Shown here piece by piece: positions 1 through 64,000 of a DNA stretch of 64,000 nt. Both the position numbers and the translations under genes were made by a program. Source of the DNA: Polytrichum commune. Lineage: Eukaryota; Streptophyta; Polytrichopsida; Polytrichales; Polytrichaceae. Under the pieces are notes generated by a model that was not told the origin of the DNA, made no database searches, and worked only from the letters and a program-made list of their open reading frames with translations. Positions within the stretch are counted from its first letter, which is position 1, and every line of letters starts with the position of its first letter. The stretch is from contig OX485803.1 of assembly GCA_950295325.1 (NCBI GenBank), positions 32,860,001 through 32,924,000 of the forward strand, written 5' to 3'.

Positions 1-182
1 TGTTGCAATCGCATGGGTTGATGTGTTGTTTTGCAATGGACATTGCTTGTTCTTTTGGTTTAGTATATTATGTCCACTTCCACTTTTTTGATACACAACC
101 AATTTGCTCCTAGTGTTGTCTGCTTAGATGGTTTTTGGCGATTTGTGGGTTTTCTTGCATCATCTAGGACTAACAATCTGGG

Positions 183-3100
183 GTGTTGGGGTGGTTGTGC
201 ACACTTATGAGCATGGATGGCACTAGCGTCTCTCCTTATGCGGGAACAAGTTCTTGTTCGCAAAGGAGGAAAAAGGTGTGCACTGAAGCAATGCGGGCAA
301 GCACGTTTAGCGCAAAGGTGGAGAGAGGCCGGGTGAAGCTTCAACATGGACAGAATACCCTGTTGTACTATGCATCGTCCCGCAACCAAAGCAATGCCAA
401 GCTACTGGAGATTGTCTGCAATAGCATGCCACTCCTGAGCTCTGCACTGGGTTATGATGCGAGTAACGAGCCTGCATCGGCATTCACGCCGCTTGTGGTT
501 GCGAAGCCTTTGGGTGACTCTACCACTGTTGCGGGAACTCTGGCATCGTCCTCAAATGCTCGCCATGAAGGACATGCATGCTTCACTATCAACTCTAGCA
601 CTTCAGAGGACGGAGGTGCAGTGACAACCAACAATCTCCAAGAGGTTAGTGTCCCCGTCTCTGATGAGGATTATGATGAAGATGTTGAGAGTCTAGCCCC
701 TAAGAAGAACCTGAGGAAAACCTATGATCTTACTCGAAAGTTTCAGTTGGAGTGGGAGTGTAAACTTCCATGGGCATAGGGTATTCTAACCAACAATGGT
801 AGGTTGCACATGGTGAAGTGCACAATGTGCTCTATCATGGAGAGGACAGAGAGGTTGATGCAACCCAAGTGGGATACTTTGAAGAAACATGAGGGTAGGC
901 GTAAGGCCACTAGAAACATGCTGGCCTATAATGTGAAAAAATGAGAGTGGTATATGGCTACGAATTCAAAGCACAAGAAGAATGTGGCTTTGTTCAATGC
1001 GAGGGCTCTTGATACTGTGCTGCAACAGTTGAATCAATCCAATAGGTTAGAAAGGGAGAAGAAAAAAATCCAGTTCGCAACCTTGTTCCAAATTTTGGCT
1101 GATGGTCGTCCTATGTTGGAGTATGAGAGTAGGGCAACTTTGTATGAGTTTATGAATGTGCCAAATTCCTTAGGACGCATTAATCATACAACTCTAGTTG
1201 GATTATGGTTGTGTTTATGTATTCTTAAGTGAGGACTGCCATTTCGAGACTCATGGCCACTGCTGACTATGTGGCACTCACACGTGACGAAGTTAACACC
1301 AATGACAATGGGTCATGGATCCATGCCTATGTGGTCCAAAATCGGAGTCGTGTTCCTTTTCTTATCTCACTTGAGAAGCTTGTAGAAGGATCTGGCTCAA
1401 ACAACCTAACCCAGGTGATCATAGATGCCTTGAGGGGTGCTGCCAAAATGGACAGGCTTGCCTTGGCCAAAACCTTGTTGTGCTTCAGTGCATATTGTGA
1501 TAGCACTTTCCAGGGTCCAAAAACTGGGGTCACATTGCAGATTCAAGGTAAATACTCTCCATTTGCACTTGGTGTTGTATGGCCCATCGCTGCAACCCGG
1601 CCTTCAAAACCTTGTTTCAACTTGATATCATGAGCCGTATTGAGGGTTTGTTGAAGCGCTCTCACACTTACTTCAAGCATTTGCCGAAGAGGCATCTTGA
1701 ATTCGTTAAACTTGCCGAATTGATGGAAACAAAGGGGTTGAAACTCTTGAAAAACGTGAAGACCAAATGGGTCTCTTTAATTGAACCTTTGAGACGTATA
1801 ATACAAGAGTACATGGTTTTCTTAGCAAAGATGAAGGTGGACAACAATTCCAAGGAGAGATCCGTGTAGGGTACTTGCTTGCCCCCTTTTGGTTTTTTTT
1901 GCAATTTGGGTCATGTTTCTTGGTTCACTTATCATTGCCATCCTTGTATTATTTGTTGATTTGTTGTGCTAGTCTATTGTGTTCATATGTTGTGCTAATT
2001 TGTTGTGCTATTTGCTGATATGTGTGCAGGTTGTTTTCGATTTGTTGTGTGATCCAACGTGCCTCCTAGGGATGGCAACCTTGGTTTCCTTCATTGAGTC
2101 CTTGGATTCCCTAATCACTTTCTCCCAGAAACGCGATGTTATCATCTATGACTTCATAGGTGCAGTGAAGGTGTGCAAGGGGTAGTTGTATAGTATGTAC
2201 AATTGCCACTCACATGCTTTTATGACTGATGAATTCTTTGTTTTCAAGAGCATCATCAAAGGCACCCACGACCACATTCACACCCGTTGGGTGCTGAATG
2301 ATCCAGAGGTACCCAACCATATTTGATTTGAATTCTGATGCAGAGCACCTAGCATTTGTTGTTAATGGCAACAACATGTATACCAAACGTAGGCACGAGG
2401 AGACGGGTAGAATGGAGCCCATCACTCTTGAGGCATTTGCGGCAATTGTGAAGGATGAGAAAAACCAATGCTCAGGTATCCTCGCCCTATCCCGCTCAAT
2501 CCTTTTGGTTGTTGGCATGTACATGTTACTTCCTTGTTTTATCCTAACTTGGTTGATATGTTGTTGTGGCAAGGGTTGCCGCCCAACTTATACAAGAGCT
2601 CCAACATCGTTTTCCTAAGCACGTAGTTTTGGATGCGCTTGGCATCATCTATCCACAGTATTGGTTGCAACCACATGCATAAATCACCTTTTCAAAGCAC
2701 CTAGACACTCTGAAGAATTGGTATTGCAATGTCAGAGTGATTGGGACTAGGATTGATAAAGAGGTTATTCTTGGCCTCCTTGATCGATGGTGGTTGGATT
2801 CTCAGCAAGGCTACTTCAAGATTGCGATGAAGAGTAATGCCCCTACCGCCATGGAACCTCCTTATGACATCAACCCTGTCACTCGAATATGGCCCACCAT
2901 ATGTGCTTCTAGGGCGCTTTCACATGGGTTCCCAAAGTATTTGAAGCTCACATAAATAACGCCGGTCGACATAATCGGAAGTGTGGAAGATGAACATGTA
3001 TTCTCTTCTGTGTCTTTCTTGAAGACCAAGCTCCACAACTCTCTTGAAGTAGGTGTAGTGGTTGGCATGTATAGCCAAAACATGTATATCCTGCATGATT

Positions 3101-3189
3101 TCCCTTATGATGCAGTCTTTGATAGCTGGACAAATGTTGCACCAATCAATGGCCGCTATGGCCTTACTGCGCAAAATGCTAAAAAATGA
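183..3189 (+). pseudogene. Degenerate hAT-family transposase with introns
   Basis: A transposase reading frame can be followed in pieces. An N-terminal part (183-779) runs past an in-frame stop at 777-779 into a C-x2-C...H zinc-finger-like stretch (about 825-890, residues KCTMCS then KKHEGRRK). It continues at 954-1232, 1229-1633 and 1579-1869 (residues HRCNPAFKTLFQLD and KRHLEFVKLAELMETKG), then 2029-2185, 2298-2480, 2570-2955 and 2983-3189. The last part has SVEDEHVFSSVSFLKTKL, which resembles the hAT C-terminal dimerisation region. Gaps look like introns: 1,865-2,029 ends in TGTGTGCAG, and another starts near 2,475. Stops and frameshifts between most blocks make it non-functional. The family resembles hAT proteins often annotated as zinc finger protein 862-like. 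I could not identify terminal inverted repeats, so the element ends are unknown and the left end may lie outside the window. Confidence 0.75.
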
Positions 3190-5235
3190 GCACATCCTAC
3201 AAGCATAGCATCAGTGGTTCAATTTTCAAGTTTTGGGGCATCTCTAGAAGCCCAATTTGTTTCCATCAATGCCAACTATAATGAACTCAACAGTTAATCC
3301 AGCCACATATTTTGAAGTTCAAACCTCTACACTCTTGCAGAACGTGCATTTATTTTATGCATTGCAACCCTTGTTTGGTGTTTGATGTGCATCTTATGTT
3401 GGAGATGGCAATATGAAGAACTCCATGGGCATCACACTTAGACGTTGTTGTATAGATTTTGTACTCATTTTAGCATCGGAGTGTGTGCTTGTGTGTTGTT
3501 TTGCAAGTATGATCTGGCAAGTAAGAGTTGGTGCCAATTAGTGCTAGGACTGATGGGATATGGCATCATGGCCATGCTCGATGGATGGAATCTCGCGATT
3601 TAGGCCTCATTCCATCCCATTTATTAACACACAACGTATAGCCACCCCATTTTTTAATCATTTTCAGGCTAAAATGGGCCTAATAAGAAGGGTTGACGTA
3701 AACTCTTTGTTGTTGTATAAATTTTGAACTCATTGCAGCATTGGAGTGTATGTTTGTTTGTTGTTTTGCAGGTAGGCAAGACATGAAGATTGAATGTGGC
3801 TACCGCATTGCACTTCAAAATATAGATTTGATGCCATATGACCACATGAAAGAGCAATTACTCGCCATATAACTACTTCAAACAACAATTAGTTGCCATT
3901 TGACTAGGCATGATTTTCAAGAGTAGCCATATTACCTTAGTGCATGACAAATTGTTGCCCACTTTTAACCATATCTCAATAAAGACCATCACCAACATTT
4001 TTCCACATATTGTTTATGTTATTGGCCAAATGTATGAAATTTTGTGAGCATTGTCGCCAAAAAATTTAGCTTCGAACTCAACATAATCGCCAATGTTGAT
4101 AATTTTAATGCTTGAGCTATAACCAAATGATTAGGTTCCCCAAAAAACAAAAAAACAAAAGGTTGCTAATGAGGGGTTGCGGTTGTGGCAAAAGGTGAAT
4201 TCGATGCAGTGTACATTAGAGTTTTGAGTGGTGTAGTGGATGGTATTATGGGAGGAGTTGGTAGTGATGATTAGGATGTCGGGTTTGAGTTGGGCGAGGC
4301 ATTGACATGGTCGTGTTGTACAAATGCAATGATATAGCCATAGGAGTGAGGGGCGGGGGAGGGAACTATCTTATCCCAGATGCTCCTAAGTGGGTTCTAG
4401 CATTCATTAATAAGGTGTCACCATAAGATGCACTGAGAGATGAGGAGTTCATGAATGTATCAGACTATTTTATTGTGTGTGCTTGTACTTACATTTCTGA
4501 ACTATGTATATACTCTTATAACTTTGCACTGTAGGTCCTCTTATAACCTCTCAAACCTTGCACTTAAAGTCATAAAGTTGGGATATGTGTACATACACTC
4601 TTATAGCTCTGCATCTCAACCTTGATCCTGAAATTTGACATGACAATCATCCGATCATGCCCTGAAGGAGTAGGAAGACACAGAAAGAATCTCTCCAGTC
4701 CCCTGTATATAGTGAACTTGGCAAGAGCCGCGATATGTTTTTATCAAGGAATTAAACACAAGTCACATGAATCGTTCATCAACGACCTATATATCCGTAT
4801 GATCCTTCTCTTTCATTAGAGTGTACAACCTTCCATAATTGCAGCTGCCAAACTATGGATCAATGGGCCATCTCCTCCTCTTCCAATTCCGCAGGCTGCT
4901 TATATTATGATCCTCAGGGAAATGCGATGTCTGGCTGTTGTTGTTCACCAAAGGATTGCTCAGTTAACTTGTTGATTGTGCACCTTTGCAGTGGCATTCA
5001 CTGCCACTACTGCCCTGTGAGCCCCACACAATATGTCTTGTGTCACTGAATGTTTTGCAATTCAATCATTATGGTAGATTTGCACAGTTGTTCAGTGATA
5101 TATGCTGTGTTTAGTGGGACTCATATGGCCTTATGGTTTTAAGGCAAGTGCTCGGTAACCAGCCCTGATTTCGTCACTTATCTTAATCTGACATTAATAT
5201 CAAAATAATGTGTGGTTAGGACGTACGTGGTTAAG
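3190..5235. other. Non-coding, nothing recognised
   Basis: AT-rich sequence with no open frame that reads like a protein family. The first few hundred bases probably still belong to the 3' flank of the hAT element. Short ORFs at 4,622-4,819 and 4,855-5,049 have no recognisable content. Confidence 0.5.
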
Positions 5236-5830
5236 ATGACCTATGTGATCATTTAAGAAGAAAGAAAATCTTCACTTTAATGTTGAGTAAAAAAGTCATA
5301 TGAACTATGAAAATAATGAGAAAATGGTAACAACCTCAATTTGAATTTGTTAATCATCTATATTGATTGTGTGTTACATATCCAAAGAGAATCGGACTAA
5401 TCATAAAGGTAACCATTCAAGGCCCATCTATTGTCTTAAGGGCATCAGAAGACATCCATGGAGGACTACGAGGAGATCTATGTGATCATTTGAGAAGAAA
5501 GAAAATCCCACTTTTGACATATAAGTCATACGCAATCATCCCATGTTGATGAGAGAACAATACAAATTTATTATTGTCCTAGATTTGCAAATTTGACAAT
5601 TACATAAGACAAGGTTTCAATGACGTAGGTCAATTGCTTAGGACTCACACACTTGTAGTGTCTTCACTTTCATATTGAGTGGAAAAATCATATGAACTTT
5701 GAAAATCATGAGAAAAATTGGCTACAAGCCTCCATTTGGAATCGCTGATCACCTTGTACTAATCACTTTGTTTCATATCTTAGGCGAACTGGGCTAATCA
5801 GAAGAGTAACAATCCAAGACTAGTCCACTA
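5236..5830 (+). repeat. Clustered copies of a dispersed repeat (family R1)
   Basis: Two long copies (about 5,236-5,440 and 5,655-5,825) and one partial copy (about 5,475-5,535) follow each other in the same orientation. Shared landmarks are CTTCACTTT, GTCATATGAACT, a block ATGAGAAAA-TGG, then CATAT(C)-TAGG/AAAG-GA and GTAACCATTCAAG. The same order of landmarks returns near 32,241 and 51,199. No coding potential is evident. It could be an LTR fragment or a non-autonomous element; the ends are not defined. Confidence 0.5.
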
Positions 5831-8800
5831 CTAGTAGACATCCAGGGAGGACTGTGAGCATCATATATGCTCTGCCCTCAGTATAATATATCATTACCTC
5901 ATGAGAGACTCTGTGTCTATAACGATTTGATGCAAGAATACCACACACTTGGTCATGACAACTAAGTCAGACTCAGATTGGTAGCTAGATCTCGACTCCA
6001 GGGGGTCATGAGCAAACTCTGTTATATGTGTAGCATCATGCTAAGGAACACGAATCTAACCCTGAAACTAATGATAAGAATATCAATTAGTGACCCTATT
6101 GTGGGCACTTCCAATTGCGTTGACAAATTTGACCGTTGGATCATATCGACAACTGTCTCATTCAATTAGCAATTATAAATCATAAAGACTGTCATTTCAA
6201 GTTTTAGTATTCGAGTAGAGATGCAAAAGTTATAGGAGATCAGAGAGAATACTCTCTTCTTTTTAATGATCACATAGATCTTCGTCATTGTGTTGATAAT
6301 TGAAATTAGAGCAATGTTTATGTTTTGAGTACATAGTCTAATTTCATTGTGACATGTGTTTTTTTATTGTCCAATCTTCTTAAGTACAAGACATGTCATA
6401 CACCTATCACTCAATTGTAAGTGTTTGGTTGAAAAGTGTGACCACATAAGTCATATATATTTACCTTTGACGAGACTCGCCATGTAAAGCGGTTGTGCAA
6501 GAGTAAAAGAATTAAACATCCTAATGAACGGGTGAAGGTTGAACCAACACAAAATGCACTATAGGGTCATATTGTGTCTTACTGTGCTACATTGATTATG
6601 ATAAATATTGTGGTCAAATGTATAGTGTGACTTACCCTACACAACCTATCGTGTGGCTCATACAATATACACCATCATGCATGAAAATAGTGTGTAATGG
6701 TAGTTACACTTGAATCTTCAATCACTCACTATGTTCTCATCCTTTCACTTCTAAATATGTGTAAGGTATCAATTGAGGGTTGTTAGGAATGCAAATCCAA
6801 AGAGCTTAAACTCCAAGAATCAAGAGAGAAAACATAAAAAATCGACATGAAAAGAAATTGCTCTTGGAATGGTCATTGCCCCAAATAGCTAAGAGTTACA
6901 AGACGGTCTTGGTGTCTATAGGAAGAGCATGAGAAGCTCTACAAGATACATTGTTTGTTTGTGGAATCGAACAACATTTGAAGGATTTGAAACAATTGGA
7001 GATGTTTCTTGAAGACATGTTGTAATGATTAACACTCCCCTTTTTAGACATGTGCTCACTTCAAAAAGAGAAAGCCACCTGTCAAATTGATGGTAATACA
7101 TTTGCACACTTCTTTCAATCTAATAAAAAAATTAATTTATTATGTAGGCCTTTGAGGTTCAACATCAGAGTGCACCCACAATACCCTCCCTGCTATTTTT
7201 AGTGTGGAAATGAGCTAAAAATGGTGACCCACATTACATATATTATAGGTGAGGGCCATGCAATTCCAGTAGTGATGACATTGTCTTTTGGAAGAAGATG
7301 TTCTATGTATTAAGTATTAGGTATTCAATAGCTCTGTCAGACTCTCAAAACTGCCTTGCAACAACAAATGCCTAGATTTATCATTGCTCTTTTACGTAAG
7401 TACTCAAAGAGGTAGGTACTAGGCACAGTAGCTTTTCTGCCGGAATCCACACAATTGACCTACTCTTGGGTTGGTGGAGTGGTTAATCATTTTGAAAGTG
7501 GTCCTAGAGTTGATAACATTGAGCAGTAACTTAGTCAGTACTGAAGTGCATGGACCTTGCCCGTCATTTCATGGTTGCAAATATGAATGAAGTCCACATC
7601 TCCTGCACTATTGTGATGAATTCAACCTGTCATCGAATGCCTCTGAAGAACTTGCTGCCTAGTCATAAAAGCATTTCATGATTTTGATGTGAAGAATAAT
7701 TACTTCGGCCTACTGCACCCAACCTCAAGAATGCGTGTTGTGCTCATTGTATATGCTATATGTCCAAGCTAAGGGGGGCATGTTCTGTTGTCATTGAGAA
7801 TCTGCCCATTAATTTGAAGAGTCATATCCAACACAAAGTTTATGAGTTTCAAGTATCAACACACTTGCTGTGATGATTAAGGCTGCATGATGACTGTGTT
7901 GACTAGATTGCTTGGCCCAGAATTCGCATTGAGAGTCGAGACCACTGCCATTATCTGGTAATTGCGTGTCCGAGGTTTGTAGATTCTAAGAGAATTCTCA
8001 AACAATTAGACATGATTGAGTTCGTAATAATATTCTCACAGTTTATATAGATGTGCATGAAATCATTTATTGACTTAGACTCTTCCAAAAGTCTTGCTAA
8101 GGCACTGCAGAATCTGACAAATCCTTGCGTAGGTGACAGTCATTTCCAACCCTCCACTTTCACCAGTTGTTTGCAAACTGTAACCTCACAAGATTAAGTG
8201 TTGAATTGAATTATACTACATCAATAAGACCAGTAGATCCAATAATGGATAGCCAGGCTACAGTCGTTGGTAGGAGCTCATAATTGGATTCAATTATGAG
8301 TTGCTCACAAATCATAAGATACCAAGCTCTAGTGCAGAGGTCCCTGTGCAGATTACCTATATAGATAGGCGTTAGTTTCATGGAACCTAAAAATCTCTGA
8401 TAGATTGACATTTGGTTTTCTGCATCCTTTCAACATCAACTGTACATAGATCCAAAACACCTCTCATGTCCTCTATATTAAGCACAAATCGAAGCTTCCT
8501 TATATAAATATATGTATGAAATTTTCTAACGATTATGGTATGTATATTTGCAACCCACAAGAATTTAGAATTTACAGAATGATCAAATTTTAGAGTGTCA
8601 TATTGTTGGAAACATGCCACTAGATTACAGAATCAGATTGAACACACAAATCGTTACCTTATTTGACATCCTTTGATCTTGGTTTTATTTTATTATTGGT
8701 TGTGTCCAATACAGTGACTTGAAGTTTTACCTTCAAATTTTCCTCACAAACATTGACAACAAAGTGGGCCAAGTTTGACGTCTCACAATAAATTATAGGA

Positions 8801-9702
8801 ACCTGGCATTGATTGCCGTGTTGTCCTCCTCATCAGGTTTGTTACCGCATATTGTGCTGCACATGCACTTATCCAAACAAACCAAGACACATAGGTTAGA
8901 GAGACTTTTATGCGGCTCAGTAATCTGCTCCTGAAGTTTAGCAACTGATTGCCACCAATTATGGGCCACCTGTTTGGCTCCTAGTGAAAAGCCCTGATTG
9001 CAGGAGGCCAAACTATACAAATCACATGGCTCATGTTAATGAACAAAAGAGTAGTCACGACTATGACCCTGAGAGATTCCTGTGTTTATTACTAGGAATG
9101 TACAAAAGCAGAGGCATGCCCCATTGCCTGGTTAATCAAAGGGATTCGAATTTCTCATCACTGAGCATGGAGGATCCCTAAGTAACTGTAAAGAAAAACA
9201 AGTACCTAGTAGCTCATGTGCTGAAGAGCACGCACAACATACCGGAAACAATTGGGGTCTTGCACAAAGGCATCACCAATACCCTGGCGTGGTTAGAGGC
9301 TGACTGCTTGTTTGGATAAAAATCTCTTCGGAATATCCTGTCCCTTCCAGTGTGTAAAAATTCAACAAAGCTTCACTTTCAAGTCGACAAATCAAAATAC
9401 AATGCCTGCTACTCAGTTACGGAACAACCCACATCCGCTAAATTTGCTTGTATGTAAACCGATTCTTCAGGCTCTGAAGATAGGTATCTGGAGTGGGCAG
9501 CATGACACTCCGTGAAGCACCCAACCTAGGACCATCCAGGTATAGAATGTTTTGGAATGAAGTGTTCCAGAATATTAAAGAGGCTTCTCATACAGACAAG
9601 TCGCGAAACCATCTTCCACAACTTGGAAGGAAAAACTGCTTCAAGTACTTAACGAGAGATCGGTCATAGACCAGCTAGAGAGGCCGAGTCATCCAAGGCC
9701 TC
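5831..9702. other. Non-coding, nothing recognised
   Basis: AT-rich intergenic DNA. The only structure I noticed is a stretch near 6,250-6,290 that is an inverted match to the partial repeat near 5,475 (both contain GATCTATGTGATCA or its complement). No ORF here reads like a known protein. Confidence 0.45.
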
Positions 9703-10290
9703 GCACTAAAAGGACGCAACAAAAATTCAAAGTAGGCAGAAGATAAAAACTCAGCACAAGGAGTGAACCTTTGAAACCTACACTGGGGTACATTGTCATG
9801 AAGGATCCATCAAATTAGCATGCTTCATAAGAAGAATCAACACAACCAAGGCAGAAATGTATGTGAGAATCAATTGGAACAGGTGCAATTCCACAATGAC
9901 CAGGGTTGCGCAAAGGGCCCAACTGTACATACTATAACAACCCGGAACATATATAGAGAAAGCACAAAACCATCAGGTACAAAGCCTCGCACAAGAAGGA
10001 TATAACAAAAACTTCTGGGCATGCAACCCGAGTAAGCAGAACACAAACTCTTCACAAGGAGTAACTTGAATCTATATAACCTACACTTAGATACATTGTC
10101 ATACGAAATCCATCCAATTGACACGCTTCGTGAGAAGCAGCAACAGAAGCAAAAAGTGTGCGTGAGAAACAATAGAATCCTGTGCAATTCCCCAATAGCC
10201 AGGGTTGAGCAAGGGTTCCTTCATATTCAAATTTAGATACTATACAAGAGGATGTAACCTGGGAAAGCAGTACCAGAAAGGTGATGACAA
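9703..10290. repeat. Diverged tandem duplication, unit about 290 bp
   Basis: Two units lie head to tail at about 9,703-9,925 and 9,990-10,215, with a third partial start at about 10,247. Landmarks recur in order: AGGA-GCAACAAAAA / AGGA-ATAACAAAAA, CACAAGGAGT, CCTACACT, ACATTGTCAT, GAATC/GCAGCAACA, and CCAGGGTTG-GCAA. The array sits 370 bp beyond the stop codon of the glutaredoxin-like gene, so it may fall in or just past the 3' untranslated region. No convincing coding frame crosses it. Confidence 0.6.
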
Positions 10291-10654
10291 CCCTAATCTC
10301 ACCACCAACCCTGAGTCGGCTATCTTGCCCAAGTCTCGACGATCACCTGCCACTCGATGATCACATCACAGGTGGCCCAATCCCCACAACAACGCGATTC
10401 AATGGGGTTCATTCATCCCCTAAGAACCGTATATCCCTAAAGTCGTCTACCAAAACTGTCAATTGCTACAAACTGGGTTACACAGTATTGTGTATATACA
10501 AACTCTTTCCGAAGCTCACAAACATGGGCTTGGTGGACCGACTCCCGTGTGCATGACCCGTCACTGGCCACCACCTTGCATTGCATCAATGGCACGCTTT
10601 CCAATGACACATACATCCTTTATGTCCGTATCCCCCAAATCTTGAGGAATCCTA
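10291..10654 (-). other. Probable 3' untranslated region of the glutaredoxin-like gene
   Basis: This stretch follows the stop codon of the minus-strand gene. It has moderate GC and no better coding reading than short overlapping ORFs. I see no clear AATAAA signal on the minus strand here, so the polyadenylation site is not placed. Confidence 0.35.
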
Positions 10655-12301
10655 TCAGAAGCAGACCGGACACCTGATCAAGCCATTCTCATTGCAATCC
10701 GGGCACCTTGCCACCTCGTTACCTTCCAAGATCACCTTGCAGCTTCCACTGCACTCGGGACACGGCACGAACCGCACTCCACCACAACCATCACAAGCTT
10801 TCCTAAAATTCACCACAGGCAAGTCCTGCAGGAGATCACCTAATTTGCCATCTTCGTGGAGCTTCCGCACTTCGTCACATCCACCAATGTACCGACCTCG
10901 GATGAAAACCCTTGGGACCGGAACAGGCCCACCACCCGTAAGGTGCTTAAGCTCCTGTCGAAACTCGGCATGCATAGAAACATCACGCTCATCCACCCAC
11001 ACCGCGAAGCTTTGCAAAATCATCTTCAAGCTATGACAATCCTCGAATGTTTTGCGAATGCCTCGCAAACTTGTCAAGTAAAGTACCACACGGTCTTCAC
11101 CACCAGGTGGGCACTTTTCTTCGTATTCATCCAACGGATCCCTAACCCACTTCCCCTCAAACTGCTCGATAGGGTCAGATGGTGCCACCTTTGCGAATGA
11201 CATCTTGCGGGGACCGTACGTTCCAGATTGCGAGTCTGCGACTGTCAACTTATCATCAAATGTGGGCGTCTTCTTCCCCCCACGAGCCCATTGCATTGGA
11301 CTGTCATCGTCTACTGTGCTAGCCGAAGTCGAAGCCTCCCCATCGCTGCTCCGAATGTGACACCAATCTTCATCAGAAGAGGTTCTTTCATCGGTGCCGA
11401 CATCTGCAAACGTTGCCAAGATATACGGGTCGAATAAATTGCTATCCACCGCCTCGTCCAGTGACCCATCTGAGATCGTGGGAAAAACTGTTTCTGAGTG
11501 GTGATGCTGCTGCTGGTGGGTTGATTTGTTGACCGGGAATCCCATCACCTGTCCAGTGGGCAAACCACTACTATTAAGCGGACCGCTACCCGAGTACGAA
11601 AGATCGAAGCTTCGGTTGGAGAGCAATGTCGATGTTGCTTCCATCGTCAATTGAATATCTGGCACTATTCCTGCCTTGTTCAGCACTCTCAACCCATCGA
11701 CAGCGGAGAGAGAGCGTGACCTAGGTAGAGTTCTCACTTTCGGTGTTGAGGTTACCTTCTGCAGAACCTCAGCCGCGGTGTCTTGTGTGGTTATGGTGGT
11801 AGTTGTCAATGGAGAAGCTCGAGGTGTAAAGTCGTCAAGGCCTTCCATCAGTTCCCATGTGTTGATCGTCTCGGTTTCTGTCTGTTCGGGGGATGAGTCC
11901 TTGTCTTGGGTCAGAGGTTTCTTATCCTCTTCGAGTTGGTTACGTAGCTGCTCGAGCTTAAACCTCGAGCATCCCATAGCCATGTCGGTCCAAGTTTTTG
12001 GTTGCTTGTCCCTCGCAGGCATGGAGTCTGACTTACGCATCTTGGTGTATCCCTGGCCGTCACCACCGCCACCGATCACTGACACCAAGTGCTCATTGAC
12101 CTCTTTCGATTCCAAAAGTTTCATTATCCCATAAGTGCTCGATGTGAGCGCCACCACGTGGTAGTCGTAATGCATATCATTCTGCTGCTTGGAGGCTGAT
12201 CGCAGCGGTGTGAAGGAGCTGCTCTTCCCTAACCTTCTTCTGCTCCCGAACCTCTCCCTGTCCCTATCTATGGCAATGTTTCTGGACGCCGTGCACCCCA
12301 T
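10655..12301 (-). CDS. Glutaredoxin-like protein with C-terminal four-CxxC zinc module
   Basis: A 548-residue uninterrupted frame. It starts MGCTASRN; Gly2 and Cys3 are a classic signal for N-myristoylation and palmitoylation, so plasma-membrane anchoring is likely. Conserved blocks follow: HVVALTSSTYG (about 48-58), a KTWTDMAMGCSRFKLEQLR block (about 102-120) and INTWELMEGL (146-155). A long Ser/Thr-rich linker follows. The glutaredoxin fold begins near residue 403 (VVLYLTSLRGIRKTFEDC) and runs through VPVPRVFIRGRYIGG to about 493. The usual CPYC/CGFS active site is absent; the equivalent position carries TSLRGIRKTFEDC, as in other members of this plant family. A DnaJ-like cysteine module ends the protein, with CxxC pairs at 503-506, 514-517, 533-536 and 544-547. 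The family resembles Arabidopsis At5g39865/At3g57070-type proteins. A redox enzyme activity is doubtful without the active-site cysteine; a zinc- or iron-sulphur-binding adaptor role is my inference. The start is fixed by the MGC motif. GC content is well above the flanks. Confidence 0.93.
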   Translation of the reverse strand: MGCTASRNIAIDRDRERFGSRRRLGKSSSFTPLRSASKQQNDMHYDYHVVALTSSTYGIMKLLESKEVNEHLVSVIGGGGDGQGYTKMRKSDSMPARDKQPKTWTDMAMGCSRFKLEQLRNQLEEDKKPLTQDKDSSPEQTETETINTWELMEGLDDFTPRASPLTTTTITTQDTAAEVLQKVTSTPKVRTLPRSRSLSAVDGLRVLNKAGIVPDIQLTMEATSTLLSNRSFDLSYSGSGPLNSSGLPTGQVMGFPVNKSTHQQQHHHSETVFPTISDGSLDEAVDSNLFDPYILATFADVGTDERTSSDEDWCHIRSSDGEASTSASTVDDDSPMQWARGGKKTPTFDDKLTVADSQSGTYGPRKMSFAKVAPSDPIEQFEGKWVRDPLDEYEEKCPPGGEDRVVLYLTSLRGIRKTFEDCHSLKMILQSFAVWVDERDVSMHAEFRQELKHLTGGGPVPVPRVFIRGRYIGGCDEVRKLHEDGKLGDLLQDLPVVNFRKACDGCGGVRFVPCPECSGSCKVILEGNEVARCPDCNENGLIRCPVCF

Positions 12302-13600
12302 TCTACTTTCGTTCGTTTTACCCTTACGCCCCTGCTAACATTTCTGCTTCCGGATGCATCCACAATGCATTGGCACTTAACTCTGTAGATGTTGTTAACG
12401 ATTCTCCTCTGTCCCTGTTGATGTTGTTAACGATTCTCCTGTCCCTCATAATGCTTTATAACCACCGAATTATGCACTTGTGATGACAATGCTGAGTCCG
12501 GGCCTCCTCTGCTTCTCCTCGTGCGATTTATCGCCAACATTGATCATGAAGTAGTGTTTTGAAACACGTTGGCTTCATCCAAGCCTGCAAAACCAAGGAC
12601 CAAATGGTGAGCTTCCAAAGTCAAAAAGATTGCGTAACGTGGTCCTGTGTCTGGTCAACCTACAATCGGAATTCAACGAACTCTTAAATGTGGATACTCA
12701 ACCACAAAATTTCCAAAAGGAAGATAAGAAACGTGGTCACATCCGCTTCCAGATCTAACGATGACCCCGCACGAGTCAAACAAACTTGAATGCACACGAA
12801 ACCCGCACGCTTCGCAAGTATACGCATTATTAGCATTTAAATGTTAGTGGAGACATCGCTTGAAATTTGGAGGTTTTCCAACACCCGCAAACTGGAAGGT
12901 CACAGATCTACAGGTTTTCAAGTGATCCTCAGATTTGAAGTTCCCTTGAATGGGCAAGGCGAGATTGGCAATAGTGAAATAAAATAGAATTGAGATAATA
13001 TACGAGGATTTTCCTCAAACTTCACCACAGAATCATAAGCATCGGTTCCTCCGCCTCAACATGGGCTTCCGTAAGAGCTTCATTGTTCCCTCACAGAGGT
13101 AGAGAAACACCCTTGTTCACCTTTTAGAGGCCAACACGGTCAAGAGTGTTTCCTTCAAACACTTTGATAATCACTAGGTAGCCAAGCCATACATGCCAAT
13201 AACACTCCCCATTCCATCTCAGTGCATCGGATTATGAACCAACATCCACCTAGACATGAACCTCCTAGCCCATCCCGCCTGGCAAAATTTCTGACTTTCT
13301 ACAAAAAGTCAGATCGAGGGTAATATTCATAGAGACGGACAGAATACGGACGCCCACGCGTCCAAGCCACCAGGTTAGGAACTCCCAAACCGCCCAATTT
13401 CAAAACAAAGTGGCCTGTGGTGGACCAGCATTGTAAGATTCCGCACTTCCAGCACCACGACTCTGTCCTAGTCGAGGCCTCTATTAGATTAGAGGAGCAT
13501 TGGAGTTTACTCTGGAATTACGGTCTACCACCTGACTTTGGCTTCCTGCTCTCCTTCACCTCGATTCTACAGAGGCGATCTCCAACCACTTCAATCCCAC
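12302..13600 (-). other. Upstream region of the glutaredoxin-like gene, possible 5' UTR intron
   Basis: No protein is recognisable. Reading the minus strand, a TGTTAGCAG acceptor-like sequence ends at 12,332, thirty bases before the start codon. A CCAG|GTTAGT donor-like sequence lies at 14,027. Together they could bound an intron in the 5' leader of about 1.7 kb. This is inference from splice consensus only. Confidence 0.3.
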
Positions 13601-14460
13601 CAAAGAAGTTCATTTACCTAAGCCACGAAAAAAACATAATGCCCGGGCCATGCTCGTCCGAAACAAGGAACCATCCGAGTGTTCCGATCTGTGACGGATC
13701 CACACACACCTCGCACCCACACCCCTGAAACGTGCCTACCAATACAGACACTTGGTGAACTATCCGAATTCTTCACCCAACCCCAAGTCACACAAAAAAC
13801 TCTCCCGCTGCTCACACAAAACGCGCATCCGCAACCCCAACGCCCATGTCCACCTGCTCCACACACCCGGTGGTACCGCCCACCACGTCCCACCCCACCC
13901 AAAAACCCAAACTCAAAACCAAACACGGACCTTGCTGCTACCAGATCAGGAGATTCCACTCACACTCCTCGCACATGCAAAGTGGCGGGCAGACAGGTTC
14001 GCGATGCATGACAGGTTCAAAACTAACCTGGAGAGAGACGGATCGAATGCTGCAACGGCGGGTGGTCGGTCGAGCGTCCGTCGCAGGCAGGCAGAGGTGT
14101 TGCCTGAACGATTGAGGAGGTGGCTGTGTGCGAGGAGGCGTAGGTCGGGCGAGGTGTAAGTAAGGAAGTGATGGCGAGAGGAGAGGGGGCAGCAGCGAGG
14201 GAGGGAGACTGGGTCGGCAAGTCGCGGGCGGGCGGGCGGGTGCGAAGGCAACACGCTCAAGGCGGCGTCGGCCACATGGATCGTCGCTTCCCTTTCTCCG
14301 TGTGGAAATTTCACATCGCCTCGCTCCGCCTATTCTTAGTCAACACCACCGTCGTCTTCGCCTCGCTCGCTCGCTCGCCCGCGCGCGCCCCACCACCGGC
14401 GCCCTTCCTTGTTTCTCTGCTTCCCTCGCCCCCCAAATCTTTGCCTTGGTTCCGGTAACA
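13601..14460. promoter_or_regulatory. GC-rich island, probable promoter / first-exon region
   Basis: Base composition changes sharply to GC-rich, CpG-containing DNA, strongest at 13,990-14,420. Many overlapping open frames occur on both strands, as expected from high GC, and none reads like a protein family. The position about 1.7-2.1 kb upstream of the only intact gene, and the donor-like site at 14,027 on the minus strand, fit a transcription start and untranslated first exon for that gene. A promoter of an unseen plus-strand transcript is an alternative. Confidence 0.4.
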
Positions 14461-15524
14461 AGGTACGTGGGCCATGTAATTCCCATTGGGGGTGAGATTA
14501 TGTCCTCCACCCAAAGTTTTTTTTTAATGCCCTGCCCACACTTCCTGTTGGGCAGCCAGTGGACGGCTCCAAACCACCATGGGACACTTTCTTGTACGCT
14601 TTTAGCCAACGAACGGTAGTAACCCAACTACATTAAACGTTTGTTAAGGGTTTGTTTACACTATAGGCATTAAGCCATGGCTTTAAAACAAATCGTGTCC
14701 ACGGTCCTCCACATTCTAGCGGACTACTAGAATGTGGTTGGATGGCAGCTTGTGCTTAATAACATGTGAACACCTCCGACCCATTATTATCTAAATTCTA
14801 GTGGGCAAATGGTCTACGTGGAAGCTCACCCTAACATGGCTATCATTGAGGTGGCGGCTAAATCAACATGTATTACTCATCCACTGAATTAAGGCGACTA
14901 TACCGCCGATTAGGAGTCATAAATAGGTGTCCGATTAAGGAAGCTAAGCGAACTAACCTCGCATGCCTCATGTAAAGGCGTCCATTGTGAATTTTTCTAT
15001 GGCTCACATTTTTATCTTTATTTTCATATTATGTGACTTTGGAACCGACTTCAAAGACCCTTAATTGATATACATTGATTATCCCAAATAATGAGGGTGG
15101 GCTAATAGTGCGTGTGGGAAATTAGTGAAGGTGATATTGAATTTCATTACGCTATGAAATGAGCATCATCATAAGATCGAGGGTTTTGGAAGCCCAAAAT
15201 GCCATAAACTCTCAATGCAAGCTCTCTTCGGTTTCTTCGTGCTACGAGATGCCTCAAGGGTGGGCGGTGCCAACTAAAAAGAAAAAGAAAAGAAGTCTCT
15301 TCGAGCTCATCAAAACAAGTTAAGCACTCTACAAAAACCTTAGAGTACACACGAATTTTCTCGAGATGCATGATAAATATGTATTCATGAATTTAGTAAC
15401 ATACCCACTAATTGAGATACTGAGCGTAGCAAAGTTACTCTACAATGAATTGGATATCAATCTATAGGGAGTATCTTTTTCAATAATTGCAAGTTCCAAG
15501 ATGGTCACTCAAACTCGGGGCAAA
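14461..15524. other. Non-coding, nothing firm
   Basis: AT-rich. A sequence at 14,646-14,665 (AAGGGTTTGTTTACACTATA) resembles the ends of the TIR elements at 16.3 and 20.3 kb, but I found no matching opposite end, so it may be a relic. Confidence 0.4.
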
Positions 15525-15735
15525 GTACACTAAATATGATATTCAATGTCAGTTACTATTTGGAATGACACAATGTTATAATTAACTATACATCTCAATT
15601 TTTTTACCAACAAATATCAAACTAGTTGTTTGGACATTACAAAAAATAAACATAATGAATTGGTAAGAATTTACAATAATAGTAAAAAAAGGAATGTATA
15701 ACTCTAAATAGCAAGTGACACTAAATATCGTGCAA
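15525..15735. mobile_element. Decayed relative of the ACACTAAATAT-ended MITE
   Basis: The left side carries TACACTAAATATGATATT (15,526-15,543) and the right side GACACTAAATATCG (15,718-15,731), in inverted orientation. The same ends bound the better preserved element at 34,834-35,210. The inside does not clearly align, so this could be a deleted copy. Confidence 0.4.
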
Positions 15736-15849
15736 CTCCCTATAGGAATAGGTAACCTAGTGATGGTCATCACTTTGTGAATGGATCGGGTCATATCTTA
15801 TGTCATTGACTTTGAAAGTTTAAACTTTAGGTCATGATGTGCCAGAACT

Positions 15850-16259
15850 AATGAAGAGCTCATTATTATAAACAACATCCAACATTCAATGCCATGTTAC
15901 TACTGGATAGGTGCCATGCACTTTCAAATCCTCTCGGCCGCCCGCTTTGGCTCTTGTTGTGCTCTAGGGTTAAGTTACCTCACGAATTCCAAAGAGCGAG
16001 CTCTTCTTTCACTCACCGGATTCAAGGAAATGGCGGAACACGCACGCTTATTCATGTTTATTCTTCATATCCACCGTAACAAGGATGACGGATCCGTCAC
16101 ATTTCCAAGGCTGTTGCTACTAGATGTCAGTGTCCGGACAGAGTTTTGGACATAATCCGTCAAAATTCTAGTGTTTCTATGTCCACCCGCTTACATGTTG
16201 TGGTCTTTCGGGTTTTCTTTAATGATTTTGAATATATTCCTTCCTTGGACTCCTCTCAA
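15850..16259. other. GC-richer unique stretch, unidentified
   Basis: Composition is richer in GC than its surroundings and holds an 88-residue plus-strand frame (15,889-16,155). The translation shows no motif I recognise. It could be a gene fragment captured between elements; there is no evidence of expression. Confidence 0.2.
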
Positions 16260-16827
16260 GACGTTGTTTACACCATGGACCATGAAGTCGTCCCAAGGCC
16301 TTGTAGAATATGTGATTGGTCGTTGAACTCGTCGTGGGATCATTTTGGTTTACATCAAGGAAAAAATGTCAGAGTGACCATGGAGTTCGAGGTCTCCGAA
16401 AGACATATTTTTAAGGCCCACATTATCCACTGACATGATCCAACGGGTTTTGCGGTGGGAAAGATAAAAAGAGATGAACTAGTAGAAAAAGGCAGGGGCC
16501 CATGGCAAAGAAGTGACACTATAATAAATAAATAAACTTAATGAAATACTTTTTGGGGAAGAGAAGACGAAGACAAGAGAAAACATGAGAATGGTCAAAC
16601 TTGAATTTTTTTTCAAAACTACCCTTTTTGAGAATATATTAAAAAAGTCAACACATTCACTTTTGGGTGCATGGTCATTCCTCTTGGTCAACATTCGGTT
16701 TACACCTAGTGTGGGACCCAAAGACTTTGTATATTGATTTTTTGAGAAATCGAACCATGAATGTTGGACCATGGAAAAGGGCCATCTTCCGTGATCCGAC
16801 TTCATGGTCCATGGTGTAAACCGGCCG
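16260..16827. mobile_element. PIF/Harbinger-like MITE, about 568 bp
   Basis: Inverted ends read TTTACACCATGGACCATGAA (16,267-16,286) and the complement of the same 20 bases at the right (16,801-16,820). The right end then runs CCGGCCG to a flanking TAA; the left outer bases are decayed and the left flank is CAA. The TIR is closely related to that of the 20.3 and 29.9 kb copies (GGTTTACAC-ATGGACCA). No transposase is encoded. Confidence 0.65.
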
Positions 16828-16834
16828 TAAGTGA

Positions 16835-16903
16835 TTGGTAATTATCCTGAAGTCTTAGACCTCAACCAGTTCATCTGTAACTTGCGGTTGGTTCTCCCCA
16901 TTC
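16835..16903 (-). repeat. Partial copy of the CCGGTT-rich dispersed repeat (family R2)
   Basis: On the minus strand this reads GGGGAGAACCAACC, then GTTACAGATGAACTGGTTGA, then GACTTCAGGATAATTACC. The same order occurs at 29,785-29,595 (minus), 30,422 (plus) and 56,118 (plus). It abuts the end of the MITE at 16,827. Confidence 0.55.
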
Positions 16904-17983
16904 ATTGATAGTCGTGGAGTTCAAATTACATGCAGGCTCCTATACCGAGGTGTTCAAATATGAATAGTGTGTAGTGTGGAGTCTAGACTTTATTGCTGCT
17001 AGGTTAAGCTCAATTTCAAAACAATTTGAATTCACACTTCCAAGAACATTGCTTGGTAAGCTTCGGATCTAGATTAGCGTTGGTTGCATCGATAAGCATC
17101 TTGTTGAAGAATAAGGTAGGCATATTCATAACCAACACAATCTAAAACCACAGTATGTATCATCGTCATACATTTCATGCCTTCAAATGCATGGTTGTGG
17201 TACATAGTGTTGGTTTTGTGGAAGGGGAACGTGTGGGAGATCCCGAAATGTGTCGTTATGGGATTCATGAAGCATTTATGTATAAAGTGAAACAATCATT
17301 GTGTAGAACAATTTTTGCCTAGACAAAACATAAGTCATTTTTGTTGTTTATAGTACAAGGACAAAAAAATGAATGTGGACATTATTACATACTTACATGC
17401 ATGCTACTAATATATAGTCAAATCTTTGAACAAGTATTACATCCAAGAAACAAACGCATTCATGCTTACCTTTTGCATACGAAAATGAAAAATGACTTAC
17501 TTTTTGTATAAATAGGATGGAATAAATGCATCTCAAGTTGCTTGAGTATGTGTGTTGTGGGTTTATATGGGCGACAAGACGCACACATCGTTGACAACAT
17601 GCCTTACGAGATTTAGAGCCATGATGAGAAATAAGTGAGACCTCTTAACTAGAATATACTTCCTAGGACATAGGAACATGGATGAATTCTCACAAGAGTA
17701 CAATTGTCCCAATCCATGCGGACAACTTGCTCTCTTCCTTTCTTTCCAGCAATGCAAATTAATTTGGCAATATTTTTGTCAAATGACAAATTAAAAACTC
17801 AAAAAATATCATATTAAAAAAGGTTTGTTTGCCATATTATTTCATTGAAATAAAAAAACAATGGATGAAATCTCCAAACATGCTTATATTAGCACACTTT
17901 GCGGATGAATGTTTGTAATGAAATAAGAATCTTACTAAGACATGGGGAGGTTTAATGTGTGCCCAACTTCACCCACGCGATTC
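16904..17983. other. Non-coding, nothing recognised
   Basis: AT-rich intergenic DNA with only short, uninformative frames on both strands. Confidence 0.45.
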
Positions 17984-17986
17984 TAA

Positions 17987-18341
17987 GGACCACTTCACAT
18001 ACAAGATTGAAGGTCCATGACCATCGCATTCTAAGATCTCTCGTTGGTTGAAAACGCCGAGACCATCCAAGTTCAACTTCAAACTAGAAGGTGAAGGCTC
18101 AAGAACCCAAAGAAATTATCATGGAGGAAAAGTCTACATGGATTCCTACATGGGATACATTCATGACTAATTGTTTCAGGAATAGTGTTTCATGGTTTAC
18201 TGGAATTTGCATCAAACCCACCTCCAAGAGGTAGCCTGGTGCAAATTCCAACGTACCATGTCGGTGGTACAACCTTTAGATGAGAATCAAGGGCCCTTAC
18301 TAAACACGGTCACGGCCCTTTCGCTCATGTGTGAAGTGGCC
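17987..18341. mobile_element. Short TIR element with CACTTCACA ends, 355 bp
   Basis: The left end is GGACCACTTCACAT after TAA (17,984-17,986). The right end is the complement of GGCCACTTCACACAT, followed by TTA (18,342-18,344). The internal part (from about 18,030, ATTCTAAGATCTCTCGTTGGTTGAAAA) is similar to 19,630-20,175. The end style, with TAA/TTA at the borders, suggests a Harbinger/Tourist-type element. It has no coding capacity. Confidence 0.55.
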
Positions 18342-18776
18342 TTAATTCTCAATATATCTACAAGATGGAAAGAAGCTCACACGTGCCAAGTATCATTCAT
18401 ATCTTCCCCATCGAAACATGCATTCCATGAGAGGTCTCCAAAAATACAAGCCAGGTGGTAAGCTTAGCATACTTTGGCCCTACCATCTAACTTCCAGCTC
18501 GGTTGCCAATTTACAGACCAACTTCCCATCGCATCTAAGTTAGGGTAGGTAAGCTTAAAATGGACTCTTCTCTTATGACATTAAACATTTAATTAGCCCC
18601 AGATGATTAGCAAACCCATCGAGGCCGTAGCCATTTTCCCCAAGATTTATCTTTAATCATCATCAAAGTCAAGATTCTCTTTCTTCTTGAATATCCCTTC
18701 TCTCTCTACTGTATAGAATAATTTATATATTTTGAGAATGTAATTTTAAATACATGCTTTTTGGTGTATGTTCTTG

Positions 18777-19154
18777 GGGCCAGTTCACACGGGGTCCCAA
18801 GACCTAAGTCCCAAGTCACATGAGGTCTATCCATGCAATCTCAACCGTTGAGAGCATGGAAGATGGGACTTAGCACTTCACACGGGGTCCCAAGTCCTAA
18901 GTCATGACTATGGCATAGATACCTACATGCTGGCACTTTCTGGAGGTGAGACTTGGGACTTGTGTTGCAAGTCGGGTTGAGCAAAAAGCTAGACCCAACT
19001 CTCAACCCAAGTCCCGCAAATATTTTTTCATATAATAATCAAGATTCAACTTCAATGATATTTAACCATATTTTAGTAATTACGTGAGGCTCACAACTTG
19101 GGAATTTGCCTTCATGTTGGGACTTGGGAATTGGGACCCCGTGTGAACCGGCCC
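18777..19154. mobile_element. Short TIR element with GTTCACACGGGGTCCCAA ends, 378 bp
   Basis: The left end is GGGCCAGTTCACACGGGGTC (18,777-18,796). The right end is its complement with one difference (19,131-19,154) and is followed by TTA. The left flank is TTG, so the duplication is not clean. The left-end sequence recurs internally in direct orientation near 18,875-18,900 (CACACGGGGTCCCAAGTCCTAAGTC). Confidence 0.65.
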
Positions 19155-19559
19155 TTAGATCCAATCTTAACCTCACACCACTCAATTATGGTTATCCAAT
19201 CAAAATAAGTATTGTTCTCTCTCTTTAATATGACATGTTTGATTGCGCAAGAAAGTGTCATATTATCCAAATGTCATATTCTCGAGAACATCGCATTTTA
19301 GCCTCAAATGTTGTATTATCGAGGTTTCTCGAGAAATTGTCTATTTCAATGTAAACTGTCATTTTGTATACATAATTAAGATACATAAGTATGAAAGATT
19401 ACCGAGACAGATATCAATAGGGATCCAAGGTGCTTAATTGTAACAAAGAGAAACATGTCCCGTTTGGTGATGCTAGAGTTCATTCGTTCTTATTTTGTAG
19501 CTAGGGATTTATGAGGATTGTTTTTGCATTTGGGGGGGGGGGGTTGGGGGCAAACAGTA

Positions 19560-20178
19560 TGGATTCCATGCCTCCTCACACCTAAAATGCAAGGGTGGGA
19601 AAATCCAATGTATGTATGGGGTCGAAGGCAATGTAAGGGCTCTCATTGGTTGAAAAGGTGGAGACCGTCCAAGTTCACTTCACTCTGGGAGGTGAAGGCC
19701 TAAACGTGCAAAGAAATGTTCGTGGATGAAAAGTCTACATGGAGTCCTACATGGCAGGTTGTGGATAAGGGTGCATGGTCTATCGGATTTTGTGTTAAGC
19801 CCGCCTCCAAGAGGTGGCCCTGACAAAAATTCCAGGAGACCGTGATTTTTTTAAAATATTTCCATCATGACAAATTTCAAGATAGAATCCAAGGCGGAAT
19901 CTAGAACATATTATAGGACACACAAACACTACCAAATAATTCCCTTAAATTGATAATATTTGAGACATATTATTAATCCAAATCCTCCCCTTTTTATGTC
20001 AACAGAGCATGCAATGGTCCCGCAACATGGTCCATTCTCACTTCACACTATGCTTGAGGGCCTGTGACTACATAAAACGGCTTTCCCAACACCCTTGGTG
20101 CGGCCTTTGGATGGGAGTCAAGGGTCCTCACCATTACAAGGTCATGGCTCTTGGCCCGTGTGTGAAGTGGCCCTAAAC
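19560..20178. repeat. Diverged second copy of the 18.0 kb TIR element
   Basis: Landmarks shared in order with 17,987-18,341 are CTCTCATTGGTTGAAAA, GACCGTCCAAGTTCA, GGTGAAGGC, AAAAGTCTACATGGA-TCCTACATGG, CCTCCAAGAGGTGGCC, GATGGGAGTCAAGGG and GTGTGAAGTGGCC (ending about 20,174). A block of about 240 bp (19,840-20,080) not in the first copy interrupts it. The left end is unclear. Confidence 0.5.
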
Positions 20179-20313
20179 ATGTTTCCATTCCATGGTATTA
20201 GGCACTTATCATACACGGTCATACACCATGCTTATTACGTTGATAAGCCCTTCGTAAAGTCGCTAGTATGTGGGACCAGGTATAACAAGTGAATAATCCA
20301 TGCATTTTGCTAA

Positions 20314-20825
20314 GGGGCGGTTTACACTATGGACCAAGAGCCATGACCAAGAAAATTAAATCATTTTCATGGTCACAGCTCTTGGCCAAGAGCCGTGACC
20401 ATGAAAAATCAAAAATGGATTTTTGAGTGGCTTGGTCACTCTTGTAGTGTAAAGTGGATTTGGACCGGGACAACTTTGGGCTGATTTTTTTAATTTCTAT
20501 CCCAACGATCTACAGTAACGTCAAAAAGATTCAGGAAAAAAAATATTAAAAAAAAAATTCGGCCAATGGCTGATTTTCAGCCTTACGGCTCCCTTGATTT
20601 CCGTTGAGTCGAGCATTTTGCCTCGCCTCAACGGAAAACCCGTTGGACCATGGCACATTATCCAAATGGCAGATTTTAGTAGTTTTTGGGGACCTCAAAG
20701 TTAGTGGTCATTCTCCTTTTTTCAAGGTAGTGTAAAGCCAAACGGGACCAAGAGCACTTTACTCTCCAATCACAGATTTTAGAATTTCATGGTCATGGCT
20801 CTTGGTCCATAGTGTAAACCGCCCC
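20314..20825. mobile_element. PIF/Harbinger-like (Tourist-type) MITE, copy A, 512 bp
   Basis: Terminal inverted repeats of about 38-45 bp begin GGGGCGGTTTACACTATGGA. A 3-bp direct TAA duplication flanks the element (20,311-20,313 and 20,826-20,828). Subterminal inverted stems (CATGGTCACAGCTCTTGG / CCAAGAGCCGTGACCATG) make it highly foldable. The sequence is almost identical along its whole length to 29,906-30,418, which implies recent movement. It has no transposase. TSD length and TIR fit the Harbinger superfamily. Confidence 0.85.
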
Positions 20826-20828
20826 TAA

Positions 20829-23800
20829 CATACATGCGAAATCAAATTGAATGTACGACCTTGTTCCCCATAACTCACATCTTATAATGCACTGACAACT
20901 TGCTTGGTCAAATGGTATTTTTATTGGAATTTGAGATAGCGTAAGATAAAATGACTTCCAATGAAGGTTGTTACGAAAGTCATCTTTCATTGTTTAATTC
21001 AACATCTTGACATGCCGTAAAAATGATGCATGTTTGTTTATTGCAAATATACAACTCATAGCAAGGATTCCTTTCATTGAATAGACTCCTAAGACTCAAA
21101 ACTAAACTATGTATGATGGAGTCGGTGGGGGAAGGGGGGTAAAAATACTAGACTTTGCAACGTATCGTGTGTTGGATTTCTTCATGTACTTTACCTCATT
21201 TTAACCCCAATTTCTAACTTATACACCAATTGCATAATTTAATTAGAAGAATAAAACTGAAGGGTTGTGTTCTAATAGATCACTAAAGATGGAGTTATCA
21301 CCAACAAGTTCTCGTTTCCTTTTGTCCTTAGAGCCTCGTATGGACTTCCTTTACATTTGAGGGCTTACTAGGCGCTCCACACCTTTAAGTCAAAGGGTGC
21401 CATGGGTAGAGTGTTGTGGTGTTTACATAAAGCTCCCATTGGAAAGAGGGGAATGCAAAGATCAATTCAATAAGTTTGTAGTGCATGTGTTCTAGTTTTC
21501 GCTTCTATGACTCTAATCATGTGATCCGTCTTGCAACATTGTTCCAAAAAGAGGGCACATAACCCTACATTCGCATATGTTGTGTGTTATTTGAATCTTT
21601 TACCCACCCTAACGTTCATCCCACATTAATTGGTGTGAATGGTGTAGTTCGTCTCAACTTGAATCTAGTCAACAAATCTAAAGTTGAATGCTAAATTCAA
21701 TAGCGAGTTTTCAATATTACACATAGGTCTATTTGGAAAGGGGATTAGTATTCATGGATGTTTTGTTGGGGAGTTCAAAAAGTCCCTTCCCCTTGTAGGT
21801 TTATGACTAATTCATCCCAAATTCATCTCCCTAAACTAATTTAGGGTTTACAATGCTAATGTTGTGGTCAAAGCCAATGAAAAATAAAATAAAATAAATC
21901 CAAGCTATAAGGGATTTTAAACAATTTCATCTCCAAATTACATGGTTGAGCATGAATCCTTGGCCTCTTGGAAACATGTCTAGAGCTCGTATTGTGTCAA
22001 GCACAAAGGTAGATAGTGCCAAAACCAACACCATAGAATACCGCATGGCAAGTATATACCTATTGATTATGAGAATGTCCACCACCTCATAAAACTTTGA
22101 ACCCATATAACTATGAACCCTTAACAAAATTTCCAGGTTGGTTTTGGGTCATCTATCAATAAACCTTTGAGCCCTATAACTTTTGCATGTGGGATTCAAT
22201 TAACCCCTAATGTCCTATGTGACCAAAATCTGATCATAAGCAGTTGCTCCAACCCCTTCGACATTGGTTCAAATGTTTTCTTTTTTGTTTCAACTATTCC
22301 TCTTGTTCATGTTCAAGTATGCTTGTTATGCCATGTGAATAATTTTTATTCAACTAAGTTAGCTATTTTGGATTAACTAAAATATGGGAGTTTGCTTTTA
22401 ATTTGTTTTCAATGAAACGGGTCCACAAACCAAAACTTAACATTTGCCACCCTTGTAGTTTAAGGGCAATGTATCCTAAACATGTTTTTTGTTGATCCAT
22501 TTGTGCAAGTGATTCCCAATCGATACGAAAGTTTGCACAACACTCAAACGCAACAAATCGTAAACATCTATAGTTGAAATTGTTAGTTGGACATGTGTTT
22601 GGTGGGTATAAATCCATGTGAAAGGTGCGTTGTTGTGGCACTGGAGCCTCAAACTGCAAAATTTCCCAAAAAATCATGAAAGAACGATTTCAAGACGTGT
22701 GAGCCCATTTGACAATGTATATTGCCCCTCTTTTGAATGAGGCCAACATTTTGTTGTTTGGAGATGATTTGAGTGCAGGTTCGATCAAAAACCAACCCTA
22801 ATTTCATTTCTAAATTGCTACCCTCAATCCCACTATTGACATTCCTATTATAATCTCCTACACAACAAAACTTCAACGCTCAAAATTTGGACTATGAGTA
22901 GTCACCTCTAGCTTGCAAACACATATACAATTGAATTTGCCACAAAAAAAAACTCCAGATCTTTAGTTATGGTTGCTGAAATCGAGGTCACATTTTTTGG
23001 ACATATTCGAGGGAAATTGGGCACGAGAAGTTAGGGTTTAAGGTATACAATAAGTGCATTGGAATCCCCACTCAATTGCTACCAATATAATAATAGTAGT
23101 ATATTTGAGCATTGCTCAAAGTGACGGTCTTAGCACCATCTACCTTAACTTTGGAGTACTTTGTTACGGTCAGAATTTGGGCACCACGAGGCTAACTTAA
23201 CTTATGAGCTTGATGCAGGTCCCAGTCCTCTTGGAGTCATTGGTGGACTGGGTTGCATTGGGGAGTAATGACCTGCTAATGGCCATTACTCTATGGCTTG
23301 AGCCAGCCTTGTGGACGGGCATGGGCCTTGAATCGGCTTACCCGCTTTTCGGTAGCTAGGGTTTTGGCTTGGCTTGGCTTTGTAATGGCTCCCTGCCTCC
23401 CTCTTTATGTGGCCTCACACGCAACTAATTAAGCGGCAACCAATGCTCCAAACAAGCGTCTCCATGACCGGTATTTAGTATATGTAAGAGTTCTGCACTC
23501 TGTACTAGGGAAATAACATGGGTGGCAATTAATGGCTAGGGATTTGGGGGTGTCTATGTACACTCATCCATTAGGAAGGTGAAAACACAAATTGACCTAG
23601 CATGGGATCTTTTTATTGAGATGAATTTGATGCATAAAAGAGCATCAGAGATTCTTAAATATTCTAGTGGATTATAATTGGAATGAAATGAAATGAAATT
23701 GACTTCAAAGTCAACGAAATCAAAAGGTTAATGGGACGGAATTGGTCCTCGACTTGTAAGGTATTTGGGTGTTATTTGGTTCATTTTTCATGTTCTCCAA

Positions 23801-25848
23801 CTTATAAGGACTAAATCTACAAAGCATCACTCGTGTTGCATTAGCAAATCCAGTATGAAAACATATGTAGAAAATGGATTGAAAGTTATGGGAAGTGCGT
23901 GTTTGTTGAATCCTTAACTAGATACATAGACCTCCCAATCGTGTTCACTATTGAGTGGAAAGTAATTATGAATAATTGAAGACATGGTCCAATCTCTTGT
24001 AAACATGTGTCTGTAATGTATGTTCTTTGATCCTCACGACACTACATACCAATCAAACATAGGGGTTCAATTAAGAAAACGAGCCATACTTACCTTAGGT
24101 GACATGTTTTTATTAGAACCCCTTCATTCATGATGGATGACCTTTCATTGACCGTACAAACCCTAAGCTGATAATCATGGAACTTTTCTTGCACAAATGA
24201 ACCCTCTTGTAATAACGGCTCAAAGGTTGTCGATTTTGCCATGCTCTCAAATGGTTGACTTCAACATTTTAACATTTTTAGTTCTTAATGGAGCCTTTTC
24301 TTCCAACCCTTTCAACCCTTGAGAGTCTACAAGGTTCGATATGGGCCTTGACATGCAAAGAATATGTGTTTGTGTTACATGCTTTTATTTTCAACTAATT
24401 GTGTCAATAGTGACCCCATAAATTTATATTTTACATTCATCAAAATACACTTCTTCAATAAATATAAACAATTCATAACGTGAGTTCAAATACACACCTT
24501 AGGTAACCTTGAGCGACACGTATAAATTTAGTAAATTATTAATTGACATCACATATGACTATATTTTCATCATCATGGATCACACATGCACAAATTACCC
24601 AACTCCTTGAGTTTGGATACGCCCAATATATGGGAAATCACATTCGAACTATATTGTGCTCCCAAAATATAAAATTCAAATTGCACTTTTTGTCATAACA
24701 ACAACCAAAAACAAACCAAGAAAAACATACACAGCAACATCTCTTAAGAAGTGCAAATCATAAATCGAATTGGAAATCTAATAAAAGCATGCAAACAAAC
24801 TAGAAATTACACCTTGATATATGTTGGCGCAAACAACAACAAATACAAGGACAACACAATACTAACATGAAAATTAGATTGCATATGCCACACATCAAAA
24901 TGCACGTGCACAATTAAACTCAAACCAAACTATATATGTACACTAGGAACCCTAGGAAATTCCTTTGAAAATACCTACATTAAAACATCTAATTAAACTA
25001 ATGAAGTCGCATCATGCCATGACGAATACAAAAACAATGCGATCCAAAAGATTCATGTCAAATATGACATGCTCATAAATGCTACTAGAGTTAAAGACTA
25101 TGAGGTTAGCCCTCTCATAGTAATTATTACATGCACAACATGCTCAATACATAAGCTTTCCATTTTAAACCATAAGTTTCTTATTTTTTTGGTGAAAACA
25201 ATATACGAAATATTCAACAAAAAAAATGTAACTCAAAATATGACACTTATCTACACACACACACCCCAAAAAATAAAAAATAAAAAATAAAAAAAATCCC
25301 ATGGACTGACACTCCAAAACATGTTAGATGCATTGAATCCACCAAAAGGGGGTCAATATACCTTATAGTGTTGCACAAGAAAGGGTTGGTACTATAAAAC
25401 TAACATGCTTATATTTATATTGGGGCTTGAAATGTTGACAAGTTTTCTATTTTATTTCTCTTTTATTTTATGTATATGGTTGTACTTAATATAGTTTCAA
25501 CCTTTGAAACTGAACTAATACAATTGTAAGACTCAATGAGGACTCGTACAAATGGTGTACATAGGTTGTACAATGCTCCCCTTGGACCTTCTAGTGTTAA
25601 CTCCTAAGCGTCTCATAGGCACATACTAAGCCTCTTGAAGCAAAAATAAAAATAAAAATATTGTAATTGAGCTACATGCTTTCATTTTTAGCTAGTCATG
25701 TCATACATGACCTTATCTAAAATAAGTTTATTCTTAATGTGCAATGTCTGAGTAAGTTAAGCACTTTCATGATATTGAAGATTTAAGTTCAAATACAGAG
25801 CATGAGTGTTTTTGGATACTAATACATATGATGTATTCTGATCATCAA
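20829..25848. other. Intergenic, no identifiable genes or elements
   Basis: Five kilobases of AT-rich DNA. The stretch 23,160-23,480 is richer in GC and contains GCTTGGCTTGGCTTTGTAATGG, which could be part of an LTR, but I find no partner. Consecutive minus-strand frames at 22,363-22,876 have no recognisable content. An A-rich low-complexity tract lies at 25,263-25,297. Confidence 0.45.
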
Positions 25849-25985
25849 GATAGATAGAAACTCCAACCCCTTTCAAGCAAGGGGCCGGCATGAATAAAGT
25901 GTCCGTTCGTAATGCCAATGACCCGATGTCCACTGGACAAAGGGACATTGGGACAATACTACTCTCCCCTTTCGAGGATGGACAC
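25849..25985 (-). mobile_element. 5'-truncated SINE copy, 137 bp, with target-site duplication
   Basis: A perfect 13-bp direct repeat TTCTGATCATCAA flanks the insertion (25,836-25,848 and 25,986-25,998). Read on the minus strand, the body is the 3' part of the SINE at 46,708-47,080 and ends in GGAGTTTCTATCTATC. The tRNA-like head is missing, which is what incomplete reverse transcription gives. The perfect TSD argues for a fairly recent insertion. Confidence 0.85.
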
Positions 25986-25998
25986 TTCTGATCATCAA

Positions 25999-28900
25999 TA
26001 TCTAATACGAGCATATTTTGATTTTCTCTTTGACATGAGGCAAATGTACATAATATTGTTTCAAGCACATAAATATATAAACTCCGATTTATGAACTTGG
26101 TGAAGCCCATATAATTGTGTGCATGGCCATATATTGAGACCCCACGTCCTTCGAGGGTTCAGAAGAGCAACCATGTACAAATATGCCGAGCATATTACAA
26201 CATCTCGTACACATGGGGGGGGGGGAGGCCTCTTAATATGTTATCTCCATCACCTACCGTATATGATTGCCTTGGCGAAGTTAACCATTGGCTATGGCAC
26301 CAACTATCATTAGAGAGAGGGTTGGTAACGACCAAAAGCCAACCTCCCAAAAAAGAGTCCACTTCGTAATGGGTGGTTGGATTTTTACATAGATTATTCT
26401 ACAACTTTTACTATGTAGCTTGTCAAATGCATTGAAGAGTAACATAATTAAAAGTTACAACAAGTAAATAAGATCGTGAAAATAGTGCAGGGTTATCATC
26501 ATCGTTCATGTGATGGTTGATGATTGGGAGCTCCAATGCATCATTCAATTGTGTTCGATGGCGTTTGTGACATGAATGCACAACAATATACAAATAGAAA
26601 CGAGAGATGATGTTTCAATGTTTATGTACCAATAATTTATAGTTTTTGTGTCTCGAACGACCAACCACTGCCCAATACAAGGGTACATGATCCTAAAATA
26701 CTCTTTCTATGCTTAGCACGGGCAATCGTTAACACATGACTCCACCAACAAGAGTCAAATGAAATATACGATCATTGTAGATCGGATTCAACACTTGTAA
26801 GCGGGGTCATGTCCTAATGCCCAAAAGACATAAGTTCCTTATACCGTAGTACCTTTACCACTTCATCACTAAATAAATTATTTATAAGAAAACTGATTTT
26901 TGGAAATTGTATTTAAAAATCTCAAAAATTCATATGGGAAAATTATTTGTCCTTAAATATGGGATTGTCAACTCTAAAAATTGAAACAATACACAACATT
27001 TACCCATAAATAGTTGAAATGGTAAAGGCATTGTGGGTATTTGTTCTATGAGGAGTTCGATGTTTACTTATCTTCAAAAGTTGTCCATTTATAGTAATTA
27101 AAGATGTAGGTCATTGGTATAATTCATATGTTTGTTGACGATGGCAATATTAGCAAGTACATTCATTCCATTGGTCAATTAGGAGATATACACTTTATAT
27201 AATTAGGTTACCACGCTCTTTTATTGCCAAATTTTTGACAAATATGAAATCTATTGCAACCATGTTCATAATGATATCATATGTGTTTAGATATAACACT
27301 TAGAGAAGTAGCCATGTACTACTCTTGGTCGCATAATAACATGTGGGAAACTCATGCACATTATGAAATGTATTCCTCGTAACATTATGATTCAATAGGA
27401 ATAAAGAGATACACACGTAGCTCCAAGTAGATCCAATAGCGTGTGTGTGGTAGCATTCTAGATGATTGCACCATAGTGTTGCAATGATGAGGGTAGGTCC
27501 AAATGTTTATAAAATAAAATGTATATTTTCCTCTTAAAAAATGTTATGGATTCTCAACGTTTGTAAGTGATGACACTACGGGATTTGCATGCATTGGACT
27601 TAGCATTTGATTTTTTATCTAGATGGTTGCATAATCTATGAATTTGGGTCTAGAGTCTATTATCTTCGTAGACCATTGAACTGGTATTTTATTTATCCAT
27701 GTTCTCCCAATAATGTGGGGTGGCTTTATTATGATTGTGGTTGGTATGATTAGAGGGTTGAAGGCAAAGCAAAGCAATTTGGTGAAGAGAAGACTCAAGG
27801 ATTTGTAAGTGAAGACACTGCTAGAATTGTTTGATCATACCACTAAATTGTTTCTACTACATGTATACACATCTATAAATATCAAGTTGAACTATATTAT
27901 CCTCGTAAATCATAAAACCATCTATTGGAGGGTGGTGAGACCATGTGATCCCTGTAGTGTGAGGCGTTTATTATGTTTGTGGGCGGTATGACAAGAGCTT
28001 CGATGTTTTGGTGAAATTGAATGCAAAGCAAAGTACTATTGCATTATGTGTATGTATAATGACCAAATAGACCAACTCGAACTTTCGTAGGTGTAGTGAT
28101 AGGTCATCACCACCCTATAAACTAGGGACATACAAATGGGGTGGACTATTTCTCGCGACCAACCAAATGATGGCCTTGGCTTCATGGCATATAGGTACAC
28201 TTGTCCATCATCATAACATTATTCAACATTGTGCTTTTGTTCTATGGGCCACGTGAATTTTACATGGGATGACTCATATTGAAATTGAGCTTCCAACATC
28301 CTATGGTTATATTCCCATGGCCCACATAACGCAAGCACAACGCCGAGGGGTGTTGTTGGAATGAATCAATCTTCAACATGTAGAGAACTCGTTTATCTGA
28401 GGTAAGGGGGTGTTAAGTGGTCAGTTCAAGCTTTGCACCCACTTCTCATAGGTTGCGAAGCATGCAATTTGTGTGAGACGATTGCCAATTTCAAATAATG
28501 TCCATAGCCATTTGCCTTGTTATTTTTGGATCTATATGTCAAAGTGAAGTTTTTGGTGTGATTAAATGTTTATACAGGTCACCCCCCATCATGTTGACTA
28601 TTGATCATAGAACGGTTACAATACTTTGAGCACATAATCCAATCTCTTTTGAACACATGTCTTTCTAACGAGTGTTTTTACATCCACACCTAACCACAAA
28701 TCACTCAAATATAGGTTGTTGTATGATTTCAAAATGACAATAGCGAAAGGTTTGCTTGTGATCTTAGAGCCCTTGCATTCAATACATAAGTTCACATAGA
28801 CGTCACAAACATAACATTACACATGCTACTAACCATACTCCCTTTTCTATCCCGGGAAGGCTACAAACATTTTCAATAGGGAAACATGAGTGAAGCCATA

Positions 28901-29277
28901 CATGTTATGTTCACACAAATTTTGACATGCATTGCTAGTGTTGGGCCCCATGTGACTTTCATACACGTGGATTGGCAATTTTTTTAAAAACTAACACAAA
29001 ACAATTGTAGCGACATAATAATTTCAAAACCCGCATGTTTGTACATCCATGCAGAGTGAATAATACTCGGGTTGAGTATTTTTCAATTTACAAAGGTGAA
29101 CCAACATAAATGGGAAGAGTTTGTGCAAAATTCTTGACAATAGAGGTGAGGGTGTTGTAACCCAATGATATCATATCTCATAAATTTTACGCTACCACTC
29201 TACATAAATTTGAATTGAACCTCAGGGCATAGAGTACCAATGTTATTGTCCAAAGAATTGGCATACCAACTTGATAC
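25999..29277. other. Intergenic, nothing recognised
   Basis: AT-rich DNA without readable coding content. An 11-base G run is at 26,215-26,225. Confidence 0.45.
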
Positions 29278-29355
29278 ATGAGTGCCCGGGAAGTTTTTGG
29301 GCATAGTCGGTCAAGATCTAGTGATTCTAAATCCAGCCGGTTACATGCATGGTAT

Positions 29356-29445
29356 GCAATAGGTAATCGTTTTATTGGAACCGGTTATCGGTGCAGAACC
29401 GGTTCTGCACTGATAACCGGTTCCAATAAAACGATTACCTATTGC
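29356..29445. repeat. 90-bp near-perfect palindrome without spacer
   Basis: The left arm (29,356-29,400) and right arm (29,401-29,445) are complementary at 44 of 45 positions; the only mismatch would be a G-U pair in RNA. The arms contain GGAACCGGTTATC and end at the centre in GCAGAACC|GGTTCTGC. There is no loop. A plus-strand frame over it (29,278-29,628) is a by-product of the palindrome, not a gene. Confidence 0.95.
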
Positions 29446-29621
29446 AACCGGTTGGCCGCTTTGTTGAGCCACGCAGGTGACCTAAACAGTGGGTCACCTA
29501 TCACCATAACCGATTTAGATGATCATAACCGGCTGGGATGTCGAGGTTATCGTCTGCAAACCTGTGTGCTCAAAGCCAATCGTGTAGTGCCACCTCGGCG
29601 AAACAAAGCGGCCAACCGGTT
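29446..29621. repeat. Nested inverted repeat next to the palindrome
   Basis: A perfect 20-bp inverted repeat AACCGGTTGGCCGCTTTGTT (29,446-29,465) pairs with 29,602-29,621. Within the 136-bp loop a smaller stem AGGTGACC (29,475-29,482) pairs with GGTCACCT (29,492-29,499) over a 9-base loop. AGCCGGTTA (29,335-29,343), left of the palindrome, also pairs with TAACCGGCT (29,526-29,534). Confidence 0.85.
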
Positions 29622-29785
29622 ACGTTGACATCTTCTGGTTTTGCTTTATTCATTCGAGGTATATTCTTCTTTAGATTCCTCTTAAATGATGGGTAATTCT
29701 CCTGAAGTATCCAGCTTCACCTGGTTATTTCTCAAACTCAACCGGTTCATCTGTAACTAACTGCCAATTCTCCCCGGACAGTGTG
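29595..29785 (-). repeat. CCGGTT-rich dispersed repeat R2, copy 2
   Basis: On the minus strand it runs GGGGAGAATTGGCAG, TTACAGATGAACCGGTTGAG, TTTGAGAAATAACC, GAAGCTGGATACTTCAGGAG, GAAGATGTCAACGTAACCGG. The same landmarks in the same order occur at 30,422-30,640 and 56,118-56,360. It leads directly into the palindromic block at 29,356-29,621. It lies head-to-head with copy 3. Confidence 0.7.
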
Positions 29786-29905
29786 ATACACAATCCCAAT
29801 TGCAACACATACAAGGACCGCTTATGCACTCGACCCCATGCTCCAAAGTAAAGTTAGCTTTTTTTTTTTTGGTCAGAATTTTGCCTGCCAACTTCCAAGC
29901 AATAA

Positions 29906-30418
29906 GGGGCGGTTTACACTATGGACCAAGAGCCATGACCAAGAAAATTAAATCATTTTCATGGTCACAGCTCTTGGCCAAGAGCCGTGACCATGAAAAA
30001 TCAAAAATGGATTTTTGAGTGGCTTGGTCACTCTTGTAGTGTAAAGTGGATTTGAACCGGGACAACTTTGGGCTGATTTTTTTAATATTTCTATCCCAAC
30101 GATCTACAGTAACGTCAAAAAAATCGGGAAAACAAAATATTAAAAAAAAATTCGGCCAATGGCTGATTTTCAGCCTTACGGCTCCCTTGATTTCCGTTGA
30201 GTCGAGCATTTTGCCTCGCCTCAACGGAAAACCCGTTGGACCATGGCACATTATCCAAATGGCAGATTTTAGTAGTTTTTGGGGACCTCAAAGTTAGTGG
30301 TCATTCTCCTTTTTTCAAGGTAGTGTAAAGCCAAATGGGACCAAGAGCACTTTACTCTCCAATCACATATTTTAGAATTTCATGGTCATGGCTCTTGGTC
30401 CATAGTGTAAACCGCCCC
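29906..30418. mobile_element. PIF/Harbinger-like (Tourist-type) MITE, copy B, 513 bp
   Basis: It has the same ends as copy A (GGGGCGGTTTACACTATGGA and complement), flanked by direct TAA (29,903-29,905 and 30,419-30,421). Differences from copy A are few substitutions and one- or two-base indels. It sits between two head-to-head R2 repeats. Open frames inside are artefacts of the inverted repeats. Confidence 0.88.
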
Positions 30419-30421
30419 TAA

Positions 30422-30640
30422 AAGGGGAGATCCGGTTGCTAGTTAACGTTGAACCAGTTGAGTTTGAGAGATAACAGGTTGAAGCTCAGAACTACAGGAA
30501 TTTTTACTGAACAAGTTAGGATAATATAGGGAATATACCCAACTTAATATAGAAGAACCAAAAGATGTCAACATGTAACAAGTTGGATTTGGAAACACTA
30601 GGATATTGACCGATGATGCCCCAAAATTTCTCAGGATGCT
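30422..30640 (+). repeat. CCGGTT-rich dispersed repeat R2, copy 3
   Basis: Landmarks are GGGGAGATCCGGTTG, GTTGAACCAGTTGAGTTTGA, GAGATAACAGGTTGAAGCTC, AAGATGTCAACATGTAACAA and CCCCAAAATTTCTCAGGA. They align with 56,118-56,360 and with the reverse of 29,595-29,785. The CCGGTT motifs are partly decayed to CCAGTT or CAAGTT. No coding frame is shared by the copies. Confidence 0.7.
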
Positions 30641-32240
30641 GCTTGCCAAGTCCCCCTTGAGATTGAACTCACGGTGACAGGATTACATACGACTAAAAAC
30701 TAAAGAAAAGTAATAAAAGCAGGATGTGTGATTCATTGGTAGTATGCGTGCACTCTCATTTCTGTTTCCCCAACTGAAAGTTGTTGTTGTTGTTGTTGTT
30801 GTTGTTTGTTCTCTTTGATCCCTAGCTATGAACCCATGCACTGCTAAAACAACATGGCCTCTTGCACACTTCTCAGATGCCATGACCAGAAGTCTTTTAT
30901 TCTGATTTTGATGTTTTTAATCCCGAGGGGTGGGCCCTTCAAATCATTGAATGGGGGGCAGGGGAAATGATAAGTGGAATCACTGAAAGAGTTTCTGATG
31001 AGCGCAACTTCATAAGTACTTAACATTAAGAAGCAGCTAGACGATGCTCTCTTCCAAGGGACCCCCCACCTCCCCTCTTTGTGGGCACATCTTCTTGGTT
31101 TTATTCATTTGGCATTGGTCGTGTTGGTCTTCTGTCTCAAAGAAAAAGAAAAAGAAAAGACGATTCTCTCTTCCCAAAGAATTAGGGTGAAGTTTAAAAT
31201 TTATACTTGTCGAGAATTACATTGTACCCAACATGTGTGCTCCCTCACAAATATGGAATCATGAAATTGAAGGAATATTATGTTCACATGACTGGTCCTA
31301 CAAAACGCAGTCAAAGAGTTGAGTAATGTTATGTATGTAGAGTAGATTCACCTATTTTTTATCAAGACCTCATCGGGAATATTTAGGGTGCCATAATTTT
31401 GATTAAGGTGAGATTTTTTTTGGTAATTTCTTTTCGTGGGTGGTTAGAATAAGCTTTTATGTTTCATGATTTTTAAGGGTTAGTGTCCATGTAGATTGCT
31501 CACCCACTTGATTCTAGTTTAAACTATATAGTAGAGGTGCCTAGTCCCAATAAAGATCCCATTGGCAATGTATAGGGTACCGGAATTTCGATAAGGTTGT
31601 GATTGAATTTCAATCAAGTTGGAACCGATAGTGCCATGACACGTATCTTGGTTTTGAGTGCTAAAGTGAGGAGGAATGATCGGTTATGGTAGACTCTAGA
31701 CATTGGTAATATGTTTGGGCCAACTTTTGGCTTCACAAATTCACAATGATTTCAATTTAAGGAATAAAACTACCCCCAAAAAAAATTAAAAATGCAATCC
31801 TCCTACTTTCTATCTTCCTACACATGAAAACTTTGCATTGCCATATACTTCTCGAGATTTGGTGCTAAATTCTCTTGAGTGATTGGTTATGGGTGCCTCT
31901 GTTGTAGATGCCACCAATTGAATCTACCTCTCCACTAGAATCTAGTGGGTGAGTTGCCTACATAAAAACTAACCCTAAGTCTCCAACTTCAGTTATGGTA
32001 TCATAGTGGAGTCAATAATGCCATGACACATGACCCTGTTTTTTAGTGCAAAATTGAGGAAGAATTCCTCTCAAAATGAGCGGTTATGGTAGAATGTAGA
32101 CATGATAATGTGTTCGGACCAACTTTTGGCTTCAAACATTCACATCATTTTCAATTCAAATATCATAAAGATATTGGACTACATACTCAAAATATTAGAA
32201 CCATTCTAAGCTCGGTGTTCAACATAATTAGGAGAAACAA
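30641..32240. other. Intergenic with simple repeats
   Basis: A TTG trinucleotide tract lies at about 30,779-30,807 and an AAAGAAAAAG tract at about 31,138-31,158. No coding content is recognised. Sentence-like blocks around 31,500-31,700 and 31,900-32,100 are similar (GGTTATGGTAGA, GACCAACTTTTGGCTTC), suggesting an old local duplication. Confidence 0.4.
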
Positions 32241-32440
32241 CATGACCATTTGATGACCACATGAATCTTCACTTTAATAATGAAGAAAGTTATGCACACG
32301 AGCTCCAACAGTCGTGAGAGAAGTGGCGATGACCTTGATATGGATTGGCTAACCATCTCGTCATGAGTTGCAGGTTTCGTATCCTAGGAGAAGCGGCTTA
32401 GTTGGAGAAAGTAACCATTTAAGGACCCATCCACCTAATC
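32241..32440 (+). repeat. Dispersed repeat R1, copy at 32.3 kb
   Basis: Landmarks are CATGACCATTTGATGACCAC, CTTCACTTTAATAATGAAGA, GAGCTCCAAC, AAGTGGC-ATGAC, GGATTGGCTAACCATCT, GTATCCTAGGAGAAG and GTAACCATTTAAGGA. It is nearly collinear with 51,199-51,390 and more distantly with 5,236-5,825. Function is unknown. Confidence 0.6.
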
Positions 32441-33240
32441 ATAGGACAGAGACACTTAGGTTGTTAACTTAGCTGCTTTGATGCTTCAAGGCGCCCCTCC
32501 CCTCGCCTCCGAGTCCCAGAAACGGTTAAAGAAAGCGAACCAAGAGAAACTGAAGACGGTTCAAGAATCTTGCTAACATTTGGCCTCCGCCATGTAACAT
32601 GCATGTGGTTGACTGCTCATTCCTACTCATAAGCCAGCCCCATAATAAAGGCCTTGGCTAATCAGGTGTGCACTGTATTTATAGGCCGGGCTTGCTTTAG
32701 CCCAGGTGGGCCTTCAGCTGCCCGGCTTTCAAACATTATTAACTTATGTTATGCTAGCCTAGCACAACACACCCATCATGCACCCGTGTTTTTGGCAACA
32801 GTATCTCCATATTATGGTTCCCAAAATTTTGGCAGATTTCTTGTCATTTTGGACACACCATTAGCCTCGCTTTAAATACTGTGGCAAAAAGACGACACTA
32901 TAATGGATCGCCACTCATGACTTGCTTAAGTGAGCACCGTCGTAAGAAGTTACACCCAAGCAACTACCGGGAGCATCTTTCTTTCCCGATATTGAAAATT
33001 TCTTGCATTTGATCAGTCACGAGTAGTGCCACCCATTGTCATTAGCAGTGTTCAAGTTTGTAGTGTACACATGCATTTCAATGTGAAGGGCTTCAAAATA
33101 ATCACACTTCACTCAAACTTTCAAACTTTTTCGCAACACTTCACAAAACAAACTTGATATTGGTTGTTTTGTGTTTAATATGATGTCTCGCTATATTGAA
33201 GAAGTACACTAGAGTCGTTTAGATTTCCTACATAATGCAC
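32441..33240. other. Intergenic, nothing firm
   Basis: 32,470-32,760 is somewhat GC-richer and could be part of an LTR or a gene fragment, but no protein or partner sequence is recognised. Confidence 0.35.
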
Positions 33241-33498
33241 TTAATCATCATCCAACTCCCAAGGCAAAGCCCTCCGGTTTTTGGTCAACTTCCAAGTGTC
33301 AAAAAATTTAGCCCAATCCATATTTTCCATCGGAAGACCGCATAATGACACTCGCATTAATGCATCCAATGTTTCAAGTTTCAATCGACCTTTGTGATCA
33401 CTCTTTACCCAATTGTGTTTGGAAAATCCACATTCACATATAGCTGTGCTTGCCAAGCTGAAGTTGCAGTCAATGACAAGTTGAAGTTGTAGAGTCAA
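33241..33498 (-). pseudogene. hAT transposase C-terminal fragment
   Basis: An 85-residue minus-strand frame contains STAICECGFSKHNWVKSD, then GRLKLETLDALMRVSLCGLP and a conserved tail around WAKFFDTWKLTKNRR. The pattern (E/C-x-GFS...N-x-x-K-x-D-x-x-x-R-L...LDALMRVS) is that of the hAT C-terminal dimerisation region. Only this end is visible. It differs from the C terminus at 2,983-3,189, so it belongs to another hAT lineage. The A-rich, C-run sequence upstream (33,660-33,710) holds no more of it. Confidence 0.65.
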
Positions 33499-34830
33499 AA
33501 TTGGAGGAATTGTTAGAATTTGAAAGTGTATGCTAGAGTGCCAAGATTGGAGTCCAACTATGTTTTATTTGCAAATTGAAGTCAATGTAGTTGTGACATG
33601 CAATTTTTGGAGAGGCCTTCACTCAACTGGTGGAAACTTTGCATAGCACATTTTTGTGAAGTGTCCCCCCCCCCCCAAAATAAATAAATAAATAAATATT
33701 TATTTATTTGATGGCCAAAATGGCATTTGATAGGTGTTGAAGATTTCAATATTGAACATTGGTCATTAGTCCCAAATGTGGCATCCCTAGCTTGAGATGA
33801 TGAAGATGATGATGATTATTATTATTATTAGACAAAAGGCCACAAAATCAACACCATATGCCAACTTGAGGGGTTTCACGTCCCCTCTAAGTGGGTGTGT
33901 CTTTCCTGGATAGAAAATATTGTGGCCCACATTGTATTATGTGTGGACTGGAAATCATAGTGGTTATAATTGATAGTAATCAACTATTATACATACACAC
34001 ACATGCCCACGCACGCCAAACATGCTCCCAAATTTGATGAAGTTACCGATATGAACAATACGCGGAAAACTTTGCACTAGAGCTATCAATAGCTAAGGGA
34101 GCGTTGCTTTGCAACTGCTTCAATGAGAGGTGAAGGTTTTATCCCTCTATGCAAGGCAATTGATGCATGTGAAGATAGGAACTAGGGATTGGGGATGCGG
34201 CAACCACAACAATCATTGGAATCAATGATGGAGTACCAAATTTGGATAACATGTTACCGTTAGTTCCATCCCACCGTTACCAACATGGAGGGAGAAGCAA
34301 CATACAAAATGTTATGGTCACCTATTAACCCTTGAATGTCTAGGTGATCAAAAAGTGGTTGGTTTCTTGTTGAAGGGCCAAATCATCAATTTTCAAACCT
34401 TTGTTGGAGGTGGTCCTTTCACAAGATGTTTAAGTTAGGTTACGATGCATCATTTGACCATTGGGATTGAGCATAATACATAATTTGTAGATTCTACACT
34501 AGGGATGCTTCAATCATGTGCCTCTTGTATCTTTTTTCCGTTGCAACTTCTTAGTTGCTAATGAATACATAATGTCCCTACCACAAATTGAATTGAATGA
34601 ATTCTTCTGCTTACTGTATATTTATTTATATTTTTGTCTTTTTTACATGCAATAAATCATAACTATCCTAAATATGATATAGTCGTGTTGAAATTGTGGT
34701 TACAACTTCAATATAATTTTCCTATTTACGTAGGGTTTTCCTTTAAAAGTTGCACTCCCTCAAGTAAACAAATTTTACTCATGTATGGAACAATTGACGA
34801 AGAATGAGAAGGAGATGTTGAAAAGGATGA
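33499..34830. other. Intergenic with low-complexity tracts
   Basis: A 12-base C run lies at 33,665-33,676, directly followed by an AAAT/ATTT foldback (about 33,680-33,710). A GATGAT/TTA microsatellite follows at about 33,800-33,832. No genes are recognised. Confidence 0.5.
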
Positions 34831-34833
34831 CAA

Positions 34834-35210
34834 CTACACTAAATATGATATTTAGTGTAACCAATCCTAATTGTCTTGCTCAACGCCATTTGTAAACCGC
34901 AGTATAGTGTCACCAACACTATACTAACCCAACATTATTTGTCATTCCTGGTAATTTTTTTGGGGGAATTTTGGATCTTCAGTGTTGCAATTATTGTCAC
35001 TTACCAAGTTATTCTTCATCTAAATTTCAATCATCCACGACAATATTTCATCACAAGTTGTTGACAAGAAACGGTAGGGGTTTGGCCAATGGACAAACTC
35101 ATCCATCATCCATGACAGTATTTGTAAACTTATTCATAAGAAGTGTCATCCAAAAAATTATCATAGTGACATTAAAAACCATATGACACTAAATATCATA
35201 TTCAGTGTAG
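34834..35210. mobile_element. MITE with palindromic ACACTAAATAT ends, 377 bp
   Basis: Inverted ends start CTACACTAAATATGATATTT and match over about 25 bp with one difference. A direct CAA flanks both sides (34,831-34,833 and 35,211-35,213). Each end is itself an imperfect palindrome, ACACTAAATAT-G-ATATTTAGTGT at the left (34,836-34,858). The CACTA string near the tip and 3-bp duplication might suggest a CACTA-type relative, but the superfamily is uncertain. Confidence 0.7.
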
Positions 35211-35213
35211 CAA

Positions 35214-37429
35214 TATGAAGATGAGGATATGCTAAGTATGTTATCATAGGGAGCGATTGAATTTATGGGCCCCACTGATGCTCCAAAACTACGATGACAA
35301 TGATGTACACTCACTCACACACTCATATTTGTTTGTTGGACTAATATATTGGGATATAAAACACCAATGGGTAGGACAATCATTTTGGGACAGAGGACGT
35401 ATTACTTTTTGGTTAGTTAAGAACCAGTTGATTGGTAGCACGTTTGGTTAAGAAGTGGGAGGGGTTGGTGGGGGCTCCCTAAATACCCCAGACGAGCGTT
35501 GCAGCTGTCAGGCTCGCGGAGGCCAAGTTCGGTGGGGTTCATTTTTCTGGCCCTCCCCGTTTTGGCCCCTTGGGGATTTTTATTTTTATTTTTTTGGGCT
35601 AAATTTGGGTCATGCGGCCCCAAATTACTCTAGGAAGCCCCCTATGAGATTGAGTAAGGCCCCACCCAATTAAAAAAATAGGGGGCAAGTTTTACCCCAA
35701 CCCTGCCACCCCCTCCCGAACCTAGCCTCCGAGCCACGCTCGATGGGGGTTTTTAGTCAGATCCGGGTTGGTGGAGAGGGTTCGGTGAGAGGAAGTTACG
35801 GCAGTCGAACAATAGTCTTAATCCTAAGGCTTGCTAACGATGAAGAAGTACTAAGGGAGGGTACTTAAAGTGGGTGTATTAGGAGGTTAGGCATGTTAGA
35901 GTTAACTGGAAAGTCCAAAAGAGGGGAGGGAAGTTGGGTCCCAAACCCTAGTTTTAGTTGTCAACCATGGTTCCCGAATCCCTTGACAAGTTGTAAAGAA
36001 TTCATCAAAGTGTTTGGAGTTTATTCTCGGACAATAAAGTTTTCCTCCCCTTGATGAGCCTATTGTGAGTGTCTCATGTTGAACAAACCCCAAATAACAA
36101 ATCAAAGACAAAAGACCTCTCCCTTAGAACTCCAGTAGAGGCTCTTGGAGCGCCCACGGGTTCCCTTGGGTTTTGCTCCGAATTGTGACCAACTTATCGT
36201 GCTTTTGTCTTTGTTTATTTGATGCAATCGTTGAGTTACATGCTATGGTTGAAAAAATGTTCAATGACTTTCATATTGGAAAGTGAAAGTGAAATTTATA
36301 TGTAATAATGGCCTATTTAATTCATTGTCTATATTTTGTATACGTAGTGAAGGTATTTGTCACACCAAATTGTAAACCTGCATGTTATCGAAGAGTTAAA
36401 TACAATACATGACAAGGGTACCCTTTGATACAAACACATACGTTGTATTTAATCAACAAAATAAGGTCTCAAACCCATCTCTCTCTCTCTCTCTCTCTAG
36501 ACAAACACACATTTTAGTGCATTATGGGAGGATACTTACTTTAAGTGACTGATGATTTGTTGCTCTAGAAACCAAATATATGTAAAGATGACATCTTACC
36601 ATAACATAACTTGGATTTTCCAAGTTTTGTGAACAAGCCAAATAGTGAATGCCACGGCACATGCATATGGATGTCATTTTAGTGGAATGGCAAAATGCTT
36701 CTATTGATAGCAAATCTTTAGAGGCTTAAATCATCTCTCTTCGCACAAAACATGCAGCCAAGTTTAAGGTGTGCGGAATTTAAAACCGAAAGACATGGTT
36801 GACCATGAGTAACCACTAGAGATCCCCTCCCTTGTTTAGTCAAAGATTACATTAATACTTTGGTGGATGGAAATACATGTTCGTAGATTCCCATCATCCC
36901 TTATCTTCACAAGAAGCTCGTATTAACCCCACTCATCTCAAATAGTAAGGAAATTCCTCATGATAGCCAAACCGTAACTTAAGTTGATTGGGAGTTGGGA
37001 AGTTGAAGCATTCTATTTTGTTTTAGAAAATGCTTGGAAGGGCAAGGGCGGGAAACCTGAACCGGGCTTCCTTATTCCCGAATGCCCCTAACTTAGTGTA
37101 TGCTGCAAGCCCTGCATCCCGCTAGAGCCATTCCCATGTCTTTTTTAAACCCCAAAATCCACTATTGCACCCAAGATTGTTGCCCGTATCATGGACGGGT
37201 GCGCGTCTTTGCCCTTCCTACGACTATTCTTGGCAATGGCTTAATCCTCTTAATTCCACTTTCCTCGACTTTTCCTTCGCGGCATTAACTTAGTCCTCTT
37301 GCACATTTTAAGGGCAAGGATTTGTGGTGTCTATGCAAAATTCTCCATTAAAGCATTTAATAATTTGGAATTTTTGAATTGAAGCAATTTTAGTTTCCAT
37401 TCACATGGTTATTTTGAGCCATCTAGTAA
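35214..37429. other. Intergenic, possible retroelement remnants
   Basis: 35,455-35,760 is GC-richer, with CTCCCGAACC and CTCGATGGGGGTTTTTAG (about 35,737-35,754). A similar sequence occurs at 49,735-49,776 (CTCCCCCGAAAAGCTTGATGGGGGTGTTTTAG), so both may be pieces of one retroelement. A CT microsatellite is at 36,479-36,498. No coding gene is recognised. Confidence 0.4.
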
Positions 37430-38260
37430 AAGGTAAAGAATTGTAGGCATAAAAGCCTTGATGGGTACTTTAGCGAAGGAAGCAGTAGGTGGAGTCACAT
37501 GTTGGGAGCTCAAATCCCATCTATTCAAGGCTTTGGAGTTTCCAACTTTCACATATGGAATTGAAATATGGAGAGGTCGCCTGAAAAAATCTCATTTGGA
37601 AGGTTCTCAACATGGGCATGAAAGGTGCATATGATGTCTCACATCAAAGTTCATTTTTTAACTCTGTATCATATTTTGGAGAACTTCCCATGGAATTATA
37701 TGGTCTCGAGCTCACTACGGGTTGTCAACAACATCTCACCCACCTATCCCCCTGTTGGTTAGTGAATATAGCGACCTCACTCTCCCAACACCTGGACAAA
37801 CAAGGATTTAACACCTAGGACAAAGCAACAACCACGTGGAAGACATTAAGAGGTCTATCTCATTGGGAAACTCATGACAACCCAACCACATCAAAAATAA
37901 CATATGATGATATCAAGGTGGCTTTTTTTGCTAAAGAGTAGAAGTCTTTCCATCTCTCAAGGAAGAAACAAGACTACCTCCACTTTGAGAATTTTTTCAA
38001 ATACAAATGTGAAATGTACTTAAAGCAAATTGTTTGCACCACCAAAACGTAAGATCATTATTGCTTATTGCATCTCGAACCACGTACTTGCCATTGAAAT
38101 TGGAGGATAGACAACTATCCCTAGCTCTAGAGATACTAGACTATGCCACTTTTGCTCCTAAAATGCAGTTGAAAATTTCGTTATGGAACGTCCCCTATAC
38201 AATCCCATCATTGGAGATAAGTTTTCATTATTATTTGAAAAAATAGTTTGAAGGGAGCCT
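37430..38260 (+). pseudogene. LINE fragment, C-terminal part after the reverse transcriptase
   Basis: In pieces the plus strand reads LAKEAVGGVTCWELKSHLFK, then ALEFPTFTYGIEIWRGRLK, then a frame-shifted part at 38,034-38,246. There RSLLLIASRTTYLPLKLEDR is followed by LKISLWNVPYTIPSLE, the pattern expected of the zinc-knuckle-like tail that ends many plant LINE proteins. The start matches 52,985-53,170, which follows an RT region, so both are one family. Stops and frameshifts are frequent. Confidence 0.6.
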
Positions 38261-40670
38261 CCAACCTTTCTTTCAATTGGACCATAGCTTCTATCTTACG
38301 GAGGCTACATCATTCCGCCACCTTAGAGAATTAGTTGGTTTGAAACCATCACGATGTACATTTCAATTTCATTAGAGATCTTGGTCTATTGTAGTGGGGT
38401 TTAGTTGAAATGAATCACTCACTTCCTAGGACCATATGGTCATGGGTATGAGATGGGGAATGGATGTCTCATGTTCAGTGTATGAAACATTGACCATTTT
38501 TTTTTTGGAATGAATCGCCATGCTCAACATGTAAGGGATATTTATTTATTTATATTTATTTCTTCTTTTCTTTTCTAGAGCCCCTTCATCCACTATGGAT
38601 GAGTTTTCATAGATGCTACAACTTTGAAGCCAAATTCTTAGTCCTTTCTACAATGTCAAACAACCACTATTTCATGTTCTTCCCTTTCATAAGGTGAACA
38701 TGTTCAAAACCAACAATCATTATGTACCATTGTCGCACATTTCAGACCCCCAATGTACCCCCAATGTACAATAGTGGGACAATGTCTTTACTTTGGGTAT
38801 ACTCTCACACATTTTTGCAACGTAAAACACCATTTATGCAAAATAAAATATAAATACACAACAATTTAAAAAAATCACATGCTATAATAATTAAAATTTT
38901 GATAGAGACTGATATCTATCTCTGGCTCTCTCACTCTTTCATACACAACATGCACATCGCCCCTCAAATTAGTAACCCACTCCTCAATGATTATCCTCTC
39001 AGTGGTCTAGGTTGTGTGTGGAGACTCCTATGGAAGGGACATGGCAACCCTTACTAAGACACTTCATAAACTTAAAGAAAGAAAGAAAGAAAGAAATAAA
39101 AAGTAACGTAAGGGTTTGGTTTATACACCGACATGAATGGGAGCCCGTTTCTCTATACCATGTTCATGTTTAATAAGAAAGAAAGAAATCTAGGATCATT
39201 CAAGGAGTATTCCAATATACACACACCCTAGCTAGTTTTGGAGGCACGAGAACAACCTTGTGAAGGCTCAACAATGTTATATGCCATTTTGTGATAGATG
39301 TAAAATAGTGCACAATTTGGGGGACACCACAATCGACCTATCAACAAGAACTAGAAGATATTGTCCTTATAGTAAACACTTTGGTTCAACAACATAATTA
39401 AGAATTTTGAAATATTTTGTCACATGTTTCTATCACATCTTTTGGAACCGTGTAAATTCTCGTGAATAAATTATATATGATTATTAGAAAATCAAAGTCA
39501 TACGTTCATAGTTTTCATCATCATAATTATCTTATCCGTCCATAACATCTATGTACAATGGAAGATGCGGTGGTGGCGGCGAGAATGTTGCCCCACTATT
39601 CCCACCGTTCTTGTCTGAAACTATATATTTTGCATAAATAAAAATCAAAGAAAAGGGCCACACATTCTTCCCACATCAAAATATGTGACCCCAAAACAAA
39701 CAACCAAACAAAACGGGCAAAAAAGAAAAAGAAAAAGAAAAGAATGCATTATCCATAATAATGCAAATCTTTTTGTCTTTCAATGCCATTCTTCGGTTCT
39801 CACTCTTCACCCAATGTGTAAAAACATCACCATTCATCCAGGCCGAATTGTTAGAATAATAGTGTACTGTACTATTTGGATTTATCACAAGGGTGACGCA
39901 TGACCCTTTTGGCTACTACAATCTGTCCATCCAACCATCACATACAATCCATCCATACTTGGTATTATCACATTTACACTACAGATTTTGGAAAAAAATA
40001 GTGACATTACCAAGGGTGATAGGGATAATAACGAGGGAGTTTTACACTATGAAAATCGGTTTCAAACTTTTAGGTGATAATATCAAGGTGTTCTATTAAC
40101 AAGGGTGACATTATCAAGGTTAGACTTTATATACATTGGAAGACTTGGTGGTGCGTGGTGGTAGTGGCCGTTGTCTTGCCGTTCCCCGCTTGCCCTAAAA
40201 AAAATGTTTTCAAAGAAAAAGGGCCACATGCCAAAGTTTCATGTCCAAAAAGAAACATATGAAATAAGAACTAGAAAATAAATGTGGAAAGTAGGGGACT
40301 ACGAACACAAAAGGTGAGTATGGTGGGGGAAACTCGGGAGAGGTGGCAGGCATGGGTACAAGATGGCAACATGTAGCATGGGCCACAGTGCAATGTAGGA
40401 TAATTATTATATTATATCATGTCATGTTATGTCATGTTATGTCATGTTATATTATTAATATTATGTTATATTATGTACAATTAAAATTTAAGAAATTGGC
40501 CTTTTTCTTGAAGTGCTCCATGAGGGCATGGTGGCATGTCATAGGGGTTTATGAGCATGGAGATGAGCACACATGTATATGACATGTATGCATGGGCATG
40601 GGAGGCATATATGCATAGGTTGCATAGATATATGTGGTTGGGTTATCTGGGATATTAATCCATATGCATG
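38261..40670. other. Intergenic with simple repeats
   Basis: An AAAG tract lies at about 39,078-39,097 and three perfect tandem units GTCATGTTAT lie at 40,421-40,450. No protein-coding content is recognised in the short frames present. Confidence 0.45.
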
Positions 40671-40878
40671 GGTGCAACGGATCGGGACAACACATGTGGA
40701 AGTTATGAAACAATGGGAAGATTGTTCATTTTCATACATTACGCTCCTCTTTGCTAATCATCTTAAAGTTAGGTGAACCAAGTTGAATTGGAAGCATCTG
40801 ATGGCCCTTAACAAAACTCTTCATCAACTTCATCTTAAAACTTGAGAAGTCAAGGAATGAATTACCAAGATTGAGAAG
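40671..40878 (+). repeat. Left copy of a direct repeat flanking the LINE region
   Basis: It begins GGTGCAACGGATCGGGACAA and ends ATTACCAAGATTGAGAAG. It is collinear with 44,501-44,717 with many substitutions and small indels. The pair encloses 3.6 kb of degenerate LINE sequence. It does not have the TG...CA ends of an LTR. Confidence 0.7.
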
Positions 40879-40989
40879 AAATAAAATAATAAACAAATCG
40901 AACATCAATGTGTTTATGCATTCATGTGATGTTTGTTTACCATCTCTTATCCATGTCCATATAGACTAGGGTGGAGATGGTTTAATGCC

Positions 40990-43900
40990 TACAATTAGTA
41001 GGTGGATCAACATTTAGTTTGTTATTATTAAAAAATATTATGTGTAGGGTGGTGTTGTGTTTGTTTACGAGAGAGGAATTGGAGCTTGTTTCTTTTAGAG
41101 TTTTCTTTTGTTAAAGATGTTACGTGTGAGGAGTTGGGTGAGTTTGGCGTCTATTATCCAAGGTGCATTCCAAAAGAGGTTGGAACACTATAGGATAATG
41201 TCTTGGTCGGATAGCCATTTTGTCACATTTGGAATTGTGTCGGTGGCATGTGATACTAGGGCATTTGTGTATTAGTTTTCTATATAGTTTCTAATGTTCC
41301 TGACTAAGCCAATGTGTCAGGTTGAGGTGGTGGTGGGGGGGGGGGTAATGGAAGGCCACTATATGTCCTATATGATGGAAGAGGGTTTCTATGATTCATG
41401 ATTTTAGTGCTCCTTGTTTGGTGAGTTTATCCACTTCATCATTACCATTGATGTTTGTGTGTGCTTTCATTTTTATGATTGTGATGTTATGATGCAAGGT
41501 TTTGATGGTGTGTATGATGTGTGCAATGAGGAGTTTGTCTAGGTGATTGTTTTGGGAGGAGGGTTGTCTCATATGGTTTAGTAAAAGTATACGCTATTGA
41601 GGCTATTCTTGAAGATGATTGTATTTGTGGAGAGTGTTTTAATATGTTTTATTGCGAGAAGGAAGGCATATAGTTATGCTCTCAAGATATTTCAGTATTT
41701 GGGCAATTTTATGGATATATGTATTTATAGTGGCTCATTGAAGATTTTAGATCCTAGGATATTACCATTTCCTTCCATGTTGGGGGGGGGGGGGGATAAA
41801 CGACCCGTCAATTTAATATGATTGGATGGGAGGGTATCTTAGGAAGTTTATTTATTTTTTAATTTTTTTGGAGGGGGGGTGCGTGGTGAGATGCCGTTCT
41901 AAGGGAATTGGGTGGTTTTAGTTGTGGTGGATGTTTGTAGTGGGTAGTTGTTATTGTGTTGTAGGATGCTTGGTGTGAGCAATTGGAAGAAGCTAGTTAT
42001 GTTGTCTTGACAATGTTGGTGTGGGACAATTAGTATGGAGGTAAGGAGTGGCTCTTTTGTGTTGTGAAGGGGCATGTTGCTATGATTGGAGTTACGTCTA
42101 TTTGTTGAAGAGGGTTAAATGTGTTATGTGTCCAATCGTCATGATTTAATACTATTGTTGTGGTGCAGTTGGGATATGTTTGGGCCACTCGAAATGCATG
42201 TTATATGGCTTTTGGAATGAGTGCTATATTTGTAATGTGTGTGAGGCCACTGCCTACCCCATCAGTGGGCATAGGCTGGACCAAATGACCCAGAGATTAT
42301 ACCTTTGTCATGTGGGGGAGTAGTATTGTGTGAATTTTGTGGGACATGTGAGTGGGCTTGAGTAGTAAGAGTGTGTGAGGTGGAAATAGTTTATGAGGTT
42401 GTTTAGGATATCATGTGGGAGGGAATGGTGGTTATAGGTGAGGAGTGGGTTGGGTAAGGGTTTGATGTATTGATTGGTTAGTAGGAGGAATTGTGGGTGG
42501 AAATGTCTCTAGTGTGATGTTTGTTTGGTAGCTTTGTTCACGGTCATGGATGTGTGCAAAAGGAGGGTGTATTTGTATTGAGAATTTTGTTGTTTCAATG
42601 TCTTTGTCTAGGTTACATTCTTGGGTGTGTAAGGTAAGGTGTGAGATGGAAAGGCTAGGTTGTACGCATCGGGAGTAAGCACTTTGGTGCTTGTGGGGTA
42701 TTGGATATGGGGTAGGATAATTATGTTGAACGTGGCAATTTTTTTTAAAGATTTTCTTTGTGTTTGATTTTTGGTTGAGGGTGAAGTTGGGATAGAAAGG
42801 GCTTTTGTACCAATCGGTGTGGAGGAGTGATTAGTTAGCATAGAATGTGTTGTCTATTGAGTCAATATGGGTTAATTGAGTATTTTTTTGAGTATAAAGA
42901 GACTTTGCGCAGTAGGTGAACAAGTACATACTTGGTATTTCATGAGTGGGAGGAGTTCAAATTTGGCAACGATGAATTTAACTAAACCTTGGTGTATGTC
43001 TCCGAGTGGTCTTGGATCATCGATTCTTTGTGTTAATTGTTCATTGAGTATTGTACGTATGTTGGGGGGAGGAAGTATGTTTCCATTCCAAATGCTTCTT
43101 TAGGTAATTGGGTGAAGATATTAGGAGTGCTCGTGGGGAGGTTGCATTTGGATTTCGTTAGTTTGGTTAGAAGTATGTCCATTTTGCATATATATGGTAT
43201 TGAGAAGGGGACGGCGTGCAATACATAATCAATGCCTAGGTAGATGACCATGTTGAGGATTCCATGTTTTTTGTTGGAGCAAGGTTGGTGAAAGTAGGAG
43301 GGAGGCACTTTGTTTTTTGATTGTTTACATAGTGATTTTTTTTGGATGTTTCATTTATGGGAGGGGACTAGGTTGATTTCTAGGTAGGTGTAGGGTGAAA
43401 AGGCATTGTTGATTTTTTGTAGTTGATGTTTTGGCTTTTAAGGTATGTTGTAAAGGTTAGTGGTTATAGTTTGGATTTGTTTGGGTAACCTACAACCGCA
43501 GATTTGGTAATTCCTAGGTCCATGTGTGCCCAATCCAAGTATTGTTTTAGTTTGTCTAGTGGTGGTTATATCTATGTCATGTTATTCTCGAGCAATGCTA
43601 GATCATCGGCATATGCTGCAAAATTTATTGTATTAAGGGATTTGTTAAAGTGGTAGCATGGATGGGTTTTCTAGCCATACGAGGAGTCGTGTGATGAAGG
43701 GGTATGGCCCGAAATTGTCTCCTTGTCCAGTGTCACGATTAATGTGGACATGAAAGGGTGTAGTGAAGTGGGTCCTTCTAAAGGATGTGGAAGATTTGGA
43801 AGTATATGTTTCCTTTTAGTGTTATGTCGTGTGTAGGGTAGCTTAGGTCCTCCATTATGGCTAATAGTCTAGGGTGGTCAATGGAACTTAATGCGTTTTT

Positions 43901-44450
43901 GAATCTATGTATGTGAGGCATATATATATTTGTTTGTGCATTTTGCATCTTTGAGAGCGGTGAGGATGGCTTGAATTTGTCACATTGTGTTTCTCATTGG
44001 TATGAAGTTGTCTTGGCTATGATGTAGTCTTTTGCGATGCTAACCAAATGTAGTGAGTAACGTGGTTGTAAATAATTTGTATATGGTACATGCAAGGGCT
44101 ATGGGTCTATAATTTGTGGTTATAGTGGGGTTGTCTTTTTTTATAAGAGGATAGTGGTATTGTGCTTCCATTCATTGGGTACGGGTATTTGATGGTAGTA
44201 TTGTAGGATGAATAGGAGCATCACGTCGTGAAAGTTGTTGGGGAGAGCTTTTAGGATTTCGACGGGGATTCCATCAGTCCCAAGGTTTTGCCTTTAGATA
44301 GGTTTTTAAGGCATGTATCATAGATGATTCTGGTGAACATTGATGCTAGTAGGGCGTTTGGTGTAGTGCGTTTTTCAAACATGAGTCATTATTTTGTGTG
44401 CCATGGATATTCTTGAATGGTGCACATACAATCATTGGGATGGTATGTGA
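40990..44450 (-). pseudogene. Degenerate non-LTR retrotransposon (LINE): reverse transcriptase and RNase H
   Basis: Translating the minus strand gives clear landmarks in the expected order. TDGIPVEILKALPN is encoded at about 44,237-44,278, NEWKHNTTILL near 44,155-44,190, and NYRPIALACTIYKLFTTTLL at about 44,055-44,114. The catalytic block AAYADDLALLEN is at about 43,584-43,620 (YADD at 43,602-43,613). An RNase H-like NDEVDKLTKQ is near 41,413-41,448. Stops and frameshifts interrupt all blocks, so it is dead. The endonuclease part should lie above 44,450 but is not visible; a direct repeat begins there. RT copies RNA at the nick for insertion; RNase H removes the RNA strand. The family looks unlike the common angiosperm L1 type. 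Confidence 0.8.
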
Positions 44451-44500
44451 GATTGGTGACATAACACCCATGCGGACATTAAAGGGAGGCAATGAATGGT

Positions 44501-44717
44501 GGGTGTAACGGACTAGAACAACATATATCCAGGTTATTAAACAGTGGGAAGATTGTTCCTTTTCAACCTTGGTTTACATTGCACTCCTCCTTGCTAATTA
44601 TCTTAATGTTAGGGATCCAAGTTGAATTGGAAGCATTTGGTGGCATTCAATAGAACTCTCCATCAACTTCATCTGAAAACTAGAGAAGTCAAGGAATAAA
44701 TTACCAAGATTGAGAAG
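44501..44717 (+). repeat. Right copy of the direct repeat flanking the LINE region
   Basis: It is collinear with 40,671-40,878, with shared blocks TGGGAAGATTGTTC, CAAGTTGAATTGGAAGCAT, CATCAACTTCATCT and ATTACCAAGATTGAGAAG. Orientation is the same as the left copy. Confidence 0.7.
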
Positions 44718-44883
44718 TATTCAAGTACAAGTATGCAAGCTTTGAGATCCAACAACAATGAGAAGAACAAACCACTTTCATGTTGATTTGAACACAAAAC
44801 AACATTGTAACGAATTTCATATCTATGAATGACACATGTGTATTTTGCAATGCCATACTATTCTTATGGCAATTAACTACACA

Positions 44884-45216
44884 CACCAGTAGAAAACTAT
44901 GTAAAAAAAGATTGCAATCAAAATTGGTTGTGGTTCTTTTGACCAACCTGATCTATAATTGCTAAGTGATTGCAAATTTGTTTTTTTTGGTTTAGCAACT
45001 AAACTTTTTGGAATCTGAGGGTGTGTAGTATACCATTTGAAAGGTCTTGAAAATACATTTCCAACGGTACATTACACGCCCCATACAAATTTAAATTGGA
45101 GTCAACAAAATAAAGAAGACAAATTTATAGTCGTTTAACAATTGCAATCAAACTAGTAAAAAAAAACTGACACCAATTTCAACTGTGGTTTTTTTGGACG
45201 TAATTTTCTACTAGTG
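44884..45216. mobile_element. CACTA (EnSpm)-type MITE, 333 bp
   Basis: The left end is CACCAGTAGAAAA and the right end the complement of CACTAGTAGAAAA, the typical tip of plant CACTA elements. A 3-bp direct ACA flanks both sides (44,881-44,883 and 45,217-45,219), the duplication length expected of the superfamily. Further inverted similarity inside (GATTGCAATCAAAATTGGTTGTGG on the left; its relative on the right) extends the foldback. It has no coding capacity. Confidence 0.8.
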
Positions 45217-45219
45217 ACA

Positions 45220-46696
45220 TATTGAGTAGTTTACAAGCAATAAGTTTGGCTGAGAATGGGTGTAAGTATTATTATTATTATTAAAGGTTATTTTAATCAA
45301 CCTTTGTGTTAATTGTATTAGGGATAATAGTATTGTCAAAGTTCCAACTGGAGACATGATACTTCTATTATTTTATCCTTTAATTAATTTGCTATATCGG
45401 AATTTCTCCACATCTTGTATAGCACCTTAACATACTCTATGTACTTATTTGTTGAGGGCATAAATCCATCTAGGTTCTTCTCTAGGCAAGCAATGGTATC
45501 CCTTGTATACAAATACAATGACGGAGACATAAATTCATAGCATACTAGAGTTGACCGTGAAGTATGGGGATGAATTGGGATTGAAATCCTTTGATGGTCC
45601 TTTGTTTTAGTGTAACTGGAAAGTCTTGGAAGGCTTATTTGAGATTTAGGCGCCAACATGTTTAATTTTTATGTAACCAAGATCTCTCATTTTGTTTGCC
45701 ACCTATATGCATGTGCACCTCTTTACTCCTCTCATCACTTGTGGGCTTCCCAACCCAAGAACAAATCTCAAATTTTCCTCAAGTTTTGTCGCCCCATAAT
45801 AGAGCAAATGACTTCCCTCTCCAATTTTATACTTAAATCACTGTCACAAAGGTTGGAAGTGGAGAATATGGGAGATTCCTTCAATAAAATCAGTTGGTGG
45901 CTTAAAAACCTATTATTTATTTTTATTTTTTTAATTGACATAAATAATATACTCGTACCACAACATTAAGTGTTGTAGACTTACACCCTACATATAACAC
46001 ATACTTTGTATTAGAATGTGAACCTAAGCATCATTTCACTTGCAACTATTGACACATCATCATCACTTGGATTTGAGCCTTTGATACTTCCTCTGGTAGA
46101 TTAAAAAAAGAGCCAATCTTATGTGACTTGGAACCTCAAACTTGCTTCGAACATGAAATGTTAAGATGAGACCAATACCTATCATAGGGTGCTCTCTATT
46201 CCAACAAATTTGAATCATTTCCCTCTCAAAGTTTGCCATGTGTTATTCCTACATTAGTTGAGACCACTTATATCCCACGTAAGACTACATTTTAGCACTC
46301 ATAAAGATAACTCAAGATGCCCTCTAGGGTAATATAAGAAATCAAACCACATCCCAATCATATCATGAACACAAGTGCTATGTCATTTTGAACTACACAT
46401 GGCAACTGCTTATTTCCATTTTATTAATGCCATGCAAAGCACGCTTTATTCAAAGTCCACACTAGAGTCATCCATGGCAGTTTGTCTCAAGTGTCTTTCA
46501 CACAAGTCTTTTGCTTTAGTTTCTTTGAAACACTGAAAGTAGTTGTGTGTTGTCAAGTCAACCTAGAAAAAGAAACACAACTTATATAGGGATTGGGTAT
46601 AACATTGGAGATATTCATCTCCATGGTAAACCGGTGTTACTTGGATACATTTGTATAAGGATGCCTTCTTGTAGCCGGTGTCAAACACTCAAGATT
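45220..46696. other. Intergenic, nothing recognised
   Basis: Two frames of about 90-100 residues (45,384-45,659 minus; 45,658-45,969 plus) have no recognisable motif and may be chance. An ATT microsatellite lies near 45,268-45,285. Confidence 0.4.
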
Positions 46697-46707
46697 TTAG
46701 ATACTCA

Positions 46708-47080
46708 TCAGATAGATAGATAGAAACTCCGGTCCCTTTTTATCAAGGGGCCGGCGTGAATAAAGTGTCCGTTCGTAATGTCAATGATCCGATGCCCACC
46801 GGACAAGGGGACATTAGGGCAATACTACTCTCCCCTTTCGAGGATGGGCACTATAGTGACACACTATACTAGTTCCTAGCTAGCCACTAGTGCCTTGAAG
46901 ATACCGGACATGGTATCCCCCCAAAGGGCTTTGAGGTACCCATACAACAAGGTCCAAGGACCCCCCACCATAGTTGGGTGGACTAAGGTGGTGAGCACCA
47001 CGCTGGCATGGGGAATAGAACCCACAACCTCCTCATTGGGGGCCATGAGCCCTAATTACCAAGCCAAGGCCCGTGGTGCC
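46708..47080 (-). mobile_element. Full-length tRNA-derived SINE, 373 bp
   Basis: A perfect 11-bp target-site duplication TTAGATACTCA flanks it (46,697-46,707 and 47,081-47,091). On the minus strand the head starts GGCACCACGGGCC and holds an A-box-like TGGCTTGGTAATTAGGG (about 47,051-47,067). A B-box GGTTCTATTCC follows (about 47,013-47,023); these are the internal RNA polymerase III promoter. The tail ends GGAGTTTCTATCTATCTATC, a short-repeat 3' end like many LINE-mobilised SINEs. The 3' third is shared with the truncated copy at 25,849-25,985. The SINE encodes no protein and depends on a LINE for movement. Confidence 0.88.
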
Positions 47081-47091
47081 TTAGATACTCA

Positions 47092-48894
47092 CCATTTTGT
47101 GGAGAACACAAACTTGAGCTCACATGTATGATAAAGGTGAAGTGTCTCTCATTCCCACCAACCTAATGATTGGCTCTCTCTCTCTCTCTCTCCTCTTGAT
47201 ATTGTCAAAATGATGTACTTAAATGTAACAGTTTTGAAAAATTAAAGCTTTATACTAAGACTGGGACACTTAGTATAATCTACACCACAGTTAAAACAAT
47301 AAAGTAAACCTAACCATGAGTTAACTTACCATGGTAAAGGAGAGTTACCATACTCCACGTTTTAGGGTTTCCAGTGACCTAAAGTGGCCACTATACCTTA
47401 CTACACCAATACTTAAACCCCAAGCCCCTCCATGTGAGAACTCTTTTACATCCTTGAAGGAGCAAACTCTTGGCTTAGAAGGTGGATACAAGAATAGTGT
47501 GGAGGTGTATGGTGTTTGGTGTTCTAAAGATTGTTACTATCCAAGAAGTTACACAAGATGGCAAAAGAGCAGGTTTGTATACTCATGGTTTTGTAATGAG
47601 TATTGGTAGTTACAAACATTCAATGGACTTTATAGGTGAGGTAAATGTGTGACATGGATTGCAACTGAACTTAGCTGAAGACACCTGACACACGCCTTTC
47701 TAACACACAATTGTATGTTTGGGTTGGCACGGGTGCAGGTGAGGCTAGCTCTTCACATTTTCAACACCAACAATAGTACATTACTCATGTTTGGAGATTC
47801 TTTCACTTTATGTCTTATATTTGTGAAAGTTACTATTTTACTTTGAACTAGTATGTTGGTATGTACACAAACTATGGAAAGTAGGTGAGATAGTGAGAAA
47901 TACATACAAATGAGGTATGTAAGTTTACACATTACATCCTTAACTTATTACTTGATTGAAACAATAGTTGTTATGCACAACATAGTGACATACTAGGTTG
48001 TGTTTTGAGCTTAACTACCATATGTATTGGGTGTTTTTGTGAACATGATACACACCATTACATTCTAGTAATTTATGTTATCAAACTTTGATTTGAAAGC
48101 AAAGAAACTTGATAACATATATGACCACTCTAATGAGTACATACTCCTTGTTGAAAGTTCAAACTAGTATACATTATGTAGAACATATCACTACATTCAT
48201 GGCTACAATGACATATATTGTGTTTTGGTAAATAATAGACTTGTGATGAGAGAAAATCCCACCCACCCACCCTTGATTTATTTTGATGAAGAATAGTATG
48301 GAAAAGGCCTCTTAAATGAGGAAGATCAAGCTTTGAAAAAAAGACAACTCTCTCTCTCTCTTTGTGGAGAACATGAAATAATTGTTGACTTGTTTTGAAC
48401 TTGTGGGATTATTTTGTGATTGTTCAAGTACAATATTTCCCTGGTTACGAATCGGTCACTTATTCCCCCTTTTGTATCTTAAGCAACCATTTTACATGAC
48501 TGTGACTCCCTACCACTCGGCGGACACTAAAGCACTCCCATCAAGCTTTTTTGGGGAGGGATCTACTCATAGGATCGGGGTTGGGGCATGTGATATGCAA
48601 CCCTCATGCAACTTGGGAAAAACTTTTATCATCCCGACCAAAAAAATATTGTCCGTCCTGCCTAACTTCAAAATAGAAGAAGTTGCCATTGCATTCTTGA
48701 AGACAACTTTGTTCACAAAACTTATCTTGAGTGCATCTCAACTTCAAGGCCCAAATTCCAATATATATGTTCGCATCCACCTTGTAATGAGCAATTGATT
48801 GGGATTTCATTCTCAAACTGACACCGTCAATAAAGGTGTAATTAACTTGGAAGTTTAAAATATGATCTAATCATTAGCAACGAGGCAATAATTT
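47092..48894. other. Intergenic with simple repeats
   Basis: CT tracts lie at 47,174-47,192 and about 48,348-48,360. A 138-residue plus frame at 48,382-48,798 is long for this composition but shows no motif I recognise; I leave it unassigned. Confidence 0.4.
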
Positions 48895-49384
48895 TGTGAC
48901 TTACCATTTGAAATGGCCTTTTCATTTTAAAACTGAACTTAAAAGAATGTGCTAATTTCAGATAATATATTTCATGCAATTCAAATCAATGCCTCCCCCT
49001 TTCCAAAAGTAAATTTCTACAAGTATTCACGCTCAAATTTAGCGTAACTAAACATAATTAAGTGCAAGGCCTAAGCCTGATTCGGAGCCTACTTCAATAT
49101 TTTAGATCTAGATCCATGAAAGAAATGTTCGGTTACTACTACCTAGAGAGTCCAAATACATACACTAAATAGTCCTACTAGTGTGGGTAATAGTGGCCAT
49201 TTACCATTTGAAAGGGCCTTTGTCATTCTAAATTACAATTTAATATCAATGTGCTAATTCTAGCTAATTCATTTAGTAAGTTTTTAATCAGTGTCTGACC
49301 CTTCCACAAGTAGCTTTCTACAAGTACTATACACCTCCAAACTAATCAAGCATAATTTACCGTACTTTCAAATGGTAAGTCACA
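48895..49384. mobile_element. TIR element with perfect 19-bp ends, 490 bp
   Basis: TGTGACTTACCATTTGAAA (48,895-48,913) is repeated inverted and perfect at 49,366-49,384. Inside are two direct copies of a block: 48,901-49,035 and 49,203-49,330 share TTACCATTTGAAA-GGCCTTT, TGTGCTAATT, TTCTACAAGTA. A clear target-site duplication is not visible. The superfamily is unassigned. Confidence 0.6.
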
Positions 49385-51198
49385 TATTTATCACCACATA
49401 TTTGATGAGGATTTTTGTCAGCTTTTTTACTTTCAAGCTCATTTACAACTTGATTGACGGTCTCACTTTGGGAATGTAATCCCATGCAATTATTCATTAG
49501 TAAGTGGAGGTGAACATATATATTGGATTTTGGGCCTTAAAGTTGAGATGCATTCAATATGGGTTTTGTGGACAACACAAAATTCAAGAATGCAAGAGCA
49601 TTTTTTTTAAAATTTTTTTTTGTTGAAGTTGAAGTTGAGCGGGTGGGCATCGCTTTTTTTTTTAATTAGGTTTAGAGTTTCTTTTCCCAAGTTGCATGGG
49701 GGCTATGGATCGTAGGCCCCAACCACGATCCCATGAGTACACCCCTCCCCCGAAAAGCTTGATGGGGGTGTTTTAGTGTCCAACCTGCTAGTCCCCCATT
49801 GAGATACGTATTTCACAACATGGACATTTGTCGCTCACTCATCCCAAGTATACCATCTAAGAAACATGAAAGTTGAACACTTAAGTTGTATAAAATAACA
49901 ACGTCAAAATTGGTTGAAGAGTTGTGAACGGGGTTACAAACTTTTAAAATTTTAGAAGTTGTTGTTGAAAATATTTCTATATTGTGTGGTGCATCTTTCA
50001 TGAAAATTGTTTGTTGGGTCTCATTCAATGAATTATGTTTCTCGATTGATTGCGTACATAGAAGATCACTTTTATGAAATGATACAGATATTAGAGTTCA
50101 TAAAGCCAAAAGGCTTATGTGCTTAGAATTACATCAAGATGGTGTCAAAAAGGCCAATTGCCTTGAGTAACAGAGTGCAATGGCCTCCATAAGATATCAG
50201 GGTAATATCAACTTGATGGGCCAATTGAAAAAAAGACTTGAGACTATCTAGTACTACAATTTGAAATAAGAAACATAACATATCTTTAATGGAGTTTTAG
50301 AGGGGACCCTCCATCGCAAAATGTATCTCATTTTCAAGTGCATTCAATGATTTGGCATTATTTTGTATCCCTTGAGTGAAGAATCAATGATTATGCGTTA
50401 GGGTGATGTCAATGATTGCTTCAAGCACAATTCACATTCATAGCTGAAAAAATCCTTGAGGTGAAGATAATATAAATTTTTTCATGTGATTTAATATAAT
50501 CCCTTTCTTATGAGATAGAGGGTGTTCCACTCTTTTAAAACAATAAATCTTTGAATAGCTTTGTATGATAGCATCAAAATGTGGTGTTTGGGTGGTGTTG
50601 GGACGTCTTGTGTTTCCCCATTGTGATATGAAGTTGTTAGTTGCAAAAACACCATGAACTAGGTGTCCGCATATATGCTTTTGGATGAACTCCAATCTAC
50701 CTTAGAAGACAAAATTTTGCTTTTTTAATTTTCCCGTACTCCATCCGGGCTAACATATTGGCAAGCGGCAGGACTCCACTGTGACTTTCAAATGAGAGAT
50801 ATATTTAGTTGTATTCAAAACAACCACAACTTGCATCATGTCCATTATCCTATGTCTATTTAAGTAACCCACTTACAAACATAGATTACAATGTGGGTGG
50901 CAAGTATTTTGATTCAAAAGTGCACAGTTTTCTAGAGAATCTACTACGGATCCATTCACTAATATAATATATTCTCAACGTCCTTTAAAGCTGTTGAGGT
51001 TCCTTTTAGTTTATTTCATTCTAAGAGTGCTAAGGAAGGTGTGCCTTAATCGAACATGGCACCTCTATTTTAAGTGGTATGTGGTTAGGAGTGCATCTAA
51101 GAAATGGACACCAAAAAGGCATGTGTTTAGAAGAGATGGGACTAACAATTGAAAACATGCTAAGCATTATAGTTTAAGTAGTCAACATGATTACGGGG
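49385..51198. other. Intergenic, possible retroelement remnant
   Basis: 49,660-49,800 is GC-richer and resembles 35,700-35,757 (see that entry). No gene is recognised; an 85-residue minus frame at 50,438-50,695 has no known motif. Confidence 0.4.
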
Positions 51199-51390
51199 AC
51201 CTACATGACCACTTAATGATTCTTCACTTTAAATTTGAATAAGATATACATATGAGCTCCAACTTATGAGGAAAGTGGCCATGACTTCGATTTGGATTTG
51301 CTAACCATCTTGTACTTATCATGTGTTTCATATCCTAGAAGAAGTAGGCAAGTTGGAAAAAAATAACCATTTAAGACTCCTATACCATAT
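51199..51390 (+). repeat. Dispersed repeat R1, copy at 51.2 kb
   Basis: Landmarks CTACATGACCACTTAATGAT, TCTTCACTTTAAATTTGAAT, GAGCTCCAACTTATGAG, AAGTGGCCATGACTTCGAT, TTGCTAACCATCTTG, CATATCCTAGAAGAAG and ATAACCATTTAAGACTCC are in the same order as the 32.3 kb copy. Confidence 0.6.
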
Positions 51391-52403
51391 GTGCTTCTCT
51401 ACCCAAAAGTAAAGTTTTACACATCACTCTTCAATCGCTAATTTTCTATATGGTATGAAATAACACACTATGGCTAAGGATACATAGTAGTCATGAAAGG
51501 GGGTTTGATAAGAACCTACCCTAAGAGTCACTGCTAACTCATCCCAATTCAATCTCATTATATTACACTAATTATGGTACACACTAATATATGTAATATC
51601 ACCCTCCTTTATGTCACTCCCCCTCTTACATGCCGAAACCATGTGATATTGTCACAGATACCATATTTGAAGTATCCATTGTGCTACTCTAAATGTCATG
51701 ATGTAGATATTTCTCCACTCAAAGAAGTTACTTCTATTGACAAATGGAATCATATTAAATACATTTATGATTACATTTGATATTACGCACGGCTCAAACT
51801 ATATTTTCTAAGAAACTAGGTGGCAAATAAAGAAGCATACCATCCAATACATGATCTGACAATAATTACCGAGAGACTTGACAAAACCATCGTATTGTTT
51901 TAAAATGCAGTCATTTGGTAATACTTCAAGAATAACCGTCCAAAAATATTGCATGACGATCTTGAATAAGAAATGCTCTTGAACAAAAGATACATCATTT
52001 GCTAACAAGGGACCCAACATTCCTTTCGAAAAGCTTTGAAGAAAAAGATGATGTGACCCTCCCATTTATGCCATAAGAAGCAATAGTTTGTTTTGTACGC
52101 CTTAAGACAAAGTATAAGTGATTATTTTATTTTGAACACTAAGCTCCCATATGGTTTTACATACATGAGAAAATGGGCCACCGAAAGATTTATCAAATTA
52201 CAAGGCAAGGGATATTCATGGGCTAGAACCTGAGTTTCTAAAATGGGTTGCAAGTGATCTAAACCGGGTCAGAACTTGTTTAATCAAGTAATTTAATGAC
52301 TAAGAGACCATTTGCAACCCATTCAGTGGCTAGGGAGGATTTCCTAGCCTCGTAGACTACCAACATTGTTCAAACGATCTTTAAATCCAGCGAAGAAAAC
52401 TCC
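51391..52403. other. Intergenic, unidentified
   Basis: An 85-residue minus frame (51,808-52,065) with VILEVLPNDCILKQYDGFVK looks protein-like but I cannot place it in a family. The rest shows nothing. Confidence 0.3.
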
Positions 52404-53330
52404 ATGAGGAACTACATGACTTGTAATGCTAGGCACAATATTTGGCAAACTCTATGCCTTTGTTTTAGAAAACAAGCTATGTGTTGGGTGGAATTGAAAG
52501 GGGTTAAAGCAAGAGAACAAGAAGGTTCTAGGGAAGGTAAATCTACTTTGGACCACATTCATACATTACGTATTCTAATTGAACGAGAAGTATTTGTAAG
52601 TCAAAGTCTTTATTCTTGTTTTGTTGATTTCAGAAAAAAGCTTATGACATGGTTCCACATGACAAGCTTTGAAAACACATCCAATGACGAGGCATATCAC
52701 TCCACTTAAAACAACCGTAAGAGCCATGTATATCAATTTATGCAAAAATACAAATTAACGGTGACACACATGATGAAGTAATGCCTGACATTGTTGTTAA
52801 AGAAGTATGTCCCTTTTCCCCTACTCTATTCGGCTTGCACATTGATGATTTTGAAACGTATTTGAAGGAGACCAATGGGAATACTTTGTGTTTATTTAAC
52901 ACAAACGTTCTCACTCTCCTTTGCATCGACAATGTCGTTATGCCTTTGTGCCAGAAAAAGAAGAAGACAATGTCGTTATGCCCTCTAAATCTATCCACTT
53001 TAAAGGAAAAAAGCAATAGTTGGAGTCATATGTTGGGAATTCAAATCCTATCTATTCAAGGCTTTGGTGCTTCCAACTTTCACGTATAGCACTAAGAGCT
53101 GGGGAGGTGACTTGAAAGGTGTGTGAGAAGGGCATGAAGATACATATGATGTCTTACGTCAAAGTGCGTTCTTTGACAACCTCCCATAATTTGTTGGCCA
53201 AATTTAGAGATTTTCACATGCTTTTAAGCTAACTAGAGGTTTTAATGGTGACTTGCCCACCTACACTTCTCTTGGTATTTACATCTAGTAGCCTCGCTTT
53301 CTCAACACCTTCCCGAATAAAGATTTGACA
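52404..53330 (+). pseudogene. LINE fragment with reverse transcriptase core
   Basis: The plus strand reads STLDHIHTLRILIEREVFVS then LYSCFVDFRKK (RT 'FVDFRKAFD' block, 52,543-52,640). VVKEVCPFSPTLFGLHIDDF (52,790-52,850) corresponds to the 'G.PLSP.LF...IDDL' block. NVLTLLCIDNVVMPL (about 52,900-52,945) stands where the YADD motif should be, mutated to CIDN. From 52,985 it continues into the region shared with 37,430-37,640 (TCATATGTTGGGA, CTATTCAAGGCTTTGG). Frameshifts and lost catalytic residues show it is dead. Confidence 0.7.
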
Positions 53331-53546
53331 CGTGGATGACAAGGAGCGCCATTTGTATATCAAATAATGCTAAATGGTGCATACATGCATGGGTAGGTGT
53401 GAGTGCACGGCGATAAGAAGTAAGGTCAAATAGTGATTTCATTGAGGAAAATTTAAAGGTTTTGTGTGTATGCTTTAACATATTTTATTGTTATTAGTAT
53501 GGGCTCTCTCACATGTTTTGAGGGTTATATGAAAAAAATTCATATA

Positions 53547-54487
53547 CCGTACGTTAAGGGCAGCTTCGGCACAAAATACTTCTAAAAATAGACGCCGAAA
53601 TTTTTGGAATATTATTGGCATTTTTTGCCGAATATAAAATTAATTATTTTTCAAAATTGCCAAAAGTAAGAAATTTTTACTTCTCACTAGAGTTTTACTT
53701 ACAGTGGAAGCATATGTGAATTTTGAAAGAGAGAAGGTGCTCCTTTTGTAATCAAGCTCACTTACATTAGTCCACAAAGAATATGGGTTAAGAAGTAGCA
53801 AGACTCTAGGTGAGGCTTTTCAAATGTGTTGTACACAAATTTTTGGAGTCCAATTGAGCATAGAAGATGAAGTTTTATAGAATTTTGTCCAACTAACAAA
53901 AGTTGAGAAATCAATCCTTCTTCCACCTCCAACAAGTTTTGTGTCAAAATAAGTCTTTATGCAAAAGATATGGACAAAACATTGCAGCCGTGTAAAGATC
54001 AAAAAATTAAAATGCGTTCATAACAGTTTTTCGGAGCTCATTTGTGCATAGAAGATCAACTTTTTTGGAATTTTGTTGGTCTAAGAAAAGTTTACAAATC
54101 AAGTAATCTTTCACCTCCAACAAATTTTATGTCATTTGAAGACTCTATGCAAATGTTATGCGAGTTATAAAAATGAAGTCTAACTCGGTGCTTCACCTCA
54201 AAGGTTACATATCCCATATGCATTGTTGAACACAACTCCACTCTACTTGCATAAAGCACAGAGCATTCTCTACTCTTCACTCACATCTTACTTGTCATTC
54301 AATCCAAGAGAGATGTACAAGATATAAGCTTAAATAAAAAATAAAAAATGAATTTAAGCTGAATTTTAAAAATTAAAAGAGAAAATTGCTGAAAATATGA
54401 ATATACTATTTTAAGGTGCCGAACACTATTTTTTTACTTTTAATAATTATTCGGCAAGAGAGCGCCGAAGCTGCCCTTAACGTACGG
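53547..54487. mobile_element. TIR element with perfect 24-bp ends, 941 bp, TA duplication
   Basis: CCGTACGTTAAGGGCAGCTT (plus CGGC) at 53,547-53,570 is inverted and perfect at 54,464-54,487. Both ends are flanked by TA (53,545-53,546; 54,488-54,489), which fits a Tc1/mariner-like target. An alternative reading, ends at GGGCAGC inside TTAA, would resemble piggyBac. GCCGAA subterminal motifs recur. Inside, a block repeats in tandem with a period of about 188 bp (GCATAGAAGAT at 53,858 and 54,046). No transposase is evident, so it is non-autonomous. Confidence 0.8.
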
Positions 54488-54489
54488 TA

Positions 54490-54925
54490 CTGAAGTGGGA
54501 AAACTCAGTCATTTTTTCAAAGGACCATATCCCAAGCACTGATAAGGAGACATCTCACAAAGTTCACATTGTATCATATGATCTGTGTGGATGGACATGG
54601 CAATAGAATCGCATTTCATGTCAATAGAAATTCAACATGAATAGAATACGAGGGTTCAACATTCTTGATTCAAAATGGAAACATATGAAGGTTCCGCATG
54701 TGAATTTGTGTGGATAACTAGTCTAAGAACTTAATGCAACTTACAAACATGCCACACACGGTACAAAATATTCTTTGAGAACTTTGGGGTTAACTCGCAT
54801 TTAAGTGAAGTTGGACATAATTTCATAATTTGGACTTTTTGGTTTTTTTAATTTTGTGGACAAATCCGTCAACACACTTATGATATTCCTAATTCTCATG
54901 GGAGATATGTAAATCCTTATTGATA
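54490..54925. other. Intergenic, nothing recognised
   Basis: AT-rich sequence without features between the TIR element and the LINE remnant. Confidence 0.45.
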
Positions 54926-55545
54926 ATTTTTATTTTCTTTTTAAAATTTTATTTTCTTTTGTTTTGTCGTGCACATGCTTCATCGTATATCTACGAATGC
55001 TATAGAGTAATGTTAGAAGAAGAAGAAGAAGAACTCCGGTCTCCGGAGGAGGCCGGAGTGAATAGAGTGATGTTATGGTTTTGTATGTGGTATTCGTTTT
55101 TAAGGTGTTTGGTGTGGTGTGCGTTAAGCACATATTTGGGCACTAGTTGTGACATGAGGTTTCACAAAAGAATGTTATGGCGTGGTCTAATGCAAGTTTT
55201 TTCTATTTTCGTGGATGAGCTATAGTAATGTTTAAATTCATCATTTGTCATTAGGTGTGTTCCGTTGGGCGTGTTATTTGTTTGATTTTGGTTATGTCGT
55301 GTAATAATAGTTTGTGTAGATATTTTAAGGATAGTGTGGGGGTTATCGTTGGTATATTCCTTGCTTGCCGCATCCATTGTGTTTCCAGTAGTGCGGGGAG
55401 GAGGGGGGATTTGTCCATTGTGCTTATGAGATGAGTTCCGCTACTTGTTTTAAGTAGGAACAAGGTTCTTATTCCTATGATAAGGTAGAGTATTGTTGCA
55501 TGAAATTGATAAGTATAAGATGGAGAACATGAAAAACTAATCAAA
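54926..55545 (-). pseudogene. Probable LINE 3' fragment with SINE-like tail
   Basis: Minus-strand frames read LLHDITKIKQITRPTEHT, then TNDEFKHYYSSSTKIEKTCI, then RPRHNILL, resembling the region after RNase H in LINEs of the YADDL type at 41-44 kb. It ends near 55,015-55,065 with CACTCTATTCACTCCGGCC, a stem (CTCCGG/CCGGAG) and a run of TTC units. This tail parallels the 3' end of the SINEs (CACTTTATTCA-GCCGGCC...CCGGAGTTTCTATC). Coding similarity is weak, so the call is tentative. Confidence 0.4.
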
Positions 55546-56117
55546 CAACACCCTCATACCTTTCTCACATATTTAGAGCAAGAGCACGCATTCCCATTAC
55601 AAACACCTCTAAATAATTTAGGGATGCATTTCAATAGAGTAGGCGTCCACACAATCCCAATATCATGAACTCAGAGGTGCTCTCTCCTCTATAAACTCTT
55701 CCGTCCCTTCAAACATGTAATTTATAAAGAGCTTCAACATCCCTATAGGAAAATCAATTATCAATCAACTATCAATATCTCACAATCTTTGACCAAGTTA
55801 AATCTCAACTTCAACTCTTTCCATGTAGAACCTTGTGTACCGCAAATTATGCATTTCGATCATGGGACTGACAACTTAAAGTGATTATCTAGAGTGAACA
55901 TGTGAAACGTATCAGAGAGAATCCTCTCCTCTAAACTAAAGTTGCCCAATTTAGCACCCATTCCTGTTGATGTTTCTTGTATAATGCGTGGTGATGCTCT
56001 CAAACTACAAAATGTAACCACCAACTGAAAGTTGCATGATCCTTTGGTTTTAACTTATGAACTCAATCTGATTCTTTTCAAAAGAAAAAGAAGAAGAAGG
56101 TCAGTCGTGGGCAATGA
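55546..56117. other. Intergenic, nothing recognised
   Basis: AT-rich stretch; an AAGAAAAAGAAGAAGAAGG tract lies at about 56,082-56,100. Confidence 0.45.
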
Positions 56118-56365
56118 ACAAGGAGAACCAACGGCTAGGTGGAGATGAACCGGTTGAGTATGAGAAATTACCGGTCGAAGCTCAAGACTTCATGAGGATT
56201 GCCGATCTTTTGAGAGGAATTTAAAGAATGTCAGTCAAATCGATAAAGAAAAAAAAAGTGAAAGACGTCAACACGGAACCGGTTGGACTTGGAGAACACG
56301 CGGATCTTTTAGCCGAGTATGCCCAAAAATCTCCCCGGACACATGTTTCCTGCACTAAAAATAGA
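56118..56365 (+). repeat. CCGGTT-rich dispersed repeat R2, copy 4
   Basis: AAGGAGAACCAACGGCTAGG, GATGAACCGGTTGAGTATGA, GAAATTACCGGTCGAAGCTC, GACGTCAACACGGAACCGGT, TGCCCAAAAATCTCCCCGGA. This copy keeps most CCGGTT motifs. It aligns with 30,422-30,640 and the reverse of 29,595-29,785. Several frames are open for 60 or so codons but are not shared with the other copies. Confidence 0.7.
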
Positions 56366-57984
56366 AACATCAAAGACTTGGACTTGACTCAGGTGGACTG
56401 GGTAATAAGTTAACTAAGTTAGTGGACTTTGGGTAGAAGGGAGACCGTGACATTCAAATGCAGACATTTCTAGTGGGGACCCATAATAATGGTGGATAAG
56501 GGCATCCCCACCATAGCCACCATACACCCCTCCAATGCACACTCCAAACACAATTTGGGGGGGGGGGGGGGGGCTTGGGGAGTGCTAGGTGAAGCGGCGG
56601 CATTAAAATCAGATGTAAACGGGAGAAATTTGAGTGTATTTGGATTTATGCATGAACTTTAGATAATTTTAACAGTCAATATGATGTAGATTACATAGCA
56701 TAACTACACAAATATGGTGATTGGTGAACATGGAATACAAACATTTAAAGTTGTAGTTGTGGTGTTGTTGCTTTTGCTATTGTCGTTTGATGTTGTTGAC
56801 CTCACAAGTGCACATATCTTATTATCTATGGACAAGTGGTTTGTTCAAATCTCGGGGGGGGGGGGGGGGGGGGTGCACTGCCTCTTATATTTTGCATACA
56901 CGTGCACTCATGGCCTATTTGTCGGGGGGGGGGCTATTTACCTTGCAGAATAGATTATAAGGTATGGTATTCTTCAAAATAAAGGTAAATGCTTGTATTT
57001 TAATACACCCTATCAATAATTATAATTTTCTAGAGGAATCATTTAAGAATACCCTATTTTACTTATACTGCATTTTTTCCCCTATACCCCAAGTAACCAA
57101 TTTTTTGACTATACCCCCATTTTTTTTCTTTCCTCAAAGCCCAATTGTTGTCCTTTTTTTTTCTTACACCTCATTTTTTTTGGTTATGTAAGCAACAAAT
57201 TTTTTCATGAAGGACATTTCTCTTCTTACAACCATGAATTGTGAAGTTTAGCCACGATGCTAAAGTCACATGAACTAAATCAAAAGAAGAAACCTAAGGC
57301 AAAGGCATGCAACTGAAGCATTGTCTTAGACTGTGAAATAAAATTCAAATATGATATAGAAGTCAGTTTGTGTTTAGGAACACAATGTTATTTATGTTTG
57401 CAGAACTTTGAATTTCACAAGGTCTCTCCAAGTCCTATGCTTCCGGAAAGTGTATAAACTCAAACATATATACTTGCAGTTTGCTAACATCCAAGAAATT
57501 TGAAAATGCAATTTGTAAGGGCAACCAAACAAAACTGAAGCTAAACACAAATGAGTAGTGTTCGTGTGCAAATAGCATACAATATTGTACAACAACTGCA
57601 TGCCATGTCCGCAAATCTTGCAACCAAACTTCACCCCATAAATTTGCAACCAATGCAAAATTGAAGCCATAATGAGAACTTGAAATAGACGAAGCACTTC
57701 CCATAAATTCACAAGCACTCCAAACAACAAAGAGAATGAGGCACAAAGCAGTTTGGATTTACACAATTCAAATTAGAATTTAGAGTTAAATAAAGAATTG
57801 TGCATGTTAGGGTTGGAACACATGGACTCTATAAGCAACACAAAACTCCACAACCATGCAAAATAAGAGAAGAAATGACTTACCAATGACGCATTTGGTG
57901 TAGGGGGGAGATCCAAATTTGATCAGTTGCGTGCACAATGTAGTCACACTTTGTGATGTCCATGCAAATCGTCCCAAAACCCTC
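56366..57984. other. Intergenic with long G runs
   Basis: G runs of 17 (56,557-56,573), 20 (56,854-56,873) and 10 (56,924-56,933) bases occur within 400 bp. Overlapping minus frames at 57,392-57,766 are hydrophobic-rich without a known motif and may be chance. Confidence 0.5.
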
Positions 57985-58310
57985 CTAAATGTAGTGCAAC
58001 TCCTCTAACTCCGCAGTCGACAAGTTTTCCAGCAGCCACACATGAAGCCTAGTGTTGAGGAGCCCACATGGCAGCTCCCGCGAGTTCCCAAGCAATGCAT
58101 AATGTTGATCAAACGAGGTCTGAAGCAAGTATTCTACTAAACACCATGGCTGAACTAGTTGAGACATGTCCCATCACGCCAATCTGTGAGCCGCGCCTTC
58201 AACGGTTTGCTCAAGGAATGACTCCCAATTGTAGCAGGTTTGGCGAAAACAATCGAACTCCATCATCATAGTGCAAATTCTGTCATTTAGATGAACATGG
58301 CTAAGGTCAT
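57985..58310 (-). pseudogene. Unidentified minus-strand coding-like stretch
   Basis: The minus strand reads HLNDRICTMMMEFDCFRQTC, then YNWESFLEQTVEGAAHRLA, one TGA stop, then a 60-residue run ending ELEELHYI. GC is higher than in the flanks. Codon-like periodicity across about 320 bases suggests a real but broken exon. It may be the 3' continuation of the transposase-like pseudogene at 59,245-63,672, or a separate gene fragment. Family unknown. Confidence 0.35.
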
Positions 58311-59244
58311 CCCAACCGCACTAGCGCACATGTACTCCCTCCGAACTGTGGCAACACCACGTCTCGCAATGGAATCTCCATTGCATCGTGAAGCAAAATT
58401 CTGCTTGCAGCCAATCAATCTAGCACCACAAAAACAAATAATTACATCCCCAAAAGTGTGGAAAAATGTGCAGCATTTGTTAAACTTTAATATTTGAAAA
58501 CTAATACTTCTTACTATATCTCTATTGCCACTTTCAACTAAAGAACTAGTTCTACAGAGACTTCTATGATAAAATTCCAGTTCACTGTTAGTAAAGGAGA
58601 AATTCTCTCACCGCTACTCAAGAAATTGTTGAAGGAGCTCGATTGGGGAGGATTAGGATAGACATATGAAGGAAAATCGCAACAAAATAGAAGCCTACAC
58701 ATGAGCGCTTTAGGCTGTCCACGAACTCTAGCAAGAAAACAACGCCAAACCTTGTGAGGAAGTCACTGAGTGCTCACCACTTATACTCTCGTTGCTTAGA
58801 AAAATGATTCATTTGGGGGGCATCGCCTCAATTGAAACACCATCTATAATGCATGCAACTTTCACAAACACTAACACATGCAAGGATCCCCCCCTCATGC
58901 ACAAATATGCTACAAAAATATAAATCTATTGATTATGCATCTAATGACAAATAAATTCACCCATTCACCTTATGAAAACGTGGATTTCATAATCTTTTCC
59001 TTTGTAAATTTATTATGCAATTTAAATTTGATTTGAGACGCATATTTACTCACAAATCTTGTAATTAACAGTTACAAATGTGAAATATTAAAAAAAAAAT
59101 TCACACTACCATACAACAAGTTGGTCTGATCATGCACATTAAAAGCCACATTCAATACAACCATACCATGAGATTAAAAAATAAGATTTCAATTAACTTG
59201 GCAAGAACTCCACATGTGTCACCAAGCAAAAGAGAATGAAAAAA
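58311..59244. other. Non-coding stretch downstream of the transposase-like pseudogene
   Basis: No coding content is recognised. It could be an intron or 3' region of the pseudogene on the minus strand. Confidence 0.35.
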
Positions 59245-60247
59245 CTACCTTTGGTAACTGACAAATTCAGCCAAAGAATTTAAATCAACTTCATCAAGTG
59301 TGTAAATTTTGGGAGCTGTTGAATATGACAAAGAAACTGTAGAGATGATTGCATCCACATCAATCCGAACACAATTGCTTTCCACATACCTATACTTGTT
59401 GCGGCATGGATGCTTTTGAAACCAATGTAGGTAGACCATTGCAATTGGCAAAATAGATTCCTTGTCTTTTTTTTGAACTACCCTCTTCATTAAGTCAATT
59501 GGCTGCCTACAAATGCCCCACTTGCTACCCACCTTCATCTTGATTTTCTGCACCCGTCCTATATAAAACATGCCATTGGTTAATCCTGAATTGATAGTAG
59601 TAGGCCTACCCCTGGGTTTTTTTCTAGTTGCCCTCACTGTAAATGTAGAACCTTGCATGTCTTTAAAGTAGACACCAACATCAAACCCTAGACCTAGCAA
59701 CATAGACATGGTGGATGATGATGTAGTAAGGTAGTCATCGGAGTTATTGTGATAAATAGAATTTTTCATGTGAGTTAGCCTATCCTTGGATAGATATGGA
59801 TTTCCATTTAACTGGCTAACTAGCGTGGATTTGTAACGGAACGACCTTGGAATGTGACTATTGGGAGAACTTGGAAGACGGTGGACTGCTAGAAACTTGT
59901 TGCTCCTGCTCGCTGAGTAGCTCCACAAAAACATGCCAAGTCTTTTCCTCCAAGGCGTGCAACGTGGCCAAATCATCCCCGTGAATGTCATCTTCAAGGA
60001 CCTCATTAAGGTTAGAATGAACCCTTGTTTCTAGTTCAAAATCTGGGCAACTCTCCAATCTTGCATGCTCGCATTTAACATCTCCATCCAATCCAGGTTG
60101 CGGCGTGCGTGAAGGCTGGTAAGCCAAATGAGAAGGGTCATGCTTTTCCAACTTCCAAGGTGAGACAAACCACACTTTGTTAGTAGTTGAAGCTTGATTG
60201 GATGGTGCCATGTTTATAATTCGAAGCATGATTAGTGCTTCCTTCAA
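59245..60247 (-). pseudogene. Transposase-like element: C-terminal part
   Basis: A 129-residue frame (60,247-59,858) reads SNQASTTNKVWFVSPWKLEK and an acidic stretch EDDIHGDDLATLHALEEKTW. After a frameshift near 59,870 a 253-residue frame carries FRYKSTLVSQLNGNPYLSKD, DDYLTTSSSTMSMLLGLGFD, VGVYFKDMQGSTFTVRATRK, KPRGRPT, GMFYIGRVQKIKMKVGSKWG and ends VDLNSLAEFVSYQR. KKPRGRP is an AT-hook-like motif. This is the least damaged section of the element; whether it belongs to the same protein as the core is inferred from order, strand and spacing. Confidence 0.5.
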
Positions 60248-60377
60248 TCTTTTTTTCTAAGTTGCAAGAATTTCCACGTTGGTTGCAATCAATGAGTAGT
60301 CCGTTAAATTAGCTTCATTGTCCCCCCACTTGGACTGGATGCAAAGACAACCAGACATTCTCCATTTTATTATGGAT

Positions 60378-61700
60378 TCAGCCAAACTTGAGGCCATTAT
60401 CACCATACTCCACATTGGACAAACGATTCAAAGTGTTAGTTGTGTTCACAAGGTCATGAAAATCATATGACCACTCCATCCCATTCATTCCCCCAATTTT
60501 TGAAAAGAAAATTTCATAACTATCACTCCCAATGAGGTGCAGAGGGACCGGCAAATGTGGATACATGTCTCTAAAATGCTTCACCAAGAGCACAAGGAAG
60601 TGGCAAGATAGCTGGACATCAAGAAAACACTAGTGACTCACAAAGTTGGAGGAAAATGTGAATCTTACAAAGTTGTTTCCAATTGCACGATTGCCATGTG
60701 TAAACCATAGCTTCCACAACCTAAAGAATAACAAGACTTTTGCTGCAAGCACAATCCTACTTTGAAGGTCAAGAACTTGGGAAGAAAAAATGTCGATGTA
60801 ATCACCACAAATTTGAAGATACATCTCGGTGCCAAGTGTGCGCTCCAAGTGTGCTTCTTACTAATTCCTCCTCGTAGCCAAACACTCATGAGTTTTTTGC
60901 TCGCACATGCGCTGAGCGGAGTCCCAGTTTTGCCAATCCTTGAGCTGAACATCCTCCAATTTCAGGCCATGCTCATCAAAAGTGTACTTGTTGTTAATCA
61001 TTCCCAAGTGCGTGTGGAAAACTCTGTCTTCACCAAGCTGCAAAATCTTCACTAGCGAATCCAACAGGTTGATCAACTTCTTCCCATTATGTATCCAATC
61101 TTGATTGTGAAGACCCATGTAGTTTCTATCTTCATCAAGAGCAGCTGTAAGTAACCAATCCTCCCAATTAATGCTCAATCACTCTCTTGCAAGACTTCTA
61201 TAGTTAGTGAGCATTAGTTGCCATTTTCTATTGTACCCATCACTTGCGTGACCGATGATGGGCCCGACTATGCTCAGGCACTCTTTTCTTCATAATTCTT
61301 TGATCTTCTGCCACTATTGACTCACCCACAATGCATAAAAGCAATTGCAAGTAGCAACAAACACAAGTCGAGGCAAATTGGAATGGAGAGGATTCACCTT
61401 TATAATTCTAGCAAAATCTCTCACACGGCTAGTACGAAAGCCATCCACAATGTTGTTATAGCCAGAGTCTCCCATGCCTACAACTACCTTGTAATTGAAA
61501 ACAAAAACATGATTATCTTTTGGTCCACAAAATCCTAGTAATATATCCCAATGATGATCCTAGGCAATCCTACCCTTCACCTTAGTTTCATCCTCAGCTA
61601 GGATCATAGGGATTGGACCAAGAATTCCATGAGCTTCTTTTGCTTGTTTATAGATATGTGCCACACCTCGGAATATGTCAACATGTTTTCCTGGGACAAA
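60378..61700 (-). pseudogene. Transposase-like element: presumed catalytic core
   Basis: After a TAA at about 61,720 the frame continues FVPGKHVDIFRGVAHIYKQA and GPIPMILAEDETKVKGRIA, a stop at 61,560, WDILLGFCGPKDNHVFVFNY, RLVFVATCNCFYALWVSQ, a stop, then GPIIGHASDGYNRKWQLML and NWEDWLLTAALDEDRNYMGL (61,178-60,861). It proceeds through TEMYLQICGDYIDIFSSQVL (60,848-60,630) to GSDSYEIFFSKIGGMNGMEW (60,593-60,378). Acidic residues in AEDET, SDG and the late SDSYE block are candidates for the metal-binding triad. At least five stops or shifts show loss of function. Confidence 0.5.
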
Positions 61701-62660
61701 TTAGACACCCTTCCGATTTACACATTTTATGGAGTTGTAATTTGGACCACCAGAGTTCAAAGAAAACAAATCGTGCATTCGCCTACCTTCATACATTTTC
61801 ATTGCTTGTGAAAACACTAGTGAGTTACTAGACCAACGAGCTCCTTGTTTCTTGTGATTAAGGTTATTTGCCACATCTTTCATAAAATCCCACAATGCAG
61901 GTCCCCCCCCCATTGCACCAATCCTATGTGTTGATATTATGTCAGTACAAAATTTGTAAACGTTGTGTTCAGCAAATCCCCGTTTGGCTGACTCTCTCAA
62001 AGTTGGCTGACTGACTTTCAGCTGTGCTATTCTAGCATTTGCAGACCAATGCCGCATCTGCTTAGTTTCAATTTTTTGGTTAGCAATCGAGAGTGGGCAC
62101 TCAACTCAAATACAAACAAGTAACCTGCTTGCCTCCCCAGACTAGTGCCTCTAGAACCATGTTTCCCTATTGCATGCTCTTCATAAAGTACACGTGATAT
62201 GAAATCACATTTAGAGACAACACTTTGACACATGCTACAAGTCAAAATTGGAAATGGTTCAGCAAATCCAAAGACCCTCCTACATGACTTATGTTTGAAA
62301 ACCCCTTTCACTATAGTAACATCACCTTCTAGACTAAAGCAAGCCTCTAAATGCGGCTCGGGGTACCACAAATTCCCCGGGTGAGATTCAAACAACAAAG
62401 CACCAATACCATATGACTTCCCCCCATAAATACAGTGTGGACCCCTCAAACCCCAACAAGTTTGTGTACCAACATACATCTTTTCATAAGTGAAAATCTC
62501 ACCTTCAGTATGCTTGAAGAATGTGTGCAACCCTGTTTGACTAGACTGGATGTTGGACGTTGAGGTTTGGTAGGATGCCCGCTCTTGCCGGTGGATAATG
62601 CTGCGCCATCCTTGTGTTGATGCAAATCCTCCAAGGTCTTGTTGTGCACTACCCCATGTA
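61701..62660 (-). pseudogene. Transposase-like element: second Cys-rich part and linker to the core
   Basis: Frames 62,736-62,446 and 62,530-62,027 overlap by a frameshift near 62,500. They read TFFKHTEGEIFTYEKMYVGT, CIYGGKSYGIGALLFESHP and a second cysteine cluster KHKSCRRVFGF...ILTCSMCQSVVSKCDF. A further shift near 62,050 gives MRHWSANARIAQLKVSQPTL, GAMGGGPALWDFMKDVANNL and LNSGGPNYNSIKCVNRKG. The last phrases resemble the linker before the catalytic core of large transposases, which is inference. Confidence 0.5.
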
Positions 62661-62669
62661 CACGTATCA

Positions 62670-63672
62670 TTAAGTTAGCCTCCAAATTCCATTTCGGAGG
62701 ACAAAGTTGCAAGATTTCCCTTGGACAATGAGGCATTCAGCCTTAAAACAATGTGACTTCATGAAAGGTTCATTGGGATCCCCAATTAACTCAAATATAG
62801 GCTTATTGGGATCAATGGAGTCATTTACAATTTTAAGAATCCCAACGCCCTCTTCAATCAAGCGCTTGTGGTCAACAATGGTCACTTCCACGAGACTACT
62901 TATTGTGCTACCACTTTGAGGGTGGTCGTCAAACTTGATTCCCTTTTGGCGACAATAACTGCAAATGTACCCTGTGCTGATCAAGTGGTTTTCTTTTGGA
63001 AATTAGAGAACAAGTTGGACATTGTGTTTTTGTTGTGCTTGCTGGTGCTGCTCCCTATGAAACTCCGACATTCTCCACAAAACAATTGACAAGAACTACT
63101 CCGTCTTGATCCCATGACCGCAAGGACCAGATGTGATCGTCCATGGTCTAGACCTTCAAATCTCCACGAAGCTTCTCTTCCGCATTCAAGTACCACTGCA
63201 GTACATCTCTTAGTAGGAGGATGGACTTCAGCGCTTCACCATCTGTACATGAGTGCTCCTCTAATGTTGCAACCTTCGTAGTGGACACTAGATTTGTGAG
63301 CCTAAAATCTGTAGATTCAGGTTCTCTTGCAGCAGGCTCTAGCTGCACGTTGTCGCCAACATCATTTCTGATGCCCACTGATTCTCCAACATTGCCTAGA
63401 CAAGGACGTTTGTTGCAGTTCACCTCCGAATCTGAATATGTTCGAATGAGGTGGATGTAGTTTCTAATGGAATTCAAGGCTTCGAAATCGTCGTCAATCC
63501 TGCAACATTCTTCTACATCCCAAAACTGAAATGTTCCGAGCCGCTTGAACATGTTCAATTCTTCTAGTCGTTTCCTCAAAACCAACAAGGAGGTATTGTC
63601 TTCTGCATCCATCGGATTGAGTAATTTTGGTGGATCCCCTTTGCATTTTTGGAAGTATATCTTGACCCTCAT
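62670..63672 (-). pseudogene. Transposase-like element: N-terminal and zinc-finger-like part
   Basis: The frame opens MRVKIYFQKCKGDPPKLL (start 63,672) and runs 174 residues to a TAG at 63,148. Reading through the stop gives MDDHIWSLRSWDQDGVVLVN, then a frameshift near 63,075 into FCGECRSFIGSSTSKHNKN (63,196-62,981 frame). Another shift leads to STGYICSYCRQKGIKFDDH (62,984-62,670). The CGEC and CSYC pairs with nearby His residues look like a zinc-binding module for DNA recognition. The segment ends in a conserved-looking ECLIVQGKSCNFVLRNGIWR. Confidence 0.55.
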
Positions 63673-63749
63673 GGTGATTAGAAGTATAAACCCTACAACC
63701 AGTCTGTCACGTGAGGCGACATCGGGGGCTAAGTCACGTCAAATTAGGA

Positions 63750-63815
63750 GTAAATGGACTCCATTAGGAGTCCATGTGTGTTTGGATGGATTATGGACTC
63801 CACTGGGAGTCCTAG
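63750..63815. repeat. Paired ATGGACTCC hairpins upstream of the transposase-like frame
   Basis: ATGGACTCC-ATTA-GGAGTCCAT (63,754-63,775) is a perfect 9-bp stem with a 4-base loop. A second, weaker one GGACTCC-ACT-GGGAGTCC lies at 63,795-63,812. They stand about 80-140 bp upstream of the first ATG of the minus-strand frame. They may be transposase-binding or terminal sequences. Confidence 0.6.
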
Positions 63816-64000
63816 TTAGTTGTTCATCCACTCCATGGATGAAATCCACATAAGATTGGGGTTATGTGGAGAGGAAGGCATCTTGACTTGCCATTGTTGT
63901 CAAGTCAAGTCTTGTGAGTGTGTTTTGGGAGAGAGAGAGCTTGTTGTTGCTATCTTATGGCTATGGTGTAGTAGATCATGAGTAAAGCCTTTGCATTCTT
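63816..64000. other. Window edge, nothing firm
   Basis: Contains TCAAGTCAAGTC and a GAGAGAGAGAG tract. It could be part of an LTR or the element's terminal region, but the opposite end is outside the window. Confidence 0.35.

Follow-up and report, generated by a model that had tools for sequence, protein, structure and literature searches.

Among the described rolling-circle transposons, Helitron2 and the HINE elements provide the main points of comparison for the locus considered here. According to the description of Helitron2 (Bao and Jurka, 2013; PMC3627910), these elements carry asymmetric inverted repeats of 8–15 bp, one of which is 5'-terminal while the other lies immediately upstream of a 3' hairpin, about 20–30 bp from the end. 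In the same source, Helitron2 is defined by a 5' terminal hairpin that involves the 5' repeat, a 5' T is preferred, and the short algal element Helitron-1N1_CRe is reported to use the target TTTT without duplicating it, whereas some algal relatives do duplicate their target (PMC3627910). HINE or DINE-1 elements are non-autonomous Helentrons, whose boundaries were established with the aid of empty sites (Thomas et al., 2014). That work describes them as non-coding, with inverted repeats that have a palindromic core, one close to the 5' end and the other set in from the 3' end by 38–60 bp, followed by a 3' palindrome of 5–10 bp, and with insertion at TT or in T-rich sequence (PMC4067079). The layout of these groups is also described in a further source (PMC5148889).

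Cryptons have terminal direct repeats of 4 or 6 bp and no inverted repeats, and most CryptonS elements have TATGG termini. The IS200/IS605 elements, which are prokaryotic, possess a subterminal hairpin, do not duplicate their target, and use a target word that resembles the cleavage word of their other end. Replitrons, which are said to have been described by Craig in 2023, are reportedly HUH-type elements found in non-seed plants, with short similar words at both ends. In a review, they are reported from algae and non-seed plants, encode a Rep protein without a helicase, lack inverted repeats and are able to make target duplications of 2–8 bp (PMC10741241).

The palindromic locus and its dispersed copies

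Within the 64-kb stretch of Polytrichum commune DNA that was analysed (the window), a loopless palindrome of 92 bp, in which 45 of 46 pairs are matched, is located at 29355–29446. It is the same object, with one more pair, as the 90-bp palindrome (44/45) reported by the first-pass annotation, and no other loopless palindrome in the 64 kb exceeds about half its length (arm scores of 48 versus 24 and 24). The RNA fold predicted for 29340–29640 has an energy of -157.2 kcal/mol (z = -13.9), and none of 100 shuffled sequences was as stable. The perfect 20-bp inverted repeat noted earlier is present as well (29446–29465 with 29602–29621; or 25 nt at 92%), and it encloses a stem at 29475–29499, formed by AGGTGACC (29475–29482) and GGTCACCT (29492–29499), which is seen both in the sequence and in the RNA fold. 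The word AACCGGTT occurs eight times in the window, five of these within the element, versus 0.63 expected by chance.

A genome search on the assembly (407.8 Mb in 64 contigs) with a 301-base query identified 40 near-full-length places, including the window, with 93–100% identity. These are the 40 places that were scored among 223 first-look candidates; they are distributed over all seven large contigs (C1–C7), and all of them match the palindrome on the opposite strand as well. The seven large contigs are reminiscent of plants with n = 7, such as Polytrichum mosses. With 39 further places of this kind, the palindrome is real and the assembly artefact considered earlier is excluded; for the outermost 7 bases of either arm, the window copy is the only support. 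The end motif GGCCAACCGGTTACG has 529 matches in the genome with at most one mismatch, in comparison to 7 for its reversed control. As an intact copy can yield two such matches, this number suggests very roughly 260–530 copies, and the element is probably present in a few hundred copies. None of the literature titles searched describes this family; most subscription papers and Repbase lie outside that scope, and the family is not presented here as unpublished.

The copies compared below comprise 39 near-full-length places and 20 stretches around end-motif matches. In an alignment of the first 39 places with the window copy, the ends are sharp and the flanks are unrelated, except in L009 and its segmental twin L010. 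The twin is omitted from counts of 57 and 39 and included in those of 59; the 57 copies are thus the 58 oriented loci minus L010, with the window copy uncounted, and L059, where two elements lie on one piece, is omitted from the flank and hairpin counts. As 39 of the 58 loci are best-scoring matches, both the identities and the proportion of 268-bp copies are overestimates.

The common type of the element is 268 bp long and accounts for 36 of 57 copies, a share inflated by the choice of copies; other types are 250–411 bp in length. Read from left to right, the family begins with the tip TATTA, which is followed by a palindrome (78 bp and perfect in the common type), GGA and the inner inverted repeat CGTAACCGGTTGGCCGCTTTGTT, and then by a variable middle and the terminal repeat copy ending in GGTTACG. 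The 23-bp inverted repeat is therefore asymmetric, being terminal at one end and, in the common type, 86 bp inside the other. A hairpin beside one end is predicted in all 59 copies (the window copy and L010 counted) with 25–57 pairs, and in the other types the hairpin block is up to about 50 bases longer and its centre is structured. Ten places with a single exact end motif, which were screened for long elements, proved to be 283–411 bp in length. The longest copy read is 411 bp, so that none is likely to be able to encode a transposase. In 37 copies of 268 bp, covariation between the arms amounts to 4 compensated and 39 one-sided cells (shuffle mean 0.86, maximum 5 in 2000), a signal too weak to be of use; a single change at one and the same pair accounts for two of the compensated cells.

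In the window, the element occupies 29357–29624 (268 bp), from the tip CAATAGG to GGTTACG, its ends being placed by the 58 oriented loci and the empty sites. The family-wide loopless palindrome corresponds to 29362–29439 (78 bp, 39 pairs) and shows no mismatch in the 268-bp consensus. The inner copy of the inverted repeat is at 29443–29465, where the first three bases deviate from the family, and the terminal copy, AACAAAGCGGCCAACCGGTTACG, is at 29602–29624. As the window copy reads CAATAGG...CCTATTGC in place of the family's TATTAGG...CCGGACGT, its palindrome extends to the element tip. A 24-base word made up of TGCAATAGG plus arm was found genome-wide only in the two window arms and, if one mismatch is allowed, at a single further place. 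In L002, L007, and L032, two to four bases after the palindrome are changed towards the complement of the copy's own tip. Nine extra bases, CATGGTATG (29348–29356), separate the host ATG from the tip; they have no counterpart in the compared relatives of the host repeat (the L046 flank and two relatives in the window) and themselves end in the target word TATG. From these comparisons, the palindrome's outermost 7 bp and the nine junction bases look private to the window copy. Self-templated copying of one arm may have extended the palindrome to the tip, and the nine bases could be donor flank that was carried over, or filler.

Host sequence, target and empty sites

The stretches on the two sides of the element, 29304–29347 (the last bases of which are the target ATG) and 29625–29784, match one continuous stretch of the flank of L046. 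Judging from this match, the window copy jumped into the CCGGTT repeat, which is thus its host sequence. The first-pass annotation correctly recognized this repeat as dispersed, and relatives of it are present in the window at 30440–30630, 56143–56342, and 16144–16256; its description of the palindrome as abutting a repeat member gives way to that of an element inserted into one copy. The comparison of host flanks covered 45 loci, 13 of the 58 having been missed by the stricter expression used there. The dispersed host repeat (including 29304–29784) carries the motifs GAACCGGTTGA and ATGTAACCGG, and the element has inserted into it at L014 and L046, among others, as well as in the window. Next to L056, the host copy has a 12-mer, GTAACCGGTTGG, in common with the inverted repeat of the element, where the window's own host copy reads GTAACCGGCTGG.

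Some other features of the window may be recorded here. Two copies of a 517-bp element (29903–30419 and 20311–20826), which are 98% identical, have inverted ends GGGGCGGTTTACACTATGG / CCATAGTGTAAACCGCCCC and TAA on both sides; this element looks like a Harbinger-type MITE, and 16258–16832 may hold a diverged relative of it. The GC skew in 40001–44000 is 0.39 and 0.50, compared with about -0.23 to 0.12 in the other 2-kb windows. Glutaredoxin and GRXCR1-2_C domains are present in a protein encoded by the window, which is of a kind known from land plants.

The three bases to the left of TATTAGG are ATG in 46 of the 57 copies, ACG in eight, TTG in two, and AAT in one, and the fourth base is T in 41. 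Taken as four bases, the left flank reads TATG or TACG in 38/57 and another word, mainly GATG or AATG, in the remaining 19. The element itself ends in TACG in 53/57 copies, and the right flank is weakly biased, the next base being T in 29/57.

Empty sites were informative in five cases. An abundant repeat (1616 first-look candidates) carries the insertions L017 and L020 in two of its copies, in both at one and the same base (GATG|AT), which suggests that the choice of target goes beyond ATG. Twelve empty copies were fetched out of the 39 other listed places of this repeat, and in all 12 of them GATG is followed directly by ATT without any gap. Among 11 copies that were aligned to the window and L046 sequence, L014, L035, and L046 represent plain insertions after ATG; the alignments of L023, L027, and L056 were gapped or too diverged near the junction, and for L055, L039, L011, L024, and L034 no alignment spanned it. 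The five resolved cases (L014, L035, L046, L017, and L020) indicate that ATG belongs to the target, and in them the target bases are neither duplicated nor lost. A scan of 39 copies (window included, L010 omitted) for target duplications of 1–9 bp, with offsets of up to 8 on either side, also gave no support for any duplication; the best excesses were 16 matches versus 10.8 expected at length 1 and 6 versus 2.5 at length 2, and there were none at lengths 7–9.

The rolling-circle reading and its rivals

The lack of target duplication, the one-sided target word, the hairpin at one end and the asymmetric inverted repeats together point to HUH single-strand transposition. We favor, with a probability of roughly 0.6, the interpretation that the element is a non-autonomous transposon whose mobile form is single-stranded DNA and whose movement follows the rolling-circle pathway of an HUH nuclease, the termini being arranged like those of Helitron2 and HINE but with a giant hairpin. 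The earlier suggestion that the palindrome might be the end of a foldback transposon was thus right in kind, in that it is part of a transposon, but in place of a foldback end there is an entire transposon of small size, one end of which is a hairpin. In the rolling-circle reading, the element would run 5' to 3' on the minus strand, where a nuclease would nick before C(G/A)TA at both ends (CGTA at the element start and C(A/G)TA in the 3' flank of the target). The long hairpin may then act as the 3' stop signal, with the end point possibly set by pairing between the two inverted repeats.

In relation to Helitron2, the element is similar in that its 23-bp asymmetric repeat is terminal at the minus-strand 5' end and in that no target duplication is made, as in Helitron-1N1_CRe. 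The 3' repeat is followed by a hairpin in the order seen in Helitron2, here with 3 bp between them, but in the common type of our element this repeat lies 86 bp from the end rather than about 20–30 bp. Its repeat is, however, 23 bp long rather than 8–15 bp, its hairpin (25–57 predicted pairs) is far longer, its minus-strand start is CGTAACC, with C in place of the preferred T, and its target is A(T/C)G on the hairpin side instead of the TTTT of Helitron-1N1_CRe. A 5' hairpin of the Helitron2 type was not seen in the element, where this region gave -2.5 kcal/mol when folded as DNA (z = +0.76) and showed only the palindromic AACCGGTT core. Because the 5' hairpin is not seen and the preferred 5' T is absent, we keep the element out of Helitron2; by analogy, it appears to work like Helitron2 without being filed as a member. 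With HINE, it shares inverted repeats near both ends, a 3' palindrome and the lack of coding capacity, whereas its palindrome of 78 bp, the position of its 3' repeat at 86 bp from the end and its target A(T/C)G rather than TT are different. Helitron1, which has 5' TC and 3' CTRR and inserts between A and T, was considered and rejected, the ends here being TATTAGG and GGTTACG, the target A(T/C)G, and the next base T in 29/57.

The strongest rival is provided by Replitrons, since these HUH elements occur in non-seed plants and carry short direct terminal repeats, and our element also has short similar words at both ends (TATG or TACG in 38/57 left flanks, TACG at 53/57 element ends). That it is a non-autonomous member of another HUH group, either of the Replitrons or of an undescribed Y1 group following IS200/IS605-like logic, is in our view doubtful. 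In the Y1 version, the flank TA(T/C)G would be the same word as the element end TACG and one enzyme would serve both; the 38/57 left flanks and 53/57 element ends of this form are in accordance with it, but the other 19 left flanks are not, and the left word is seen from the empty sites to be part of the target. The element resembles IS200/IS605 in its subterminal hairpin, the absence of duplication and a target word like that of the other end; IS200/IS605 elements are, however, prokaryotic, and no Y1_Tnp match was found in the genome of this host. Replitrons, for their part, lack inverted repeats and are able to duplicate their target (PMC10741241), whereas here inverted repeats are present, duplication is absent and the left word is target sequence. 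The Viral_Rep profile had no match in the genome, and its controls were equally silent, so that this result is uninformative with regard to Replitrons. Also doubtful, and if anything a little less probable, is an as yet undescribed land-plant group of single-strand transposons, IS200/IS605-like, in which the mostly TA(T/C)G target is read as a copy of the element's own right end TACG, the loopless hairpin of about 78 bp is the terminal signal, and the nuclease is neither the classic Helitron RepHel nor Y1_Tnp.

Transposition by a Crypton-like element, with a tyrosine recombinase acting through a 4-bp core TA(T/C)G, would agree with the short similar word at both ends, with the absence of target duplication, and with the 4- or 6-bp direct repeats and TATGG termini of Cryptons. 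We nevertheless regard it as improbable: Cryptons lack the inverted repeats that are present here, and the right end is ACG in 53/57 copies as against ATG at the left in 46/57, so that the exchange point seems to be fixed at one edge and not within the core. In addition, the assembly contains a single Phage_integrase match, on contig C23, although the Pfam model may miss Cryptons. This match (C23:4199–4615) lies in an open frame of 370 aa, and the piece is perhaps a contaminant or of organelle origin. The 23-bp inverted repeat, the small size and a copy number of probably a few hundred would also suit a cut-and-paste MITE, in which a DDE transposase acts on the inverted repeats and the hairpin was acquired at one end; this is very unlikely, since the five resolved insertions show no target duplication and the copies read have their true left end past the hairpin and thus outside the inverted repeat. 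Least credible of all is a hairpin-RNA or microRNA locus, a local duplication or a misassembly. The fold is indeed very stable (-157.2 kcal/mol), but the Rfam matches, which are mostly miRNA-shaped, are all far below their gathering scores, and dispersed copies with clean empty sites refute each of these as the origin of the locus, including the recombination-born duplication that had been suggested at first; a hairpin-RNA locus is also not required to explain it.

A possible coding partner and the significance of the family

In the rolling-circle reading, the enzyme would be supplied by an unlinked RepHel element. The genome contains 34 matches to the Helitron Rep domain, 33 of them above the Pfam cut-off, and both Helitron loci that were tested have Rep and PIF1-type helicase domains. 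A coding Helitron family of 10.8 kb (L067 with L082 and L083; L079 with L084 and L085) carries a 10-bp asymmetric inverted repeat, GAGAAGAAGT, located 3 bp from its 5' end and 12 bp from its 3' end, where two copies define both ends and a third the 5' end. By this arrangement of their sequence, the ends of the family are Helitron2-like.

No coding element with the ends of the small family was found in 22 of the 34 Helitron loci, which were read over 6.3–9 kb each, with two over 18–21 kb, most Helitron ends lying beyond these stretches; for Helitron families A and C, the comparison of copies gave no clear ends. Four partner patterns with excluded interiors gave 3, 16, 0, and 1 matches in the genome, none of them a convincing partner; most look, by their letters, like ordinary small copies, and two, at C3:37778928 and C2:5789440, are stray matches. 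As the reversed control of the first pattern gave 71 matches, single matches to it mean little. These partner searches are blind to partners sharing fewer than about 17 end bases, to the 12 unread Helitron loci and to ends outside the stretches read. The nearest partner-like word is the 13-mer TCTTAGGTAATCT, which has two mismatches to the tip and occurs in L065, L067, L070, L072, and L079; it lies in the interior of these members of one Helitron family.

The family presents a case in which a perfect palindrome of 78 bp persists in many copies of a plant genome, and the window copy is one instance in which such a palindrome appears to have grown. The range of 25–57 predicted hairpin pairs between its dispersed types offers a substrate for studying how rolling-circle transposons stop, for which the short element, with its fixed ends, defined target word and exact empty sites, has useful traits.
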